DNA from: a virus
Length of the DNA: 60,513 nt
IMG/VR virus record: IMGVR_UViG_3300041973_000006
Span: 1 to 60,513 of that record
Reading direction: 5' to 3' (one strand)
In this document: piece by piece, positions 1 through 60,513 of the stretch
Layout: each line of letters begins with the position of its first letter
Position numbering within the stretch: the first letter of the stretch is position 1
Program-made: the position numbers and the translations under genes
The notes under the pieces: generated by a model
What the model was told of the DNA's origin: nothing
Databases searched by the model: none
Seen by the model: the letters and a program-made list of their open reading frames with translations, nothing else

Positions 1-59
1 GCCCCCCCCCGCCCCCCGGCCCCCCCCCCCCCCCACGCAACAGTCGAGCAGCGATGGAA
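1..59. repeat. Left contig end: C-rich run plus terminal 12-mer
   Basis: Positions 1-34 are almost pure C and are probably a sequencing or assembly artefact or an unreadable G/C homopolymer. Positions 39-50 read AACAGTCGAGCA, and the same 12-mer recurs at 60483-60494 next to an 18-G run; both are followed a few bases later by ATGGAA. The match suggests that the two contig ends are the same place, read with errors. Confidence 0.6.
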
Positions 60-413
60 CTGCACGCCGAGCTCTCCGCCCATCGACTCGAAGTCGTCCT
101 TATTCCTGCGCCCGACCCGCGCCACCGCAACCACAAGGTCCGCTGCGTGCAGGACCAGAACCCGCGCTGGTACCAGTCTCTTTGCGACCGGCACCAGTCC
201 TCGCGCCGCCGCCGCTCTTTCAAGTCGGACACCAGGATCAGGCGGGAGCACACGCTCCGAGCGCTCGAACGAATCGCGGGCGGCGACACGCGAGGCTCAT
301 ACGCCGAGAGGCTCGCCCCTTACGTCGAGGCGAAGGTTAAGGAGCTACGAGGATGCAGCGGGAAGCGCAAGCCGCCAGCGCTGGAGACATGGGCATGGTT
401 AGCTGCGACCTGA
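54..413 (+). CDS. Small basic protein of unknown function
   Basis: A 119-residue reading frame starts 20 bases after the low-complexity end, so an N-terminal truncation cannot be excluded. The product is rich in Arg and His with two cysteines (CVQDQ, LCDRH) and no recognisable domain. Its last 61 bases overlap the start of the RNase H-like gene, which has its own ribosome binding site (AAGGAG) inside this frame; the final 20 residues may therefore be an out-of-frame tail. Not identified. Confidence 0.5.
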   Translation: MELHAELSAHRLEVVLIPAPDPRHRNHKVRCVQDQNPRWYQSLCDRHQSSRRRRSFKSDTRIRREHTLRALERIAGGDTRGSYAERLAPYVEAKVKELRGCSGKRKPPALETWAWLAAT

Positions 414-1141
414 CGCAGGTCGTCGCGCTTTACGCTGACGGCGGCTGCATCAGGAAGAACCCGAGCCCTTTCGGCGGCACTTGGGCGTGGTGCGGAGTAA
501 GCGCCGCGGGCGAGCGCATCATCGAGCGCGGCGGCGTGGTCGAGGCCAAGCCTGGTCAGTTTATTACGAACAATCACATGGAGCAGATCGCGATCACGCT
601 TGCGCTCGAAGCAATGCCGGAGGGCTGGTCGGGGCGCGTGCTGTCGGATTCGCAGGTCGCGCTCGGGCGAGTCTTCAGAGGCTGGGCGAGACGGAACCTG
701 CCGCGCAACGTGTCAGAGCGCAGCGCCCGCGCCGTCAAACGACTAGGCCGAATCGAGACGGTGCTTCTCCAGGGCCACCCGACGCGCGCGGACCTCGAAG
801 CGGGGACTGGTAAGAAGCGAGGTCTACCGGTCAGCGAGCACAACGTCTGGTGCGACGGCGAGTGCTCACGCCGCGCCGCGCTCTTCATGGCCGAGGCGTT
901 CCCCGCGACGGAGACGTTGCCGGCGATTCATACGGCGGAAGCCTCGCCGGCCGGCGCGAAATGTAAGGGCTGCGGCTCGACGACCGCGGAGACGGCCTTC
1001 AACTGCCGTATCTGCGCGGAGCGGGTCTGCGTCGAGTGCGAGCTCGACGACGAGCGCACTACCGGCGCCTGCTGGCCATGTCTCGACTTTACGCCCGAAG
1101 GCAAGAGGCTCAAACCCCTTTCAGCCCGGCGGCGCTACTGA
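353..1141 (+). CDS. RNase H-like protein with C-terminal zinc ribbon
   Basis: The 262-residue product has an RNase HI-like fold in order: a first strand with Asp29 (ALYADGG), Glu77 in NNHMEQIA, Asp99 in VLSDSQVAL and a last-helix Asp168 in HNVWCDGEC. These fit the four-acid site of RNase H, which cuts RNA in RNA-DNA hybrids. From about residue 208 there is a cysteine-rich module (CKGCGS, CRICAERVCVEC, CWPC) that looks like paired zinc ribbons. AAGGAG lies 8 bases before the ATG. A role in removing replication primers is inferred. The block around HNVWCD is repeated in a gene at 52.7-53.1 kb. Confidence 0.7.
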   Translation: MQREAQAASAGDMGMVSCDLTQVVALYADGGCIRKNPSPFGGTWAWCGVSAAGERIIERGGVVEAKPGQFITNNHMEQIAITLALEAMPEGWSGRVLSDSQVALGRVFRGWARRNLPRNVSERSARAVKRLGRIETVLLQGHPTRADLEAGTGKKRGLPVSEHNVWCDGECSRRAALFMAEAFPATETLPAIHTAEASPAGAKCKGCGSTTAETAFNCRICAERVCVECELDDERTTGACWPCLDFTPEGKRLKPLSARRRY

Positions 1142-1155
1142 AGGAGGCTCGCGGT

Positions 1156-1302
1156 ATGTATGAGTTGTTCGACGGCCAGGAAGTAGGTCTCCCCGAAGGC
1201 GAAAGGCGTGAGCGGGCGAGCTTGCCCCGCGACCGAATGCGCGTCATGGATACGGTGCTCGCTCTCGTCGTCGGCATGTTACTCGCGATCTTTACCCAGT
1301 GA
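1156..1302 (+). CDS. Small protein with C-terminal membrane segment
   Basis: A 48-residue protein, started at the ATG at 1156 because AAGGAGG lies about 9 bases upstream, directly after the stop of the RNase H-like gene. The N-terminal half is charged (Glu/Arg); the C-terminus VLALVVGMLLAIF is a single hydrophobic helix that would anchor it in the inner membrane. It overlaps the next gene by 4 bases, so the two are probably translationally coupled. Function unknown. Confidence 0.6.
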   Translation: MYELFDGQEVGLPEGERRERASLPRDRMRVMDTVLALVVGMLLAIFTQ

Positions 1303-1652
1303 AGCACGGCGGCATCAATTACGAGAGGTTAAGGTCGGCCGTGCGCGCGCGTGTGGCCGGCATGACGCTGCGGGAAGCTGAAGTGGAGAGCGGAGTCAGC
1401 GCCTCCACTCTCACGAAGTTCCTGCGCGGCCGAAATGGGCTCTCTCGCGAGACCTTCACGAGGCTGGTCGAGTGGATAGGCGTGCCGGCCGAAAGCTTTG
1501 TCGGAAATGGGCAGCGCTGCCAGCCGGAAGGTGCGACGCCCGACAAGATCGAGTGGGCGATCTACGACGACCCGGCGCTCGACGAGAATGCGGCGCGCGT
1601 GCTGGCGAATTTGATGCGCGAAGCGTACGCACGAGCGGAGAAGCCCGAATGA
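1299..1652 (+). CDS. Cro/C1-type helix-turn-helix regulator
   Basis: The GTG start overlaps the previous stop (GTGA). Residues about 20-60 form a Cro/C1 helix-turn-helix: MTLREAEVESGVSAST as helix 2-turn-helix 3, followed by LTKFLRGRNGLS. After a linker the C-terminus DENAARVLANLMREAYAR is predicted helical. At 117 residues the protein has no peptidase domain, so it is a simple DNA-binding repressor or activator. Its place in a leftmost early cluster suggests control of early genes. Confidence 0.7.
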   Translation: MKHGGINYERLRSAVRARVAGMTLREAEVESGVSASTLTKFLRGRNGLSRETFTRLVEWIGVPAESFVGNGQRCQPEGATPDKIEWAIYDDPALDENAARVLANLMREAYARAEKPE

Positions 1653-1943
1653 GCCGCGTCCGCACGTACCAGCTCCCCCCCGTCGAACGACGCCCGCCTC
1701 AGGCTCTACGCGGAGATCGAGCGCGACGCGTCGGCCGTGCTTCGCGCGCACGGCTTTTACATCCGTGACGCGCACCGCAAGGCGTGGGCGGCTATGAGCA
1801 TGACAAATCTTGAGAAGTGCCGCGACGCGTGGAGACGAAGCGCGGCACGCCGGGGCTTCGGAAGCAGCGGCGGGGATCGGGAGCTACCCGCTACCCGCCG
1901 CCCGCTCCTGAGGCCCCGGCCCATAACGTTATGGGAGGAGTGA
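1649..1943 (+). pseudogene. Small gene with apparent frameshift at a C7 run
   Basis: The ATG at 1649 overlaps the preceding stop and opens a frame MSRVRTYQLPP that runs into seven C at 1675-1681. Downstream the coding-like frame is shifted: removing one C gives ...LPPSNDARLRLYAEIERD and continues through AHGFYIRDAHRKAW to the stop at 1943, about 97 residues in all. Unshifted, the frame ends at 1768 with low-quality sequence. This is either a homopolymer base-call error, a true mutation or programmed slippage. Function unknown. Its 3' end contains the palindrome CCCATAACGTTATGGG. Confidence 0.55.
1920..1935. promoter_or_regulatory. AACGTT palindrome, site 1
   Basis: CCCATAACGTTATGGG is a perfect 16-bp palindrome at the 3' end of the frameshifted gene and 9 bases before the next start codon (TTG at 1944). 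It belongs to a genome-wide family of about ten sites (4636, 12372, 20011, 20503, 27446, 39055, 39446, 49791, 58867). Confidence 0.7.
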
Positions 1944-2291
1944 TTGCACAGACCAATACCTAACGGCCACCGCGGCGCCATCGCCACCCTCCTGATCGCC
2001 CCGCGCACGTGGAGCTACTACATCTGCGGGGCTTGCCTGAGGGAGCTGTACTTCACATACGCGGGCGAGTCCTGCCCGCACTGCGACAGCACGGACCTCT
2101 GGTACGACGAAGGGGGCCTGCCGGGCGAGCGCGGCGGCCTCAGGAAAGAGTTTCGAGCCGAAGCCCACTCTACCCCTGCGCTCGACGTGAGCGCGGCCAG
2201 ACCGGCAAACGGTAACGGGGGAAGGCGGCGAAGTGGGAAGCGGCCCCGAAGGAATCGGGGAGGCGGGCGAGAGAGGAGCGTGCCGGCGTGA
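1944..2291 (+). CDS. Zinc-ribbon protein
   Basis: The 115-residue product starts at TTG (1944) behind GGAGGAG. Residues about 28-52 hold a CGACLREL...SCPHC pair, the two knuckles of a zinc ribbon. The C-terminal third is Arg/Gly-rich and low in complexity, suggesting nucleic-acid binding or a disordered tail. No family is recognised. It lies in the run of small early genes between the regulator and the initiator gene. Confidence 0.55.
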   Translation: MHRPIPNGHRGAIATLLIAPRTWSYYICGACLRELYFTYAGESCPHCDSTDLWYDEGGLPGERGGLRKEFRAEAHSTPALDVSAARPANGNGGRRRSGKRPRRNRGGGRERSVPA

Positions 2292-2444
2292 GGACACTTA
2301 TTCCTCCACGGGCAAACCGTCACCATGGTCCCCTTTGCGGGTATGACGGCGATGGACGGTCAAGGCCGCGCTGCCGCGTTAGCTCTCTCGCTTCACTATT
2401 CATTCAATCGTTGCGTTTAGCCACCGATGTGAAAGGACATAAAG

Positions 2445-2633
2445 ATGATTATCTCTGCTACTCAAGAGCAACTTGCAAAAGCCTTCACTGAATGGGATCG
2501 GCGGTATCGAGAGGAGCCCGAACGCTTCCAGTCAGAATCTGAAAGGCTCCTGAAAGAGACGCCGGAAACGTACGGCGAAGCCTGCGCCCCGTACCTAATT
2601 CAAATCCTAGACGAACTGGGGGAAGGCGATTGA
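2445..2633 (+). CDS. Small acidic phage protein
   Basis: A 62-residue protein beginning MIISATQEQLAKAF behind AAAGGA. It is predicted to be all-helical and is rich in Glu (WDRRYREEPERF). Short proteins of this type, typically starting MIISATQEQL, are in my recollection common in early regions of tailed phages, but no activity is known to me. Between the previous gene and this one (2292-2444) I see nothing convincing. Confidence 0.65.
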   Translation: MIISATQEQLAKAFTEWDRRYREEPERFQSESERLLKETPETYGEACAPYLIQILDELGEGD

Positions 2634-2765
2634 GGTCGCACCTCTCTCGCTTCGCTAACGGTGTCCGATAACACTCATGTCGCAAGGTTCGCTTTCCAAT
2701 GGGAAAGAAGGGCCTTCGTTCCTGCGCACGGGTCCGCTCGTGCATCGCTTTCCGAGGGCCTTCTT

Positions 2766-2990
2766 ATGAAGCGGCTCAATTCCAACTCGGCGGCGCGGCC
2801 TATTCCGCCTTATCTGTCTCGCGGGACCGGTCAGGTGGAAGCCTTCGCGGACGCCGTGCGCTTTATGAACCGGCACGAATTGAACTCCACCGGCTACGGG
2901 TACTGTCTCGGCTGCCGTGGCTACCACACGTGGCTCGCAGGCAAACATCTGGGGTGCGCACCCGCCCCTCGCAAGGAGCACCTGAACTGA
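2766..2990 (+). CDS. Small Cys/His protein, unknown
   Basis: A 74-residue protein; I chose the ATG at 2766 because the upstream extension to a GTG at 2661 is low in quality, though it stays possible. A short motif YCLGCRGYHTWLAGKHLGC has three Cys and two His and could bind one zinc. The stop at 2988-2990 directly abuts the ATG of the initiator gene, so the two are probably co-translated. Confidence 0.5.
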   Translation: MKRLNSNSAARPIPPYLSRGTGQVEAFADAVRFMNRHELNSTGYGYCLGCRGYHTWLAGKHLGCAPAPRKEHLN

Positions 2991-4070
2991 ATGTCTAATG
3001 AAACCGGTTCTTTGCCCGGCCCTAAAAAGCGTAAGGATGCCACATTCATCCTTAACAGCTTTCAGACGCCTAATGATTACGTCGACCAGTTCATGTACCT
3101 GCTGACCGGCGACGAGTGGAAGGTCCTCTCATACACCGTACGCCGCATCTTCGGGTTTCATGAGCGGGAAGACTGTGTCAGCCTCACGCAGTATCAATTC
3201 GGCATCGCCTCTGAGGACGGCGCTCGCCTGGACTTCGGCACCGGCCTCTCCCGTCCCACGATCGTCAAGGCGCTTGCCTACCTGATTAAGGTCAACCTCA
3301 TCATCCTCGTCGCCCCTAACGACCCTCGCGTTGATGAAGGAGCCCGTTACGCGCTTCAGCTCGACGCCTCCAAGGTTGACATGGCGGAGCTGCTCAGGCG
3401 CGCCGAGGAGCGCCGTCAGATCAATCTCAACCGTACGGAGAAGGCCCGTCTGGCCTCTCCTCGAAGTGGCAAAAGACACACACACACAGACCTCTCCCGC
3501 TTATCGGACTCCGGTAAGTCCCACTTACCGGGCTCGGCCCCTACTGCGGTAAGTCCCACTTACCAGTCTCGGTCAGTCCCACTTACCAATGGCGGTAAGT
3601 CCCACTTACACACAAAAATCAGTAAGAAATCCAGGGGAAATCCAGACACACACACACCGCACCCGCCGCGCGCCCCGGAGCACCCGCCTCCACAGGGTGA
3701 TGTGTGCGTGTGTGAATCAATCGAACATGACGACTATGTTGACTTCGCCAAGTCCAAGTCGAGCTTCACGGAGCCGGAGGCGTGGGCTGCTGTCCACTGG
3801 CCTATTCGGCACAAGGAGCACCACATCTGTAAGCAGGTCCACGAGTGGAAACAGCGGCGACAGGCTGCTCTCGACGGCAAGGTCGAGGAAAAGCCGAAGC
3901 GCACGCCCTTCCATGCCGCTGCGCAGGCCGTCAACTCCGTCGCGCAGGTGCCCGGCTACGACGTGCGGGGCTTCATCGAGCAGTTGACCGATGTGGACGA
4001 GGAGACAAGAGCACGGCTCTTCGAACAGTTCTGTCCTCCGGAGCCGGCCAGCGCCGCGCGTGCGCCGTGA
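2991..4070 (+). CDS. Winged-helix replication initiator-like protein
   Basis: The 359-residue product has an N-terminal winged-helix region (about residues 20-115: YVDQFMYLLTGDEWKVLSYT, SLTQYQFGIA, LSRPTIVKALAYLIKVNLI) of the kind seen in plasmid Rep and phage replication O-like initiators. The middle (about 160-250) is low in complexity because the DNA there carries four palindromic iterons and CA runs; it translates as GKSHLPG and SVPLTN-type repeats. The C-terminal domain (about 250-355) is helical. Initiator genes that contain their own origin are known from lambda O. I infer that this gene binds the iterons at 3513-3610. Confidence 0.65.
   Translation: MSNETGSLPGPKKRKDATFILNSFQTPNDYVDQFMYLLTGDEWKVLSYTVRRIFGFHEREDCVSLTQYQFGIASEDGARLDFGTGLSRPTIVKALAYLIKVNLIILVAPNDPRVDEGARYALQLDASKVDMAELLRRAEERRQINLNRTEKARLASPRSGKRHTHTDLSRLSDSGKSHLPGSAPTAVSPTYQSRSVPLTNGGKSHLHTKISKKSRGNPDTHTPHPPRAPEHPPPQGDVCVCESIEHDDYVDFAKSKSSFTEPEAWAAVHWPIRHKEHHICKQVHEWKQRRQAALDGKVEEKPKRTPFHAAAQAVNSVAQVPGYDVRGFIEQLTDVDEETRARLFEQFCPPEPASAARAP
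3475..3715. repeat. Four 17-bp iterons flanked by CA/GT runs: candidate origin
   Basis: GGTAAGTCCCACTTACC occurs at 3513-3529 and 3548-3564, GGTCAGTCCCACTTACC at 3571-3587 and GGTAAGTCCCACTTACA at 3594-3610. Each unit is itself an inverted repeat (GTAAGT-CCC-ACTTAC); the last three are spaced exactly 23 bp. The block is bordered by CA runs near 3475-3489 and 3645-3658 and a GTGTGCGTGTGTG stretch near 3702. All lie inside the initiator-like gene, a layout typical of a phage origin. Confidence 0.7.
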
Positions 4071-4200
4071 TTTACGTTGCATTTCCTTGCCGATTTCGAG
4101 GTCGGCGGTCCAGCAGTAAACCGCTGAAGACAGTGTGGATAAGTCCAGAAACTGGGCCGGTTTTCAGGTGATGCCGGCAACGTGAATTCGGAGGTGAATC

Positions 4201-4671
4201 GTGGCGGAGACCAACTACGACATGGAGTCTGAACGGTTCAGACACGTGGACCGATTCAGGCTCCGCGCCTGGGGTGGGCGGCGCATGTGGACGCTCGAAG
4301 AGCTGGCGCCGGAGATGCTCATGATGCTCCTTTACGGCGACCTGCCGGGCTGGACGCTGATGCAGTCCACCGGCCTGGTCGGCAAGGACGGTGTGCTCGT
4401 CTTCGAGGGCGACATCGTCGAGGCGTGGTCGCAAGGCGCGTGCGCCACGTTCGAGGTCGTCTGGCGGCAGGAAGGTCACCCCTGCCTCATCCTCTGGCCT
4501 GCGTGGCAAAACGGGGATTTCTGGCACATGCACGGCTCCCGGGTTGGCGAGCGCGATGGGCGTTGGCACGACGATCTGCGCGTGCTCGGCAATGTCTTCG
4601 AGAACCCGGATCTGCGGCCGGCGCGGGCGGGGCTGACCCAAAACGTTATAGGTCCGGAGGTGAACTCTTGA
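4201..4671 (+). CDS. YopX family protein
   Basis: The GTG start follows GGAGGTGAATC. The 156-residue product shows the YopX hallmarks: RFRLRAWGGRRMWTLEEL near the N-terminus, LMQSTGLVGKDGVLVFEGDI in the middle and VLGNVFENPDL at the end. YopX proteins are common in phages and prophages; their role is not established. A related palindrome (4636-4653) lies over the 3' end of the gene. Confidence 0.8.
   Translation: MAETNYDMESERFRHVDRFRLRAWGGRRMWTLEELAPEMLMMLLYGDLPGWTLMQSTGLVGKDGVLVFEGDIVEAWSQGACATFEVVWRQEGHPCLILWPAWQNGDFWHMHGSRVGERDGRWHDDLRVLGNVFENPDLRPARAGLTQNVIGPEVNS
4636..4653. promoter_or_regulatory. AACGTT palindrome, site 2 (imperfect)
   Basis: ACCCAAAACGTTATAGGT differs at two positions from the perfect 18-mer ACCTATAACGTTATAGGT found at 12372. 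It covers the end of the YopX gene and lies just before GGAGG, the ribosome binding site of the next small gene. Confidence 0.6.
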
Positions 4672-4817
4672 GTCGCGACTTCAAGGACGCTTGCTTGATC
4701 GGGCTCGGAATGCTCGCGGCCGCGCTCTTCTTCGCGATGCTGCTTGGTGGAGCTGCCGGGCTTTCCGATATCTCGCCGCGCGTCGTGAGGCCCCCGGCTT
4801 CAGACGGAGGTAAGTAA
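4668..4817 (+). CDS. Small inner-membrane protein
   Basis: A TTG start at 4668 overlaps the YopX stop and is preceded by GGAGG. The 49-residue product carries one hydrophobic segment, ACLIGLGMLAAALFFAML (about residues 8-25), followed by a short Pro/Arg tail. A small integral membrane protein of unknown role; exclusion or lysis regulation are guesses only. Confidence 0.6.
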   Translation: MSRDFKDACLIGLGMLAAALFFAMLLGGAAGLSDISPRVVRPPASDGGK

Positions 4818-4848
4818 CGACCGGCCAGCGCCGGATGAAAGGTTAACC

Positions 4849-5277
4849 ATGCACACTTTTCAATTTCCAGAGCCAGTCAATGTTCAGGACGTCCGCGGCC
4901 TCGTCGCTTTCCTCTACATCCTGCTCCGTGATTATCTGCCCGCCGGTTCAGTCGAGAAGATCATGGTCGAGCACGTTGAGCCGTACCTCGATCAGGAACT
5001 CATACTCTCTAATGAGCACCTGGAGGCGTACGCCAGAGAACTGGCCGCACGTTTGGTCAGGGAGTGGAAGGCGCCTCTCTCCGTTACGGTCGAATCAATG
5101 CCTCCTGGAGCGGACCCACAAGAAGTAGAGGAAAGACTTGAAGACTCGTTAATTACAGCCGGATTGCTGAAACAGCGCAGGGCACCTATCACAGACCTTT
5201 CCCCGTACCGCGACAGGCAGCCTATCGAAGTGCAGGGCGAGCCCGTCTCCGAAACCATCATTAAAGACCGCCGATGA
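4849..5277 (+). CDS. Unknown helical protein
   Basis: The ATG at 4849 follows a weak AAAGG. The 142-residue product has helices such as VRGLVAFLYILLRDYLP and HLEAYARELAARLVREW, and an acidic C-terminal half (DPQEVEERLEDSLITAG). No domain recognised. It is followed within 13 bases by the next gene, whose ribosome binding site AAAGGAG overlaps this stop. Confidence 0.6.
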   Translation: MHTFQFPEPVNVQDVRGLVAFLYILLRDYLPAGSVEKIMVEHVEPYLDQELILSNEHLEAYARELAARLVREWKAPLSVTVESMPPGADPQEVEERLEDSLITAGLLKQRRAPITDLSPYRDRQPIEVQGEPVSETIIKDRR

Positions 5278-5290
5278 AAGGAGCCAGTAC

Positions 5291-5683
5291 TTGTCCTCCT
5301 ATCCCTCGATTCAGCCGATGCTGGCACCAATCGTCATGCTGTCCAAAGGACTCCCATCTGACGGATCCGTGAGGCCCCCTATGACAAAGCGAGAGCGCCT
5401 GCGCGCCGAGGGGAAGTGCGTCAACTATGACCGTTGCGGCAACCAGCTCGGTACGGATGGCACGAGCACTGAGTGTCGCTCGTGTGCCCGGACCAGAAAT
5501 CAGGCTCAAAAGGTACGCATTGCCGCTCTCAGAAGGCGTCTCTCTCACAAAGGCTTGTGCATAGAAGGTTGTGGCGACAAGGCCGAACCTGGCCGCAAGC
5601 GATGTAAGCATCACCTCGCCGCCTTCGCAGAGGATCAGCGTCGCCGCCGTCTACGTCAGGCCCAGCGTCGCCCGCGCGCGTAG
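5291..5683 (+). CDS. Cys-rich basic protein, possible zinc-binding
   Basis: Started at TTG 5291, which has AAAGGAG 9 bases upstream; an ATG at 5381 is an alternative. The product has two cysteine clusters, CVNYDRCGN...ECRSCAR and CIEGCGDKAEPGRKRCKHH, and very basic ends. The paired clusters resemble repeats of a small zinc-binding plant- and phage-type motif. DNA or RNA binding is likely but unproven. Its stop codon (TAG 5681-5683) falls inside the first copy of the 32-bp promoter-like repeat. Confidence 0.5.
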   Translation: MSSYPSIQPMLAPIVMLSKGLPSDGSVRPPMTKRERLRAEGKCVNYDRCGNQLGTDGTSTECRSCARTRNQAQKVRIAALRRRLSHKGLCIEGCGDKAEPGRKRCKHHLAAFAEDQRRRRLRQAQRRPRA

Positions 5684-5734
5684 TGTTGCGCGTAGTGTTG
5701 CGCCGCCAGGCGGACCCTGCGCTGCCCTCATAAT
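5676..5734 (+). promoter_or_regulatory. Candidate late promoter, copy 1 (32-bp tandem element)
   Basis: Positions 5676-5707 contain two tandem 12-bp units (TAGTGTTGCGCG-type) followed by CGCCGCC. An identical 32-bp element lies at 16508-16539. In both places CATAAT, a good -10 hexamer, follows after 20-21 bases (here 5729-5734). The unit may be an activator site for late transcription of the lysis module. No -35 at normal spacing is seen, which fits an activator-dependent promoter. Confidence 0.55.
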
Positions 5735-5751
5735 CTCCTTAGTAAGGAGAG
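5732..5751 (+). promoter_or_regulatory. Ribosome binding site inside a hairpin
   Basis: TCTCCTTAGTAAGGAGA forms an 8-bp inverted repeat around a one-base centre, and its right arm AAGGAGA is the ribosome binding site of the endolysin gene (ATG at 5758). Pairing would hide the site, a simple way to hold back endolysin translation. Confidence 0.5.
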
Positions 5752-5757
5752 GAATCT

Positions 5758-7014
5758 ATGGCCTCAAAGTTCACCGACAGGGACAAGACGGCGGCACGCA
5801 TCATCGTCTCGATCTTCGAGACGGGAACGGCCGCGGGCAATTACTCGGAAGTGGCTGTCCTTGCCGACGGCGCCGGTATCTCCTACGGGGCGCATCAGGG
5901 CACTCACCGCTCCGGCACCTTGCTCAAGATCGTGCAGCGGTACTGTGAGCTGAAGCCTGAGGCCACCGCCGCTTTCGCGGAGTATCTCCCGAAGCTCGGC
6001 GACGATTCCGATAAATCGGTCGCTGCCCTGTCGCGGAACGCAAAGCTCAAGAGTCTGCTGCGTCAGGCCGGCAGAGACCCGTTGATGCGTCGCGCGCAGG
6101 ACGAGGTCTTCGACAGTGCCTACATGCGCAAGGCTGAGGCCGTCTGTGAAGGGTCGAACTTCGTCTTTCCCTTAACGCTCGCTGTCATCTACGACTCGCA
6201 CATCCACGGCTCCTGGGCGCGCATCCGCGACCGAGTTCCCGCCGGACTCCCCGAAAAGCAATGGATCGCGCGCTATATCGCTGAGCGGCGCGCCTGGCTG
6301 GCCGGACATAAGAACCCGCTGTTGCGGAAGACCGTCTACCGGATGGACGCCTTCCAGAAGCTCGTCGCGACCGCCAACTGGCATCTCCAGCCGCCTTTTA
6401 CCGTGCGCGGCGTCCGCGTCACCTCTGCGCTCCTCGACGGCCCTCAACCCGACGTTGCCCCTATACCTTCGGCGCCGCCGGCCGGCGGCGCCGCAAGTCT
6501 TTCCGCCGATGAGGCGTCGGACCCTCAAGCAGAGGCCGGAGGGGTGAACCCTGACACCCCTCCGGCTCTCACCACAGAGCGTTCCGTGAGACGTGTCCCG
6601 CCGCCGGAGCCTCCCACCGACCGCATCAGCCCCGCAGGGCCGGAGGTCGAGCACACGTCTCCTGTGCAGCCGCAGCAGGCAGCCGTTACGGTCGAGGCCG
6701 CACGCGCAGACACGCTTCGCAATAAGGTCAACGTCTGGGTCGCCGCCATCATCGCCACTCTCTCAGGTGTCTGGGCAGCGGCATCCGCCTTCCTCGGCGG
6801 AATGGCCGAGTACTTCAGAGCAAACCCCATGATGGCTGTCCTGGCCGCGGGTGCGCTCGTCGGCCTTGCGGTGATAGCGAAGACTATCATAGATCGGCAG
6901 ACGGCTCTTGAGTTGGAGAAGAAACGCCAGGCTCACGACATCACGCTGACCACGGCACAGCTCGCCGCCGACCCAACCAAGTCGAACGTCGAGATTGTGC
7001 GGAGTTGGAGGTGA
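5758..7014 (+). CDS. GH46 chitosanase-like endolysin with membrane C-terminus
   Basis: Residues 1-220 match glycoside hydrolase family 46: IIVSIFETG with Glu21 and VLADGAGISYGAHQ with Asp37, the expected catalytic pair, then LAVIYDSHIHGSWARIRD and TVYRMDAFQKLV. Such domains in phages are taken to cut cell-wall glycan. Residues 225-320 are a Pro/Ala-rich linker. From about residue 322 there are two membrane segments (VWVAAIIATLSGVWAAASAF and MMAVLAAGALVGLAVIAK) and a coiled tail. With 418 residues it is longer than a plain GH46 enzyme; the membrane part may anchor or export the enzyme, or act like a holin. Confidence 0.75.
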   Translation: MASKFTDRDKTAARIIVSIFETGTAAGNYSEVAVLADGAGISYGAHQGTHRSGTLLKIVQRYCELKPEATAAFAEYLPKLGDDSDKSVAALSRNAKLKSLLRQAGRDPLMRRAQDEVFDSAYMRKAEAVCEGSNFVFPLTLAVIYDSHIHGSWARIRDRVPAGLPEKQWIARYIAERRAWLAGHKNPLLRKTVYRMDAFQKLVATANWHLQPPFTVRGVRVTSALLDGPQPDVAPIPSAPPAGGAASLSADEASDPQAEAGGVNPDTPPALTTERSVRRVPPPEPPTDRISPAGPEVEHTSPVQPQQAAVTVEAARADTLRNKVNVWVAAIIATLSGVWAAASAFLGGMAEYFRANPMMAVLAAGALVGLAVIAKTIIDRQTALELEKKRQAHDITLTTAQLAADPTKSNVEIVRSWR

Positions 7015-7649
7015 TGATGGGAGTCAAATGCTTCTTGATCGTCCCGTCTGACATGGTCGAGCGCAGGCTACGGCGCTACACGTCCGGTGATGGTAATCCC
7101 TGCCCGCGCGTTCCCGGCCAGTACAGTTATCACGACGCGTCAGCGGCCATCGACAGAATCGAATCGTCCTTCCGAGGCCTCGACGGAGAGGTCGCCTCGT
7201 CTTCGGTTGAGGCATGGGACCGGACCGACGAGCGCTGGCCTAAAGCATGCCGCTGCAATTACGTCTTCGTGGAGGATGACGAGTGGCAATACAGCCCTGA
7301 GCGGCTATGGCGACGCGAAGACACGGGCGAGTTGCTTCTGCTGCGCGATGCGCCGCCGGGTGCGATGTACGACGCTTACTGGTACCACGCCATGCCCGAG
7401 TACTGCGGGCTCGATGGCCGGGCGCTCATTGTGAAGCTCCCAAACGGTGTGCCCTGGCACATCGACGGCTGCGCGAACAACTGCACCGACCAGGCCGACT
7501 TCCATCGCGGCGGCCACAAGTGCTGGGTTCGGCACGGCGAGCCGCCCCTTATCACCGTCGACAAGGCGGGAAAGACCTGCGGCGCCGGAGCCGGCTCTAT
7601 CCTCAGCGGCAATTACCACGGATTTCTTCGGCAGGGAGTCTTTACCTGA
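7014..7649 (+). CDS. Conserved phage protein (DUF, unknown)
   Basis: The ATG at 7014 overlaps the endolysin stop (GTGATGATG) behind GGAGG; the next ATG (7017) is an alternative. The 211-residue product contains WHIDGCANNCTDQADFHRGG, HKCWVRHGEPPLITVDKAG and CGAGAGSI, a set I recognise from many phage genomes as a conserved protein without assigned activity. Cys and His spacing could bind a metal. It sits among lysis genes. Confidence 0.65.
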   Translation: MMGVKCFLIVPSDMVERRLRRYTSGDGNPCPRVPGQYSYHDASAAIDRIESSFRGLDGEVASSSVEAWDRTDERWPKACRCNYVFVEDDEWQYSPERLWRREDTGELLLLRDAPPGAMYDAYWYHAMPEYCGLDGRALIVKLPNGVPWHIDGCANNCTDQADFHRGGHKCWVRHGEPPLITVDKAGKTCGAGAGSILSGNYHGFLRQGVFT

Positions 7650-8140
7650 TGAACCCCTACGTCCTGAATCCCTGGCGCGCCTTCCTCGGCCTGTCGCCTG
7701 TTTGGAAGCTGGTCGCGGCCCTTTTCCTGCTCATGTGCCTGACGGGCCTCTGGGGCTGGTATCACACCGCCAGCTACAACCGCGACCGCGCCGAGTTCGA
7801 GCGCCAGCGTGAGGAGTTCCGGCTGCGTGACGCAGAGCGCGCCTCGGAGCGTGACCAACTGATCGGGCGGGCGCTCGAAGCGGAAAGACAGCTTCCGCCG
7901 CTGCTCAAGGCCAACGAGGAGCTGCGTAGCTCGCTCGCGGAGTTCGGCGCGCGGGGCCGCGCGGCAGTCGCCGAACAGGAGGAGGCGAAGAGGACTTATG
8001 AGGCTGAACTGGCTGAAATCGCCCGTACTTCTGACAACTGTGCTCTGTGCCGCAGGCTTTGCGCAGAGCGCGCAAACGACCCCAACCCCAGATACCGGTG
8101 CGCCTCGGACAAATGCGACGTCTTCTGCGCCAGCCGCTGA
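7649..8140 (+). CDS. Rz-like inner-membrane spanin candidate
   Basis: The ATG overlaps the previous stop (TGATG). The 163-residue product has one N-terminal membrane helix (VAALFLLMCLTGLWGWY, about residues 21-37) and then a long charged coiled coil (residues 45-130), the layout of an i-spanin. The last 45 residues are Cys-rich (NCALCRRLCAER, CASDKCDVFC) and overlap the start of the next gene by 143 bases in another frame, as in Rz/Rz1 pairs. Role in disrupting the outer membrane at lysis is inferred. Confidence 0.6.
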   Translation: MNPYVLNPWRAFLGLSPVWKLVAALFLLMCLTGLWGWYHTASYNRDRAEFERQREEFRLRDAERASERDQLIGRALEAERQLPPLLKANEELRSSLAEFGARGRAAVAEQEEAKRTYEAELAEIARTSDNCALCRRLCAERANDPNPRYRCASDKCDVFCASR

Positions 8141-8504
8141 CGACCTGCGCGCGCAGGCCGAGATGTACGCGGAAGTCAGGATGCTCCGGGCTGTCAACGC
8201 CGCGCTTGGGCGCGAGATAGAGGCCCTGAAGGGCGAGAACGCCGCGCTGAAGAAGCTCGACGAGCGCAGTGAGCAGATCATCGCGCTCGCGCAGACGGCC
8301 ATTACCGCGCGATCTGGCGCTAACCAGATAGACGACCTCCGTGTGAAGGATTGTCAGCAGCAGCTTGCGCGCGCCGACCAGATGATCGCCCGGCAGGATG
8401 CTGAGATACACAGGCTTCGCAACCCCGGATTCTTCCGCGAGATGTTCAGCCCCGACACGCTCTGGAAATTCGGCGCCGGCTTCGCCGTGGGTCGTGCACG
8501 CTAA
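7998..8504 (+). CDS. Exported coiled-coil protein, spanin partner candidate
   Basis: The 168-residue product starts inside the Rz-like gene in a different frame. It has a signal peptide (LLTTVLCAAGFAQSAQ), a Thr/Ala/Pro-rich stretch and a coiled coil (about 50-140), ending MFSPDTLWKFGAGFAVGRAR. No clear lipobox is present, so it is not a typical Rz1 lipoprotein. The overlap and topology argue for a lysis role. Confidence 0.5.
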   Translation: MRLNWLKSPVLLTTVLCAAGFAQSAQTTPTPDTGAPRTNATSSAPAADDLRAQAEMYAEVRMLRAVNAALGREIEALKGENAALKKLDERSEQIIALAQTAITARSGANQIDDLRVKDCQQQLARADQMIARQDAEIHRLRNPGFFREMFSPDTLWKFGAGFAVGRAR

Positions 8505-8561
8505 TTACTTCGTAACCGGCTTTATCGCTTCGACCCTGACAGTCTGAAAGGAGTACGTGCC

Positions 8562-8921
8562 TTGAGACGAATCTTTGTAACGACCCTCGCCGTGATCAGC
8601 CTGATTGCGGCAACGGTCCCCATGAGTTACCTGTCGCCGCCGGCCGAGGCCGAGCAGGCCGCTTACGCGCAAACCTTCGACGACACCTCCATCGAACAGC
8701 CCGGCACGCCCGCCGCCAGCGACGCCTACGAGATCGACGAGCAGGCGCGCCCGCTCGCGCAGGCGGCCCGTCACGTCCCCGACGTCTTCAGTCACTTGAA
8801 CTTTTACAGGAATATGCAGCCGGACGAACGCGCGGCCCCGGACAAGGGGAACGGCAGCAACACGGCGGGCGCCTACAACTACGTTGCCGGCAAGAGGCCG
8901 GCACACCCCCTGCGCTGTTGA
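8562..8921 (+). CDS. Secreted protein of unknown function
   Basis: A TTG start (8562) lies 8 bases after AAAGGAG. The 119-residue product begins with a signal peptide (MRRIFVTTLAVISLIAATV, cleavage likely after PAEA or AYA) and is then polar and disordered, with an acidic middle. No domain recognised. The next 150 bases hold only a short inverted repeat (GGTGGTG...CACCATC near 8980-8998). Confidence 0.5.
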   Translation: MRRIFVTTLAVISLIAATVPMSYLSPPAEAEQAAYAQTFDDTSIEQPGTPAASDAYEIDEQARPLAQAARHVPDVFSHLNFYRNMQPDERAAPDKGNGSNTAGAYNYVAGKRPAHPLRC

Positions 8922-9072
8922 CAGTTGCCGGTCTGAATTGAAGGTTTTCGAAGTCGAAAGACTTGGGGGACGGGACCGGGTGGTGCGGCTAACACCATCC
9001 GGCCCCTAAACCGAGAGGCGCACCCGTCCAAGAAGCGCGCCCCGCGGTCTGCGGTGACACTACCATTTAGCC

Positions 9073-9336
9073 ATGAAAATAACACGCCGAGTGTGGCTCG
9101 CAACCGCCCTCGCCGCTCTGCTAGTCGAAAGGAGAAACCCCTTGAGAGAGCACCCCCAGACCAACAGCACCGAGCCCGTCGAAGAGGCCGAACCCCGGGA
9201 CGAAATCCCCGGCGCGGAGCCACCCCCGACGTATGACGAAACGTCGACGGAGGGAGTCTCCGGCGCGGAGCCTCCGCCGACCAGCCAGGAGATGCCCGAC
9301 ACGGGTCGAGGCATCGTCGTCGAAGGACCTCTGTAA
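9073..9336 (+). CDS. Short exported Pro/Glu-rich protein
   Basis: Residues 1-18 (MKITRRVWLATALAALLV) look like a signal sequence; a second possible start is a TTG at 9142 behind AAAGGAG. The rest is acidic and disordered and contains a tandem motif, IPGAEPPPTYDET then VSGAEPPPTSQE. Function unknown. Confidence 0.45.
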   Translation: MKITRRVWLATALAALLVERRNPLREHPQTNSTEPVEEAEPRDEIPGAEPPPTYDETSTEGVSGAEPPPTSQEMPDTGRGIVVEGPL

Positions 9337-9341
9337 AAGAG

Positions 9342-9863
9342 ATGGTCGCGCGCTCACTACCACTGGCGCATGTCAAGACTCGTGCGGTCGAGGTCGGGGC
9401 CGTGTCGCCCGAAGTACGGCTGACCTGGCTCTACGGCCGGCTCCGTTACACGGACGCCGCGCCCCGGCCGACGCGCCTGCGAGAGAGGGTTTGGCGCTGG
9501 GCGGCGCAGTTCTGGTATGGCTGGCTTCACCAGCCGCGCGTCTCGACCGACTCTCAGCCCGTGCTGCCTGACTTCCGGGGTTCTTACAGCAGCCGTGCCG
9601 AAGCCCGAAGCTACTGTCGCGACGGGAATTGTTTCGTTCTTGCCATTCAGTTCGGCGCCCCACCTCTTGGCGACGACATCACGCGCAGCCCGACCTTCTG
9701 CCGGCCCCTGCACCCCGACTACCGTAAACAGGACTTGCAGGACGCTCTCATCTACACGCAGGACCTGGAGGAGCAACTGGTCGAGGCCGCACGGGTCAAC
9801 GAGGAAATTCTGAGGGAAGCGCATAGGGTCATCGAGCAGGCGCGGCGCGATCTCAGCGCATGA
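9342..9863 (+). CDS. Unknown protein with C-terminal coiled coil
   Basis: The 173-residue product has an Arg/Trp-rich N-terminal half (WRWAAQFWYGWLHQPRV), a possible extracellular or periplasmic stretch with two Cys (YCRDGNCFVLAI) and a C-terminal coiled coil (QDLEEQLVEAARVNEEILRE). The start is preceded by only a weak AAAAGAG. Not recognised. Confidence 0.5.
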   Translation: MVARSLPLAHVKTRAVEVGAVSPEVRLTWLYGRLRYTDAAPRPTRLRERVWRWAAQFWYGWLHQPRVSTDSQPVLPDFRGSYSSRAEARSYCRDGNCFVLAIQFGAPPLGDDITRSPTFCRPLHPDYRKQDLQDALIYTQDLEEQLVEAARVNEEILREAHRVIEQARRDLSA

Positions 9864-9864
9864 A

Positions 9865-10260
9865 ATGGCGGACTCTAACTCAACCGAAATCCTCACGCGC
9901 TGGGTCGTCGGCCTCGTCCTCACGTTGCTTGGCGGAGGCGGCCTACTGGGCTGGGCGAAATTTTACCGTGAGGGTAAACGGCAGGCGGCCGATATCCACC
10001 TCGCGGGTGCGCAGGCAGAGGTCCAGCTCGCCACCGCCGAGAAAACCCGGGCGGAAGGTCAGAAGCTCCTGCTCGACGGATTGCTCGCCGCGGCGCAGGC
10101 GTTAGCGAGCGACGTAGCGCGGCTGAGAGCCGACCGTGAGGCATTGCTGATTGAGAATGAGGAATTGAAGCGTCGTGCCGAGCGGGCCGAAGCCGCCGAG
10201 AAGCTGCTTGAACAGCAGAACAAAGATCTTGCAGCCAGACTGCAAGTAAAGGGGAAGTGA
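9865..10260 (+). CDS. Membrane-anchored coiled-coil protein
   Basis: The ATG overlaps the end of the previous gene. The 131-residue product has one N-terminal membrane helix (VVGLVLTLLGGGGLLGWAKF, residues 14-33) and then a long Ala/Glu/Lys coiled coil. The topology is that of an i-spanin or of a phage membrane stress protein; a similar architecture recurs at 10788. Confidence 0.55.
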   Translation: MADSNSTEILTRWVVGLVLTLLGGGGLLGWAKFYREGKRQAADIHLAGAQAEVQLATAEKTRAEGQKLLLDGLLAAAQALASDVARLRADREALLIENEELKRRAERAEAAEKLLEQQNKDLAARLQVKGK

Positions 10261-10781
10261 TGGACCACGGTTTATTCGACATCCCGGCGCGGGCGGTCTG
10301 CTGGCAATACAACTGGTGGCTGCTCGTCCCCTTTATGCTTGGCAATCTCTTCACGGCCACCGCCTACTTTCACATCCCGTGGAGCCTGTTTCGGATAGTT
10401 CGCGGCCGGCCAGGTAAGTGGCTCTCAGCCGACGTAGGACTCGCCGCCGCTTTCATCGCGCTGTGCGGAGGCGGGCACTTCATCGGCGGCGCCCTGCTCG
10501 TCTTCTGGGGCCTCTACCCGTTCGCGGTGACATGGGATTTCCTGACGGGCGTCGTCTCCTGGGTGTTCGCCATCCGGCTGCGGCGCAAGCTCGCACACAT
10601 CATCACGGCCCCGGACGTGCAGGATATCGTAAAACTTCGGGATTTCTGGGAGGAGAGGCGTGCGGAACTGGCGGCGCACCCACTGACTGAGCGCCCGACG
10701 GATTTCCAGGTGCGGCACCAGATCGACCTGACTATTAACCTCCTCGACCGTGCCATGGTGCAGGCGGGCGTGACTACGTGA
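10260..10781 (+). CDS. Multi-spanning membrane protein, holin-like candidate
   Basis: Started at ATG 10260 (GTG at 10257 also possible); it overlaps the previous stop. The 173-residue product has three to four hydrophobic segments (WWLLVPFMLGNLFTATAYF, LAAAFIALCGG, GGALLVFWGLYPFAVTW, LTGVVSWVFAI) followed by a soluble helical tail. A holin or exclusion protein is possible from its place among lysis genes, but no holin family is recognised. Confidence 0.5.
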   Translation: MDHGLFDIPARAVCWQYNWWLLVPFMLGNLFTATAYFHIPWSLFRIVRGRPGKWLSADVGLAAAFIALCGGGHFIGGALLVFWGLYPFAVTWDFLTGVVSWVFAIRLRRKLAHIITAPDVQDIVKLRDFWEERRAELAAHPLTERPTDFQVRHQIDLTINLLDRAMVQAGVTT

Positions 10782-10787
10782 AGCCGT

Positions 10788-11213
10788 TTGGAATACGTGG
10801 ACCTCATTCTGACGAGGGTCGTCCCCGTGCTCAGCGCGCTCGGCCTTGGGCTGGGCTGGTTCTTTGAGCGACGCAAGCGTCGGGCTGAAGCCAGGAAAGT
10901 CGAGGCGGATGCCAGTCACCGCGAAGCGGAGACGCGCAATCTCGACGTCGAGCAGGAGATCAAGCGGGACGATGCTACGGTGTCACACGTAGACAAGCTG
11001 CTCGACAAGGCCGAGCGGGTTTCAGAACGGCTGCTGGCGGTCCACGCCGAACTGATGGGATGCCGGGTTGAGGTGACAAAACGCGATCTCAGGATCATGG
11101 AGCTGGAGGCCGACGCCAACCACATGAAGGTCGCAATGCAACTGGTTCGTGACGAGAACACCGCGCAGGAAGAGATGATTGCGCAATACCGGGAAAAGTA
11201 TGGGAGCCTCTAA
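10788..11213 (+). CDS. Membrane-anchored coiled-coil protein
   Basis: A TTG start gives a 141-residue product with one membrane helix (LTRVVPVLSALGLGLGWFFE, residues 8-27), a basic stop-transfer stretch and a coiled coil to the end. It resembles the protein at 9865 in plan though not closely in sequence. The receiver-domain gene starts inside its 3' end. Confidence 0.5.
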   Translation: MEYVDLILTRVVPVLSALGLGLGWFFERRKRRAEARKVEADASHREAETRNLDVEQEIKRDDATVSHVDKLLDKAERVSERLLAVHAELMGCRVEVTKRDLRIMELEADANHMKVAMQLVRDENTAQEEMIAQYREKYGSL

Positions 11214-11619
11214 AGCAACAGCCCCGATCGTGATCGTGGCCGACGATTACGACGACATCCGCAGAAGCCTGCGCCTGCTGCTCGAAGCGGAAGGGTTCGA
11301 GGTGCACGAGGCCCGTGACGGCAGAGAGGCTGTCGCTACGTTCACGCGGCTCCTCAGTGAAGGCGTCCACGTGGACGCTGCCATCCTCGACCACATGATG
11401 CCCCACCTGAAGGGTGACGTGGCCGCGGTCATGATGCGCGAACATGCCGAAAAAGCAGGCATCGCTCCGCCGAGGATTCTGCCGCTGACCGGCTCGAAGG
11501 ATGGCGATCTGGTGGCGAGGTGGCAGGCAGCCGGCGTCCATCAGATGTTCATCAAGCCGGGCTTCGAGGAGTTGTTGAACTGCATCAAGGGGCGACCGTT
11601 GGTCGCTGCCCGAAGGTGA
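11200..11619 (+). CDS. Stand-alone response-regulator receiver domain
   Basis: The 139-residue product is a complete CheY-like receiver and nothing else. Asp15/Asp16 form the acidic pocket (VIVADDYDD), Asp64 is the phospho-acceptor (AILDHMMP), Thr97 (LPLTGS) and Lys119 (FIKPG) are the conserved switch residues. It overlaps the preceding membrane protein gene by 14 bases. All catalytic residues are kept, so it could accept phosphate from a host histidine kinase and thus divert or sense a host signal. Rare in phages. Confidence 0.85.
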   Translation: MGASKATAPIVIVADDYDDIRRSLRLLLEAEGFEVHEARDGREAVATFTRLLSEGVHVDAAILDHMMPHLKGDVAAVMMREHAEKAGIAPPRILPLTGSKDGDLVARWQAAGVHQMFIKPGFEELLNCIKGRPLVAARR

Positions 11620-11629
11620 GGGGCACCGG

Positions 11630-11746
11630 ATGGAAGGCTGCTCCTGCACGTCGGCCGTCGTCATTACCGTCCCCGTCACGCTGGGGACGGTTTTTCTGAT
11701 TGCGGTTTTAGCCGGCCTGGGTCGCCGACGCCGGGGTAAGGAATGA
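11630..11746 (+). CDS. Tiny membrane protein
   Basis: A 38-residue frame starts at ATG 11630 and ends in a TGA that overlaps the next start (ATGA). It begins MEGCSCTSAVVITVPV, has one hydrophobic helix (VVITVPVTLGTVFLIAVLAG) and a basic end (GRRRRGKE), the usual topology of a phage membrane microprotein. Function unknown. Confidence 0.5.
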   Translation: MEGCSCTSAVVITVPVTLGTVFLIAVLAGLGRRRRGKE

Positions 11747-12363
11747 ACCGGCCGTTTCCTCCAGAGCAGCTCCTCGACGAATTGGAGGCCGAGTTCGTGC
11801 CGGCTCCCGATGTGCTGGAGTGGGCGCTTGAGGCTTTCGTTGAGCCGGGAGGACCTTTCTATGACGAAGGGCACGAGCACCTGCTCGATGCGCAGCTGGG
11901 CTTTCTCTGGACCAGCGCGGCCAACTCCAGGCGCGGCGTCAGCGTCGCCGGCGATGCCTCGATGCCCCAGAGCGTCGCCCGGCGCCTCGGCGGATGGGAA
12001 AAGGAGATGTACCTGTGGAACCTGCGACGCTGGTTCGGTACCGACAGGCTCGACTTCCTGATCCGCCTCTCGGCCCCTATCTCGGCCGAGTACTCGGACC
12101 TATCTTTCTGTGCGCTGGTGAAGCATGAACTTTGTCACTGCGCGCAGGCCCTGAAGGACGGTCGGTTGTGGTTTAAGAAAGATGGCAGCCGCGTCTTTAC
12201 TCTGGTGGGACATGACGTCGAGCAGCACATCGCGGTTGTTCGTGACTTCGGCCCGGTCGGCCGCAACGTCAAAAGCTTCGTCGAGGCCGCGACCTCTCCC
12301 CCACGGTTCGGGGAAGCCGACGTCGAGATTGCCTGTGGTAACTGTCTCAGGCTCGCCGCATGA
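11743..12363 (+). CDS. Putative phage metallopeptidase
   Basis: The 206-residue product has a zinc-protease signature: His128-Glu129-x-x-His132 in ALVKHELCHCAQ, and a downstream VGHDVEQHIAVVR whose His or Glu could be the third ligand. This agrees with the putative phage metallopeptidase family found next to packaging genes. It overlaps the preceding microprotein gene by 4 bases and directly precedes the terminase genes. Substrate unknown. Confidence 0.7.
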   Translation: MNRPFPPEQLLDELEAEFVPAPDVLEWALEAFVEPGGPFYDEGHEHLLDAQLGFLWTSAANSRRGVSVAGDASMPQSVARRLGGWEKEMYLWNLRRWFGTDRLDFLIRLSAPISAEYSDLSFCALVKHELCHCAQALKDGRLWFKKDGSRVFTLVGHDVEQHIAVVRDFGPVGRNVKSFVEAATSPPRFGEADVEIACGNCLRLAA

Positions 12364-12371
12364 GTGGCGTG

Positions 12372-12389
12372 ACCTATAACGTTATAGGT
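12372..12389. promoter_or_regulatory. AACGTT palindrome, site 3 (perfect 18-mer)
   Basis: ACCTATAACGTTATAGGT is a perfect 18-bp palindrome filling the gap between the metallopeptidase stop and the terminase small subunit start (GTG 12395), where it also covers the place of the ribosome binding site. Confidence 0.8.
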
Positions 12390-12394
12390 GCTAT

Positions 12395-12973
12395 GTGGCT
12401 GACGAGAAGACCCGGAACGGGGAACAGAAAAAGCCTCTCAGACTCACGGAGAAGCAGAAGCGCTTCGTCGTCGAGATGCTGGCCTGCCACGAGCCGCCGC
12501 TGGAGGTTGTGAAAGCTCTCAAGCTCGAATTCAAGCTGGACGTCACCCGGCAGGCAGTCGAGCGTTACGACCCAACCACCGCGGCCGGGCAGGAGTTGAG
12601 CGAGAAGCTGAAGGATTACTTCTGGGAGGTGCGTCAGAAGTGGGATGAGCAGGCCGAACAGGACCTGATCGGCAATATCAAGCACCGCCTCGGCGTCTAC
12701 CGGTCGATCCTGAGGCGTGCCGTCAACCGGGGTGATGATCGCCTCGCTCTCGAAGTGATGAAACAGACCGCTCAGGATAAGGGCGGCGCATTCACTAATC
12801 GGAGAGTGTTAGACGGTAAGGTGGAATTATCTACCGAGGAGCAGAAGCGTGAGTTGGCGGCAGCCATGCTGAAGAAGTTAGTGGCGGAGGGGAAGAGTAA
12901 AGTCGAGGCGCGGACCGAACTGATTAGGATGGGCGTAGATGAGCGGCACCTCCCAACCCTACAAGATAGTTGA
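12395..12973 (+). CDS. Terminase small subunit-like (DUF2280)
   Basis: The 192-residue product (GTG start) matches DUF2280: RLTEKQKRFVVEMLACHEPP, QAVERYDPTTAAGQELSEKL and a final GGAFTNRR. These proteins lie upstream of GpA-type large terminases and are thought to recognise phage DNA. The N-terminal third contains a helix-turn-helix-like unit. The gene overlaps the large subunit by 35 bases. Confidence 0.8.
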   Translation: MADEKTRNGEQKKPLRLTEKQKRFVVEMLACHEPPLEVVKALKLEFKLDVTRQAVERYDPTTAAGQELSEKLKDYFWEVRQKWDEQAEQDLIGNIKHRLGVYRSILRRAVNRGDDRLALEVMKQTAQDKGGAFTNRRVLDGKVELSTEEQKRELAAAMLKKLVAEGKSKVEARTELIRMGVDERHLPTLQDS

Positions 12974-14696
12974 GCGCGAACTCTTCGAGTACTTCGCACT
13001 CGGCGACGAAGGCTTCGCTCTGCCCGAGGACTTCAATACGCCTATTTGCGATTTGCCGCCTCTTGCCTGGGCCGAAGCTCACCGCCGGCTCGAAGGCCGC
13101 CAGTTCTCTCTCGACTATATACCCGAGCTTAACGAAGGCTACGAGCCGCTAAAGGACATCTACAACGATACACATCCCTTCATCGTCATCATGAAGCCTG
13201 CGCAGGTCGGTGTCTCGGAGCTGGCCATCTGCCGGGCTCTGCACGCGCTCGACGTCGGCGCACGCTTCTATAACACCCAGAGCGATGGTCTAAACGTCGG
13301 TTATCTCTTTCCAACGCAGGACGCGCTGCTCGACTTCACCAAAGAGCGCTTCGATGGTATCAAGGGCGAGACCGACTATCTGGGGGCGCTCTTCACGGAT
13401 GTGGACAACGCCAGGCTGAAGAAGGCCAGAAACAGCTACCTCTACCTGCGCGGGGCGTGGTCCACGAAGGCCGTGAAGTCTTTCAAGGCCGATCTCCTCA
13501 TCCTCGATGAGCGCGACGAGATGCTCTCGTCTGCCGTCGCGCTTGCCGAGAAGCGCCTGCGGCACAGTCGTATCAAGATGCAGTTTCGGCTCTCAACCCC
13601 GACGAAGCCGGGTAAGGGCATCCATGCCGATTATTTAAGGTCGGACCAGCGCGTCTGGGAGGTGAATTGCTCCGCCTGCGGTGAGTGGAACGAGCTCAAC
13701 TTCTTCCGGGACGTTAAATGCGACGGCGCCGATTACGAAGACTGGAAGCTCTGGGAGCCGGAGCGAGTCCACACGGCGGAGGTCGCCGTATGCTGTCCGT
13801 CATGCCACCACCCGCTCTGTGATGCCGACAGGTTCGGCCCCGGCCGGTGGGTGGCGCGCCAGCCGGAAGTCACCGCCATCCGCGGCTACCACGTCCCGGC
13901 ACTCTCCTTCCCGCGGGTCGACATCCGAAAGCTCTGCGTCACCGCTATCAGCGATGAGCCCCAACAGGTCCTCGAATTCTTCCGCTCGGACCTCGGCGTC
14001 CCGTACGAGCAGGAGGGGAGCAGCATCACCGAGACCATGCTCAAAAAGCTGAGCTCGGACCTACCCGGCGGCCGCCTACCCGAAGGCGTCAAGTGGCGCA
14101 AGGTCACGATGGGCGTGGACGTGGGCAAGCGCTTCCATTTCCGTATCTCAGGGACAGGTCCTGATAACAGGCGCTACGTTCTGAAGATGGGATGGGTCAG
14201 GGGCTGGGATGAACTCGACGCACTGATGGAAGAGTTCGGTGTGCGCCACTGCGTCATCGACAAGGACCCGGAGCTTTCGGCCTGTGAGGCGTGGGCGACA
14301 AAGCACAAGGGCAAGGTGACGCGCGCCCACTATCCGACCGGCGCGAACGCGTTAAAGGGTGTCCTCTTTGCCCCAGAGGCGGAGAAGATCGAAGGGCTCG
14401 TTCAGATCAACCGTACGATGGCGATGGATACCGTTTACAGCATTGTCGCGACGGGTAAAGAGGTCTGGCCGACGCAGATACACAATGATCCTGAAGTGAT
14501 TTCGCACATGACGGCGCCGACGCGCGTCATCGTCGAGAATGATGAAGGGCAGCCGCGCGCAACGTGGGTTCACACCAAGCGCGACGATTTATTTCACGCC
14601 TGCGTCTACGACCATATTGCGCTGGCCACTCTACCGAAGAAGCTGCCGGGAGTCGCTCTGGGCTTAGGTAGCGCAAGAGGATGGGGCTTCGACTGA
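12939..14696 (+). CDS. Terminase large subunit, GpA type
   Basis: The 585-residue protein powers DNA packaging and cuts the concatemer. The ATPase has a Walker-A-like KPAQVGVSE (residues 86-94) and Walker B LLILDERDE (186-194). A zinc finger follows (NCSACGEWNEL and CCPSCHHPL, about 247-290), as is usual for the GpA family. The C-terminal nuclease domain starts with TMGVDVGKRFHFRI and has CVIDKDPE. GpA enzymes are typical of lambda-like cos packaging, but the end type here is unknown. Confidence 0.9.
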   Translation: MSGTSQPYKIVERELFEYFALGDEGFALPEDFNTPICDLPPLAWAEAHRRLEGRQFSLDYIPELNEGYEPLKDIYNDTHPFIVIMKPAQVGVSELAICRALHALDVGARFYNTQSDGLNVGYLFPTQDALLDFTKERFDGIKGETDYLGALFTDVDNARLKKARNSYLYLRGAWSTKAVKSFKADLLILDERDEMLSSAVALAEKRLRHSRIKMQFRLSTPTKPGKGIHADYLRSDQRVWEVNCSACGEWNELNFFRDVKCDGADYEDWKLWEPERVHTAEVAVCCPSCHHPLCDADRFGPGRWVARQPEVTAIRGYHVPALSFPRVDIRKLCVTAISDEPQQVLEFFRSDLGVPYEQEGSSITETMLKKLSSDLPGGRLPEGVKWRKVTMGVDVGKRFHFRISGTGPDNRRYVLKMGWVRGWDELDALMEEFGVRHCVIDKDPELSACEAWATKHKGKVTRAHYPTGANALKGVLFAPEAEKIEGLVQINRTMAMDTVYSIVATGKEVWPTQIHNDPEVISHMTAPTRVIVENDEGQPRATWVHTKRDDLFHACVYDHIALATLPKKLPGVALGLGSARGWGFD

Positions 14697-16258
14697 TGAG
14701 TAAAATAAACCCCCTTGGTCTGCTCGACTATGATGAGCAGCCGGCCGAGAGAAGCGGCGTCAACCCTCTCGGCCTCACGGTCTCAGAGCGTTCCTATACG
14801 TCTCACGGACCGCGAAAGCACAAGCCCGTCGAGGCCGAGCCCGTCACACCGCGCGCGGCGGAGGTCTCCACTACTACGCTGGGCCGATCCGTAGCCGGCG
14901 GCAGAATCTCCATCGACCGGCCGGATGATGCGTTCTTCGGTAATTCACTGGCCACGTTCGTCACCCAAAACTCCGAGGCAAATATATTTCGGTCCGAGAA
15001 GTTCGATGCGCGCGCCCTCGCGCGCATGCCGGTCTCCCGGCTGATGGAACTGCTCGCCGATAACTCCCCCGAGGTCTCCCGTGCTCTCTGGGATTTTCTG
15101 CTCTTCTGCAATCCCGGCTGGAAGGCGAAGGCTTTCAAACCCGGAACTGAGGAAGTCGACAAGCAGGCACAGGCGGCGCTCGACGAGTTCCTTTCCAATC
15201 TCCACGGCCCGTTCGCCGCACCTCACGTCATGCCGGCCGACGTGGTCATCGCATCGCTCTTCATGACGCTTTTCATGCGTGGGTGCGTGCTTGCCGAGCT
15301 CGTCCTCGACGAAGCCGGCCGGATGCCTCTGGAGATTGCCACTCCTGACCCCATTACGCTCCAGTTCCGGCGCGGCGCGGACCCGGCCAGAGGCAAGGTC
15401 TGGCTCGTCGGACAACAGCAGGGCTCCGACTTCGTCGTGCTCGACCGCCCGACGGTCTGCTACGTGCCGCTTCATCCTTTTCCTGGCTCGGCGCAAGGAA
15501 GGCCTATCGCCGCCTCCGCAATTTTCTCGGCGCTTTTCCTGATAGGGATGCTCTATGACCTGAAGCGTGTAGTGCAGCAGCAGGGGTACCCCCGGCTTGA
15601 CATCGCCATAGACGTAGAGAAGCTCAAGGACCTGCTTGAAGACGACGAGGCTTTCAGCAGCTTTGATAAGTTTAACGAAGTGGTGGACGAGATCACGTCT
15701 CAGGTGGCGAAGCATTACGCGAGTCTTCAAGCCGATGATGCTTACGTCCACACCACGGTGGTCAGTGTGGATATGCCTGTCGGCGCCGTCGATTCGCGGA
15801 GCCTCGGCGCGGTCGACGGTCTGCTGCGCGCGATTGAGCGAATGACTGTCAGGGCGCTGAAGTCGATGCCACTGCTCTTCGGTATCAACGAAGCAGTAGC
15901 TGAGACACACGCCAACCGCCAGTGGGAGATCCACGTCGCCGGCATCAAGTCGGTTCAGCACCTCGTTGAATTCGTCCTGGAGCGTCTTTGTGGGCTTGGC
16001 CTCCAGGCCCGCGGTATTGCCGCCATAGTTCGGTTCAGGTTCGCGGAGCTGCGGGCGGCGGAGATGCTACGTGACGCGCAGACCGAACAGACGAGAATCA
16101 ACAACGCGGTCAGGAAAAGAGACGAAGGCTTCATCACCCAGAACGAGGCATCGCAGGAGATCACCGGCAAGGATGCCGCTGCCGCTGGGCCCGTGCGAGA
16201 GACAAAGTCAGGCTCGGCCGGCGCCAACGTCGAGCCCGAGCCTGGAAGTAATCGCTAA
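14696..16258 (+). CDS. Portal protein (Mu gp29/DUF935-like)
   Basis: The 520-residue product is taken from ATG 14696, which overlaps the terminase stop; ATG 14681 is an alternative. Motifs such as DNSPEVSRALWDFLLFCNPG, FMTLFMRGCVLAELVLDEAG and GYPRLDIAID agree with phage portal proteins, and a long C-terminal helical stem (FAELRAAEMLRDAQTEQ) is seen. It forms the dodecameric DNA channel at one capsid vertex. The last 40 residues are disordered. Confidence 0.8.
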   Translation: MSKINPLGLLDYDEQPAERSGVNPLGLTVSERSYTSHGPRKHKPVEAEPVTPRAAEVSTTTLGRSVAGGRISIDRPDDAFFGNSLATFVTQNSEANIFRSEKFDARALARMPVSRLMELLADNSPEVSRALWDFLLFCNPGWKAKAFKPGTEEVDKQAQAALDEFLSNLHGPFAAPHVMPADVVIASLFMTLFMRGCVLAELVLDEAGRMPLEIATPDPITLQFRRGADPARGKVWLVGQQQGSDFVVLDRPTVCYVPLHPFPGSAQGRPIAASAIFSALFLIGMLYDLKRVVQQQGYPRLDIAIDVEKLKDLLEDDEAFSSFDKFNEVVDEITSQVAKHYASLQADDAYVHTTVVSVDMPVGAVDSRSLGAVDGLLRAIERMTVRALKSMPLLFGINEAVAETHANRQWEIHVAGIKSVQHLVEFVLERLCGLGLQARGIAAIVRFRFAELRAAEMLRDAQTEQTRINNAVRKRDEGFITQNEASQEITGKDAAAAGPVRETKSGSAGANVEPEPGSNR

Positions 16259-16319
16259 AGACGTGGCCCCCATCTATCAACCCAATCCCGCTACGCGGGG
16301 CTAACGAGGAGGAAAACCA

Positions 16320-16502
16320 GTGGCCTTTGAAGGAGTGAAACCTGTCCGGAGCGACTCGGGAGAGAAGTTCGAGTTGCACTGGGGCGGTAAGGTAGAGACG
16401 TACGATAACCGTGGAGAGGCCGAGCGCGAGCTTCTGAAACGGATGCAATTAGCAGCCGGCCGTGAGCAGCCGGCACCCGAGATTCGGAGCGAGGAAAGCT
16501 AG
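16320..16502 (+). CDS. Small conserved-looking protein
   Basis: A 60-residue product (GTG start behind GAGGAGG). It begins MAFEGVKPVRSDSGEKFEL and forms what looks like a small beta fold with HWGGKVETYDNRGEAE. A short hairpin CCCGC-TAC-GCGGG lies upstream between it and the portal gene. Function unknown; it sits between portal and protease. Confidence 0.55.
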   Translation: MAFEGVKPVRSDSGEKFELHWGGKVETYDNRGEAERELLKRMQLAAGREQPAPEIRSEES

Positions 16503-16507
16503 ACGCC

Positions 16508-16565
16508 GCGCGTAGTGTTGCGCGTAGTGTTGCGCCGCCTCAGAACTCATTCTTCACATCATAAT
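16508..16565 (+). promoter_or_regulatory. Candidate late promoter, copy 2 (32-bp tandem element)
   Basis: The 32-bp sequence at 16508-16539 is identical to 5676-5707, with two tandem 12-bp units, and again CATAAT follows 20 bases later (16560-16565). It stands right after a stop codon and before the head gene cluster. Identity across 11 kb with conserved spacing argues for a shared promoter or activator site. Confidence 0.55.
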
Positions 16566-16600
16566 GCGCCAGTGCGTGAGTCCATCCGCACTGGCGCATT
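16563..16600 (+). terminator. 14-bp hairpin overlapping candidate promoter
   Basis: AATGCGCCAGTGCG (16563-16576) pairs perfectly with CGCACTGGCGCATT (16587-16600) around a 10-base loop, followed by TCCTTT. It could end transcription from the left, or shape the 5' leader of the head operon, because it begins at the CATAAT hexamer. Confidence 0.55.
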
Positions 16601-16606
16601 TCCTTT

Positions 16607-16789
16607 ATGAGCAAAGCCACAGCAACCTCTCGTTACTGTCCAAGCTGCCATCTGCGGGTAAGCACCGCGGCGACGAGCGTCTGTACTAACTGCGGCGCGC
16701 GGCTTTCTCAGCCTGATCCCCGCCGCGTCCGCGCGGAAGATCCGAGGCGCGGTAAGCCCGCCGCCAATCAGAGACGGAGGCCCTTGTGA
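16607..16789 (+). CDS. Zinc-ribbon microprotein
   Basis: A 60-residue product with a classic ribbon, YCPSCHLRV...VCTNCGARL (residues 10-32), and a very basic tail. It starts 7 bases after the hairpin and overlaps the protease start (GTGA). No clear ribosome binding site. Zinc ribbon plus basic tail suggests nucleic-acid binding. Confidence 0.5.
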   Translation: MSKATATSRYCPSCHLRVSTAATSVCTNCGARLSQPDPRRVRAEDPRRGKPAANQRRRPL

Positions 16790-18150
16790 GCGACACCGCG
16801 AATATGTTGTTTGCCCACCCGGCCGCCTGTTCCCAGCGTGCCACGACGACCGAACTGTTGGAGATCGCCCGGACTCGCCGCGCTTTGAACGCCGAGGTCT
16901 TCGAGAGGCACAAGCCGTTCTTCTGGACGGCTGAGATCTCCAGCGGCCGCCTCGACGCCTACTACACCCGAATGGCCGTCTCGACCCTCAAGAATTACGC
17001 GGCCGACGCGGAGGCGGGCGTGGCCTTTCAGAACAGCCATAGGACGCGCGAACTCAGCCTCGGTCGTTCTCTCACTGGCCAATTCATAGGCGGACAGGGC
17101 AACGGCATCGCGCGAGTCGTCGCAGACTTCTACACCGTCTCGGGCCTCCAGCTCGGCGAGGTTCCTACCGACCAGATCATCACCGGCATTGAGACCGGGA
17201 TTCTTTCCGACGTTTCCGTCGGCTTCTACGGCGGCCGCTTCGTCTGCTCCATCTGCGGGCGCGACATGCTTCGCGACTGGGACTGCTGGCACATCCCCGG
17301 CTGGGAGGAGGAGGTCGAAGGTGACGGTCAGGTCCGCAAGGTCATAGCGGAAGCGACCGTCGAGGATGCGCACCTCGCGGAAGTGAGCGTTGTCTATGAC
17401 GGGGCCACACCGGGCGCCGCGATTCTCAAGGCACAGTCCGAGGCCGAGTCCGGGCGAATCCGTCCCGAAGCGAAGCGCTTAATCGAACAGCGCTACCGCA
17501 TCAACCTGCCGGACAAGCGAGTCATCGTTCCCGGCCACAACAACGGAGAGAGGCAGATGTCACAGCGAAGGGACAATGACCCCGCCGCGCCGCCGACAAC
17601 CGACCCCACTGCACCGCCGCCCGCGGACCCGGCTCCGCAACCCACTCCGGACCCGGCTCCCGCGCCCGCTCCAAGCCCGGCGCCCAGCCCTGAGCCCGCT
17701 CCGGCGCCCGCCCCGGAACCGGCGCCCGCCCCGGAGCCGACACCCGCTCCCGTCGAGGGAGAGGTCATTCCGGTGGAGGAGGCTACCCGGCAACTGCCGG
17801 CAGTGCGCACGCTGCTCGTCGCTGCCGGAGTCCCCGATACCGGGTCTCTCTTGAATCGCATCAACGCGCTCGTCGAGCGCGCGCGTGACGGCGCGGCCTA
17901 CCGCACCAGTCTGATTGAAGAGGCCCTCCAGGAGGGCGTGCGCGCCTTAGGCGCCAGCTTCAATCAGGAAGCATACCGCCGCACGCTGGAGGCGTCCTCG
18001 ATAGACGTCATCAAGCTGATGCGCGATGACTGGGCGCGCGCCGCGAAGAGCAACTTCGCGGGCGGTCGTCAAACGGTCGAGGGTGATCGTGGCGTCGAGG
18101 CTGAGGCGGCGCCGGTCGAGGTTCATGAGTCCGCCTTCGCGGGGGCGTAA
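16786..18150 (+). CDS. Prohead protease-scaffold fusion
   Basis: The 454-residue product joins an HK97-type prohead protease (about residues 35-215; AFQNSHRTRELSLGRSL holds the likely His, and VEDAHLAEVSVVYDGA the Ser region) to a scaffold. Inside the protease is a zinc-like insertion, CSICGRDMLRDWDCWHIPG. Residues 258-325 are a Pro/Ala repeat linker and the rest is helical scaffold. A second start lies at ATG 17557 (Met258) behind GGAGAGAGG, so a free scaffold of about 197 residues may be made from the same gene, as in lambda C/Nu3. Confidence 0.75.
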   Translation: MSDTANMLFAHPAACSQRATTTELLEIARTRRALNAEVFERHKPFFWTAEISSGRLDAYYTRMAVSTLKNYAADAEAGVAFQNSHRTRELSLGRSLTGQFIGGQGNGIARVVADFYTVSGLQLGEVPTDQIITGIETGILSDVSVGFYGGRFVCSICGRDMLRDWDCWHIPGWEEEVEGDGQVRKVIAEATVEDAHLAEVSVVYDGATPGAAILKAQSEAESGRIRPEAKRLIEQRYRINLPDKRVIVPGHNNGERQMSQRRDNDPAAPPTTDPTAPPPADPAPQPTPDPAPAPAPSPAPSPEPAPAPAPEPAPAPEPTPAPVEGEVIPVEEATRQLPAVRTLLVAAGVPDTGSLLNRINALVERARDGAAYRTSLIEEALQEGVRALGASFNQEAYRRTLEASSIDVIKLMRDDWARAAKSNFAGGRQTVEGDRGVEAEAAPVEVHESAFAGA

Positions 18151-18223
18151 GAGCCTCCACTGTAAGGTGGTCAGTTAACGCGCGCTGCTTTCGCGGCAGG
18201 CGCCCACAGGAGGAGAGAGCGTC

Positions 18224-18652
18224 ATGGCAGACCCGAGAGACGAGGCCGCGTACGACGGCATCGCCGCGCACTACACCACTTACGAGCACGATAACACCAT
18301 CGTCTTCGACGCGACCAAAACCGGCGGCTCGGAGCAGGCGGGGCTTGCCGTCACCATCGTCGACGATAAGAAGGTCGGCCTCGTCGGCGACGGGCAGGCC
18401 GTGAAGGGCAAGCTGATCCTCGTCGAGGCGGGCGGGATGTGCAACGTCCAGGACGAGGGCTATCTGACCGGGATGAAGGTGGGCGACGGCGGAGCGCTCA
18501 CGCCCGGCGCGAAGGTCGTCGGCGACCTCGGGCCCGCGAACGCCAAGGGCTACATCCGCGACGTGAATGCGGCCGTCGCCGCCGAGTTGCTTGCGGCGCG
18601 CGGCGAGGTCATTGATGCGACGGACGCGGCGGACGCCACCGTCAAGCTGTAA
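18224..18652 (+). CDS. Capsid decoration-like protein
   Basis: The ATG follows AGGAGGAGAGAG. The 142-residue product is beta-rich (TIVFDATKTGGSEQAGLAV, KVGLVGDGQAVKGKLILVEA) and lies between protease/scaffold and major capsid protein, the usual place of decoration or head-stabilising proteins (DUF2190-like). Assignment rests on position and composition. An imperfect hairpin (CCGAG...CTCGG) follows it. Confidence 0.6.
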   Translation: MADPRDEAAYDGIAAHYTTYEHDNTIVFDATKTGGSEQAGLAVTIVDDKKVGLVGDGQAVKGKLILVEAGGMCNVQDEGYLTGMKVGDGGALTPGAKVVGDLGPANAKGYIRDVNAAVAAELLAARGEVIDATDAADATVKL

Positions 18653-18721
18653 ACCCCGAGCCGCTCGGCCTCGGGCAGGGGCCTCCGGCGCACGCACCCT
18701 CTGAAGGAGACTGAAGAAGCG

Positions 18722-19954
18722 ATGACCAGACGACGCTACCAACTCGCAAGCACGACCCCCGAGGGGCGCCCGCAGGAGCTGCTCCGTGCCATGTCGGCCG
18801 ACCGCTATTCCGAGGCCTATGACAACGGGATGAGCCTCTCGGCTTATCTTGAGACGCTCGACCCTTCCAGAGACCACCCGGGCGGCCTCGACGCCTTCCA
18901 GCGGCTCCTGCGGGTCGCCGGAATCCGCACGCAGACCATCTCGGAGATGGGCGTCGTGGCCGACGAGTTCGGCGCCATCAGCGAGGGGCCGGACTATCTG
19001 CGCGCGCTCGCGCCCGAGCTCGTCGCCCGCATGTGGCGGCGCGCCGTGACCGGCAGGGACGCGTCCACGCGTGCCCTCAGCACGAGCGCCGACCAGCCGA
19101 GCCAACTCCTCAACCCCACGGTGACGGCCGAGCAGGTCCGGGGCCAGCAGATCGCGCCCGCCATCCCCATCTCCAGTCTCGTCGCGCTGCGGTCCGGTAT
19201 CAACAGCGGCGCCTACGAGGCCTTCTATCTGGAGAACGAGACCGAAGAGCTGCGCATGAAGCGCGTCGTCGAGGGCACCGAGGTTCCGAAGGCGAAGCTG
19301 CGCGCCGGCCGTCACACGATCCGGCTGAAGAAGTTCGGGCGCGCCATCGAGATTACCTACGAGCAGCTCCGGCGCATGAAGATAGACCTTCTGGCGCTCC
19401 ACATCGCGCGCATCGCGGTTCAGGCCGAGGCCGACAAGATTCCCGCCATCTCGGACGTCATCGTCAACGGGGACGGCAATCCGAACACCGCCGCGCTGGT
19501 CTACGACCTGACGGACCTCGACCCGGCCGCCAACGTCGGCGATCTCACCTTCAAGGCGTGGATCAGGTTCCTGATGAAGTTCAAGAACCCGTACATGCTG
19601 ACGGCCACCCTCGGCACGACCGAGAGCATTCACGACATGCTCACGATGGACGTCGGCACGGCCAACTTCCTCTTCATGCAGCTCGCCAAGCAGCTTGGCT
19701 TCGGCGGCTTCCGCCCGCTCAATCAGGGGCTCGACGAGTCGGTCGGCGTCGGCTGGGACGACGAGCTGCCCGCCTCCAAGCTCATCTCCATCGATGCCAG
19801 ATTCGCGGTCGAGCAGGTCTACGAAATCGGCGGCAATATCACCGAGGTTCAGCGCTGGGCCAACCGGCAGACGCAGGAACTCGTGATGACCGAGGTCGAG
19901 GGCTTCGCGAAGTTCGAGGCCGAGGCTTCGAAGGTCCTGAACCTCGCGGCGTAA
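18722..19954 (+). CDS. Major capsid protein, HK97 fold
   Basis: The 410-residue product has a helical N-terminal part (about 110 residues) that may act as a delta domain removed by the protease, then the HK97 core: IPISSLVALRSGINSG, VVEGTEVPKAKLRAGRH (E-loop-like), ITYEQLRRMKIDLLALHIAR and VIVNGDGNPNTAALVYDL. The C-terminal SKLISIDARFAVEQVYEIGG and EVEGFAKFEAEASKVLNL complete the fold. Strong AAGGAG upstream fits high expression. Confidence 0.85.
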   Translation: MTRRRYQLASTTPEGRPQELLRAMSADRYSEAYDNGMSLSAYLETLDPSRDHPGGLDAFQRLLRVAGIRTQTISEMGVVADEFGAISEGPDYLRALAPELVARMWRRAVTGRDASTRALSTSADQPSQLLNPTVTAEQVRGQQIAPAIPISSLVALRSGINSGAYEAFYLENETEELRMKRVVEGTEVPKAKLRAGRHTIRLKKFGRAIEITYEQLRRMKIDLLALHIARIAVQAEADKIPAISDVIVNGDGNPNTAALVYDLTDLDPAANVGDLTFKAWIRFLMKFKNPYMLTATLGTTESIHDMLTMDVGTANFLFMQLAKQLGFGGFRPLNQGLDESVGVGWDDELPASKLISIDARFAVEQVYEIGGNITEVQRWANRQTQELVMTEVEGFAKFEAEASKVLNLAA

Positions 19955-19999
19955 GGAAGCCGCGACCGCAACTGTGATCGAACATTCGCGGTGAACGCC

Positions 20000-20033
20000 G
20001 GGCGGCCACCCATAACGTTATGAGTGGCCGCCC
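20000..20033. terminator. 34-nt palindrome containing AACGTT site 4
   Basis: GGGCGGCCAC (20000-20009) pairs with GTGGCCGCCC (20024-20033), and the loop itself is CATAACGTTATG (20011-20022), so nearly the whole element is one palindrome. It lies after the capsid gene and could reduce or protect capsid transcripts. It lacks a T-tract. Confidence 0.6.
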
Positions 20034-20052
20034 GCGAGAAGGAGCAAAACAA

Positions 20053-20484
20053 ATGTCCGAACCCGAGAGGATTTTCGTCAAGTCCACTCTCCCCGTACGC
20101 AAGGATGGGGGCAGCCCCGTGGCCTTTACCGAGACCAATACCGCGCACCCCAATGGTGAAGCGTTCGTGGCCGGCAAAAAGCCGGTCGAGGTGGCGAGCA
20201 CGGCCGCCGTCCTCGCCGCGCTGCGGGAGGGCCGCATCGAGAAGACCGCGGCGCCGGCGAAGAGCCCCGCCCCGGCCTCGAAGGAGTCGCAGCAATCGTC
20301 GGCGACCAGCGGCGTGGATTTGCCGGAGAGCCTGCCGCATCACGACGACCTTGTAGCCGCCGGCATCAAGACCCGGAGTCAGGTGGCGCGCATGACGGAC
20401 GCCGCCCTTATCGCTCTTCCGGCCATCGGCAAGGCCGGCGTGGCGGAAATCCGCAAGGTCATCCCCGCGGAAGGCGCGAAGTAG
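20053..20484 (+). CDS. Head-region protein with helix-hairpin-helix-like end
   Basis: Started at ATG 20053 behind AAGGAG. Residues 1-65 (RIFVKSTLPVRKDGGSPVAF and FVAGKKPVEV) form a small beta domain; an Ala/Pro/Ser linker follows; the last 45 residues (LVAAGIKTRSQVARMTDAAL, ALPAIGKAGVAEIRKVIP) look like the helix-hairpin-helix fold of the RNA polymerase alpha C-terminal domain. A DNA-binding head protein is possible. Not assigned to a family. Confidence 0.5.
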   Translation: MSEPERIFVKSTLPVRKDGGSPVAFTETNTAHPNGEAFVAGKKPVEVASTAAVLAALREGRIEKTAAPAKSPAPASKESQQSSATSGVDLPESLPHHDDLVAAGIKTRSQVARMTDAALIALPAIGKAGVAEIRKVIPAEGAK

Positions 20485-20502
20485 GAACGGGCGCAGCGGC
20501 AG

Positions 20503-20520
20503 ACCTAAAACGTTTTAGGT
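20503..20520. promoter_or_regulatory. AACGTT palindrome, site 5 (perfect 18-mer)
   Basis: ACCTAAAACGTTTTAGGT is a perfect palindrome and a compensated variant of site 3: both inner T/A pairs changed together, so the symmetry is kept although the bases differ. It runs directly into a 16-bp hairpin. Confidence 0.75.
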
Positions 20521-20560
20521 GCTCAAGGCGACTCCCACCTCGGCGAGTCGCCTTGAGCAC
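20519..20560. terminator. 16-bp perfect hairpin
   Basis: GTGCTCAAGGCGACTC (20519-20534) pairs perfectly with GAGTCGCCTTGAGCAC (20545-20560) around a 10-base loop. No T-tract follows, so it may act as a transcript stabiliser or partial terminator between the capsid genes and the head-tail connector genes. Confidence 0.65.
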
Positions 20561-20582
20561 TACGGACTAGCGGAGGTGACTG

Positions 20583-21005
20583 TTGGCGCTCAACGCATTG
20601 ATCAACCCGAAGAGCGTACGGCGTGCGATTGACACCTCGTGGGGGATTAAAGATCTGCCGGACGACGTGATTTCGGACCCCGTATTCGTCAGCCCTGCCA
20701 TATCCGAACTGCTCTCGATTGACCCGAAAGCCGCGGAGCGTGAAGGGGAAGAACAGGCGACCGTGGGCTCGGCGCTAAACCTGCTCCTCGCCGCGAGAGT
20801 CCTCCCATCAGCGCCCCTGCTCACCAAAGAGGATTTTGGTGACGGCGGAGGTTACACCCGCCAGGCTGTGGACGTGGCGAGCCGGGTCGCACTGTTGAGG
20901 CAGCAGGCCGTCGACTTGCTGCTGACGTTACCGAAGGAGGGGGGCAGCACGGCAAATCGCCTCCCTACGTTCTTCACGCTCGCCAGAGCGCGGAGGCACG
21001 CATAA
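20583..21005 (+). CDS. Head-tail adaptor-like protein
   Basis: A TTG start follows GGAGGTGAC. The 140-residue product is helical with an N-terminal LINPKSVRRAIDTSWG and a C-terminal helix RVALLRQQAVDLLLTL. Position after the capsid genes and before the completion and tail-terminator genes matches head-tail adaptors; no sequence family is certain. Confidence 0.5.
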   Translation: MALNALINPKSVRRAIDTSWGIKDLPDDVISDPVFVSPAISELLSIDPKAAEREGEEQATVGSALNLLLAARVLPSAPLLTKEDFGDGGGYTRQAVDVASRVALLRQQAVDLLLTLPKEGGSTANRLPTFFTLARARRHA

Positions 21006-21018
21006 CCGGAGATACGGC

Positions 21019-21423
21019 GTGACCATAAGGCGCTCGGACTTCTTTCGCGGCAGACGCGGCCCCGCCGGGCCTCTTGTCTTTCTGCGGTCGAAGGGGCAAG
21101 GCGAGTACGAGAAGCTCTTTGAGGTCGCGGACGGATGGGCGGCCTGGCCGGAGCGGCAGATAGACGGTGTCGACGACCGCGTGCCGGTCATGCAAATCGA
21201 GATCGAAGAGAGGGCGGACCCGGCGGCCGAGGCGCAGTTGGCCGCGGTTCTCAAGACCCCTCTTGAAGCAGAGGCCGCGGAGGCAGGCGCAACCGCCGAT
21301 TCGGTAGCCATCGAGGGAACGGTTTACGTGATAGAGCGGGAACACACAGCCGTCCCTACCCTGGAGCCCCGGCGCTGGAAGCTGCGGGCCTACAGCTCGG
21401 AAGGGCGGTGGCAAGGTGAGTAG
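21019..21423 (+). CDS. Head-tail joining candidate
   Basis: The GTG-started 134-residue product begins MTIRRSDFFRGRRGPAGPLV and contains beta-like RVPVMQIEIEER and GTVYVIEREHTAVPTLEP. It overlaps the next gene by 8 bases. Function inferred only from its place in the head-completion cluster. Confidence 0.45.
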   Translation: MTIRRSDFFRGRRGPAGPLVFLRSKGQGEYEKLFEVADGWAAWPERQIDGVDDRVPVMQIEIEERADPAAEAQLAAVLKTPLEAEAAEAGATADSVAIEGTVYVIEREHTAVPTLEPRRWKLRAYSSEGRWQGE

Positions 21424-21841
21424 CGTCGACGGCATGGCCTCCTTGCTCGCGCACCTTACCGGGCTCGCAGCTCGGGCCCGTGACATGCGGGCGCCGCTGA
21501 AAGAATCGGGTAGGGAGATCGTCGACTCCATTCAGCGGACGTTCGACGCAGGTGGTCGCCCGGCATGGCCCGGACTGGCTAAGAGCACTCTGCGCACACC
21601 AGGCTCAATCCTCAACCGCAGCGGGAGACTGCGAGGTTCGTTCGAGCCGCACGTCGAGGGGCAGAGCGTGAGCGCCGATTCCGACACTGTCTATGGGCCG
21701 CGCCAGAACTTCGGTTACGACCCGGCAGGGAAGACAGGCCCGGGTCAAGTTAAAACGCCTGCGAGACGCTTCGCCTACATTCCGGATGAGGACGTTCCGC
21801 TCGTGGTGGACCCGCTGAAGCGGTACCTCTGGGGGAGATGA
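21416..21841 (+). CDS. Virion morphogenesis protein (Mu gpG/P2 gpS-like)
   Basis: The 141-residue product (GTG start) contains LKESGREIVDSIQRTFDAGG, RPAWPGLAKSTLRTPGSILN and RSGRLRGSF, the typical sequence of tail-completion proteins of the Mu gpG/P2 gpS type: a helix, then a W-P-L segment, then GxLRxS. It is needed for tail-head joining in relatives. Stop and next start overlap (ATGATG). Confidence 0.75.
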   Translation: MSSVDGMASLLAHLTGLAARARDMRAPLKESGREIVDSIQRTFDAGGRPAWPGLAKSTLRTPGSILNRSGRLRGSFEPHVEGQSVSADSDTVYGPRQNFGYDPAGKTGPGQVKTPARRFAYIPDEDVPLVVDPLKRYLWGR

Positions 21842-22506
21842 TGGGACAGGATTTCACCTTCCACGTCAGGGGCATCGAGGACGCAATCATTGCAGCCCTT
21901 CAGGAACGCGTGGGCGGGCCTACCGGCTACGCGAAGACGATCGTCCCCTATGCGGGTGAACTCGACGCGGAAGAGTTGCGCAAGGAATCAAGGGGCGCCC
22001 TCTCGAAGCTGGTCTCCAGAGTCCCCTTATTCCTCGTGGCGTACATGGATGGGCGCGACGAGGATATGGCTGGCGACCCGTGGATGTCCGACGAGCCTCG
22101 CGAGGTGATGCACAGATGCACTTTCGTCGTCATCTGCTGCGCGCCCGACGCGAGAGGCGCAAGGCCTGGCCAGACGGCTTCAGCGGCCGGCGTCGGTGCA
22201 TACCGCATGGTAGCCGACGCCCAGACGGCGCTCTACGGCCGTCAGTTCGTTCAGAAGGTGGACGATGAAGATGTGGTCCTGAATTCCGACCGGCTCATAC
22301 CGGCGCGGCAGCCACAGAACGTCGTCCCCCTGATGCGGATGAATGAAGTGACCGCTTTCGCGGTCTACTTCGACACCAGCTTCGTTTACACGACGCTCAA
22401 TCGCCAACCAGAGGCAACAGCAATAGAGGAGGTCGTTTTCTCCATCGATCCGCTCAACCCCGAGAGTGGGCCGGGCGGGTTACCAGGTGTCCACTTCGAA
22501 CAGTAA
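21838..22506 (+). CDS. Tail terminator-like protein (Mu gp37/DUF1834)
   Basis: The 222-residue product starts FHVRGIEDAIIAALQERVGG after the Met, has KLVSRVPLFLVAYMDGRDED and FVVICCAPDARGARPGQTAS, and a C-terminal FAVYFDTSFVYTTLN, consistent with the Mu gp37 family. Such proteins cap the tail at the head-proximal end. It overlaps the preceding gene by 4 bases. Confidence 0.7.
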   Translation: MMGQDFTFHVRGIEDAIIAALQERVGGPTGYAKTIVPYAGELDAEELRKESRGALSKLVSRVPLFLVAYMDGRDEDMAGDPWMSDEPREVMHRCTFVVICCAPDARGARPGQTASAAGVGAYRMVADAQTALYGRQFVQKVDDEDVVLNSDRLIPARQPQNVVPLMRMNEVTAFAVYFDTSFVYTTLNRQPEATAIEEVVFSIDPLNPESGPGGLPGVHFEQ

Positions 22507-22518
22507 GGAGCGCGAGCT

Positions 22519-22785
22519 ATGAGTGACACGGTCACAGTCATTAACCAGGGACGCGAACCGCTGATGCTGGAGGACGGCACCGTCCTCGGCGCGGCGTACA
22601 CGCCCGAGGCGAAGCGCGAGGGAGTGACCCTGAGCGCGAAGGACCGCAGGCACGTCGCCAGCGGGCGCCTTGTGATAGTCGAAACTCCGAAGCCCAAAGC
22701 GGAACCCCGGCCGGTCGAAGTTAAGCCCGCCGTGGCGAAGGGCTCGGCGAAGCCCGCTGACGACAGCGAGAGGAGGGACACCTAA
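22519..22785 (+). CDS. Small tail-region protein (Mu gp38/DUF2635 position)
   Basis: The 88-residue product has a short beta core (VTVINQGREPLMLEDGTVLG, RHVASGRLVIVE) and a Lys/Pro/Ala tail. It lies exactly where Mu-like phages have gp38 (DUF2635), between the terminator and the sheath. Identity by position; similarity is only partial. Confidence 0.5.
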   Translation: MSDTVTVINQGREPLMLEDGTVLGAAYTPEAKREGVTLSAKDRRHVASGRLVIVETPKPKAEPRPVEVKPAVAKGSAKPADDSERRDT

Positions 22786-22787
22786 TC

Positions 22788-24362
22788 ATGCCATCGTTTA
22801 TCACCGGCGCAGCTGTGCCGGGAGTCCACGCGAGCGTTAATACGTCTCTTATCGGCGCGCCCGTGCAGCCCGGCGCATCGGACGCGCTTTTCTCCGTCAC
22901 CTACTCGGCATGGGGTCCGGTCAACGTGGCTAAGACCGTCACTGGCATCGCGGATCTGACTCGCCAATTCGGCGGCTTAAACGCTAACTCCCACGGCATC
23001 AACTCCCTGCACAACTTCTTCCGGCAGGGCGGCCGTCGCGCGTGGGTCGTACGCGTTGTCGGCGCCGCCGCCGCTGTAGCCACGGCCACTCTAAACGACC
23101 GCGCTGGCGTTCCCGTCGCGACCGTTCGGGTTGATGCCAGGTACCCCTCGTCCACGGTGGACGTGCGGCGCAAGGTCGAGACCGGCTCGACGGCGAACAC
23201 CGTCAAGCTCACTTTCCGCAGCGTGAAGCTGAACGTGATCGAGGTCTTCGATAACTTCAAGCTGACCTTCACGCAGCAGGAAATCGACGATATCAATGCC
23301 GGGCGGTCGGTCCTGACCAGGATTCAGGATGTTAACGACCGCTCGCAGCTCGTGAAGCTGACGGACCTCGCCAGCGCGACCGCAGCGCCGAACAACCTGC
23401 CGGCGCTGGCGGCCGAGGCCGTGCTTGCCGGCGGCAACGATGACTTCGCGGGCATCACCGACGCGACCTTCATCGGCGCCGACAACGGCCTGGAGAAGAC
23501 CGGCCTTCATGTCTTCAACAGCGAGGAGTTCGGCACGGGACAGGTGGCGCTGCACGGCGTGACCACGCAGGCCGCGCACGCGGCGTTGATCGCGCACGCG
23601 GAGACCTATAAGCGGTTCGCCCTCCCCGACCCGGCCTTCGGCGACGACAGGGATGAGGTCGTCGCCGCGCGCAAGCTACACGGCTCGCCCTACGCGGCCA
23701 TCTACTGGCCGTGGGTCGAGCAACTGGATCTCGAAGGCACCGGCGTCCGGAAGTTCTACCCGCCGTCGGGCTTCGTCGCCGGCATCTTCGCCCGCGCCGA
23801 AAACGAGGTCGGCGTCCACAAGGCGCCCGCGAACTACCTCGTGCGGGGAGTGCTCGACGTGGAGCGTGCGCCGAACGGCTCGCCGCAGGTGGACGAGGCC
23901 ACGCGCGCCTTCCTCAACAGGAACGAAGTGAACGTTATCGCCCCGTTGCAGGAGCAGGGCATCAAGGTCTACGGCGCGCGGGTGATGATGTCGTTCGGCC
24001 GCGTCACGGCCGTCCACCAGCAGAGGATCCTCAACCGCATCTACTACGACCTGAAGCCGGCTTATCAGGAACTGCCCTTCGCCACCTACGACGCCGAGGG
24101 GCGCGTCTTCCGGGTGGCCGCCTCCGTCTCGGAACAGTATCTGCGGTTGCTGTACCGCTCGGGCGCGCTGACGAGCACGACGGGCAGGGAGGAGGACGCC
24201 TTCAAGGTCATCTGCGACTCGTCGAACAATCCGCCGGAGACCATTGACCAGAAGCAGCTCTACGTGGACGTCTACGTCCACCTCGTGGAGATGGTCGAGA
24301 TGGTCCTCCTGAGCATCAACAACGTGCCGTTGGCGACGAGCCTCGCGGCGTTTCAGGAGTGA
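22788..24362 (+). CDS. Contractile tail sheath protein
   Basis: The 524-residue protein starts MPSFITGAAVPGVHASVNTS behind GGAGGG. A typical N-terminus (FSVTYSAWGPVNVAKTVTGI, GGLNANSHGINSLHNFFRQG) is followed by a variable domain and the conserved C-terminal sheath domain (YAAIYWPWVEQLD, YPPSGFVAGIFARAENEVGV, KAPANYLVRGV, YVDVYVHLVEMVEMVLLSIN). Subunits form the contractile cylinder around the tube. Confidence 0.9.
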   Translation: MPSFITGAAVPGVHASVNTSLIGAPVQPGASDALFSVTYSAWGPVNVAKTVTGIADLTRQFGGLNANSHGINSLHNFFRQGGRRAWVVRVVGAAAAVATATLNDRAGVPVATVRVDARYPSSTVDVRRKVETGSTANTVKLTFRSVKLNVIEVFDNFKLTFTQQEIDDINAGRSVLTRIQDVNDRSQLVKLTDLASATAAPNNLPALAAEAVLAGGNDDFAGITDATFIGADNGLEKTGLHVFNSEEFGTGQVALHGVTTQAAHAALIAHAETYKRFALPDPAFGDDRDEVVAARKLHGSPYAAIYWPWVEQLDLEGTGVRKFYPPSGFVAGIFARAENEVGVHKAPANYLVRGVLDVERAPNGSPQVDEATRAFLNRNEVNVIAPLQEQGIKVYGARVMMSFGRVTAVHQQRILNRIYYDLKPAYQELPFATYDAEGRVFRVAASVSEQYLRLLYRSGALTSTTGREEDAFKVICDSSNNPPETIDQKQLYVDVYVHLVEMVEMVLLSINNVPLATSLAAFQE

Positions 24363-24414
24363 GGGCAGGCTCCGCATAGAGCCTCGGCAGCACCAGTAAA
24401 GGAGAGCGCGACAC

Positions 24415-24855
24415 ATGACACCCCAATCGCGGATCACTTCCGCCAACCGCTACCGCATTGAGATAGATTTCATGCCGGAAATCTTCGCGACGCAGGCGGA
24501 CTTACCCGAGAAGAAGGCCAACCTGCACGAGCACCAGCCGGGCACGCAGACGCACCCCGAATACGGCGCCTCGACGGTGACGGTGGGCGAGTTCTCATTC
24601 CGCCACGCGACCGGCAAGAACAACGTGGACCGTGCCCTCGATCAGTGGTTCAACCGCTTCCACAGAGAGGGTATCGAGGACAAGCGTAACGCCCGCGTCG
24701 TGGTCTATGACCACACCGGCCGCATCCCGCTGCGCACGTACCAGATGCGGAACTGCTGCCCGACCACCTTCAAGGGAGAGCCACATGAGGGCAGGAGCAC
24801 CGACACCTCGGAGTTTTCTTTCACCCTTCAGCCCGAAGACTGGGATCTGGTTTAA
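24415..24855 (+). CDS. Tail tube protein
   Basis: The 146-residue product follows the sheath gene and has the layout of T4 gp19-like tube proteins: SANRYRIEIDFMPEIFATQA, a central VTVGEFSFRHATGKN, RVVVYDHTGRIPLRTYQMRN and a final FSFTLQPEDWDL. It would form the inner tube. Confidence 0.8.
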   Translation: MTPQSRITSANRYRIEIDFMPEIFATQADLPEKKANLHEHQPGTQTHPEYGASTVTVGEFSFRHATGKNNVDRALDQWFNRFHREGIEDKRNARVVVYDHTGRIPLRTYQMRNCCPTTFKGEPHEGRSTDTSEFSFTLQPEDWDLV

Positions 24856-24887
24856 CTCACACCCCCTGAAGAAAGGCGGATGCTTTG

Positions 24888-25610
24888 ATGGCAACAAACG
24901 AGCAGGAAGTAAAAATCAGGCTCATATTCGGTTACACGGGGCATGACGGGAATGTCCACCGGGACGTAATCATCGGTCGCCGGGTAACGGGTGCCGATCT
25001 GTTCAAGATCAGCGACCAGGCCGAGAGCGAGAAGGCGACACAGCAGCAACTCATGCTGATTCAGTCTGCTATCACCGGCTTCGGCAGCATCATGATGCCC
25101 GTCCCGCTCAACGTGCTCCTTAGTCTCAAGAGCGTGGACCGAAGACGCCTTGCAAAGGCGAACAACGATCACCTCAGGCTCACCGGCGAGAATCGCCAGA
25201 CGGAGAAACTGAGCGATAGCCGTTGCAGACTAGCCTTCGGCTTTAATCTAGGTGGGCAGGTCTATGACGTGGTCGAGTTCGGTAACCTGCTCGATGGCTA
25301 CGCTGAGATGGAGGCTGATGACTTGCCCGGCTGGCGACAGGCATGTTTTCTGTTGGGCAAGCAGATAACGCGGCTGTCACAGTCCTCCGGCCCGGCCACC
25401 AAAGAAGGTCCGCTCTCCGTTGAGGCTTTCGAGACGCTCGACGCCACCGACATCTTCGCCCTTCAGGGCTTCAACGGAGAATGGCTAGACTCCTTTCGTT
25501 TACCCGAGGGAGATGAAATTCCGAAAGATGCTGGCAGCGGAGGTGACCTTCCTCCTTCGCCACACCGGCCTGACGGAGCGGGAGATTCTCAGCCTGTCGC
25601 CGGTGCGTAG
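24888..25610 (+). CDS. Tail assembly chaperone-like protein
   Basis: Started at ATG 24888 (a TTG directly upstream is unlikely). The 240-residue product has an N-terminal domain with VKIRLIFGYTGHDGNVHRDV and a second part from about residue 95. Its position between tube and tape measure is that of the Mu gp41/P2 gpE chaperones. The last 98 bases overlap a second frame (25513-25659) that may provide the gpE'-like extension. Confidence 0.6.
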   Translation: MATNEQEVKIRLIFGYTGHDGNVHRDVIIGRRVTGADLFKISDQAESEKATQQQLMLIQSAITGFGSIMMPVPLNVLLSLKSVDRRRLAKANNDHLRLTGENRQTEKLSDSRCRLAFGFNLGGQVYDVVEFGNLLDGYAEMEADDLPGWRQACFLLGKQITRLSQSSGPATKEGPLSVEAFETLDATDIFALQGFNGEWLDSFRLPEGDEIPKDAGSGGDLPPSPHRPDGAGDSQPVAGA

Positions 25611-25659
25611 GCAAACCTACGTAGACGTGCTTTTGGAGCAGCTAAAGCCAAAGAAATGA
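25513..25659 (+). CDS. Second tail-chaperone frame (gpE'-like)
   Basis: A 48-residue frame in another phase over the 3' end of the chaperone gene: it begins MKFRKMLAAEVTFLLRHTGL and continues TEREILSLSPVRRQTYVDVL. The TEREILSL element is typical of the short C-terminal extensions of tail chaperones. It may be reached by frameshift, as in P2 E+E', or by its own ATG behind CGAGGGAG. Its TGA overlaps the next ATG (ATGA). Confidence 0.6.
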   Translation: MKFRKMLAAEVTFLLRHTGLTEREILSLSPVRRQTYVDVLLEQLKPKK

Positions 25660-25955
25660 TAGAACTTCGCTGCGGCGCTCCGCATACCAGCCCCGCTAAG
25701 ATTATGATTCAAATACGCTGCAAAGCCTGTAAGCGCCTTAACCTTGAAGTCAGCGCGGATACAGTTGGCACAATCCGTGTTGTCTGTAAGCGTCAGACTT
25801 GCAAGCGTACTTTCACGGTGACTCTGCCCGCGAGAGAATGTTCAGAGCCGCGTTATGGTCACGGTGAAGGGTTAGCCCACACTGACAACGGTGTTCGCGC
25901 TCGGCCAGAGACTTTAGAACACGCTGGCCGCATTGTGAGCACTCTTGAGATGTGA
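25656..25955 (+). CDS. Com-like zinc-finger protein, 3' end of doubtful origin
   Basis: Residues 1-54 (MIELRCG; MIQIRCKACKRLNLEVSAD; CKRQTCKRTFTVTL) resemble the small Mu Com-type zinc-finger proteins: two CxxC-like knuckles. A second start at ATG 25704 would give the bare finger. After about residue 55 the frame reads the antisense strand of a TnpB fragment, so the original stop seems to have been replaced by the insertion. Confidence 0.5.
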   Translation: MIELRCGAPHTSPAKIMIQIRCKACKRLNLEVSADTVGTIRVVCKRQTCKRTFTVTLPARECSEPRYGHGEGLAHTDNGVRARPETLEHAGRIVSTLEM

Positions 25956-26058
25956 AGCGAGCGGGAACCTTCACGACACGACGGCCAGCACTCTCAGCCT
26001 TCCCATACATGGCTGCGCCAGTCGGGGCCGATGATACCGTCCCGCAAGGCCGACGCAA
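25813..26058 (-). pseudogene. TnpB (IS200/IS605 family) C-terminal remnant
   Basis: The leftward frame encodes YGKAESAGRRVVKVPARFTS, then QECSQCGQRV, HRCQCGLTLHRDHNAALNIL: the zinc finger and last RuvC motif (Asp in HRDHNAALN) of TnpB. Only about 60 of the usual 350-400 residues are left and no upstream part is present, so it cannot act as a nuclease. It marks an old insertion of an IS200/IS605-type element in the island between chaperone and tape measure genes. Confidence 0.85.
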
Positions 26059-26327
26059 TCATTCCCCGGTGCGAGATAAAAAGAATAAAGGGTATCTTTT
26101 AACTTCTACCGAGCTTGCCAATGAATGTATCAAACTTTTGTTCAAGGCTTTAGATTATGAAAGCCGGAGAAGGAAATAAGCTGCTTTCGGGTAGGAAGAT
26201 GTCTGCTTTTAAACCATATATTCATTGACACCCCTCCTCGCCTGACATATCTTCTCGGCGCTTCATGTTATGGGTTCATCGGCCCCACAAATCAATCATT
26301 AGAATTAAAGTAGTGGGTATTTCGCCC

Positions 26328-27302
26328 ATGTCACAGCCTAATCCTAATTTACGGCCCTGCATGGAATGTGGACATTTGCTCAGCAAAGCTGCTGCGAAGT
26401 GTGTAAATTGTGGGGCCGGAACTCCTTTTGGAGCATACTGTGAATTGTGTGGAGCAAAAGATAAGTTCAGTAATGTAGCTTCTCGCTATCACAGTTCTTG
26501 CAAAGAAAGTATTTTAGCACCCCTGAAGAAAAATCTTATTTGTCCTGGATGTAATCAGGTCATTGGAGAGTTTAAAGACGAATACTTAGACCATTCTAAG
26601 AGAATGTGTAAACACTGTGGCTCACGTCGGGTGTTTATGTATCAAGGAATGCCTGTAGTTAAGCTTAAAAACTGTATAAATTGTGGTTTGCAGATTATTG
26701 CGCCATTTCATCAAAGCCATAATTCCGAAATGAGTCTTCATGATGTGTGTCTTCCATTCTATGAAAAGAAATATCCTGAATTAGCAAAAGAGATTCGTCT
26801 GCTGAAAATGAAAGACGAAGCCGAGGACAGGGAAAGAAATTATCTTAGTTATAAAGATAATATCGATAGAGCCATTAAAATAATGGAAGAATGGGTTGAT
26901 ATAATAGATGGTCAATCTTCTAGGAAAATTGAGTACTGGCGAGATAGAGACCGAGCATTTGTACTTTGGTGTCCCAGGTTCATTAATGGGAGCAATGCTA
27001 ATCGGGGCATTATCTTCAACTTCAGGGGAATGCATTTTGAAATCGTATTTTGGTCATCCTCAGATGCTGAGTACTTTGATAGTTACGTCGCATACGGGAG
27101 TAAGAAGATACGTACTGACAGCATTACGAAAGCACATTTCAATGTGTGGCTGTATTGGCTGCATACCGGAGAACCAGAGCCAGTACATCTCCTAAATGCA
27201 GAAGGGCGAAAAAACGAGAAAGCTGATAACGGGTGTCTTATTGTAGTAGCTTCACTTATAGGTTTGTTAGTGTTTCTTGCAATACTTGATTTGTTATTTT
27301 AA
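26328..27302 (+). CDS. AT-rich multi-zinc-ribbon membrane protein (moron)
   Basis: Started at ATG 26328 (the frame opens further at 26265). The 324-residue product has at least three ribbons: CMECGHLL/CVNCG, CELCG, CPGCNQVI/CKHCGS and CINCG. A central domain (about 150-300; EYWRDRDRAFVLWCPRF, FEIVFWSSSDAEYFDSYVAY) resembles no family I know, and a C-terminal membrane helix (LIVVASLIGLLVFLAILDLL) anchors it. The gene is visibly AT-richer than its neighbours and on its own between hairpins, pointing to recent transfer. A lysogenic-conversion or defence role is conceivable. Confidence 0.65.
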   Translation: MSQPNPNLRPCMECGHLLSKAAAKCVNCGAGTPFGAYCELCGAKDKFSNVASRYHSSCKESILAPLKKNLICPGCNQVIGEFKDEYLDHSKRMCKHCGSRRVFMYQGMPVVKLKNCINCGLQIIAPFHQSHNSEMSLHDVCLPFYEKKYPELAKEIRLLKMKDEAEDRERNYLSYKDNIDRAIKIMEEWVDIIDGQSSRKIEYWRDRDRAFVLWCPRFINGSNANRGIIFNFRGMHFEIVFWSSSDAEYFDSYVAYGSKKIRTDSITKAHFNVWLYWLHTGEPEPVHLLNAEGRKNEKADNGCLIVVASLIGLLVFLAILDLLF

Positions 27303-27332
27303 TAGGGCTCCTAAATCTTCCAGCAAAGCGTG

Positions 27333-27370
27333 AGCGCCCCGTTGATGCCATAGACGCATTGCGGGGCGCT
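27333..27370. terminator. Twin hairpin, copy A
   Basis: AGCGCCCCG (27333-27341) pairs with CGGGGCGCT (27362-27370). The loop contains TTGATGCCATAGACGCAT, which is also the heart of a second hairpin at 28041-28083. It follows the AT-rich gene and probably ends its transcript. Confidence 0.6.
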
Positions 27371-27445
27371 CTCGCGTAATGCTGCGCCGCGCAGATGGCG
27401 AACGCTCTAAAGCGCGCGTTGATTAAGTTCGGATTGTGCGAGTAG

Positions 27446-27459
27446 GTATAACGTTATAC
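27446..27459. promoter_or_regulatory. AACGTT palindrome, site 6
   Basis: GTATAACGTTATAC, a perfect 14-bp palindrome in the gap before the coiled-coil gene at 27542. The gap 27303-27541 otherwise holds hairpin copy A and no convincing gene. Confidence 0.7.
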
Positions 27460-27541
27460 ATAAGTTTCTAGTGACAACTCCCCACACCTAAGCTAACATC
27501 CGTCCCGACAACTAGCAGCCCGCCACGAAGGGGAATCAATA

Positions 27542-27766
27542 GTGAGCGCAGACCGCACGACGGAAATCCTCAACTACCTATCAGCCATCAGCCGCGAAGT
27601 GGGCGAGATGCGGCAGGAGATGAACGCGCGGCTCTCTCGTCTTGAATCCGACGTGCGCGGGATTCACACAAGGCTTGACCGGCTAGAGGCTCGCATATTG
27701 GACGGGCGCGCGGACCAGCGCGAACTGGAAGATAGGGTTTCGGCTTTAGAATCCGGCTCGCGTTGA
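27542..27766 (+). CDS. Small coiled-coil protein
   Basis: A GTG start behind AAGGGGAA gives a 74-residue product that is one continuous coiled coil (EILNYLSAISREVGEMRQEM, ARLSRLESDVRGIHTRLDRL). Oligomerisation is likely; function unknown. Second gene of the island. Confidence 0.6.
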   Translation: MSADRTTEILNYLSAISREVGEMRQEMNARLSRLESDVRGIHTRLDRLEARILDGRADQRELEDRVSALESGSR

Positions 27767-27794
27767 CGGGCGCGTGCGCGGTAGAATCCGCCGC

Positions 27795-27977
27795 ATGGCT
27801 CTCACTACATGCCCCGAATGTCAAGCCGCTATATCCGACGAGGCGCAAGCCTGCCCAAACTGTGGAAAGCCAAACGCGACCATTGCAGGGCGAAAGCGCC
27901 GAGAGGAAACGCTAGTTGGCCTGCTCTGCCTTTGCGGATTCATCGTATTTATCTTGTATCTGTTCGGCTGGTTGTGA
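27795..27977 (+). CDS. Zinc-ribbon plus membrane-helix microprotein
   Basis: Started at ATG 27795. The 60-residue product has CPECQAAISDEAQACPNCG (a double-knuckle zinc ribbon) followed by one membrane helix (LVGLLCLCGFIVFILYLFGW). Proteins with zinc ribbon at the N-terminus and a TM end recur in this island (26328 gene). TATAAT occurs just after the stop (27981-27986), a possible -10 for the tape measure gene. Confidence 0.65.
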   Translation: MALTTCPECQAAISDEAQACPNCGKPNATIAGRKRREETLVGLLCLCGFIVFILYLFGWL

Positions 27978-28040
27978 TGCTATAATCCGCGCCTGACAGC
28001 AGCAGCCCGAAAGCGGCTCTAATATCCTTTCTAGCGGGCC

Positions 28041-28083
28041 GACAGCGCCCCTTGATGCCATAGACGCATCAAGGGGCGCTGTC
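28041..28083. terminator. Twin hairpin, copy B, 18-bp perfect stem
   Basis: GACAGCGCCCCTTGATGC (28041-28058) pairs perfectly with GCATCAAGGGGCGCTGTC (28066-28083) around CATAGAC, followed by TCTTTATT. It shares core sequence with 27333-27370. It lies 16 bases before the tape measure start, so it may end island transcription or regulate the leader. Confidence 0.7.
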
Positions 28084-28099
28084 TCTTTATTGGAGGCTT

Positions 28100-31000
28100 A
28101 TGGCCGGTAAGAGCGCAAGCTATACGTTGAGCGTAGTTCTAAGGCTTACCGACCGATTGAGCGGTAAGATAGATAAGAGTCTATCCGCTCTAAAGGCGCT
28201 CGAAAAACAATCCAATAAGACGCTGAAGGCGCTCTCCGCTCTCAGCAAAGCCAAGTCTCCGCAATTCCCCGCCGCACCTAAGAAGGCCGCGCCCGACCTA
28301 CTACCAAAGCCACCACGTGCCCCGAAGACCGGAGCGCGAGAGTACGCCGAAGCCTCGCGCGTGCTTGGCCTCAAGAGGCAAGAGACGGCACTAGAGCGCG
28401 AGCAAACCCGACTGGCAAGAGAGCAAGCGAAGCTGGCGACCGATGCGGCCTCGCTCTCTCTCAGGCTCCAACGTGAAGAAACCCGGTTAGAGCAGGATGC
28501 GGCGCGAGCGAGACAGGCGAGCGCCCGCGCGTCGAACACCGCCGAACTAGGCGACCTTAGAATCCAGCGCGAGCGCATAAGGCTTCAACGCGAAGCCGAC
28601 AGCTACAACCGTTACAGGCGCGACGGCGGCGTGCTAGGGCGCGTTGATAGATTCGGCCGTCGAGCAGACGAACTCCGCAACGCGACGGGAGACTTTAGAA
28701 GCGCATACGGAACAGTAAGCGAGTTTGCGCGGCCCGCGATTGAGCAGATAAGAACGGAGGCCCGTTACCGCGTCATGGGGCATCCCGCGCAACAGACCAG
28801 CGCGGGGTTAACGGCCGTCGAGCAGACTTTAAAGAACGTGCGCGGCGTCAATCGCGCCGAAGCCCTTGAAAGTCTGACGGCCCTGACTGGCGTGTTCGGA
28901 GACATCGAACAAGCGACGATGTTCCTGCCTATCACCGCGCGCTACATGGCGAACATGAAGGCGCTTTACGGTGACAGATACAGCCCGGCCGAACTAGGGC
29001 GGCAAGTCCAGAACAATTTTAAGAGCATGGAACTGCTCGGCGTTGACCGTCCGACGGGGCCGGGCGGCACGTTCACGAATGAAGACCGCGCGAGGATGGA
29101 GAATTACTTTGACTTGTTCGCGCGAGCGCAGGCGACAACGGGCGGCGACATCAACCCGGCAGAGATTAAAGCCTTCACGAAATACGCGCGCATGTCGGCG
29201 CTCGGTATCACGCCGGAAGGCATGGTTAAGCTGACGCCTCTAATTTCACAGATGGGCGGCGCGCAGCTTGGCACGGCGCTAATGACGCTCTCGCAAAACC
29301 TCGCGGGCGGGCAGATGCCAGCCTACAAAATACGCGAGTGGGACCGTTACGGCATGGTCCGTCACAAGGATGAGAAGGGGCAACCGCTAGTTGAATACAC
29401 GAAGGACGGCCAGATTAAGAGGATGCGGCCGGGTGCTATACCTCTTGCGGACCTTGCTCTAAAAGACCCGGTGGCGGCCTCTGATGAGTTGGCAAAGATA
29501 TTAAAGAGTAGGGGTGTAGATACGTCGGATTTCAAAGAGACGAACAAGGCTCTATACGGTCTATTTGCTAACCGTACATCGTCGGGCGTGATGTCTCAAA
29601 TGATTAACTTCCGCGAAGCCTTACGGAAGGAAAGCGGGAATTTTGAGCGGGCGCTAAACATTAACGACACGTACAAAATGCTATATGAAGGCCAAAGCCC
29701 GCTCGCGGCCTACTTGGATTTACAGGCGAAGGGTGTAGATGCTCAGGCGCGGGCCGCGATGGACCTTGTTAACAAGACGGGCGGCATCGCTGGCGGCGTG
29801 GCCGATTGGATGGGACAGCACCCCGAAATGGCGGCGACGCTTTCGGGGCTGCAAATGCTCGCAACGGCTTCGCTGGAAGCGGCTGGCGGCCTCGGCTCTC
29901 TCGTCTCTGTGTTACCGGCCGGCGGCGGGCATGGCGGCGGAAGTGGGGCGAGCGGTCTTTTAGGTAGTGGCATTAGTTTTACTGATGCGGCGGCCGGCGG
30001 CTGGATGGGTTATCGCGGTCTTAGGTTCCTGCCCCGTTTAGGTCTGCCCGGCATGGTAGCGGCGGCGGGCGCGGGTAGTGTTTACATTCTCCACGAACAG
30101 TACGAGGCCGGAAAGAAAGAGCGTGCCGACGCCGCACAGACCGGCGCGTCTCAGCTTGAAAAGATTAAGGCTTTACGCGACCAGCACGGCGGGAAGCTGC
30201 CGCCCGAAGTGGCGCGCGTGCTGGCCTCTGAAACCTTCCCCGGCCTTAATCGCGCCTCCCTTCTCTATTCGTTAGAGCCTAAAGTACAGACGGCGGGCTA
30301 TCCCGGTGTAAGCGTCGGCCCGACGCGCGAGAAGATGCAGGGCACGGTTGCGGGCGAGTTCTCACGCCGCGCGCCGCAACTGCAATTCCCTGAAATCATG
30401 GCGGGATGGATCTCCGATACGAACCGCCTTGTAGAGTCTCGCGTGATAACGAAGGGCGCGGGCGCGCAGCAACTAGAGATTGCGAAACTGGCCTTCCCTG
30501 AAAGCTACAAGACGGCTTCTGACGACCTCGCCGCGCAAACGGCCGCGCTCGCGGCCTCGCTCGCCAAAGCTAACGAAGGCATCGCTGGCAATCCCTTTCT
30601 AACTAATAACCCGCTCGCTCAACTTTTTGACGGCACGGCCTTTCAACAGGCGGGTGAAGGGGCGCGGCTTCTGGCCGAGCAATCGAAGGCGGCAGGCGAT
30701 GGCCTAACGGACGCGGCGCGTGCGAGCGACAGGCTTCCGGCTTCGCTTTACAGATTTGAGGGGAGTCTAAACGCGGTCGCGGCCCGCCTGTATAATCTCG
30801 ACTTCGACATCAAAATCCCGTCCTTCGACATCAGCAGGCCGACGCCGAGCCACAACCCGCCCGCCTCGCCCTCGCCGCGCCCGCCGTTCGCTCGCTCGAT
30901 ACCAAAGAGCGCCATCGGCAGCGTGATCGAGAGTGACGGCCTTGTGAATCTACACAGGGGCAACGTCGTTACGCCCGCGAAGCTCTCCCGTAGGAAGCCG

Positions 31001-31336
31001 GGCGATTGGCTGGACGCTGCCACGACCATGACGAGGGCGCTCGACGCCGACAGGCGGGTCGCACAGCTTACGCGTGAGACGGGCGCGCCCGCGTTCGGCG
31101 GCTCTTACGGTGAGTTTTACGAGTCTTCGGAATCTTCCATCACCGTTTCGCCTGTCTATCAGATAAAGGTTGAGGCCGGGCCGGGCTCTGACACTGACGT
31201 GATAGTTGCGAAGCTGCACGCCGAGATGGAACGTAGCAACGCGCAGCTTCTGGATGAGGTGCAGCGGCTGACACACCCGCGCCGCATCAACCGTCACGTC
31301 AAAGGCAGGATGTCGCGCGAGTCGGAGGTGAGCTAA
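28100..31336 (+). CDS. Tail tape measure protein
   Basis: At 1078 residues this is the longest gene of the window, in the right place after the chaperones. Residues 60-200 are a coiled coil rich in Arg/Glu (LEREQTRLAREQAKLATDAA), the middle has Gly/Ala hydrophobic segments (GLGSLVSVLPAGG; LGLPGMVAAAGAGSVYIL) typical of tape measures, and the C-terminus returns to coiled coil (AKLHAEMERSNAQLLDEVQ). It sets tail length and is probably ejected with DNA. TTGGAGG is the ribosome binding site. Confidence 0.85.
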   Translation: MAGKSASYTLSVVLRLTDRLSGKIDKSLSALKALEKQSNKTLKALSALSKAKSPQFPAAPKKAAPDLLPKPPRAPKTGAREYAEASRVLGLKRQETALEREQTRLAREQAKLATDAASLSLRLQREETRLEQDAARARQASARASNTAELGDLRIQRERIRLQREADSYNRYRRDGGVLGRVDRFGRRADELRNATGDFRSAYGTVSEFARPAIEQIRTEARYRVMGHPAQQTSAGLTAVEQTLKNVRGVNRAEALESLTALTGVFGDIEQATMFLPITARYMANMKALYGDRYSPAELGRQVQNNFKSMELLGVDRPTGPGGTFTNEDRARMENYFDLFARAQATTGGDINPAEIKAFTKYARMSALGITPEGMVKLTPLISQMGGAQLGTALMTLSQNLAGGQMPAYKIREWDRYGMVRHKDEKGQPLVEYTKDGQIKRMRPGAIPLADLALKDPVAASDELAKILKSRGVDTSDFKETNKALYGLFANRTSSGVMSQMINFREALRKESGNFERALNINDTYKMLYEGQSPLAAYLDLQAKGVDAQARAAMDLVNKTGGIAGGVADWMGQHPEMAATLSGLQMLATASLEAAGGLGSLVSVLPAGGGHGGGSGASGLLGSGISFTDAAAGGWMGYRGLRFLPRLGLPGMVAAAGAGSVYILHEQYEAGKKERADAAQTGASQLEKIKALRDQHGGKLPPEVARVLASETFPGLNRASLLYSLEPKVQTAGYPGVSVGPTREKMQGTVAGEFSRRAPQLQFPEIMAGWISDTNRLVESRVITKGAGAQQLEIAKLAFPESYKTASDDLAAQTAALAASLAKANEGIAGNPFLTNNPLAQLFDGTAFQQAGEGARLLAEQSKAAGDGLTDAARASDRLPASLYRFEGSLNAVAARLYNLDFDIKIPSFDISRPTPSHNPPASPSPRPPFARSIPKSAIGSVIESDGLVNLHRGNVVTPAKLSRRKPGDWLDAATTMTRALDADRRVAQLTRETGAPAFGGSYGEFYESSESSITVSPVYQIKVEAGPGSDTDVIVAKLHAEMERSNAQLLDEVQRLTHPRRINRHVKGRMSRESEVS

Positions 31337-31878
31337 TGCAGGGATTGAAGAAGCCTCCGCGCCGAGAGTTCCCGTTCGTGCTGATTAATTTGTTAAACGG
31401 ACAGGGGTTCACCTTTATTTTTCCGACAGAAATATCTCTGAGTGCGCGGGCCGACTGGCGGGCTCAAAACATTACGGCCGGCAGTAAGCCGCTCCTCTAC
31501 GGCAACACTGAGCCGGAAGAACTTCGTTTCGACAGTCTCTGGCTTGACTCTGTGGCTGCGGGTGAATCTCTGTCGCCGCTCATAGTTAAGTTAGTAGAAC
31601 TTACCAAGAAGATGGAAGGGGCCGGCACACCGCCGCCGCTGCTTGCGAGTTGGGGCGACACTGAGTTCCTGTGCGTCATGCAGGAGGTGACCATTAAAGA
31701 GAAGTTCTTCAACTCGGAAGGTAAGCCGTTGCGCGCTGAAGTGAGCATGACGCTCCTCGAACTTCAGGAAGAAAACCAGCCGCAGACTTCACAGCCTTCT
31801 CAAACCGTCTCGTCTTCGCCATCTGCATTCCCGAGCGGGCAGGTATCGTCAGGGAGTGTCTTTGGTCCTGAGCCATGA
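31336..31878 (+). CDS. Contractile injection system tube/baseplate adaptor
   Basis: The ATG overlaps the tape measure stop (TAATG). The 180-residue product contains FVLINLLNGQGFTFIFPTEI, LWLDSVAAGE and LRAEVSMTLLEL, consistent with the CIS tube-protein family found directly before LysM proteins in injection systems. It would link tube and hub. The last 35 residues are Ser/Gln-rich. Overlaps the LysM gene by 4 bases. Confidence 0.65.
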   Translation: MQGLKKPPRREFPFVLINLLNGQGFTFIFPTEISLSARADWRAQNITAGSKPLLYGNTEPEELRFDSLWLDSVAAGESLSPLIVKLVELTKKMEGAGTPPPLLASWGDTEFLCVMQEVTIKEKFFNSEGKPLRAEVSMTLLELQEENQPQTSQPSQTVSSSPSAFPSGQVSSGSVFGPEP

Positions 31879-32126
31879 AGAGAAGCATTCCCCCTTTCGA
31901 GAGGCACAGCGTCTACCTGCCCGAAACCGATGGTAGGTTGACCGTCCATTTCTACGCCGAGTTCGAGACGCTAACGGGCCTCGCTCAGAGGTATTACGGA
32001 GACTGGCGCCTTTGGAGACTAATCGCTAACCGTAACAACATCGTGGACGCACGCCGCATCGTGCCTGGCACGCAACTCTTTATTCCGGCACGCCCAGCGC
32101 AGGACGGGGCCTTCGAGGTTCTGTGA
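31875..32126 (+). CDS. LysM tail protein (gpX-like)
   Basis: The 83-residue product is one LysM domain: YAEFETLTGLAQRYYGDWRL, WRLIANRNNIVDARRIVPGT and QLFIPA. LysM proteins of this size sit at the hub of P2-like baseplates (gpX). Start and stop overlap both neighbours by 4 bases. Confidence 0.8.
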   Translation: MKRSIPPFERHSVYLPETDGRLTVHFYAEFETLTGLAQRYYGDWRLWRLIANRNNIVDARRIVPGTQLFIPARPAQDGAFEVL

Positions 32127-33157
32127 GCACTCCTTACGATCCGCACCTCGTTATTGAGATCGGCAGCCGCACGATTGATTCGTGGGCTGAGGACAGCCGT
32201 GTTGAGGGCGCGGAGGTTGAATTGGTGACGGGGGCCACCTCACAGGCAGAGTTCCGTCTCTTCGACCCCGATCCGGATTTTCCTTTCATCTCGTCTCTAA
32301 CGAAGGCCAGCGAGGTTACCTCTTCAACCGTTAGAGTGTGGTTGGGGTTCGGCCCACGCGCTGAGTTGGGAGAGCCTATCTTCAAAGGACTGCTCGCCCG
32401 AGTCGAGTACCACATGGGAGTGACGGCCGTTTGTGCCTTCGACATGGGATTCCGGATGAAGAAGGTCCAGAAGACCGAGTATCACTACAAGTTAACGGAC
32501 CTTCAGCTAATTGAGAAACTTGCTCGTCGCAATGGCCTCGGCTTCGAAGGTCCGGACGCGCCTGTCTCGCTCGACAAAATCCCTTCTTACAAGCAGGAGG
32601 CTCGCACGGACTGGGATGAGGCGTTGGCGGCCGCCGAGCGCTGCGCGCTCGGGATCTATGTCCGTGATGACACTCTCTTCGCGAAAGAGGCCGCGAAGAC
32701 GGCGCCGACGCCGCTGCACATCTTCAATTACCGCCGAGACTTCATGCTGCTAGATGATTTCCACCTGCGCTATCGCGTACCGGAAAACCAGGAAGGCCGG
32801 CCCGCAATCATCAAGACTCGCACGCGTGGCCGGGGTGGCAAGCGGCTTGAAGGCCAATCCGAGGAGCACGAGCGAGGCACGCAGCAGGTAGCGCTGAAGC
32901 GGGATCTGCACGTTAAAAGCAAAAAGCATGCTGACAAGCGAGCAGAGGCGCGCAAACTCCTCAAGCGCGAGCACACATTTGAGGGGTCGATCTCAGTCCT
33001 TCCGAGTTATAGAGGCGAGCGGACCCGACCGCGCTCTACGATAGCACTTGGAGGTCTCCCGGGATTCTTCAGCGGAAAGTGGCTCGTCGAGCGTGTTACT
33101 CACATCTTGGAGCCGGGTGAACTGACTGCCGAAATGGATGTGTATAGGGAGAAATAA
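32123..33157 (+). CDS. Baseplate hub protein (late control gpD-like)
   Basis: GTG start overlapping the LysM stop. The 344-residue product has the gpD plan: LVIEIGSRTIDSWAEDSRVE, WLGFGPRAELGEPIFKGLLA, LTDLQLIEKLARRNGLGFEG and, near the end, ALGGLPGFFSGKWLVERVTH. It forms the trimeric hub that holds the spike. Confidence 0.85.
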   Translation: MSTPYDPHLVIEIGSRTIDSWAEDSRVEGAEVELVTGATSQAEFRLFDPDPDFPFISSLTKASEVTSSTVRVWLGFGPRAELGEPIFKGLLARVEYHMGVTAVCAFDMGFRMKKVQKTEYHYKLTDLQLIEKLARRNGLGFEGPDAPVSLDKIPSYKQEARTDWDEALAAAERCALGIYVRDDTLFAKEAAKTAPTPLHIFNYRRDFMLLDDFHLRYRVPENQEGRPAIIKTRTRGRGGKRLEGQSEEHERGTQQVALKRDLHVKSKKHADKRAEARKLLKREHTFEGSISVLPSYRGERTRPRSTIALGGLPGFFSGKWLVERVTHILEPGELTAEMDVYREK

Positions 33158-33185
33158 ACTCTACTATCCCCGTCCGCTAAAGACT

Positions 33186-33824
33186 ATGCCACAACGATAC
33201 AGCCAACTCGCGCGGCAACAGGTGACTGACCACGAAGACCGGGAAGACTGGTTTAGCGGAGTTGCGGCGATTGTTGCAGAGGCGGACCCGGCGACGATGA
33301 GCGTCAAGTGCGTCATCCCGGAGATAGACGAGCATCGTGTTCATGACGAGTGGATTCCGGTCCTAACACCCTTTGTGGGGAAACCCGGCTACGGTGCCGC
33401 CTTCATCCCGGCGCTCGGTTCCGAAGTCGTCCTGTTCAGCTGGGGCAGCGAGGGTTTGACGCTCTATGCCATACCGCGCTTCAACGAGCTTTATACAGCC
33501 CCGCCAGAATTTGCTGACGGTAGCCGCGGCTGCAAGTGCGACACCGTCCTGCGGCTGCTCTGTGACCTGCTAATCGAGATCAGGAGTCAGACACAGGTAC
33601 AGGTGCAGGCCGGGCAGGAGGTGAATGCCGATGCTCCGGATGTGCGGCTTCGGGCGGGCGGCGCTGTTGGCGTCCACACGCAGGGTGCGAAGGTCGGATT
33701 CCTTGGGGCCGCGCCGGTCGCACGCCAGCAGTTGCCGGGGCCGGCTGTGGACCTTGAGACGTGCAAGACGCTCGCAAATGCCCTTCGTGCGGCGCTTATT
33801 AGCTTCGGACTTGGAGGAGGTTGA
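33186..33824 (+). CDS. Baseplate spike protein (gpV-like)
   Basis: Started at ATG 33186; the frame extends upstream to 33138 but overlaps the hub gene. The 212-residue product has an OB-fold start (WFSGVAAIVAEADPATMSVK, WIPVLTPFVGKPGYGAAFIP, GSEVVLFSWGSEGLTLYAI) as in gpV/gp5-type spikes, then a short beta stalk (RLRAGGAVGVHTQGAKVGFL). It pierces the outer membrane during contraction. Confidence 0.75.
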   Translation: MPQRYSQLARQQVTDHEDREDWFSGVAAIVAEADPATMSVKCVIPEIDEHRVHDEWIPVLTPFVGKPGYGAAFIPALGSEVVLFSWGSEGLTLYAIPRFNELYTAPPEFADGSRGCKCDTVLRLLCDLLIEIRSQTQVQVQAGQEVNADAPDVRLRAGGAVGVHTQGAKVGFLGAAPVARQQLPGPAVDLETCKTLANALRAALISFGLGGG

Positions 33825-33831
33825 GGCGTTT

Positions 33832-34215
33832 ATGAGCATTCACGGAACCAGTCTCTCTCATCCTTTCCGCCCTGACTCGCGCGGGTCGTTGGCGACGGTA
33901 AGCACTCCGAAAGACATCTTGACGGATGCACTTCTATCAATTCTTCAGACGCGCCAGGGTGAACGCGTAATGATGCCTGATTATGGGTTACCTGACTCAA
34001 TCTTCTCAGTGAAAGGCGCAGGGTTCGTCCGACTGCTCGGCTTCTACCTGAAGCAACAGGTCGAACGATACGTGCCTGGCATCGCCTCGGTAGAAGTAGC
34101 GGAGCAGCCAGGTGCTGGCGAGCATGAATCGATTTTACTCGTCACATGGACGGAGCGCGGAACCAATGTCCCGCATAACTTAGTCTATCCGACGAGACAA
34201 TTGGTGGGAGGTTGA
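33832..34215 (+). CDS. Baseplate wedge protein (gp25/gpW-like)
   Basis: The 127-residue product, started at ATG 33832 behind GGAGGAGG, has PKDILTDALLSILQTRQGER, VMMPDYGLPDSIF and FYLKQQVERYVPGIASVEVA, the signature of T4 gp25/P2 gpW, which starts sheath assembly at the baseplate. Confidence 0.8.
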   Translation: MSIHGTSLSHPFRPDSRGSLATVSTPKDILTDALLSILQTRQGERVMMPDYGLPDSIFSVKGAGFVRLLGFYLKQQVERYVPGIASVEVAEQPGAGEHESILLVTWTERGTNVPHNLVYPTRQLVGG

Positions 34216-34219
34216 GCAC

Positions 34220-34540
34220 ATGAATGATGCGATTCAGAAAAATTCGGAGCAAGCAGCGCCGGCAGCCGTGGAGGTCAATTCCCTCGTGCAGATGCTGGAA
34301 GGCCGCGTGCGCGAGCGCGCGGCTGCGCTCGAAGTCCTTGGCCAGCGCCGACACGTGATCGCGGGCACAATCTCGGACCTTAAAGACGATTTGGCCGACG
34401 TTGAAACGAGGATCGCGCAGACGAGCGGGGAGCTACAAGAGGCGCAGACCTTATTACGTCTCGTGCGCGAGGCCAAGCCTGCGCCGGCCGAAGCGCTGAC
34501 TGCGAGCCGGAGCCGAAAGGGAGAGGGCAAGCATGGCTGA
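34220..34540 (+). CDS. Coiled-coil baseplate-region protein
   Basis: The 106-residue product is mostly coiled coil (residues 22-88: VQMLEGRVRERAAALEVLGQ, ISDLKDDLADVETRIAQTSG) with a basic end. It overlaps gpJ-like by 8 bases. Perhaps a small wedge accessory; no family seen. Confidence 0.55.
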   Translation: MNDAIQKNSEQAAPAAVEVNSLVQMLEGRVRERAAALEVLGQRRHVIAGTISDLKDDLADVETRIAQTSGELQEAQTLLRLVREAKPAPAEALTASRSRKGEGKHG

Positions 34541-35738
34541 GTTGGTGCCGCCACCGGACCTGGATATCAGAGACGAGGAGCAGATCGCCGCGCAGGCCAT
34601 TGGCTTCACTTGCGCGCCGCAGACACTTCCGCGCATTGATTTTCAGATCGGCGTCATGCGTGAGCTGCGCGCACGGGTCGAGGCCGGGATGGACCCGCCA
34701 CCAGTCTGCCCTGAACTCACGAATGCCAATCCCGATAAACCCCACGTTGTGCTTCTGGAAGTGATGTCATGGCTAATTGCCATCATCGCTCGACGCATCA
34801 ATCGTCTTCCCGTCAAGGTGCAGGTGGAGTTCGCCCGCCTCTTCGGCGTCGAGTTAAGAGAAGCAACGCTCGCGGAGACTACTCTACGCTTCACTGTGGC
34901 ACCACCCGATGGCGAGGGGGCTGTGATTCCTGTCGACACGACAGTTAGAAGCGCAGACGGCGCATACACATTCCTGACCATTGAGGAGCTTGTGCTGGCC
35001 CCGGGAGTAAACGTCGGCGACGTGGCCGCTCGGCGAAACGTGGCTGGCGCAACGACGCTCGCGCCTGACGTATTGACAGTCCTCACCGACCCGGTTGCAT
35101 GGGTCGAGTCCGTGACTAATCCTGAGGCTGTCGAGTCGGGTACTGACGCCGAGACAGTTGAATCGGCTCTGGCGCGCGCGCGGCGTTACCAGCGAAGGGG
35201 CGAGCGGTTGGTCTCAGCACAAGATTTGGAGGAGGCAATCCTCGACGACGTACTCCTCGGTAACGGCATCGTGAGAGCCTTCCCTTTTATCATGGACGGA
35301 GTTTGGGATGAGTTGACGTCCGGGCACACGACCATTGTCGTGATGACGCGGGCAGGCGCGCCTGTGAGCGACGCTGCCAAGCAGCAAATCGCTACAACCA
35401 TGCAGCAGGCGGTTGGGACGCAGTTCATCTACGTCAAGGATCCGGAGTTCGTCGAGTTCAATATCTCGGCGGCCGTGCGCCTGGAGGGCCTCACTCCTCA
35501 GGATGCAATCATAGCGGGTGTTAAGAAGAGGCTCGAAGCGTTCTACGCACCGACGGCACAAAACTTTGGCAAGTCCGCTTTCCAGTCAGACATCATCGGG
35601 CTTATCGAAGGTAGCCCCGGGGTGGAGCGGATTGAGCGGCAGCCGGGCGGCGAGTTGTTGGCCGCGCCGGCGGATGACGTGGAGGTCGCTCCCTATCAAA
35701 TGCCTCGGCTCGGAACGGTGACACTCAATGTCATTTAG
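34533..35738 (+). CDS. Baseplate wedge protein (gpJ-like)
   Basis: The 401-residue product belongs to the Baseplate_J group: VQVEFARLFGVELREATLAE, TLRFTVAPPDGEGAVIPVDT, the conserved ESALARARRYQRRGERLVSA and EEAILDDVLLGNGIVRAFPF, and QSDIIGLIEGSPGVERIE. It forms the wedge ring with gpW and gpI. Confidence 0.85.
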   Translation: MAELVPPPDLDIRDEEQIAAQAIGFTCAPQTLPRIDFQIGVMRELRARVEAGMDPPPVCPELTNANPDKPHVVLLEVMSWLIAIIARRINRLPVKVQVEFARLFGVELREATLAETTLRFTVAPPDGEGAVIPVDTTVRSADGAYTFLTIEELVLAPGVNVGDVAARRNVAGATTLAPDVLTVLTDPVAWVESVTNPEAVESGTDAETVESALARARRYQRRGERLVSAQDLEEAILDDVLLGNGIVRAFPFIMDGVWDELTSGHTTIVVMTRAGAPVSDAAKQQIATTMQQAVGTQFIYVKDPEFVEFNISAAVRLEGLTPQDAIIAGVKKRLEAFYAPTAQNFGKSAFQSDIIGLIEGSPGVERIERQPGGELLAAPADDVEVAPYQMPRLGTVTLNVI

Positions 35739-36363
35739 GAACAATTTAGAGTACCTCTACGAGCGCCTGCCCGGCTTCATGCGGCGTGAAGATGCCACCA
35801 CGCCCACCGTAGCGGCGCCGCTGTTTTTGAAACGCTTCATCAGCTTTTTTGCCGGCGAGATGGACGCCTTCGACCGTGTAGTTGACACGCTTCATGAGCG
35901 TGTCGCGCCGGAGACGGCCTCGGAGGAGTTCCTGAACTGGTGGCTGTGGGCGTTCTTCGGATGGGCATGGTTTCCGGTCTGGATGACGCTCGACCGCAAG
36001 CGCGCCTTCTACCGGGACGTGGCGGTTCACTATGCCCGGCGCGGCACGGCGCGTGGGATCAAGGAATTCCTTGCGGCGTTCGGCATCACGGCGCGCGTCT
36101 TCGCCGCGCCTCAGTTCCACGGCGAATCTACGACCGGAGAGGACGATTGGGTCATTACAGGGCCGAACGTCATCGTGGTGCAGATCTATCCGCAGACCGC
36201 GGCGCTTGCCGAGGACCTCTCTTTCTATGGTGAGTGGACCACAGGTGAGGACGTAATCGCCAACCCGGCGCTGACAGTCACAAGGACAGACGTAGACGCG
36301 TTACTGAGATTTCAACAACCCATCGGTCAACACATCATCGTCGTCGAGCTGACGGCGGGCTAG
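35728..36363 (+). CDS. Tail protein I-like (gpI)
   Basis: The 211-residue product overlaps gpJ-like by 11 bases. It has NLEYLYERLPGFMRREDATT, EEFLNWWLWAFFGWAWFPVW and KRAFYRDVAVHYARRGTARG, matching P2 gpI-type wedge proteins, which connect the baseplate to the fibre. Confidence 0.8.
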   Translation: MSFRNNLEYLYERLPGFMRREDATTPTVAAPLFLKRFISFFAGEMDAFDRVVDTLHERVAPETASEEFLNWWLWAFFGWAWFPVWMTLDRKRAFYRDVAVHYARRGTARGIKEFLAAFGITARVFAAPQFHGESTTGEDDWVITGPNVIVVQIYPQTAALAEDLSFYGEWTTGEDVIANPALTVTRTDVDALLRFQQPIGQHIIVVELTAG

Positions 36364-36375
36364 AGAGGGGAAGAA

Positions 36376-37830
36376 ATGTCCAGAAAAGTCAGGATCGCGC
36401 ACTTCGTCGCCGGTGGCGTAGAGTACGGCCGCGTCGTACAACCGTCCGAGCACATGGATATGCAGCACTACGCGCACCGCCACGTGGAACTGGTGACGCG
36501 TGACAAGCTGACCGGCGGCGGAGCAGTCGAGGTTTCAGGATTTGATTACGCTCTTCCTGGGGGGATGAACTTCTCGGTTGGCGAAGGTCACGCCCTCGAC
36601 GGCGACGGCTTGAGCTATCACACCTTCCCCGAGGGAGAGGCCTCGGTCGTAGCCATTCCCGCAGCACACCCGGCGCAACCACGAATTGATTTAGTCGTGG
36701 CCACGTTGCAGGCCGAAGTCGAGACCGAGAACGGCCCGCTCGCCCATCGCAGGCTCCGCACAACATTGGAGTTGCAGGCGGGCGCTGACCCATACCCGAT
36801 AGAGAATCAGAACGTCGCCACGGAGATTCAGAACCGCGCGACTATTCAAGTCATTCAAGGTGTGGCGGGAGTGGCCCCCGTTGCTCCTGCTGCGGGGGCA
36901 GGACAGGTAGCGCTCTACCGAGTGCGCGTTGAGGCAGCGGCCGGCGCCATCACTGCTGACAAAGTGACGGACGTCCGAAATCTCATGCGGTCGCTTCACG
37001 ACGCACTGACTGAACTCGACACTCTCAGCGCGAGCCCGGCAATCGCAGACCTCGGCGCGGCGCTTAATGATCGAGTAGCAGTCGCCGGTACTCTACAGAA
37101 GAACTACGCTGGCGGGATACTGACGCTGTCCTCACCGCCGGTGGACCTCTCGACGAGAGTCGCAAAAGCTGGCGATACGATGACTGGTCAACTCATCCTG
37201 CCGGCGAATGGCCTCGTGATTGGCGGCCCCGGCGGCACGCAGCTCGTCGCCGCAGGCGGCAAGATCGGTCTCGGCATCGCCGCCCCGGAGACGGCCCTAC
37301 ACCTCTACGGGCAGCAGAACTTCGTGCCGGTGGCCATTATTCACGGCGTCGGCGCGAGCGAGGGCATCCAGGTCAAGACGGACGCCAGCAACGTGAAGTT
37401 GGCCGAGTTTATTTCGAACGGCAATCAACTGATGCTGCTGCACGGCGGGCCGGGCACCTCGACCGTGGTCATCTCAAAGATTGTCAATGACAAATACGGC
37501 CTGGAGATCGCTAACGGGGGTGACAGGGGTCATGGCCTTTACGTGCATACCGGCGCATCGGGAGCGGAGCCGCTCGCTCTCTTTCATTCCATCCTCGGCG
37601 ATGCGCTCAAGATACAGGCGAACGGGAAGGTCGGCGTAGGCACTAACAATCCTGTGCTGAGTGGAGTCGGCAAACTGCACGTCGCGGGTGACGTGATCCG
37701 CCTCGATACTCCCCGCACGCCTGGCGCGGCCAGCTCCGGCAACCCTGGAGAGTTCTGCTGGGATGCCGGATTCCTATATATCTGTGTTAGCGCCAATACG
37801 TGGAAACGTGTTGCGTTGGTCGCCTACTGA
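36376..37830 (+). CDS. Tail fibre protein
   Basis: The 484-residue product has an N-terminal attachment part (to about 200), then a repetitive beta-rich shaft (AGDTMTGQLILPANGLVIGG, NGKVGVGTNNPV, GGKIGLGIAAPETALHLYGQ) and a small C-terminal tip (GEFCWDAGFLYICVSANTWK). The VGVGTNNP and LGIAAPE repeats are seen in many fibres and adhesins. It would bind the host surface. Confidence 0.75.
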   Translation: MSRKVRIAHFVAGGVEYGRVVQPSEHMDMQHYAHRHVELVTRDKLTGGGAVEVSGFDYALPGGMNFSVGEGHALDGDGLSYHTFPEGEASVVAIPAAHPAQPRIDLVVATLQAEVETENGPLAHRRLRTTLELQAGADPYPIENQNVATEIQNRATIQVIQGVAGVAPVAPAAGAGQVALYRVRVEAAAGAITADKVTDVRNLMRSLHDALTELDTLSASPAIADLGAALNDRVAVAGTLQKNYAGGILTLSSPPVDLSTRVAKAGDTMTGQLILPANGLVIGGPGGTQLVAAGGKIGLGIAAPETALHLYGQQNFVPVAIIHGVGASEGIQVKTDASNVKLAEFISNGNQLMLLHGGPGTSTVVISKIVNDKYGLEIANGGDRGHGLYVHTGASGAEPLALFHSILGDALKIQANGKVGVGTNNPVLSGVGKLHVAGDVIRLDTPRTPGAASSGNPGEFCWDAGFLYICVSANTWKRVALVAY

Positions 37831-37844
37831 GGAGGGCAGTAATC

Positions 37845-38249
37845 ATGGCATTCGTTTCATTTCACATTAACCGCTACGACAAGCGCATGACGGGCGGAAA
37901 TGTCGAGACAGGGATCTTCGTCGCCGGTTACGTCTTCGATGATGCCTGGGAAGAACCGCGTCGCTCCATCGAGTTCTGGATCGAAGGGCCGGAGCACACG
38001 GCACTGCCTGCTGGCCAGCCCGCACGGAATGACGCGCTGGTTGCCATCATCAAGCGCGAAGTGGCCGCGAAACATGCCGTTTTGGATGCGGCTATCGCGG
38101 CTGAGGGCGGCGCCTTCATAGACTCGGCCGAGAATGTTGAGACGGAATTGGGAGTGAGTGAGATCGAAGACCTCCTCAATCCGGCTCCACCGTTCGAAGG
38201 TGGCGGTGGTGGCGAGGAGGGCGAGGGTGGCGGTCCACTTGGACCCTAA
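37845..38249 (+). CDS. Protein downstream of tail fibre
   Basis: Started at ATG 37845 behind GAGGAGGG. The 134-residue product starts MAFVSFHINRYDKRMTGGNV, has a helix KREVAAKHAVLDAAIAAEGG and a Gly/Glu tail. Its place suggests a fibre chaperone or tip protein, but no such family is recognised. Confidence 0.5.
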   Translation: MAFVSFHINRYDKRMTGGNVETGIFVAGYVFDDAWEEPRRSIEFWIEGPEHTALPAGQPARNDALVAIIKREVAAKHAVLDAAIAAEGGAFIDSAENVETELGVSEIEDLLNPAPPFEGGGGGEEGEGGGPLGP

Positions 38250-38297
38250 GGGGATGCTAATTCCCGATAACACAGCATAAGTGGTCTGCTCACGTAT

Positions 38298-38344
38298 GAG
38301 AGGCAACAGGGGGAGGGCAGTCAGCCCTCCCCCTGTTGCCTCTC
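38298..38344 (+). terminator. 21-bp hairpin closing the tail operon
   Basis: The 21-base arm 38298-38318 (GAGAGGCAACAGGGGGAGGG plus C) is perfectly complementary to 38324-38344 around AGTCA. It separates the tail genes from the lipoprotein gene. No T-run follows on the plus strand. Confidence 0.75.
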
Positions 38345-38426
38345 CCAATCTAGTCTTCCAACCGTAACAAACATGATGTAGAATCCGCCGCGTTCTTCGC
38401 AACCTACCTCACTTGGAGAGTCTTCC

Positions 38427-39002
38427 ATGATCAAACCGCCTGCAAGTTTATTAGCCCTTCTAATCTCGGCAGCATTGTCGTCATGCAGTTCATCTGCGCC
38501 ATCGAGCAACACATCTAATTCGGCAATCGCGTCACCTGAATTTACCGTACAGTCATCTCATCAGCCGGGTCAGCAGCCTACCCCTGCTTCCCTGCCTCCT
38601 GCTTACGATCCGCTAAACGATAGAAGTGAGGAAGGTATACGCCAAAATATTGAGGACACAAATAAGTCTATCACTTATGCGCACCTAAAAAAGAATGCTG
38701 AAAGATATCATGGAGAGCCATGGTCTTTCACTGGGAAGATCCAACAAATTTTTGAGTCTGATGGTAAGACAACTGCCCTGATTTCTCTTGACGATTGGGG
38801 TAGTAAACCGATCTGGGTTAGAGCAAACTTTACGACAGAATTCATAGAGAACAACCGGGTGTTCGTCGTCGGCTACCTCTCAGGCAATTACTCTTATACT
38901 TCAATAGCTGGCTGGAATATGACCGTACCTGCGCTTGACGCTCGTGCAATGTTAAAGCCTAACGAAGTAGCTAAGTACCGTTCGATAAAGAAAACCCGCT
39001 AA
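38427..39002 (+). CDS. Lipoprotein with OB-fold-like domain (moron)
   Basis: The 191-residue product has a lipoprotein signal (LLALLISAALSSC, lipobox LSSC, Cys20), a Ser/Pro-rich linker and a C-terminal domain (about 90-180: GEPWSFTGKIQQIFESDGKT, TTALISLDDWGSKPIWVR, FVVGYLSGNYSYTSIAGWNM) that resembles OB-fold lipoproteins. Base composition is AT-richer than the tail genes. Lipoproteins next to tail operons often change the surface of a lysogen or block superinfection. Confidence 0.65.
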   Translation: MIKPPASLLALLISAALSSCSSSAPSSNTSNSAIASPEFTVQSSHQPGQQPTPASLPPAYDPLNDRSEEGIRQNIEDTNKSITYAHLKKNAERYHGEPWSFTGKIQQIFESDGKTTALISLDDWGSKPIWVRANFTTEFIENNRVFVVGYLSGNYSYTSIAGWNMTVPALDARAMLKPNEVAKYRSIKKTR

Positions 39003-39054
39003 GTTGAGATGTGTCGCTCTCGAATGCTGTATTCTTCAATCTATCACTTCCCTC

Positions 39055-39072
39055 ACCTATAACGTTATGGCC
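39055..39072. promoter_or_regulatory. AACGTT palindrome, site 7
   Basis: ACCTATAACGTTATGGCC; the same 18-mer recurs at 39446-39463. It provides the last codons and stop of the leftward gene 39057-39266 (ATA ACG TTA TAG when read on the minus strand). Confidence 0.7.
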
Positions 39073-39266
39073 CCGCGCTTCTCGCGCTCCAGCCGATTCA
39101 GGTAGGCGAAGACCTCCGCGGCCTCATCTTCCGTTCGCAGGGGGTAAGCGTCGTCCGCGTCACGGGCGGCAAGCATCCTGGCGGGGATGTCGGCATGTCT
39201 CGTCGTCTCCCAGTAGGCAAGGCGTTCGAGGTAGTAGTTGATGTGGGCTTGCTGGCGGTCGTTCAT
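39057..39266 (-). CDS. Small leftward protein, unknown
   Basis: A 69-residue frame that looks coding: MNDRQQAHINYYLERLAYWE, then RHADIPARMLAARDADDAYP and a helical EDEAAEVFAYLNRLEREKRG. It is the only leftward gene between two rightward clusters and lacks a clear ribosome binding site. Its stop is in palindrome site 7. Confidence 0.45.
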   Translation of the reverse strand: MNDRQQAHINYYLERLAYWETTRHADIPARMLAARDADDAYPLRTEDEAAEVFAYLNRLEREKRGAITL

Positions 39267-39445
39267 GGTTTGATGCGGCGGCCACGGCTACTAACGTAGC
39301 AGCGGGGTGGTCCAAGTTCCCCGCCTCCGCACCCTTACGAGATGCGGCACCCCACACGCACGAAGGCGTCGCGACTGCTAAAGATAGTAACACGCACTGG
39401 CTATTTTCTGAGTTACTTCATAAGGCGCGCCTCTCCGCTTCCCTT

Positions 39446-39463
39446 ACCTATAACGTTATGGCC
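39446..39463. promoter_or_regulatory. AACGTT palindrome, site 8
   Basis: ACCTATAACGTTATGGCC, identical to site 7 about 390 bp away; the pair brackets the small leftward gene and lies about 60 bp upstream of the promoter of the AAA ATPase gene. Confidence 0.7.
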
Positions 39464-39521
39464 AAGGCATCAGCCAGCCCTTTTCGCGGTCCGATTTGCC
39501 ACCCCCTCCCTAAAATGAATA

Positions 39522-39550
39522 TTGAAATACATGGGCGGGTATGCTATACA
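39522..39550 (+). promoter_or_regulatory. Sigma-70-type promoter of a leaderless mRNA
   Basis: TTGAAA (39522-39527), a 17-base spacer and TATACA (39545-39550). The ATG of the ATPase at 39558 lies 8 bases past the -10, where transcription should begin, so the message would have almost no leader. This decides the start against an ATG at 39522, which lies in the -35. Confidence 0.65.
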
Positions 39551-39557
39551 CCCGCTC

Positions 39558-40361
39558 ATGCTCCCTGAAACTCTCGTCACTCCGCCCTTCTCCATCAACC
39601 CGGATCCGAGTCTGCTGCACCTGACGCCCGGCCTTGAGGCCGCACTTCATAAGACGCGCTACGTGATTGAGCGCCGGCAGGGGCTGACGGCTATCCTCGG
39701 CGATGTGGGTCTCGGAAAATCTACCGTACTCAGGTACCTCTACCAGAGCTACGCCTCGCGTGACGATGCGTCGGTCGCCTTTATCCATACTCCGACGTTC
39801 AAGTCGGAGTTCGCCTTCCTGAAGGCGATCTGCTCTGAGTTCGGCCTGCCGGTCAGGCCCTCCCAGCAGCGGCAGGAATCGGAGTTGAATGACTTTCTGA
39901 TCTCGGAATATTCCGCTAACAGGCTCGTCGTCGTCTTCGTGGACGAGGCGCAGAAGCTGCCTGGCGCGCAGCTCGAACTCGTCCGCACGCTCCTCAATTT
40001 CGAGACGGGAAAGGTGAAGCTCATCCAGATCGTGCTTGCGGCGCAATTGGAGATTCGGCAGAAGCTCGCCGACCCGTCGAAAAAGGCGATCCGCTCAAGA
40101 ATCTTCGCCCCTTCCCTGCTGGAGCCGCTCACGCTTTCCGAGACGCAGGAGATGATCGAGTACCGCTGCCGGCGGTCCGGGATCGAGAATCCGTTTTCAC
40201 CGGATGCGGTTGAAGCTGTCTACCGATTGACCGGCGGCGTGCCGCGCGAGGTGCTGAAGACCTGCGCGATCGCCGTCGAGCTAACGGAGGCGCAAGGGCT
40301 GGAGCGTGTCCCGCCAGATCTAGTGGATAGCCTGCACGCGGAGGCAGTCTATGCGGAGTGA
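39558..40361 (+). CDS. AAA ATPase, ExeA/TniB-MuB-like
   Basis: The 267-residue product has Walker A GDVGLGKST (48-56), Walker B VVVFVDEAQ (124-132) and a C-terminal helical lid (TGGVPREVLKTCAIAVELTE), the ExeA/TniB/MuB group of AAA+ ATPases. Relatives load transposases or helicases on DNA. No transposase was found in the window and the next gene (11 bases overlap) looks like an initiator, so I favour a helicase-loader or replication role. Confidence 0.75.
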   Translation: MLPETLVTPPFSINPDPSLLHLTPGLEAALHKTRYVIERRQGLTAILGDVGLGKSTVLRYLYQSYASRDDASVAFIHTPTFKSEFAFLKAICSEFGLPVRPSQQRQESELNDFLISEYSANRLVVVFVDEAQKLPGAQLELVRTLLNFETGKVKLIQIVLAAQLEIRQKLADPSKKAIRSRIFAPSLLEPLTLSETQEMIEYRCRRSGIENPFSPDAVEAVYRLTGGVPREVLKTCAIAVELTEAQGLERVPPDLVDSLHAEAVYAE

Positions 40362-41388
40362 TCCCAACAAAAAGATCGTCAGCTTTAAGGATCTTTACGC
40401 CGCGCAACGTGCCCGCGAGGGGGCGAATTCTTCGCCTGAAACGGAGTCGAAGACGGGGCCGCCCACGCCTGTAGCGGCCTCGCCGCACCCCTATGTCCCT
40501 CTGCCCCCCTCTGATGGACAGACCCCCTCTGGGGGACATAGGGGTGCGGCGCCCGCAAGAGACTTCAACCGCAGAGCCAATTCGATTGAGCGCGACGTCC
40601 TGCCAGCCGGCAAATTCCCGGGCGCAAGCAAAAAGGTCTATGACGCGCTTTACCTGCGCACGCGCGGAGCCGTCAAGCCAACACGAGAGATTACGGCTAC
40701 CAAACGTCAGCTCGCTGAATGGTCGGGGGTCAAGAACAGAAAAACGATAGATGGCCACCTTCGCTATCTTGAAACCTGTGGCCTGCTGGTCCGGCAGTGG
40801 GACCTAGGAAGCAACGAGGGCTACACTTTCGAAGTGCTTCTGCCTGAAGAGACCTCTCTGGTGGACAGGGGGACAGAGGGGGACAGAGGGGCAGAGGGGA
40901 CAGACCAGAAAAGGGACAGAGGGACAGACCAGAAAAGGGACAGAGGGGGACAGAGTCAAACCTCTGATTTACAAGACACTTCCGACCTTCCTAAGACTTT
41001 TAAGACTAATAGAGAGAAAGATGATGATGAGCCTGCGGCGCGGCTGCTCGCGGCGCTGGCTCGGGCGGCCAGGGAGATCACCGGCAGGGAGCCGTCGTCG
41101 GCCGAAGCCGAGCGCTGGCAGGAACTGGGCGAGCTACTGGCCACCGAACTCAAGATCGCCGCCGGCCGCACCACCGTCAGTAGTGTCCCGGCCTTCCTGA
41201 CCGAGCACCTGCGGCGCCGCCTCTGGAAGAAAGAGAAGCGCCAGATTGAGGCCGAGCGCGCGGAGGCGCCGAAAGACGCCGTACCGCCCGTGGATGCCTC
41301 GCAGTGCCCGGATTGCTTCGGCACGGGGATGTGGTACCCAGAAGGCTATGACAAGGGGGTCGCTAAGTGCCGCCACGATCGACTGTGA
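40351..41388 (+). CDS. Initiator/primosome-like protein with internal repeats
   Basis: The 345-residue product has a disordered N-terminus, a winged-helix domain (about 85-165: FPGASKKVYDALYLRTRGAV, TATKRQLAEWSGVKNRKTID, LRYLETCGLLVRQWDLGSNE), a repetitive DRGTEGDRG/GTDQKRDRG stretch, a helical domain and a final CPDCFGTGMWYPEGYDKGVA-C zinc motif as in some DnaC/DnaT-associated proteins. It overlaps the ATPase gene, so the pair may start replication. The repeats reflect GGACAG units in the DNA. Confidence 0.6.
   Translation: MRSDPNKKIVSFKDLYAAQRAREGANSSPETESKTGPPTPVAASPHPYVPLPPSDGQTPSGGHRGAAPARDFNRRANSIERDVLPAGKFPGASKKVYDALYLRTRGAVKPTREITATKRQLAEWSGVKNRKTIDGHLRYLETCGLLVRQWDLGSNEGYTFEVLLPEETSLVDRGTEGDRGAEGTDQKRDRGTDQKRDRGGQSQTSDLQDTSDLPKTFKTNREKDDDEPAARLLAALARAAREITGREPSSAEAERWQELGELLATELKIAAGRTTVSSVPAFLTEHLRRRLWKKEKRQIEAERAEAPKDAVPPVDASQCPDCFGTGMWYPEGYDKGVAKCRHDRL
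40489..40953. repeat. GGACAG repeats and an 11-bp inverted repeat: second candidate origin
   Basis: Eight GGACAG units lie at 40863, 40871, 40881, 40898, 40914, 40922, 40938 and 40948, partly as a tandem copy of GACAGACCAGAAAAGG. Upstream, CCCCTATGTCC (near 40489-40499) and GGACATAGGGG (near 40543-40553) form an inverted repeat with further CCCCTCTG units between. All are inside the initiator-like gene. Confidence 0.55.
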
Positions 41389-41398
41389 CTCAAGAGGG

Positions 41399-41427
41399 TT
41401 GACGCCCCATCGCTTGCGTCGTATTCT
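41399..41427 (+). promoter_or_regulatory. Promoter of a short transcript
   Basis: TTGACG (41399-41404), a 17-base spacer and TATTCT (41422-41427). The next feature on this strand is a terminator ending near 41510, so the product would be about 75 nt long. Confidence 0.55.
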
Positions 41428-41433
41428 GTGAGG

Positions 41434-41510
41434 GGCAAGACCTAATCCTTGTGGGGGGTAGGCAACAAAGACGCTCGGTTTCATCAGTACCGGGCGTCTT
41501 TGCTTTTGTC
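41434..41510 (+). ncRNA. Candidate small RNA
   Basis: The stretch between a good promoter (-10 at 41422-41427) and a strong terminator (41466-41502) has no ribosome binding site or start codon with a useful frame. The predicted RNA begins near 41434, has an unpaired G-rich 5' half and ends in the terminator hairpin. It could be a regulator of replication or read-through insulation. The rest of the gap to 41758 has only a 6-bp inverted repeat (ATAGCG...CGCTAT near 41627-41644). Confidence 0.4.
41466..41502 (+). terminator. Rho-independent terminator
   Basis: CAAAGACGCTCGGT (41466-41479) pairs with ACCGGGCGTCTTTG (41489-41502) with one G-T pair, followed by CTTTTGTC. It closes the ATPase/initiator operon and the possible small RNA. 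Confidence 0.85.
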
Positions 41511-41758
41511 GTCACCCGGAACTCTGACCCGTGCGGCCGCTAAGGTGCGCCTGATGTGAAGTCGCCGCCATACGCTAACTTCTCATTTCAAAAGATGTTC
41601 CTCATTTAAGATTTTCACCATGCGATAGCGTGAACTCGCTATTTCCTGGCCGACGTGCCCGCAAACACCTTAGTTGTGAACTCGCGCCAAAATAATCTCA
41701 ACATACTTTCCGGTTTTCCGCCTCTCGGGCCATTGATAGGTGTAGGAGGACGGGAAAG

Positions 41759-41971
41759 ATGATTGACGAATACGGCGAACCTGAAATCTATGACACGGGC
41801 GAGCAAGTAGTAATTCTCTGGACGGTCTACGAGAGAGACACCGCCGCGGAGGAGCGCATCGTGCGGCGCGGGGTGGAGATCGCCAGTCGATTGCTCGCGA
41901 AAAGGGCTAGCCAGCCCCGAGGCGACGTTCAAGCGCCTCCAGGATCAGCCGCAGAGGGACGGGATTCTTAA
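41759..41971 (+). CDS. Small acidic protein, convergent with regulator
   Basis: The 70-residue product starts MIDEYGEPEIYDTGEQVVIL behind TAGGAGGACGGG, a strong ribosome binding site. Helical centre (ERIVRRGVEIASRLLAKRAS). It overlaps the leftward HTH gene by 65 bases tail to tail, so transcripts collide. Unknown. Confidence 0.55.
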   Translation: MIDEYGEPEIYDTGEQVVILWTVYERDTAAEERIVRRGVEIASRLLAKRASQPRGDVQAPPGSAAEGRDS

Positions 41972-42125
41972 TCTCTTTGCGCCCGGACTCCAACAGGGAG
42001 ATGTAGGTTTGCGTGTAACCCAGCAGCGGACCTAATTGCACCTGGCTCAGCCCGAGCGCCTCCCGTCGGCGGCGCAACTCGGCACCGGGCATTTTTCGCG
42101 ATAGAGTACTGAGTCCCGGTATCAT
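41907..42125 (-). CDS. XRE/Cro-type HTH regulator
   Basis: The 72-residue frame (a start at Met12 is also possible) is a complete XRE domain: AELRRRREALGLSQVQLGPL, GYTQTYISLLESGRKEIKNP. It is the last gene of the long leftward operon, overlapping the HNH-like gene by 4 bases, so it would report or feed back on that operon. Confidence 0.75.
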   Translation of the reverse strand: MIPGLSTLSRKMPGAELRRRREALGLSQVQLGPLLGYTQTYISLLESGRKEIKNPVPLRLILEALERRLGAG

Positions 42126-42943
42126 TTACCTGCCCTCACCAACTTTTTGAGCGCCGATATAGTCCCCACGCTGACCTGATACTTCTTTGATAGCTGCGCT
42201 CCGGGTTTGCCCTGACGTAATTCGAGCAGGATCGCCGATTTGGTGCCAGCATCAATCCCCTTGTGCCTGCCGGTCGATTTGCCGAGGGTCAGGTGGCCGG
42301 CAGCCACGCAGTCCGCATTCCCGCACGTCGTCAGCACGTCTCTGTCGGGGATCAGCGCGGGCGCGCCGCCACCGGGCGCCGCCTCACGCGTCGGCGCCTG
42401 TCCCGCGTGCTCCGGGCACAAATCCAGCTTACCCCTCTTGCGCCGGCACGCGCGACAGAGTCGGCGCGAGCACGTCGCCTTGCCCGTCCCCTCACAGCCG
42501 TCGTCTCCGGAGCAGGGGCGCTCCTCGACGATAGTCCCGCGAAAGCTCACCGGCTCAAGGGCCTTGCCTGTGCCTTTACATTTTTTGCAGGGGGCGCCCG
42601 TCGGTTGGTCGCAGAGGTATTCGCTCTTCCTTGAGCGGCAGACCTGGCAGCGCGGCCCCGAGCCGCGGCGACCGTAGCAGATAATTCCGTGAGAAACCTG
42701 ACCGGTCTCGCGGTTGGTGATACTGAAGCCGTGATCCCCCTGCTGGTGGTAGTCGAAACTGGTCAGGCGCGCGTCGGTGTAAATCTCCAGCGCTTCCTCC
42801 CTGAGGATTTCACCTGTGAGCTTGCGCCTGATGAGGTAGCCGTGCTCCTCCATCGCGGTGATGTAGCGCGTGGCGACCTCCTCAGGCGTCCCGCCGTCGG
42901 CCTCGGCCTGTTTCCAGAGCTGGTAGGGGAGTGGGCGGGTCAA
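42122..42943 (-). CDS. HNH-like, zinc-rich protein with C-terminal HTH
   Basis: The 273-residue product has a central Cys-rich part with DnaJ-type repeats (CQVCRSRKSEYLC; CKKCKGTGKA; CSGDDGCEGTGKATC; CRRCRRK-like), then TTCGNADCVAAGHLTLGKST, close to the HNH_3 pattern of phage homing-type nucleases but with Thr in the place of the first His. The last 45 residues (SAILLELRQGKPGAQLSKKY, QVSVGTISALKKL) are a resolvase-type helix-turn-helix. It could be a nuclease or a DNA-binding regulator; activity is doubtful because of the substitution. Confidence 0.6.
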   Translation of the reverse strand: MTRPLPYQLWKQAEADGGTPEEVATRYITAMEEHGYLIRRKLTGEILREEALEIYTDARLTSFDYHQQGDHGFSITNRETGQVSHGIICYGRRGSGPRCQVCRSRKSEYLCDQPTGAPCKKCKGTGKALEPVSFRGTIVEERPCSGDDGCEGTGKATCSRRLCRACRRKRGKLDLCPEHAGQAPTREAAPGGGAPALIPDRDVLTTCGNADCVAAGHLTLGKSTGRHKGIDAGTKSAILLELRQGKPGAQLSKKYQVSVGTISALKKLVRAGK

Positions 42944-43620
42944 TACTCTGTGGTGGCGAAGAAGCTGGGGAAAGTCGCGCCGGCCTGCTTCATGCGTTCA
43001 AGTTGCTGGCGAAAAGAAATAGGGCAGTCGGTGTCCTCCTGTCCTCTATCTCCGCTGGGGCATGGGTCGGACAAGTCGTGACTGTGGTGGAACATGAGCC
43101 GGTCGAGATCTGCGTCTGTGAGCTCCTCCGGCTCGAAACCCGGATTGTCTTTGCGCGCCTCCTCTACACCGTGAGGCGTAGTGGTGTCGTACCCCATGAA
43201 TTCGGCGAAGCCGCGCCACGCATCTTCGAGGTTGGCTGCTGCAATCCAGGTGCAGTCGTCCATGTTGAATACTTTGATTGAGATTTGCAGGCGCGCGCCT
43301 TCAGGTAGCTCCAGACTTTTCAGATAGTCGAGCGTGGCAGCGCCCGCGACGTACAGATCAATCGTGCAGTACCAGCCCGGCTTGGCTATGAGTTCTTCGG
43401 GAACAAACGCGCTGCGCTCCGAAGGTGACTCAGGATGCTGCGGGCTGCGGATGTAACCCACCAGGTCCTGCCTAAAGCATTGGCCCGTGTCGAGCACCCA
43501 GGCTTTAGCGGTGTAGTAGCAGCGTAGGGCGTGCTCGTAATCACCCTCTGAGAAAAGCACCTGCGCGTCCGGCTTCCGGCGCTCGACCTCAAGGCCGGGG
43601 TTCCAAGTAGTAGCTTGCAT
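42940..43620 (-). CDS. Unknown protein of leftward operon
   Basis: Started at ATG 43620 behind AAGGAAG; the frame runs further upstream but there it overlaps another small gene. The 226-residue product has RKPDAQVLFSEGDYEHALRC, YYTAKAWVLDTGQCFRQDLV and KPGWYCTIDLYVAGAATLDY; a C-terminal acidic region follows. No family recognised. Confidence 0.55.
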   Translation of the reverse strand: MQATTWNPGLEVERRKPDAQVLFSEGDYEHALRCYYTAKAWVLDTGQCFRQDLVGYIRSPQHPESPSERSAFVPEELIAKPGWYCTIDLYVAGAATLDYLKSLELPEGARLQISIKVFNMDDCTWIAAANLEDAWRGFAEFMGYDTTTPHGVEEARKDNPGFEPEELTDADLDRLMFHHSHDLSDPCPSGDRGQEDTDCPISFRQQLERMKQAGATFPSFFATTEY

Positions 43621-43636
43621 CTTCCTTTTCTCCCCT

Positions 43637-43810
43637 CTACGCCTCATCACGCTTACGCACGATGGCGAGGCGAATATTGTGATACGCCGACCAGTTCTCA
43701 GCGGCCTTTGCGATCCGTGCGAGGTGGCGCAGTTCCTTGTCTGAGAGCTTGCGCAACGCCTCCCATGACAGCGGCGCAGCCGGCGCTTTCTCTTTTGTTT
43801 CGTCGGCCAT
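43637..43810 (-). CDS. 57-residue helical protein
   Basis: A short leftward frame starting MADETKEKAPAAPLSWEALR directly after the stop of the membrane protein gene (TGA ATG). The helix KLSDKELRHLARIAKAAENW followed by YHNIRLAIVRKRDEA is regular and amphipathic. Function unknown. Confidence 0.55.
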   Translation of the reverse strand: MADETKEKAPAAPLSWEALRKLSDKELRHLARIAKAAENWSAYHNIRLAIVRKRDEA

Positions 43811-44023
43811 TCAACTGACAACGAACTCGATTAGCACTAGCGCCACCAGCACGGCCGCCAGGAAGAGCGCGGCCGTGCACCAGAACATGGCCGCACGCCG
43901 CCAGCGCGCTGCCTCCCACCTCGCGTCGCCGAGGTCATCGTTGAGCACCTCGGGCCACGGCATGCGCTCGACCTCCATGCGGATGCGATTGGGAAACGCA
44001 GGGCGTTCGGTTGCATGGCTCAT
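43811..44023 (-). CDS. Small membrane protein
   Basis: The 70-residue product has a charged N-terminal half and one C-terminal membrane helix (FWCTAALFLAAVLVALVLIEF). It overlaps the upstream gene by 4 bases. Unknown role in the operon. Confidence 0.6.
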   Translation of the reverse strand: MSHATERPAFPNRIRMEVERMPWPEVLNDDLGDARWEAARWRRAAMFWCTAALFLAAVLVALVLIEFVVS

Positions 44024-44430
44024 TTGGCTCCTCCCCGTCGGCGCCGCTCTAATGCGCTGAGGGCATCAAGTTGGCTGCGAACCAGCCGCATCTCAGATTC
44101 AAACGCCTCGAACATTGTCCGCGCACTGGGCGGCAGCGACCCCGGTGTGAGCGCCGCGACGAATGCCCCGCCCGTGCGCAGCAGATCTTCGAGCTTCCTA
44201 CGGAAGCGCCCGGCCAGAATCTGAGGGGGTGGCAACACGTTAGGAGGTTCGTCGATGGGCGTCATCTTCGGCTCGACGGCCGCCGCGGCTTCGCGGAAGG
44301 CCTCGGCTATCTGAAGGCGCTGATCATCCGTGAGCATGCCGGCGAGCGTCTCAATGCGCCCGACGTTACCCGCGAGAAAGTAGGAGAAGATCGCTTGGGC
44401 ATCCCGGCTCAACATAGCTGGAAGTTTCAT
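44020..44430 (-). CDS. Unknown helical protein
   Basis: The 136-residue product begins MKLPAMLSRDAQAIFSYFLA; it has helices RIETLAGMLTDDQRLQIAEA and MFEAFESEMRLVRSQLDALS. One base shared with the next gene. No family. Confidence 0.5.
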   Translation of the reverse strand: MKLPAMLSRDAQAIFSYFLAGNVGRIETLAGMLTDDQRLQIAEAFREAAAAVEPKMTPIDEPPNVLPPPQILAGRFRRKLEDLLRTGGAFVAALTPGSLPPSARTMFEAFESEMRLVRSQLDALSALERRRRGGAK

Positions 44431-44654
44431 TAAATAAACTCCTGTAGCCTGCGCCGTGCGAGCGCGCTGCGCAGTTTCTTCATGGCGCTCTTCTCAAGAA
44501 GATAGATATAGGCCTTGGAGCAGCCGCACGCCCTCGCGATCTCTCCTTGTGACAGCGTCACGCCGCGCGGCGTGCGGGCCAGCAGCATGGCGAGCTCGGC
44601 GTCGATGCTGCCGTCCTCCTCCGGCCGGAACGGTCTAGGCTGACTTCCCGCCAT
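44430..44654 (-). CDS. Sigma-70 region 4-like HTH protein
   Basis: Started at Met 44654. The 74-residue product contains GVTLSQGEIARACGCSKAYI, YLLEKSAMKKLRSALAR: a helix-turn-helix of the sigma region 4 kind, where the second helix ends in a short basic segment. It lacks region 2, so it is not a full sigma factor; it may bind promoters or the polymerase flap. Confidence 0.6.
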   Translation of the reverse strand: MAGSQPRPFRPEEDGSIDAELAMLLARTPRGVTLSQGEIARACGCSKAYIYLLEKSAMKKLRSALARRRLQEFI

Positions 44655-44659
44655 GGCCG

Positions 44660-44887
44660 TTAGGCTTGCCCCTCCATCAGGGTGAAAACCTTGGTGGGCA
44701 GGCCGAACCGATTGCCGCACTTGCTACAGTGGACCGCCCGCGCGCCGGTCCCGACCCGCCGCACGTCTGTTTTGTCCCACCCTGTAGAAGGCGCGTAGTG
44801 CGGCGAAGGCTGTTCGGTGTGGCACTCCGGACAGGCGACTTTGACAATTACGTCCGCGACTTCAATTTCTGCTTTTTTAACCGGCAT
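44660..44887 (-). CDS. Zinc-ribbon protein
   Basis: The 75-residue product has CPECHTEQPS and HCSKCGNRFGLP, a complete ribbon, and an N-terminal beta strand pair (IEVADVIVKVAC). Resembles Com-like or transcription-factor ribbons. It directly follows the ThiF gene in the operon. Confidence 0.6.
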   Translation of the reverse strand: MPVKKAEIEVADVIVKVACPECHTEQPSPHYAPSTGWDKTDVRRVGTGARAVHCSKCGNRFGLPTKVFTLMEGQA

Positions 44888-44898
44888 GACGACTCCTC

Positions 44899-45873
44899 TT
44901 AAATTGCGGTCGCTCCAGCCCTCTCGGTGACGTTGGCAGCCACCGGTGACACCGCGGGAGGCTGGCCCATGACGTAGCTGACGGGCTTACCGATCACGCG
45001 CGCAACCTCATCGGGCGTGGCGTAGGTCGAGCGCATCGACCTCGCCGCCGTAGATAGCTCGGTTGCGAAGCACTTCAAATCGCGCGTCACCAAAAGCTGC
45101 GTCAGCGTGGTCGCGCCCTCGATGGCGACGCGCGCACCGACGTGCAGCGCAGCCTGGCCTCGTATAGCCATCTCGGCGCAGGAGAGGTTCGAGTCGTCGA
45201 ACTCCTCTGGCCGGGGCGTCAGCAGGTCGCGGAACTGGAGGGCGGGACTGGGGAGCGCAAGGCAGGTCTGCGAATCGGGGAAGGCGCCGCGCAGGTCCTC
45301 GAAGCTGTGGGCGTTGCCTAAGAGCACGCGGCCGACGTGTCCCGTTTTGCCTGAGCCGTTCGAGCAGTCGAGATACCAGAACTGAAGTGCGGAGCCCTGG
45401 TTCGATTCGAGCACGTCGTGGAGCTTCTGACGGGCGCGCGCATTATCCACGCCGCCGACGAGCACGGTGATGTCGCAGCCTATGATGAGCGACTCGTCGA
45501 ACTCGCCGACGACGTAGGAGCAGTTGATGCCCCACGCCTGACCGTAGCGACGAGCGAGCGCCGCCGCTTTCGGCACTCCGATCTCGGCGTCGCAGAAGTT
45601 CTGGCCGGCCTCGACGTTCTTCTCCTCGACGATGTCGGGGTCGCAGAGCGTGAGGTGGACGCCCTTGTGCAGGCGGTAGATGGCGCGCATCGTCCGCCCG
45701 ATGTGCTGCGCCAGATGAGAGCCGCCGCCGCCGAGACCGACGAGGATGATTTGACAGCGCTGCCACTCGCGCGTGCGGACGGTCGCGGCGCGCAGGTATG
45801 ACGTGTCAACGGTGGTGATGACTTCCGGCTTCTGAATTTCTATGCGGCGGAAGCCCTTCTTATTTTTTGGCAT
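44899..45873 (-). CDS. PRTRC-type ThiF/E1-like enzyme
   Basis: The 324-residue product has the E1 fold: nucleotide loop GLGGGGSH (46-53), LCDPDIVEEKNVEAGQNF (76-93) with the Asp and Asn of ThiF/MoeB, and VGGVDNARARQ (139-149). Cys170 (YLDCSNGSGKTG) is a candidate thioester residue. E1-like enzymes adenylate the C-terminus of ubiquitin-like proteins. Together with the E2-like gene at 46112 and the Ubl-like gene at 48745 it fits the PRTRC cassette known from plasmids. It is the terminal member of the cassette. Confidence 0.85.
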   Translation of the reverse strand: MPKNKKGFRRIEIQKPEVITTVDTSYLRAATVRTREWQRCQIILVGLGGGGSHLAQHIGRTMRAIYRLHKGVHLTLCDPDIVEEKNVEAGQNFCDAEIGVPKAAALARRYGQAWGINCSYVVGEFDESLIIGCDITVLVGGVDNARARQKLHDVLESNQGSALQFWYLDCSNGSGKTGHVGRVLLGNAHSFEDLRGAFPDSQTCLALPSPALQFRDLLTPRPEEFDDSNLSCAEMAIRGQAALHVGARVAIEGATTLTQLLVTRDLKCFATELSTAARSMRSTYATPDEVARVIGKPVSYVMGQPPAVSPVAANVTERAGATAI

Positions 45874-45893
45874 GATGACCTCGAAAAGTAGCG

Positions 45894-46115
45894 TTACTTT
45901 GGAGCGGGCGCTTTGAGCAGGACGCCTCTGGCTATGTTGTATTCCTGTACGTAGCCGGCCAGCGCATCACGCTGTTGCTGGAACTCTTCCACCAATTCAT
46001 CAACAGCCTCGATAACTTCGTCGGCCAAAGGCTCTTCGGAAAAATCGTGGTCTTTGAGGTGGCGGATAATCCAATCGAACGCCTTGAGCTTGTTTTCGGC
46101 TGACTCCACACTCAT
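45894..46115 (-). CDS. Small acidic cassette protein
   Basis: The 73-residue product is acidic and helical (AFDWIIRHLKDHDFSEEPLA, DEVIEAVDELVEEFQQQRDA). It overlaps the E2-like gene by 4 bases. PRTRC cassettes usually have the JAB-like protein A near this place, but this protein is far too short and has no metal site. Confidence 0.5.
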   Translation of the reverse strand: MSVESAENKLKAFDWIIRHLKDHDFSEEPLADEVIEAVDELVEEFQQQRDALAGYVQEYNIARGVLLKAPAPK

Positions 46116-46843
46116 CCCGGCATCACCCCCGTCTCGAAGAATCCCTCTATCGCCTTGTTGAGCGTCGTCCCATGCTCGGCGTCCTGCCTCCGCAGGTCGT
46201 CGGCCGGGTACGCCTCGCCGCTCGCCGCGAGCGCCCGGAGCAGCCGTCGGCAGTCGTCCGGCTCGCGCTTCGATTTAGCGTTCACGACGTGGTTGTTGAA
46301 GGTCGTCCGGTACGCGAAGAGCGCCCACGCCTCGCCGATGCCTTTCCCTGTCGCCTGCGGCTGCTTCGAGAGGCCCCAGCAGACCGAGCCGTCCTGCATG
46401 ACGTTCGGCAGGGGCGCTCGATAGAGTTCCTGCCCCGGATCGAGGTGCGGCGTCTTCACGGCGAAGGCGAAGTACTGCGTGCCGAAGCCGCACCAGACCA
46501 TGCCGGGCAGCGGAGCGTTCACGCGCGAGGTCACTTCCTCGGGCGTGCCGTCGTGCTCGGTCAACTCAAGGTTGTGGACGGCGGGCGGCAGGTACATCAC
46601 CGCCCACTCGACGCCGCGAAAGACGCCCCAGCGCACGACGCCTCCGCAGTGGAGGTTCGGCGCGAGCCACCCCGTATCCACAGGGATACCGGTGAAGGCT
46701 TCGCGCACGGCGGCCGCTGAGCGGAACTGCTCGATGACCTGACCCTGCTCGCCGACGGCGCGGAAGAGAAACTGCCCGTTGGCGATCTCTATCGTGGGGT
46801 TGGCGTGGCCGTTTTGAGTGAGTTTCATGCCTGGTGCGTTCAC
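46112..46843 (-). CDS. PRTRC protein B, E2-like conjugating enzyme
   Basis: Started at GTG 46843 (GGAGG upstream; 4-base overlap with the previous gene). The 243-residue product has the E2 landmarks: a beta meander (WGVFRGVEWAVMYLPPAVHN, MVWCGFGTQYFAFAVKTP) leading to APLPNVMQDGSVCWG, in which Pro-Asn-Val and Cys155 match the active site of ubiquitin-conjugating enzymes (HPN...DGxxC). The family (PRTRC protein B/prokaryotic E2 family D) accompanies E1 and Ubl genes. It is expected to carry the Ubl as a thioester. Confidence 0.8.
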   Translation of the reverse strand: MNAPGMKLTQNGHANPTIEIANGQFLFRAVGEQGQVIEQFRSAAAVREAFTGIPVDTGWLAPNLHCGGVVRWGVFRGVEWAVMYLPPAVHNLELTEHDGTPEEVTSRVNAPLPGMVWCGFGTQYFAFAVKTPHLDPGQELYRAPLPNVMQDGSVCWGLSKQPQATGKGIGEAWALFAYRTTFNNHVVNAKSKREPDDCRRLLRALAASGEAYPADDLRRQDAEHGTTLNKAIEGFFETGVMPG

Positions 46844-47808
46844 AGTCTTTCCTCCATCTGTGCGTACAGTTCGGGCAGTTCGGGAATGACGAAGAACTCG
46901 CCGTCGGGGCCGACTGTATCCGGGTGCGGCGACTGGGCCTCTATCTCCGCAGCGGCGTTCCACATCGCCACAGCCGTCCCGACGTGCAGCCGCGGCGCTG
47001 CATCCAGCCATTCCTCACAGGCCGCGACCGCCGCGAGGACCTCGCTCGCGCGCTGGCGCGCGACGAGCAGCTTCGCCACGTTCTGCCCGGTCCATTCGAG
47101 CCCGAACGTGCCGCCCGGCACGTCGAGGTAGACGCTTCCCGTGCTGTAGTTGGTCAGCTCGAATGCGAGCGGCAGATACTGAAGCGCCGAGCCCGAGACC
47201 GCGCAGGAGTACTTAAAGAGTTGCCAGCCGACGGCGCAGAGCGGCGGCGCCGGCCGAAGCGCTGATAGCTCAGGGCCGAGGTCGTGCAGCGCCGCGAACT
47301 CGCGCCAGCCGTAGCCGCCCGTGAGCGTCCAGGCGCGCCCCGAGAGAACCTGCGCGAGCTGGCAGGCCGTGCCAATCCGTCGGAAGTCGAACGCACCCTG
47401 TCGCCAGTCGTGCGCCTGCATGCTCTCGACGGTGATGCCGGGCATGAAGAAGGTCGGCGCCTTGCGAATCGCGTCCTCTACGTCGCCGAGCGGGAAGAGG
47501 TGACGGTTGACGAGGACATAAAACTCCTGCTCGCGGGCGAGCGAGTAGAGCGGCGCCTGCGAGGCGGCGTACTGGCGGGGGAAGAGCGTGCGGTAGAGGT
47601 CGCAGACGCGCACGGCCACGTCGAGGCGCTCTTCGTATGTGTCGCGCGACCAGAGGGCGTTCATCTCAAGGTACTCGGCGGCGCCCATCGGCGTGCGCGC
47701 ACGCAGACGGCCGGCGAGGTACTTCGTCGCGCGGTCGAGGTCGAGCAGGCTGCGGTCGGCGAGGAGCGCGGGCGCGAGGTCGTGTTGCTGGATTGTGAGC
47801 GCGGTCAT
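46840..47808 (-). CDS. PRTRC protein F-like
   Basis: The 322-residue product is started at ATG 47808 (ATGA overlap). It lacks a motif I can name; it contains VLVNRHLFPLGDVEDAIRKA, WTLTGGYGWREFAALHDLGP and VYLDVPGGTFGLEWTGQNVA. Its place between the Ubl-like gene and the E2-like gene matches protein F in the usual cassette order, which is my main reason for the name. Confidence 0.5.
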   Translation of the reverse strand: MTALTIQQHDLAPALLADRSLLDLDRATKYLAGRLRARTPMGAAEYLEMNALWSRDTYEERLDVAVRVCDLYRTLFPRQYAASQAPLYSLAREQEFYVLVNRHLFPLGDVEDAIRKAPTFFMPGITVESMQAHDWRQGAFDFRRIGTACQLAQVLSGRAWTLTGGYGWREFAALHDLGPELSALRPAPPLCAVGWQLFKYSCAVSGSALQYLPLAFELTNYSTGSVYLDVPGGTFGLEWTGQNVAKLLVARQRASEVLAAVAACEEWLDAAPRLHVGTAVAMWNAAAEIEAQSPHPDTVGPDGEFFVIPELPELYAQMEERL

Positions 47809-48236
47809 TCGCTCTCCTGTAGCTGGAACTCGCGCTTGCAGTGAGGGCACTCGACCGTCGTCCCGGTAGTGACGAGCAGGGTTTCACGTCGATGCGCGAA
47901 GCCGTCTTCGCCGATGACCACTTCCCACAGGTCGCCTATATCCTCGCCCTGCGCCCGCAGCGTGCCGGTCAGGCCGAAGTCCGGGTACGTCTTTCGCATC
48001 TCGCGGATGACGACGTTGACGAGACCGTCCATCTCGTAGGTCGTCTCCTGGCCGTTCCATTCGAGCCCGGTACCCTCCTCGTTAATCTCCAGATTTATCC
48101 AGGTCAGTTCGGGAGCACCCCACTCCGGATGTTCGCGGCAGTCTTCGCCCAGGATGGTTTGCAGCTTGGCGAGCATCCCAGGGGTCGGTGTGGCCGTGAA
48201 CTCCAGCGTTCCCTCAAAATCCGTGTTGTATCCCAT
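47805..48236 (-). CDS. Conserved-type protein with C-terminal zinc knuckle
   Basis: The 143-residue product starts MGYNTDFEGTLEFTATPTPG and has WINLEINEEGTGLEWNGQET, GTLRAQGEDIGDLWEVVIGE and a final CPHCKREFQL. Proteins opening MGYxTDFEG are known in phages and plasmids without function. Part of the cassette by overlap with both neighbours' spacing. Confidence 0.6.
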   Translation of the reverse strand: MGYNTDFEGTLEFTATPTPGMLAKLQTILGEDCREHPEWGAPELTWINLEINEEGTGLEWNGQETTYEMDGLVNVVIREMRKTYPDFGLTGTLRAQGEDIGDLWEVVIGEDGFAHRRETLLVTTGTTVECPHCKREFQLQESE

Positions 48237-48246
48237 AAGCCTCCTC

Positions 48247-48504
48247 TCAGAATCCGTCCGGTACGGTCTTACTCGCCGCCGGTGTCGCCCGCGCCAGCAT
48301 CCCCAGCGCGCGTGAGACGGCCTCGCCCTCGCGCTGCCCCTCGGCGATGGCGCGCTCGACGGCGCCGCTTTTTGTGGCGCGCGCGAGGAAGTCGGCGTCT
48401 CCCGAAAGTTCCGCCCGCTGCGCGGCGGCCGCGAGAGCTATCGTCGGGTTGACGTACTCGGGGGCGGCCAGAAGGCGCGCGACTATTTCGTCTTGCCAAT
48501 TCAT
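48247..48504 (-). CDS. Small Ala-rich helical protein
   Basis: The 85-residue product (MNWQDEIVARLLAAPEYVNP) is helical and Ala-rich, shares one base with its upstream neighbour (TAATG) and has no recognised domain. Confidence 0.5.
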   Translation of the reverse strand: MNWQDEIVARLLAAPEYVNPTIALAAAAQRAELSGDADFLARATKSGAVERAIAEGQREGEAVSRALGMLARATPAASKTVPDGF

Positions 48505-48725
48505 TAGCTCTTGCCTACCCCCTTCCCGACGCTGTCAGCTTTTAAGTTGGCGAGGCGCGAGGATTCGCGCAGAATCTCTTTCGTGACTTCTGCGATGTTG
48601 CCGTCCACGTCGAACGGGTCAGCTTCACGATGGGGATTTGAGTCGCACCACTGGCGAGCGAACGATTCGCTACTCACTACCGCCTTAACAACCCCGTCCG
48701 CATCCAGCAAAACGTAAACCTGCAT
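48504..48725 (-). CDS. Small cassette protein, unknown
   Basis: The 73-residue product begins MQVYVLLDADGVVKAVVSSE, a short beta unit, then FARQWCDSNPHREADPFDVD. It lies directly downstream of the Ubl-like gene. Not recognised; its start looks like proteins that describe a value and its modifiers in phage operons, no function known. Confidence 0.5.
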   Translation of the reverse strand: MQVYVLLDADGVVKAVVSSESFARQWCDSNPHREADPFDVDGNIAEVTKEILRESSRLANLKADSVGKGVGKS

Positions 48726-48744
48726 GATTTCCTCCCTTCACCCC

Positions 48745-48954
48745 TCAGTGCTTAGTGGTCGCCGCCGAGCGCGACGTGATAACAGCCGGCGCGCGCTCAG
48801 TGACCCGCGCCGCCTCCTGCCCGACTATGTGGAAGTCCATCGTCGCGGCGTCGGGGAAGCTCGCCGCGAGCGCCGCGCGGATAACGTCCTCGCCCGCCTC
48901 GACGATCTTGTCGTCGAGATGAATCGGTTTGCCTTTGACCTGAATCGTGGCCAT
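48745..48954 (-). CDS. PRTRC protein C, ubiquitin-like
   Basis: The 69-residue product fits the Ubl-like PRTRC protein C in size, order and sequence: TIQVKGKPIHLDDKIVEAGE, then VIRAALAASFPDAATMDFHI, equivalent to the helix and the PEL-TTA turn of the family. The C-terminus is SAATTKH, without a terminal Gly, which is unusual if it is to be activated by the E1-like enzyme. It directly follows the ParB-like gene (6 bases). Confidence 0.7.
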   Translation of the reverse strand: MATIQVKGKPIHLDDKIVEAGEDVIRAALAASFPDAATMDFHIVGQEAARVTERAPAVITSRSAATTKH

Positions 48955-48959
48955 GTCCT

Positions 48960-51900
48960 TTATCGCCCCCTATCGTTGGCCGTCTTGACGTTCTTCTTCC
49001 GAGGCCCACGCTCCGGATTCTTCGTGGCGCTCGGCTTCTTCGGAGCTACCGCCCTAGCAGCCTTCTTCGCCGGTGCTTTCTGAGCAGCCTTCTTCGAGCC
49101 GGCTTTGGTGGCCGCCTTCTTCGTCGCCACAGACTTCTTCGCACCTTTCGCCGCTGTCTTCGCCTTGTCCTTCTCGGCATCGAGACGCTGAACAATCAAC
49201 TCGTATTCGTTGTCTCCGAGCGGCATCATCTTCACGGGGAAGAGCGAACTGTTGAGCGCATCCGATGGTTCGCTGCCGGCGAGGTTGACGGTGATCTGCA
49301 CGCCCAGGCCCTTGAGGAGCGTGTGCGTGACGACGAGCGAGCGGCCGTTCAGACGCTTCTCTATCTCGGCCAACCGGTCGGGCTTCTGCGGGGCTGCGGT
49401 CGCCGTCGGAGGAGGCGTCGCACGGTTCGTGAGTATGTCGCTTCGCACCTCGTGCGCGGCGTCGGCGAAGCGACGACGGTCGTTTACAACCACCGCCGGC
49501 TCAACTTCAGCGGACTCCGGACCTTTGGCTTCCTGCTCCGCTTTTCGTCTCTCCTGCTCTTCGCGCCACGCCTCATCGGCGTTGGCTTCATTGACCGGAT
49601 CGTAGTCTCTGGCGGCACGCTCCTCTTCGAGGGCTTCCACTTCCAGATTGCCGCTCGGGTCGAGCATGTCGAGCGTCGCAGTGCGCCGCGTGTCGTCTTC
49701 GAAAGCCTCGCCCTCGAAAAGCGAAGGGCTCGCTTCGACCGGCGCAACGCTGTAGGTGCGACCGTCCGTGCTCACGCGCTCCTCGGCGCGGGCCATAACG
49801 TTATGGGCGAGCGCCTCGCGCTGTTCGGCCGAGAGCCTGCGCACGATACGCACGAGCCCGGCCGGCGCCCCCGACTCGGCGGCCAGTTGCGCGACAGCTT
49901 CGTCGGTGCCGGCCGGCGCGCCTGCGAGCAGCGGCAGGAGTTTTTCAAGCGCCGCCTGAACCTTGCCGACGAAGGGCTGGCTGACCTCGGCCAGGTGCGA
50001 GATCGCGGTGTCGCTCTGCCGGCTCCACTCGGAGTCACAGAAGACCGTCACGACCGCGAGACGTTTGTCATCGTCGGTGCGCTTCAGGCCGTGCTGCGCG
50101 TTGGCGCGGACGGCGTGGAGGATGGCGTCCCGGAGCGTGCCCTTGTGCAGGTTGATGTCGAGCGGTTTAGCTTCGAGCAGGCAAGCCTCTCGGCGGTGGT
50201 TGCCCTCGGCCAACCAGTAACGTTCCCCGTCGAAATAGACCTCGGCCGGGTCTCTGAACGCGCCGCCCGCCCGGAGCACGGCGCGCAGGTCCTCGACGTG
50301 CACGCGGTCGAGGCCGCCTGCCCGCATGAGTAGTGACGGGTGCGTGCTGATTAGCCCCGGGTGCATCTGCTGGCGCAGCACGGGCGTTGTATGTTCGGCG
50401 AAGAGCGAGGCGGCAGGCGCGGGAGCGGGAGCGGTTACAGGGGTCGGCTCTACGGTTGCAGGAGTGCCGGCCGGCTCGGGCTCGGAAGAGGACGCTTCCG
50501 TTTCAGGTTCGCCGAAGAACATCTCTTCCGCGGCGGCGGCCGCCTCGTCGGTCTCGTCCGTGGCCGGCGTCATGCCGAGAGCGCGGGCGCGCTCGCCGAG
50601 CGCCTCCTGAATCTCTATGACCTCGGCGAGCGTGAACCTTTCGGGGTCGGCGCCGCCGGCCATGATCTCGTCGAGGCGGTAGTTTTTGACGACGGCCTGA
50701 AACTCGGGGAGAGTCTGCACGTCGTCACGGAGCCGGCTGATGATTGTCTCGCCGAGTGTCGGCGCGAGGAGCGAAACCTGAAGCGGGCACTGCTCTCCGG
50801 AGGGCCATACGGCCAGGTAGATGCCCTGAGACTGGGCGATGCCGCTCAGGCGCTCTTCCCCTCCGGCGACTGCGCGGCAGACGAGGATCATGTGACTCGG
50901 CGGAGACTCGGGAGATTTATCGAACGAGGCCGCTCTCGCAGCCTTCAGCGCATCGGCCTCGTTGAAGATGGACTGCGTCGAGACGCTCTCGCGGACGAGA
51001 ACGAGCGCCTTCTCGGTGGCAACGTCTATGATTGCTTCGCCACGGAACGCATCCTGTTCGTAAGCGATGCCCTGCTCGTCGAGCCATTGCCGCAACTCGG
51101 CCGCGAGCGCCTCCTGCCCGGAGAAGAGGTCGGCCCCGTCTTCGACGGTCGCCGACTCTCCCGCGCTCTGCGCCTCGCTTTCGGTCGTCTCGTCAACTTG
51201 CGCGGGGGCATCCGCCAGCGCGACGAGCGCCACGCGCGCGACCGCGTACTTCTCAGGAGTGTCTATCCCCGCCTCGACGAACTGGTCGTAGGTGTAGCCC
51301 TCAAGCTCAGGGTCGGGGAAGTGCTCGGAGCCGAGCAGTCGCATCACGTCCGCGCGCTCGCGCAGGCCGTGGAGCTCCGGGGCGAGCGTGCCGGCCTCAA
51401 TCGCATCGGCGATACGGGTGCAGGCGAGCCCGACGCGCCTGTAGGTTGTGGCGCGGTCAGGCCGCATCGTCTCGGCTCGCTCGTAAGTCTCGCGCGCCGT
51501 CTCGCGCCAGAAGGCGGCGTCGCGGGCCGGAGAGGGGGGGACATCATCTTCGATGGCTTCCGGCGCAGCGACCGGCGTCTCTTCTTCTACTTCGACCCGG
51601 GCAGGCTTGTGCTTGCCCTCGCGCGCCTGGAGCCTGCGCGCGGCAGCGAAGGCCATCTCGGGGTCACTGAAGATGCTGGTGCCGATTTTAAGGCCGGCGT
51701 GCCTGCAACGGACTGAGCCGGGCACCAGAGCCTCTTCGGCTACCTCGATCATCCAGCCGGCGGAGGCTAAGTCGTCAGGCACGGGCGGCAGGGAAGCGAC
51801 GTTCTCGACCTCGTCCGTCTCTTCGCAATCGGGAGCCGGCCCTTCAGTCTCTATCGCTTCCTGAATCCGGCGGGCTGCTGCCTGAGCGTCGTCGATGCGC

Positions 51901-52031
51901 TTGAAGAGGACCGTCCGCCTGCCCGACGGGTGGATGTAGTACCACCTGTTATTCACCTTGTCCCTCCTCGGTCTCCATCCGAGATCACGTAACTGCACCG
52001 TGGTTTCACCGCCCGCGACTGTTTCCTGCAT
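48960..52031 (-). CDS. PRTRC-type ParB-like protein, very long
   Basis: The 1023-residue product has a ParB/Srx-type nuclease-like domain at about 550-650 (FDGERYWLAEGNHRREACLL, with GNHRREA as ParB box, then NAQHGLKRTDDDKRLAV) and a helix-turn-helix at about 664-695 (SRQSDTAISHLAEVSQPFVG). The first 540 residues are acidic and contain repeats of small domains (NRWYYIHPSGRRTVLFKRID). The C-terminus has an Ala/Lys histone-H1-like tail (KKAATKAGSKKAAQKAPAKK). PRTRC protein E-like sequence may be fused before it. Ribosome binding site GGAGGAGAAGAG. Presumed DNA-binding partner in partition or in the Ubl system. Confidence 0.75.
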   Translation of the reverse strand: MQETVAGGETTVQLRDLGWRPRRDKVNNRWYYIHPSGRRTVLFKRIDDAQAAARRIQEAIETEGPAPDCEETDEVENVASLPPVPDDLASAGWMIEVAEEALVPGSVRCRHAGLKIGTSIFSDPEMAFAAARRLQAREGKHKPARVEVEEETPVAAPEAIEDDVPPSPARDAAFWRETARETYERAETMRPDRATTYRRVGLACTRIADAIEAGTLAPELHGLRERADVMRLLGSEHFPDPELEGYTYDQFVEAGIDTPEKYAVARVALVALADAPAQVDETTESEAQSAGESATVEDGADLFSGQEALAAELRQWLDEQGIAYEQDAFRGEAIIDVATEKALVLVRESVSTQSIFNEADALKAARAASFDKSPESPPSHMILVCRAVAGGEERLSGIAQSQGIYLAVWPSGEQCPLQVSLLAPTLGETIISRLRDDVQTLPEFQAVVKNYRLDEIMAGGADPERFTLAEVIEIQEALGERARALGMTPATDETDEAAAAAEEMFFGEPETEASSSEPEPAGTPATVEPTPVTAPAPAPAASLFAEHTTPVLRQQMHPGLISTHPSLLMRAGGLDRVHVEDLRAVLRAGGAFRDPAEVYFDGERYWLAEGNHRREACLLEAKPLDINLHKGTLRDAILHAVRANAQHGLKRTDDDKRLAVVTVFCDSEWSRQSDTAISHLAEVSQPFVGKVQAALEKLLPLLAGAPAGTDEAVAQLAAESGAPAGLVRIVRRLSAEQREALAHNVMARAEERVSTDGRTYSVAPVEASPSLFEGEAFEDDTRRTATLDMLDPSGNLEVEALEEERAARDYDPVNEANADEAWREEQERRKAEQEAKGPESAEVEPAVVVNDRRRFADAAHEVRSDILTNRATPPPTATAAPQKPDRLAEIEKRLNGRSLVVTHTLLKGLGVQITVNLAGSEPSDALNSSLFPVKMMPLGDNEYELIVQRLDAEKDKAKTAAKGAKKSVATKKAATKAGSKKAAQKAPAKKAARAVAPKKPSATKNPERGPRKKNVKTANDRGR
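49791..49808. promoter_or_regulatory. AACGTT palindrome, site 9 (inside parB-like gene)
   Basis: GGCCATAACGTTATGGGC lies within the ParB-like coding sequence (codons for AHNVMAR). It is the only copy well inside a gene. Confidence 0.55.
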
Positions 52032-52069
52032 CTCTTCTCCTCCGCTTCGACGATTTAAGAATTATTGAA

Positions 52070-52711
52070 TCAAGCCACCTTTTCTTCGGCCGCAGCTCGC
52101 GCGTCGGCGTGCGCCTTATTCGCGTCGCGCAAACGCACGAAGATCGCCCGCAACATCTGCTCGTCGGCGCGTGAGAGGTCGCCGGAGAGGTCCGTTGGCG
52201 CGATGCCGGGCGTGCCGATCTCGCGGGCGAGCTTCCGTTGCGCGGTGATGTTGGCGAGTGCCGCGTTACGGTCGAAGGATTTGGCGCGCTGCTCCGTGGT
52301 CTTCTGCTCGGCGGCCTGCTCCGTGGGGCGCGGGCCGGGCTTTGTGGGCGCCGACTGCTGCTCGCGACCGGCGCTCTGGCGCTGCGAGTCGCGGTCGCGC
52401 TTGACCTCGAAACCGAGCAGGGCCAGAGCGCGCCCGACGGCCGAGGTCTCGCAGTTCTCGACGTAACTCGTCTTATTCACATAGGACTCGCCGCGCAGCT
52501 CGAAGGCGTGGCCCGTGGCCGAGGCTTCGGCGTCGTCCGAGCCGCGGAAGACCTCGGCGCGGAAGAGGATGAAGCCCGAGTCGGCGTCGTGCTCAATGAT
52601 CTGCGTCGTGATGCGCCCCTGCGGGTACGCCTGATAGAACTGGCCTATCCGCTCGGCGACGGTGACGTAGCTGTCGAGGGCGTTCGCTTTGTTCTGCTGA
52701 CCTTGAGGCAT
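52070..52711 (-). CDS. ERF/Rad52-type single-strand annealing protein candidate
   Basis: Started at ATG 52711 behind AAGGAG. The 213-residue product has SYVTVAERIGQFYQAYPQGR, ATGHAFELRGESYVNKTSYV and ENCETSAVGRALALLGFEVK; the last block is a hallmark of phage annealing recombinases of the ERF-like group. They pair complementary strands in phage recombination and replication. C-terminal third is Gln/Pro-rich, then helical. Confidence 0.75.
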   Translation of the reverse strand: MPQGQQNKANALDSYVTVAERIGQFYQAYPQGRITTQIIEHDADSGFILFRAEVFRGSDDAEASATGHAFELRGESYVNKTSYVENCETSAVGRALALLGFEVKRDRDSQRQSAGREQQSAPTKPGPRPTEQAAEQKTTEQRAKSFDRNAALANITAQRKLAREIGTPGIAPTDLSGDLSRADEQMLRAIFVRLRDANKAHADARAAAEEKVA

Positions 52712-52727
52712 GACTCTGTGCTCCTTC

Positions 52728-53060
52728 TTACGCCGCCTGCACGCGGGCGAGATACGCTGCGCTCTGCCGCCCGCATTCCTTGTCGCACCAGACGTTATGG
52801 ATTGAGACCGGAAGGCCGCGCTTCTTACCCGTGCCGGCTGCGCCCGCTCTGAGCATCGAGAGCTTGAACTCGCCGCGCGCGATGATGTCGTCAAGTTCCT
52901 CAATCTTCGCGCGCAGCTTCGGCGAGTCCTTCTCCGCGCAGAGCCCGACGTAGGTCAGGCGGATCGAGCGCAGCCGGTCGAGGTTCGAGCGGAGGCGACC
53001 GGCGTCGTCCGTCGTGATGTAGAACTCTTCCTGGGCCTGTTGATAGGTTGGCTCTTTCAT
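52728..53060 (-). CDS. Helical protein with an RNase H-derived tail
   Basis: Started at ATG 53060, overlapping the upstream stop. The 110-residue product is a coiled coil (residues 1-70) ending in GTGKKRGLPVSIHNVWCDKE and C; the same block, 16 of about 20 residues identical, closes the RNase H domain of the gene at 353-1141. Only the last motif of RNase H is present, so no hydrolase activity is expected. The shared block suggests a duplication. Confidence 0.65.
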   Translation of the reverse strand: MKEPTYQQAQEEFYITTDDAGRLRSNLDRLRSIRLTYVGLCAEKDSPKLRAKIEELDDIIARGEFKLSMLRAGAAGTGKKRGLPVSIHNVWCDKECGRQSAAYLARVQAA

Positions 53061-53422
53061 TTGGCTGCCACCTGTTGAATGAACGCCGATATGTCGGCCA
53101 CGCGGACGAGCACCGTCGCGTCGCAGTAACGCGGCGCGCAGGCACAGACGAAGCGAGCCCAACGGAAGCCGTCGGAGCGCTTCTGCCCAGCCGCGTCACG
53201 CCACTCTTCAGAGTTGGTGCGCTCAAGCTCTTCGAGGTCGTCGGCGAGCACCGGCCTCCAAAGTCCGCCCTCCGCGCCATCCCTCTCGTCGCCGATGAGG
53301 ATGCACGTCGCTGAATGTTCCTTTTCGACGTAGACGCAAAATGGCAACCACGTTGATGAGTCATTGCCGTTCAGATGGGGCGTGAACGTATCCCCATAGG
53401 GACCGCGTTTTACGGGCTTCAT
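53057..53422 (-). CDS. Unknown protein of leftward operon
   Basis: The 121-residue product begins MKPVKRGPYGDTFTPHLNGN and contains FVCACAPRYCDATVLVRVAD. Overlaps both neighbours by 4 bases. No domain recognised. Confidence 0.5.
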   Translation of the reverse strand: MKPVKRGPYGDTFTPHLNGNDSSTWLPFCVYVEKEHSATCILIGDERDGAEGGLWRPVLADDLEELERTNSEEWRDAAGQKRSDGFRWARFVCACAPRYCDATVLVRVADISAFIQQVAAK

Positions 53423-53562
53423 TCGCCTCCCCCTTTCGCCGAGCGAGTTATCTTCACGAGCACGCGACCGTCGGACATCTCCTCGCGCGGGCCGATGGTC
53501 GTGCCGTAGCGAGCGTGCGGGTAGAGGCTCAAATACCAGCCCACGAACGCGGACAGCCCCAT
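53419..53562 (-). CDS. Small hydrophobic-start protein
   Basis: Started at ATG 53562; the longer frame to 53667 overlaps the zinc-ribbon gene below and looks non-coding there. The 47-residue product is MGLSAFVGWYLSLYPHARYG followed by a charged half. Translationally coupled to the next gene. Confidence 0.4.
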   Translation of the reverse strand: MGLSAFVGWYLSLYPHARYGTTIGPREEMSDGRVLVKITRSAKGGGE

Positions 53563-53690
53563 GAGCGAGCCGCGCACGCGGCCGGCGAGCAGGCCCGGCA
53601 GGAGAGGCACCTGTGGCAGCGACGGCAGAGGTCGATGACGGAGAAGCCGAGGCCGCAGCCGGGGCACTTTCGAGGAGTGTATTTCTTCAT
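53529..53690 (-). CDS. Cysteine-rich zinc-ribbon microprotein
   Basis: A 53-residue frame in another phase: MKKYTPRKCPGCGLGFSVID then LCRRCHRCLSCRACSPAACA. Ten cysteines in pairs make a double zinc ribbon likely. It overlaps the 53419 gene by 34 bases. Confidence 0.5.
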   Translation of the reverse strand: MKKYTPRKCPGCGLGFSVIDLCRRCHRCLSCRACSPAACAARSWGCPRSWAGI

Positions 53691-53708
53691 TTCAATTTCC
53701 CGGGCAGG

Positions 53709-54113
53709 TTAAGGGAGCGGCGTGGCGGATTGTCGCGCCCAGCGCCTGACGCTCTGCGGATAGCGGAAACGTACCCACCAGCGATGCAGGGCCAGTTCGT
53801 TCAACTTGAACTCGCGCCGCAGGCGAGTCTCCAACGCTGATTGAAGCGAATGACGGAGCCAGTACAGGGTTTGCGACTTCGGCTCCGTGTGGAAGGGTGC
53901 GTACTTCATCTCGGCCCACAATCGAAGCGTGCGGCCGAATGAAAGATGCTCGACGAGCGGAGCCACGTCCCACTCGTGGAAGATGATGGAGAAGCGTTTG
54001 CCGCCGCAGGAATTGCACGGGCCTCGGTAGTTACGAGACAGGAACGGCTCGCCCTCCCAGTGCCAGTGTTCGCCGCGCTCGTCACAGGAATGGCATTTAG
54101 CTTCGTGGGGCAT
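53709..54113 (-). CDS. Zinc-ribbon protein with helical tail
   Basis: The 134-residue product starts MPHEAKCHSCDERGEHWHWE and has CNSCGGKRF: a Cys4 ribbon. The C-terminal half is basic and helical (WLRHSLQSALETRLRREFKL). Position early in the leftward operon; unknown role. Confidence 0.55.
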   Translation of the reverse strand: MPHEAKCHSCDERGEHWHWEGEPFLSRNYRGPCNSCGGKRFSIIFHEWDVAPLVEHLSFGRTLRLWAEMKYAPFHTEPKSQTLYWLRHSLQSALETRLRREFKLNELALHRWWVRFRYPQSVRRWARQSATPLP

Positions 54114-54128
54114 AGCTACTCGTCTCCA

Positions 54129-54338
54129 TTACCCTCTGATCGTGGTGGAACGGGTGAACGTCTCGCCGCAGTTGCGGCAGCGGCGGGTCTCGGTGTCGGC
54201 GCGGCGGTCGGTCGAGACGAGGTCGCTTCGGAAGTGTGGACAGGGCTCGGGCTGCTGCTGGCCGGCGCGCCGCTCGGCTTCTACTCGCGCCCGTACCTCC
54301 CGGCGTAGCTGGTCCCAGTCAATCCCGGTGGTAGCCAT
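54129..54338 (-). CDS. Small zinc-finger protein
   Basis: The 69-residue product has a helical start (IDWDQLRREVRARVEAERRA) and a C-terminal CPHFRS...CRNCGETFTR finger. Second gene of the leftward operon, 10 bases after the first. Unknown. Confidence 0.5.
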   Translation of the reverse strand: MATTGIDWDQLRREVRARVEAERRAGQQQPEPCPHFRSDLVSTDRRADTETRRCRNCGETFTRSTTIRG

Positions 54339-54348
54339 AACGCGTCCC

Positions 54349-54609
54349 TCAAGCGACCTTCCGGCCGTACTTCTCGATCATCGCCTCGGCGTTTGAGCGC
54401 GCCGCTGCAATCGCCTCCGCTTCCGTGTCGCCGTAGCCTGAGCAGGAGTAGCCGTCGAGCGTGAAGAGCGCGCGGTAAGCTCTGGCCGCCGCGTGCCAGC
54501 GGACCTCCGACTGGCCTTCGGCCGGGCCGCGCGTGCCATAGGTGTAGCTCGTGACGGAGCGGTGCGCTTCGGTGGAGCGGGTTTGGCTGTAGGTGCGGCG
54601 GGCCGACAT
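54349..54609 (-). CDS. First gene of leftward operon, unknown
   Basis: The 86-residue product begins MSARRTYSQTRSTEAHRSVT and has DGYSCSGYGDTEAEAIAAAR, the latter like the end of small phage proteins that bind or modify nucleotides, though no family is certain. AAGGAGG precedes the ATG, and the TTGACA promoter with CTATATAG operator lies about 35-60 bases upstream. Confidence 0.55.
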   Translation of the reverse strand: MSARRTYSQTRSTEAHRSVTSYTYGTRGPAEGQSEVRWHAAARAYRALFTLDGYSCSGYGDTEAEAIAAARSNAEAMIEKYGRKVA

Positions 54610-54641
54610 TGTCTATATCCTCCTTCAAGGCAATATGGATT

Positions 54642-54667
54642 CTATATAGAAACTATATAGTTGTCAA
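54642..54667 (-). promoter_or_regulatory. Leftward promoter overlapped by CTATATAG operator
   Basis: On the minus strand: TTGACA (54667-54662), a 17-base spacer ACTATATAGTTTCTATA and TAGAAT (54644-54639). The spacer carries two CTATATAG palindromes. The 26 bases from TTGACA onward are identical, in opposite direction, to 57435-57460. It would drive the whole PRTRC operon and be shut off by the operator-binding protein. A further TCTATATAGTT and a degenerate copy lie at 54721-54748; the gap up to 54944 otherwise holds only a doubtful minus-strand frame. Confidence 0.7.
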
Positions 54668-54944
54668 GATAAAAATATCCCTGCCCGCCGCAACAGGGGA
54701 AAGGAAATTAAGGCTTGCTTTCTATATAGTTACAATATAGAATCTATACAGCCTCTTAGGGGATTAAATCCATAATCTTGGACGCAATATCCAGTTGAAT
54801 AAAATGTTAAATCCGTGTACTCTGCCGGGCACGCTTCAGGGCTCTCCGTGTCGCATCTTCGGCACTCCTGAATCCGCTCCCCAAGCACACGAATATCGGG
54901 CCGCCGAAAGGCAGCCTGCGTCAACTCAATTTATTGCGTTTAGG

Positions 54945-55214
54945 TTAGGCGCCGAACCACACACTGACCATCGTTTCGATGAACAGCATGTAAGCGTCCG
55001 GGTCTGTGGTGTCGTCTGCGTTGGTCTGGCCGCCGCCGTCGTCAGGGCAATCCGTGTTTACGGCGGGGTCACAGGGCGGGGGCAGAGGGCAAGTAGCCGT
55101 TACGGTGGGGTCGCACGGTTCCGTGCGAGGCTCGCGTATGACGCCTGCGTTAGTCGAGGCCGCGAACAGAAAAACGAAGGCGAGGATAAGGGGCAAGAAT
55201 CTGCGCTGTGTCAT
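54945..55214 (-). CDS. Small secreted Cys/Pro-rich protein
   Basis: The 89-residue product has a signal peptide (FLPLILAFVFLFAASTNA, cleavage after TNA likely), a repeat CDPTVTATCPLPPP/CDPAVNTDCPDD and a hydrophobic C-terminus (AYMLFIETMVSVWFGA). It is transcribed away from the TPR regulator, with 99 bases between the two starts. It could be a signal precursor or a surface protein. Confidence 0.6.
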   Translation of the reverse strand: MTQRRFLPLILAFVFLFAASTNAGVIREPRTEPCDPTVTATCPLPPPCDPAVNTDCPDDGGGQTNADDTTDPDAYMLFIETMVSVWFGA

Positions 55215-55271
55215 TGTCTACTCCGTATGGTGTGTTGTCAGGGGGACAGCCCTGCACGACCACTATACAGA

Positions 55272-55293
55272 ATTTTCAAATTTTCTTGAAAAT
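55272..55293. promoter_or_regulatory. Divergent operator ATTTTCAA-N6-TTGAAAAT
   Basis: An 8-bp inverted repeat (55272-55279 and 55286-55293) in the gap between the secreted protein and the TPR regulator. On the minus strand it overlaps TTCAAG-N17-TATAGT, a likely promoter of the secreted protein gene. A probable binding site of the regulator. Confidence 0.55.
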
Positions 55294-55313
55294 CATTTCG
55301 GAGTGCTAACAGC

Positions 55314-57074
55314 ATGCGACAAGTCGAAGCGTCTGCAATAGTTTACGATTGCGAAGTGGCGCGCCAGATTGAGGATGCTGGCGACTTTGCGAGGGCGAAA
55401 GAGTATATATACGAAGCTTGGCAGCACCTAGACGATCTGCCGACAATAGCGCGCGCGGAAATTCTCTTGCGGATGGGTAGCATTGCCAGCCGCGCGGGGA
55501 GCGCGAACATATTAGGTGCCGAACAGGACTCGGCAAAGGATTTACTTACGGAAAGCCTCCGTCTATTTGAGGCAGAGGGCAACCGCTCGAAAATAGCCGA
55601 AGCCAGTCTTGGGCTGGCATTATGCTGCTGGCAGGAAGGGGCCTTTGAGGATGCCCATGTATGGCTCGGGCAATCGGCAACTTATACGCCAAGCTCGGAT
55701 ACGTCTCTAAAATTCAGATGGAGCATATTAAGTGCAATAGTAGAAGAGAACGCAGGCCATATATATCGTGCCCATGACATATTGCGTTCCATCGCGCCAC
55801 TATGCAATGGGCTTGATAATCACCTTCTTCTCGGTAAGTATCACAATCAATATCAAATCGTTCTCATGCATTTAGCGGCAGAGACCGACGACTATGATTA
55901 CTATGACCGGGCTCTTGTTGAAAATGCGGCGTCGTCATTTCACTTTGAAAGTGGAGGTAATAAAAGGGCGGCAATTTCAGTTAAAAACAATGCCGGCAAT
56001 ATACTCACACTCATGGGGCGTCCGGCCGATGCTCTCAAACCTATTGATGAAGCCATACACATGGCAGAGCGCCTTAAAGATAGAACAAGGCTGGCGCAAT
56101 GCCTAGAGACTCGCGCTCAGGCGTTGCTCGCTTTGCGTCGGTACGCGGAAGCCGAGAAAGCGGCCCGGCGCTCCGTACAACTACTGCGCATCGGTGGCGA
56201 GCGGAGCCTGCTGTGCGAATCGTTAATCACTCTCGGCCGCTGTCACGCCCGCATGGGTAACAAGGCGCTGGCCGTCCAGTGCTTTGATGAAGCGGTAGAG
56301 GTCGCGGAGTTCATCGGCTACAAAGAGGGGCGCGGTCTTGTATCACTCGCCACGTTAGAAGAGTTTGACGACCTCGACATAGAGGCGCGCCGCGCGCATC
56401 ACGCAATCATCGCCACTGACCTTAAAACGACACAGGACGCCGCGCTGCGCCGCCGGGCTGAGTCTTGCCTGCAACGCACCTGTGACCTGATGCGAGCAGA
56501 ATACGCTCTGCCGAGTCCTTCCAAGCAGAAATTCACGTTTCCGAAAGACTTTTCGTTAAAGCAATTTATTGACGAGATAGAAGGGGAAGTTATACGGCAG
56601 GCGTTCGTATATGCTGGCGGGTGTCAGCGGATCGCCGCCCGCACACTCGGCGTCTCGGATTCTAATCTAAACGCCAAGCTTAAAGGTAAGCATAAGAGTA
56701 TCAAGGCGCTTCAAACAAAGGGCCATTATCGCGTCGGAGATGTCGGCGCGGATATTGAGGCGATACTTAACATTGATAGCCACAAGATGCCGGATGATTC
56801 TCTGTGCGGCTTCGGGATTTTTGAACATGACTTCGTGGTCGTAAGGCGCGGGGTGCCAGCCGCCTCGGGCTCTCCTGTGGCCGTGCGCTCAAGAGGGCAC
56901 GTCTACATCGGCGTGCTTTCGCACATTCCGGGCGGCATCGAGCTTCTATCCACGGACGAAACAGACGAGTCGTGGGAGCTTCCCGACAAGGATGTTGAGG
57001 CGGTGGAATTAGTGGTGGGCTGGATAAAGCATGAGGAAATAGACGGCGGGATTGATGCGGTTCGCAGTTTATGA
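55314..57074 (+). CDS. TPR-Fis HTH-S24-like regulator (candidate lysogeny switch)
   Basis: The 586-residue product has about ten TPR-like helical repeats (residues 1-395; LGLALCCWQEGAFEDAHVWL, NAGNILTLMGRPADALKPID, ALLALRRYAEAEKAARRSVQ), a Fis-type helix-turn-helix (417-460; GCQRIAARTLGVSDSNLNAK) and a C-terminal domain like the S24/LexA peptidase (488-573; DDSLCGFGIFEHDFVVVRRG, VELVVGWIKH). The Ser of DDSL would be the catalytic Ser; I do not see the matching Lys. TPR plus HTH proteins (AimR, Rap) sense peptides; S24 proteins respond to RecA. Combination suggests a repressor that integrates signals. Confidence 0.65.
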   Translation: MRQVEASAIVYDCEVARQIEDAGDFARAKEYIYEAWQHLDDLPTIARAEILLRMGSIASRAGSANILGAEQDSAKDLLTESLRLFEAEGNRSKIAEASLGLALCCWQEGAFEDAHVWLGQSATYTPSSDTSLKFRWSILSAIVEENAGHIYRAHDILRSIAPLCNGLDNHLLLGKYHNQYQIVLMHLAAETDDYDYYDRALVENAASSFHFESGGNKRAAISVKNNAGNILTLMGRPADALKPIDEAIHMAERLKDRTRLAQCLETRAQALLALRRYAEAEKAARRSVQLLRIGGERSLLCESLITLGRCHARMGNKALAVQCFDEAVEVAEFIGYKEGRGLVSLATLEEFDDLDIEARRAHHAIIATDLKTTQDAALRRRAESCLQRTCDLMRAEYALPSPSKQKFTFPKDFSLKQFIDEIEGEVIRQAFVYAGGCQRIAARTLGVSDSNLNAKLKGKHKSIKALQTKGHYRVGDVGADIEAILNIDSHKMPDDSLCGFGIFEHDFVVVRRGVPAASGSPVAVRSRGHVYIGVLSHIPGGIELLSTDETDESWELPDKDVEAVELVVGWIKHEEIDGGIDAVRSL

Positions 57075-57341
57075 GCCCTTACTGCCCGTTTTCTTTGTTG
57101 CCTTCTTAGGTCGCTTAACCGGCTTGTCGCCGCCATTTACATCTTTTGTTTTAGCAAGTCTCAAGGCTTCCGCGCGTTCGGCGGCACTAAGGCTTTCAAT
57201 GTCATAACGCTGCTTCAATATCTCTTCCAACTGCCTCGGCGGTGTTCGCCCTTCCTTCTCAGCCTCTTTCTTTAGTAATCCCCACAACTCGTCTTTGAAA
57301 TCCCAAAGCAGGCGGTTTCGTTTGTTATCGTCGGGAGCCAA
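57069..57341 (-). CDS. Ribbon-helix-helix-like protein 1
   Basis: TTG start behind AAAGGAG. The 90-residue product has a short strand-helix-helix core (LLWDFKDELWGLLKKEAEKE, GRTPPRQLEEILKQRY) and a Lys-rich tail. It is a paralogue of the gene at 57485 (EGRxxxxQLExILxxRY) and divergent from it. It ends 6 bases inside the TPR gene. RHH proteins bind operators as dimers. Confidence 0.6.
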   Translation of the reverse strand: MAPDDNKRNRLLWDFKDELWGLLKKEAEKEGRTPPRQLEEILKQRYDIESLSAAERAEALRLAKTKDVNGGDKPVKRPKKATKKTGSKGS

Positions 57342-57369
57342 TTTGAATCTCCTTTCAGTATACGGCCAG

Positions 57370-57463
57370 TCTATATAACAACTATATCGTTTTTATATCA
57401 CAGCTATATAGAAACGTACAACGGCAAATTTCGGTTGACAACTATATAGTTTCTATATAGTAT
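57370..57463. promoter_or_regulatory. Operator cluster and rightward promoter
   Basis: CTATATAA/AACTATATCG (57371-57389), GCTATATAGAAAC (57413-57425) and the pair AACTATATAGTT-TCTATATAG (57440-57460). TTGACA (57435-57440), N17 and TAGTAT (57458-57463) form the rightward promoter of the second RHH gene, with the operator in the spacer, exactly as at 54642-54667. The unit lies between the divergent RHH genes. Confidence 0.7.
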
Positions 57464-57484
57464 TCGCGCGGAGGTAATCCGCGT

Positions 57485-57691
57485 ATGGCAACTGCCGAAA
57501 CAATGGAACTCAAAAGCGGGCTAATTTCGATTAATAGGCTCTTAATGGATTGTCTGGACGAGGAAGGGGAGCAGGAAGGTCGAAGCCGCTCCAAACAACT
57601 TGAGGCCATTCTGCGCGAGCGATACAGAGACAAAATCGCCGCCCTTGAATCAAGCAAGGCCAGCCCCACGCCGAGACGTAAGACGGCTTAA
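57485..57691 (+). CDS. Ribbon-helix-helix-like protein 2
   Basis: The 68-residue product (GGAGG upstream) starts MATAETMELKSGLISINRLL and contains EGRSRSKQLEAILRERYRDK, close to the protein at 57069. Size and plan fit CopG/Arc-type repressors. Likely autoregulated through the operators in its promoter. Confidence 0.6.
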   Translation: MATAETMELKSGLISINRLLMDCLDEEGEQEGRSRSKQLEAILRERYRDKIAALESSKASPTPRRKTA

Positions 57692-58209
57692 GGGTGCTGC
57701 CATGACCACCACCACCCCACCCTCCACCGAATTCGCGCGGGCGCCCCTCGCCCTGTAGTGAGTCTAGGTATGCACGATCACGCCCCTACACGGCCCCGTC
57801 TCAATCACCCCCGCCCAAACGGCAGGGGTGTGAGAATCGCCAAACGCGGGCTCCCGGATGTCTCCGAGAGCGAGGGGGTCGCGAATCACTCCGCAACCAA
57901 GAGCGCCGGCTCGTGCGCGTCGTCAGCCACGTCCGTGTGTATAACGCCAAATACCGGCATCTGCATGATGCCGAACGTCATTTCGCTGCTTTGAATTTGC
58001 ATGTGGATCCTCGGGGTGTGTCGCCCTCGCGCTATAGGGCAGCCGGCCAACGTCGGTGCTCCGGGGCGGGAGCGGGGAGGGGACGTTGCTTCGCGGCTTT
58101 GCGTCGGGGCGAGATGGTTGATCTTTGGCGTCGCCGGGACCGCGCGACGCCGGGGCTAAGGCGACGGATTCTACACTGCGGGGAGCAAGTTTGAAAAGGT
58201 TTCCAGGCC
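57692..58209. other. Gap without a certain gene
   Basis: The 518 bases hold a possible 38-residue leftward gene (57886-58002) and a very short rightward frame of 18 codons at 57702. The rest is G/C-rich and shows no convincing codon pattern. No terminator was recognised. Confidence 0.5.
57886..58002 (-). CDS. Possible 38-residue protein
   Basis: The frame MQIQSSEMTFGIMQMPVFGV continues IHTDVADDAHEPALLVAE and looks more protein-like than its surroundings; GAGG precedes the ATG. No known match. Could be a chance frame. Confidence 0.35.
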   Translation of the reverse strand: MQIQSSEMTFGIMQMPVFGVIHTDVADDAHEPALLVAE

Positions 58210-58650
58210 ATGAAAATCTATATCGCCAGTAGCTGGAAGAACGTCCACGCCGTCGAGATGCTGACTGCTCTTCTGCGCGAGCGCGGCCACGAAGTCCTGT
58301 CTTTCGTCGAGAACAACCACGGCGAGAATCCCAACTCGGCAGTAAACGAGCGGGCGGGCGAAAAGCCCGTGCCCTTCGATGAATGGTGCGCTTCGGCGGA
58401 CGGCCGCCGCTCTTTCGAGTACGACACGAGCGGCGCCACTCAGTCGGACCTCGTGATCTACGTCGGACCGTCGGGCACGGATGCGTGGGCAGAGGTCGGG
58501 GCGGCCTGGGCGAGCGGTCGAGCAGTGCTCGGTTTATGGGCTAAAGGCGAGCCGGTTGGCCTTATGCGCCGCATGGTCGAGTGGTTTGAAGACTACCGCG
58601 CGTTGCTCAAGGCCGTTGACGAATGTGCCCGCCCGCACGTGGCGGCATGA
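58210..58650 (+). CDS. Nucleoside 2-deoxyribosyltransferase-like protein
   Basis: The 146-residue product starts MKIYIASSWKNVHAVEMLTA and has RGHEVLSFVENNH, QSDLVIYVGPSGTDAWAEVG and AWASGRAVLGLWAKGEP, the usual elements of the deoxyribosyltransferase-like Rossmann-type fold (first strand, D-L-V strand and GxDxxxEvG nucleotide site). Members cleave nucleosides or nucleotides; the phage role may be in nucleotide salvage or signalling. Confidence 0.7.
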   Translation: MKIYIASSWKNVHAVEMLTALLRERGHEVLSFVENNHGENPNSAVNERAGEKPVPFDEWCASADGRRSFEYDTSGATQSDLVIYVGPSGTDAWAEVGAAWASGRAVLGLWAKGEPVGLMRRMVEWFEDYRALLKAVDECARPHVAA

Positions 58651-58654
58651 ACGC

Positions 58655-59475
58655 AGTTCGGTTTCCGCGTCGCTAACGGCCGCACCTCCGGGCAGGCGGC
58701 CGGCCCGAGGGGGGCTCGCGGCGGCGACGCGGAAAACAGATTGAAAGCGTGCGGGGCTCCCCTGAGGTGAAACGTCCCCCGCACTACGGAAGGCACGGCC
58801 ACGCCATAAGCCCGTGCCTTCGCTCGCGGCGGGCGCGCTGGTCACTTCCGGGGTGCGCCCGCCGCTACCCATAACGTTTTAGCTCTTTCAGTCGAGGCCG
58901 GGGAGCGGCATTCAGAAGCCGGTTTCACCAAACCGGGGTAAGCCAGTTGAAAGAGACTGGCCCGTAGTACCAGAGGGGCCGCCATGCCGGGACGAGGCAA
59001 GCCCGGCACAAGTTTGGGGCGCGCGAGGGGCAGTTAAGTCAGCCAGCCGTCACAGAGGCCGACCTAGCCGAATTCAACGGACGACGTGCGGCGCTAGTCG
59101 GCGGGTAGCGTCCCCGAACTCAGTTCTTTGCAGTTTCAATTTCGAGCGGCGGTCAGGGGCACGCGCCCCGGCGCGGCGGAAGAGCAGAGGTTGCAGACAC
59201 TCCCCGGCCGCGTTCACCGCAACGACAAGCCAGTCCGCCGCTCGAATCACTTTCGCCGCTCACGTCGGGGGTCGTGAGCGGCCATTCGGGGCCGGGCCCT
59301 GACCCTCGGCGCGTATCGCACGCGTCTTCCTCCTGTATCACCCGGCCCCGCTTTTGAAATTACGCCGAGGCTCGCGCTCTCCCCGCAGGCGGGCCTCACT
59401 AGTGCGGCCGGACTCCCCGCCGGTCGCACGCGTCAGCGCCGGGAGAGAAGCGAGGGGGCCTCTCTCCCGGCGCCA
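58655..59475 (+). ncRNA. Candidate large structured noncoding RNA (about 820 nt)
   Basis: No convincing gene is seen, but perfect inverted repeats follow each other: 58662-58673/58724-58735 (12 bp), 58749-58756/58777-58784 (8), 58789-58798/58812-58821 (10), 58826-58836/58855-58865 (11), 58883-58890/58948-58955 (8) enclosing 58919-58925/58930-58936 (7), 58985-58991/59002-59008 (7), 59141-59152/59235-59246 (12), 59255-59263/59274-59282 (9), 59287-59296/59341-59350 (10, then CTTTT) and 59436-59448/59461-59473 (13). GGTCAGGG near 59151 could also pair with CCCTGACC near 59297. The strand is inferred from the CTTTT after the 59287 stem. Size and phage location recall GOLLD and ROOL RNAs, but no motif of either is claimed. 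Confidence 0.6.
58867..58884. promoter_or_regulatory. AACGTT palindrome, site 10 (imperfect)
   Basis: ACCCATAACGTTTTAGCT, placed inside the structured region between two of its helices. It may be a regulator site or a helix of the RNA. Confidence 0.55.
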
Positions 59476-59493
59476 GCTGGAAATGGAGCGGCA

Positions 59494-59709
59494 ATGCCAA
59501 AGATGTCAGTAGAAGAGGACAGTAAAAGAGCGCATGTAGAAGCTGAGGGCGTCACTCTTACCGATGGGACTAAAAACGACATTCTCATTGAGACTCCAAC
59601 CCAGTTCTTCTCGCTGAGAGAACTCCTTCAGCCATTCATGCATAACGCGGCGGGCGTGAAGCTTAGTCTGCGCGTCGAGCTCATGCCGCCCGCTTCGCCG
59701 AAGAAATGA
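59494..59709 (+). CDS. Small protein, unknown
   Basis: The 71-residue product begins MPKMSVEEDSKRAHVEAEGV and has FFSLRELLQPFMHNAAGVKL and SLRVELMPPAS. GGAG precedes the ATG, directly after the last hairpin of the structured region. Not recognised. Confidence 0.5.
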   Translation: MPKMSVEEDSKRAHVEAEGVTLTDGTKNDILIETPTQFFSLRELLQPFMHNAAGVKLSLRVELMPPASPKK

Positions 59710-59716
59710 GGTGACT

Positions 59717-59863
59717 GTGCCGGTAGGACTCGAAGCGGACCACATCCTCGGAAAATCCGAGGCGCAGCGCGAGCGCGAGGCTCGCGAGAGACAGGAGAGA
59801 GGCGATGTCGACATGCGAAGTGAGACCGGACATCCGCGGGAAGAGGCCGCTCAGGCCAGTTGA
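59717..59863 (+). CDS. Possible 48-residue charged protein
   Basis: A GTG start behind GAGGTGA opens a 48-codon frame (VPVGLEADHILGKSEAQRER, then a run of Arg/Glu repeats). It overlaps the next gene by 59 bases. Arg/Glu repeats can arise by chance in G/C-rich DNA, so support is weak. Confidence 0.35.
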   Translation: MPVGLEADHILGKSEAQREREARERQERGDVDMRSETGHPREEAAQAS

Positions 59864-60137
59864 TGATCGCGTCTTCTATCTCGTCACGCGCGAGGGCGGA
59901 CGTGCCTACGTCAGAGCTTCGGCCATTACGGCCGTCGAGGTCGAACAGTTCTCCGATGCCGACGTGGTAACGATCCACTACGGCTCGCATGGCTATCTTC
60001 AATGCAGCTTAGCGGCGGCTACCGAAGCGCTCAAATACTTCGCGGCGCTCGTCGAGGCACAGGAGATTTATGCCGAAGGATTTAACGATTCGGGAGCTTC
60101 AGACTCAACTCCCTTGGACAGTTCACTATCACCATGA
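59805..60137 (+). CDS. Unknown protein
   Basis: The 110-residue product (AGGAGAGAGG upstream) begins MSTCEVRPDIRGKRPLRPVD and has a beta-rich core (RVFYLVTREGGRAYVRASAI, VVTIHYGSHGYLQCSLAAAT). Not recognised. Overlaps the MazG-like gene by 68 bases. Confidence 0.5.
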   Translation: MSTCEVRPDIRGKRPLRPVDDRVFYLVTREGGRAYVRASAITAVEVEQFSDADVVTIHYGSHGYLQCSLAAATEALKYFAALVEAQEIYAEGFNDSGASDSTPLDSSLSP

Positions 60138-60411
60138 CTTCCGCGCGTCCCCGATGGCGCACAAGGATTTCGCTCACGCGTTGCTGCACGTTCAGAAGGC
60201 GGCGGGGAAGCTCGCGGCCGTGGTAAACGACGCCGAGCATGGCGGCAGCGAGTTCAAGCCCGAAGAGGTGGACCGCTTCGTCGCCGACCTAGTCGTCTGC
60301 GCCCTCCGCATGGCTAACACCTGCCCTGGCCGCACCATCGATTTACAGCGTGCTGTCGAGGACAGGATCGAGAACAAGAACCAGGCCGAGTTGAGGCGCG
60401 AGCCGCAGTAG
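60070..60411 (+). CDS. MazG-like nucleotide pyrophosphohydrolase fold protein
   Basis: The 113-residue product has a four-helix plan like MazG: DFAHALLHVQKAAGKLAAVV, NDAEHGG, then DRFVADLVVCALRMANTCPG and a C-terminal VEDRIENKNQAELR. VADLVVCALRMAN and RIENKN are frequent in phage MazG-like proteins, which remove nucleotides or signalling alarmones. Metal-binding acid spacing is not fully evident. Confidence 0.65.
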   Translation: MPKDLTIRELQTQLPWTVHYHHDFRASPMAHKDFAHALLHVQKAAGKLAAVVNDAEHGGSEFKPEEVDRFVADLVVCALRMANTCPGRTIDLQRAVEDRIENKNQAELRREPQ

Positions 60412-60460
60412 GGTGGCCTCTTAACTATCACGTGAGGATGCCTGAAGGCACGATAAATGC

Positions 60461-60513
60461 GGGGGGGGGGGGGGGGGGAATTAACAGTCGAGCACCCATG
60501 GAAATGAACCCCC
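60461..60513. repeat. Right contig end: G18 run plus terminal 12-mer
   Basis: 18 G at 60461-60478 are followed by AATT and AACAGTCGAGCA (60483-60494), the 12-mer also at 39-50; ATGGAA follows in both. This suggests the contig closes on itself, with an unreadable homopolymer at the junction. Confidence 0.6.

Follow-up and report, generated by a model that had tools for sequence, protein, structure and literature searches.

A candidate gene for a large structured RNA with a covarying core in the early region of a contractile-tailed phage

Large phage RNAs and the genomic setting of the region

Few families of large structured RNA have been described in phages at the sequence level, among which GOLLD (RF02032), often found near a phage tRNA island, forms a homo-oligomeric RNA cage; to our knowledge, both GOLLD and ROOL (RF03087) are still without a known function. 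The conserved part of GOLLD is its 3' region, and ROOL, from phages and prophages, is an RNA of ~600 nt that contains pseudoknots and has no known protein partner (PMC12286853). The noncoding region described here would, if expressed, resemble GOLLD in being phage-encoded, ~800 nt long, rich in stems, furnished with complementary loops and of unknown function, as well as in having one conserved part and a variable remainder. It differs from GOLLD by the lack of a covariance-model match and of a tRNA island, by the internal position of its conserved part and by a 3' domain present in only one of the two phages compared below. With ROOL it shares the character of a large phage/prophage RNA with pseudoknots (candidates in our case), and it departs from it in sequence, in the missing model match and in the missing tRNA island. 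By analogy, the parallel with both (large, phage-borne, with loop contacts; PMC12286853) is one of kind and not of family.

The stretch of DNA analysed as a whole (hereafter the window) is 60,513 bases long, comes from an IMG/VR virus record and belongs to a contractile-tailed phage, with the following landmarks:

2991-4070: replication-O-like protein
12939-14696: terminase
14681-16258: portal
18722-19954: major capsid
22788-24362: tail sheath
34533-35738: baseplate
58210..58650, + strand: upstream gene, nucleoside 2-deoxyribosyltransferase-like (PHROG 12607, E 3e-14; 26 viral relatives)
58651..59493, + strand: whole noncoding structured region, the proposed RNA gene (helix excess, MFE z, no coding signal)
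59494..59709, + strand: downstream 71-aa orphan ORF (no relatives found)

A second replication-O-like protein is encoded at 40351-41388 and also matches sister contigs. At both window ends (1-60 and 60460-60513), AACAGTCGAGCA..ATGGAA follows a homopolymer run of C/G, on account of which the genome is probably circular or permuted, with overlapping record ends; the structured region would therefore lie upstream of the early/replication genes at the window start.

The original prediction had likened the location of the region to that of GOLLD and ROOL and proposed a covariance search with both models. This comparison did not hold: ARAGORN found no tRNA or tmRNA in the 60.5-kb window or in the contig of its sister phage (L079), and the GOLLD, ROOL and HEARO models, searched by name, gave no match at E up to 10 (control genomes were silent in the ROOL search, and ROOL was equally absent from the general Rfam scans). 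No Rfam family reached its gathering threshold in the window, and the matches returned by permissive scans of both phages (c-di-GMP-I, c-di-GMP-II, Pospi_RY and MIR7510) lay far below cut-off and were rejected.

Stem excess and layout of the region

The reading of the region as noncoding and packed with perfect inverted repeats was borne out, as six-frame codon scoring detected no coding frame, no long ORF spans the region, and the stems that had been listed (including the one enclosing 82 bases) are present. Counted with loops of up to 100 nt and against 100 dinucleotide shuffles, the region (GC ~68%) holds 11 perfect stems of at least 8 bp (shuffle mean 2.65, maximum 8), 7 of at least 9 bp (mean 0.78, maximum 5) and 7 of at least 10 bp (mean 0.28, maximum 2); when the window was divided into 142 half-overlapping tiles, the one with most stems of at least 10 bp overlapped the gap 58651-59493. 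The shuffled control for folding pointed the same way on either strand (MFE z -3.85 for + and -4.50 for -, 100 dinucleotide shuffles), against a genome-wide average of -0.33 for 160-nt windows. Two parts account for this stability, one on the 5' side (58652-58894, z -3.82) and one on the 3' side (59126-59480, z -4.40), and the middle, which contains the conserved core, has an ordinary fold energy (z -0.63). The helices and associated elements are:

58662-58673/58724-58735, + strand: P1, 12 bp (5' domain, z -3.82)
58677-58683/58696-58702, + strand: P1a, hairpin inside P1, loop ACCTCCGGGCAG (58684-58695)
58739-58747/58885-58893, + strand: P0, 9 bp with one U-G, predicted (MFE/MEA) to close P2, P3 and P4
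58749..58784 (58749/58777), + strand: P2, hairpin, 8 bp, loop 58757-58776
58789..58821 (58789/58812), + strand: P3, hairpin, 10 bp
58826..58865 (58826/58855), + strand: P4, hairpin, 11 bp
58895..59010, + strand: conserved core (homologue L079:434-551; covariance model R1), with the invariant letters CATTCAGAAG, a CACC loop, GTAGTA and a ACGAGGCAAG loop
58905-58909/58978-58982, + strand: Pc, core helix
58919-58925/58930-58936, + strand: P6, core helix
58942-58947/58956-58961, + strand: P7, core helix
58986-58991/59002-59007, + strand: P8, core helix
59011-59019/59112-59120, + strand: P9, 9 bp with one U-G, AGTTTGGGG/CCCCGAACT, enclosing 92 nt
59141..59246 (59141/59235), + strand: P10, 12 bp enclosing 82 nt (3' domain, z -4.40; absent from L079)
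59255..59282 (59255/59273), + strand: P11, hairpin, 10 bp, 8-nt loop
59287-59296/59341-59350, + strand: P12, 10 bp
59304-59311/59363-59370, + strand: stem crossing P12, 8 bp, perfect complementarity
59402..59429 (59402/59420), + strand: P13, hairpin, 10 bp, with an internal G-U (A-C on the - strand)
59436..59473 (59436/59461), + strand: P14, hairpin, 13 bp, ~20 nt before the next start codon and followed by no T run

Fold energy does not favour the + strand. We assign the RNA to it since both genes flanking the region in the window and the gene downstream in L079 are so oriented, and since its helices contain internal G-U pairs (9 on +, 6 on -), three of which (59015/59116, 58741/58891 and 59407/59424) become A-C on the opposite strand; the G-U excess lends modest support. 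The CTTTT after one stem, singled out in the original prediction, is not a terminator, and the scan recognised neither a promoter nor a terminator-like site on the + strand.

Several tertiary contacts may be read from the letters. The loops of P1a and P2 are complementary (by eye, 10 of 12 pairs form, and 0.3% of loop shuffles score as high) and possibly form a kissing loop, and the P7 loop matches 58884-58891 (0.08% of shuffles, for a pairing picked by eye), a pairing that is not obvious in L079. P12 and the 8-bp stem that crosses it form a possible H-type pseudoknot, and a further candidate, GGTCAGGG/CCCTGACC, would pair 59151-59158 with 59297-59304, sharing two bases with the 12-bp stem; both this candidate and the crossing stems (59287/59341 and 59304/59363) are part of the 3' domain, which is missing from L079. 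Within the core, a candidate sarcin-ricin-like AGUA/GAA pairing was considered.

A core shared with a sister phage

A search with the replication-protein alignment led to the contig L079 (IMGVR_UViG_3300034026_000010), from a sister phage whose terminase is ~56-68% identical to that of the window. This contig (G038, L079/L090) and G035 (L044/L055-L056), both from sample 3300034026, carry two halves of one gene (homologue: window 16786-18150), which makes it very likely that they are two pieces of one sister phage; the G035 capsid is 89% identical. Positions 426-552 of L079 match window positions 58887-59008 with 78% identity (E 5e-20), inside a stretch (1-682) that is noncoding throughout and reaches the contig end, so that its noncoding length is at least 680 nt. 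It stands directly upstream of replication-side genes and ends ~30 nt before the first early ORF.

The alignment of the 116-nt shared core (two sequences, 121 columns) places 24 pairs in Pc, P6, P7 and P8, all of them standard in both phages (48/48 cells) and none broken. Six of these pairs (two in Pc, three in P7 and one in P8) differ by two-sided compensatory changes, none by a change on one side only, and as only two sequences are compared each counts as a single event. When the partners were slid by 1-3 columns, 27-51% of positions paired with 0-1 two-sided changes, and 11/500 column shuffles reached the same covariation score. Furthermore, RNAalifold predicted the same 24 pairs with the alignment alone as input. 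As the stems of the relative have changed letters in matching pairs, we consider the fold of the phage RNA real and its structure well supported; compensatory change in a homologue had been named beforehand as the sign to look for in a giant structured RNA. This evidence falls in a different place from the one foreseen, for it is the core (58895-59010), built of short stems (5-7 bp), that covaries, whereas the long perfect stems on which the original prediction was based form the 5' and 3' domains, do not belong to the conserved part and, in the 3' domain, are absent from L079.

Outside the core, correspondence is one of position. Where the window has P9, L079 has a 10-bp helix (AGCGCTGCGG/CCGCAGCGCT, enclosing 81 nt) of different letters, and a 10-bp hairpin of other sequence (368-377/409-418) takes the place of P4, just 5' of the core in both phages. 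A tRNA-like reading of the L079 P9 (T-arm-like GCCGG...CCGGC, weak BLAST matches) was not supported by ARAGORN. Moreover, parts of the core recur in order as three short stretches at L079 146-221 (146-161 resembling 470-485, 201-221 resembling 491-511, and GACGAGG after them), which may be the decayed remains of a second core module within the sister RNA.

The two phages are thus far the only known members of the proposed family. The phage and plasmid collections contained no close DNA relatives of the region, the loci with relatives of the neighbour genes (26 for the deoxyribosyltransferase, 8 for a 113-aa protein) showed no trace of the element, and model R1 matched only these two places in 300 kb searched directly and only the L079 contig among 46 virus records. 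Scanning for the P7 pattern with its stems left free returned 13 chance matches with unpaired flanks, and other hairpin-rich tiles in the kin proved to be repeats inside or overlapping coding sequence. Genome-contig scans with the capsid and replication proteins found no host.

Interpretation of the locus

The region is noncoding, is folded far beyond chance and shares with L079 a core (Pc-P6-P7-P8) maintained through compensatory changes. With moderate confidence we read it as an RNA gene of the phage whose large structured product, made from the + strand of the early/replication region, belongs to a family outside Rfam. We infer that such an RNA would be transcribed together with the flanking + strand genes and kept or cut out as a stable molecule bounded by the strong hairpins P1 and P14, and that it would have a partner and possibly oligomerise. 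The invariant single-stranded letters (CATTCAGAAG, CACC, GTAGTA and ACGAGGCAAG) may provide a binding surface for protein or RNA, and the variable 5' and 3' domains may serve as a scaffold, possibly tied by loop-loop contacts.

The strongest competing explanation, possible and yet clearly less likely, is that of a long leader or intergenic control element that acts in cis on the early operon (by antitermination, attenuation or control of translation). It would suit the setting among consecutive + strand early genes (11 nt from the deoxyribosyltransferase stop to the first stem and ~20 nt before the next start codon), the position of the L079 element shortly before its first early ORF and the failure to find a separate promoter or terminator. 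Against it, no riboswitch family reached its cut-off, and the region is much longer than known phage leaders. Most directly, the two phages have different genes right after the element, the 71-aa orphan ORF in the window and, in L079, a homologue of window 1944-2291 (~3 kb past the element, if the window ends join). As the adjacent gene differs while the core persists, we favour an RNA that probably acts in trans, a role that we argue from gene order alone.

Two further readings are each improbable. Under the first, the hairpins would act in single-stranded DNA and not in RNA, for example as part of a replication or packaging origin. Proximity to replication genes, equally good folding of both strands and the fact that compensatory changes would preserve DNA hairpins too are all compatible with it; it is opposed by conservation that lies mostly in unpaired letters and short stems, by several helices that need + strand G-U pairs (as RNA allows) and by the lack of tandem initiator-binding repeats in the region.

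The second, which we rate as low as the first, would derive the region from a group II intron or from another RNA-guided or mobile-element RNA. The core contains CCGGGGAG, CAGAAG and TAGTA in the order that they have in domain III of group IIC introns (RF01998-type), real introns (L093 and L092) carry these words upstream of ltrA, and the triple arose in 0/2000 shuffles of the region, in a comparison picked after the fact that we retain as no more than a lead. The Rfam model group-II-D1D4-2 returned a weak intron match (E 3.7-7.3) below significance, whereas D1D4-1, D1D4-3 and RF01998 gave none and domain I motifs are lacking. Moreover, domain V/VI (RF00029, a model that matches a known intron) matched neither the window nor L079 at E up to 5-10, and the intron-encoded reverse transcriptase (PF00078), an optional feature of such introns, is absent from the phage and its sister (G000, G038 and G035) in a search whose positive controls matched. 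As for HEARO/omega RNA (RF02033), the likeness is that of a structured guide-type RNA of mobile elements, set against the missing model match and an empty search for the IscB/IsrB-type RRXRR domain (PF14239), in which the control was silent as well. Finally, chance inverted repeats, which a GC of ~68% would make more frequent, are contradicted both by the shuffles (0.28 stems against the 7 seen) and by six compensatory pairs with none broken, and we give this reading hardly any weight.

Beyond the preferred reading of a large structured phage RNA, we tentatively raise a bolder and rather unlikely proposal, namely that giant ornate phage RNAs include a third class, which arose independently of GOLLD and ROOL, has no relation to either and is carried by high-GC contractile-tailed phages without tRNA islands. 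Its members would be organised as 5' domain, conserved core and variable 3' domain, and during infection loop-loop contacts would assemble them into a particle of RNA alone or of RNA and protein. A further family unrelated to the few known would imply that such RNAs arise repeatedly, and this one supplies a defined covarying core for search, probing and deletion. The case also illustrates that a reading of stems alone can find a real RNA gene and yet miss its conserved part.

Other features of these genomes were recorded alongside. The 518-nt gap upstream of the deoxyribosyltransferase gene (57692-58209), devoid of clear genes or unusual structure (z -0.25), may contain a promoter. An AT-rich cluster at 54628-54754, which separates leftward from rightward genes next to a TPR/S24 protein gene and in which CTATATAG-type repeats form an inverted repeat of 33 nt, looks like an operator or lysogeny switch. 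In G001 (L063), a 12-G tract near 26.0 kb lies inside a homologue of the first gene of the window (54-413), near which G/C runs are also found in the window itself, and may be either a variable tract or an artefact of sequencing. L063 also carries dense overlapping inverted repeats on GGTAAGT/ACTTACC at a replication-O-like gene (1067-1214, corresponding to G001 21067-21214), a possible iteron-type origin.
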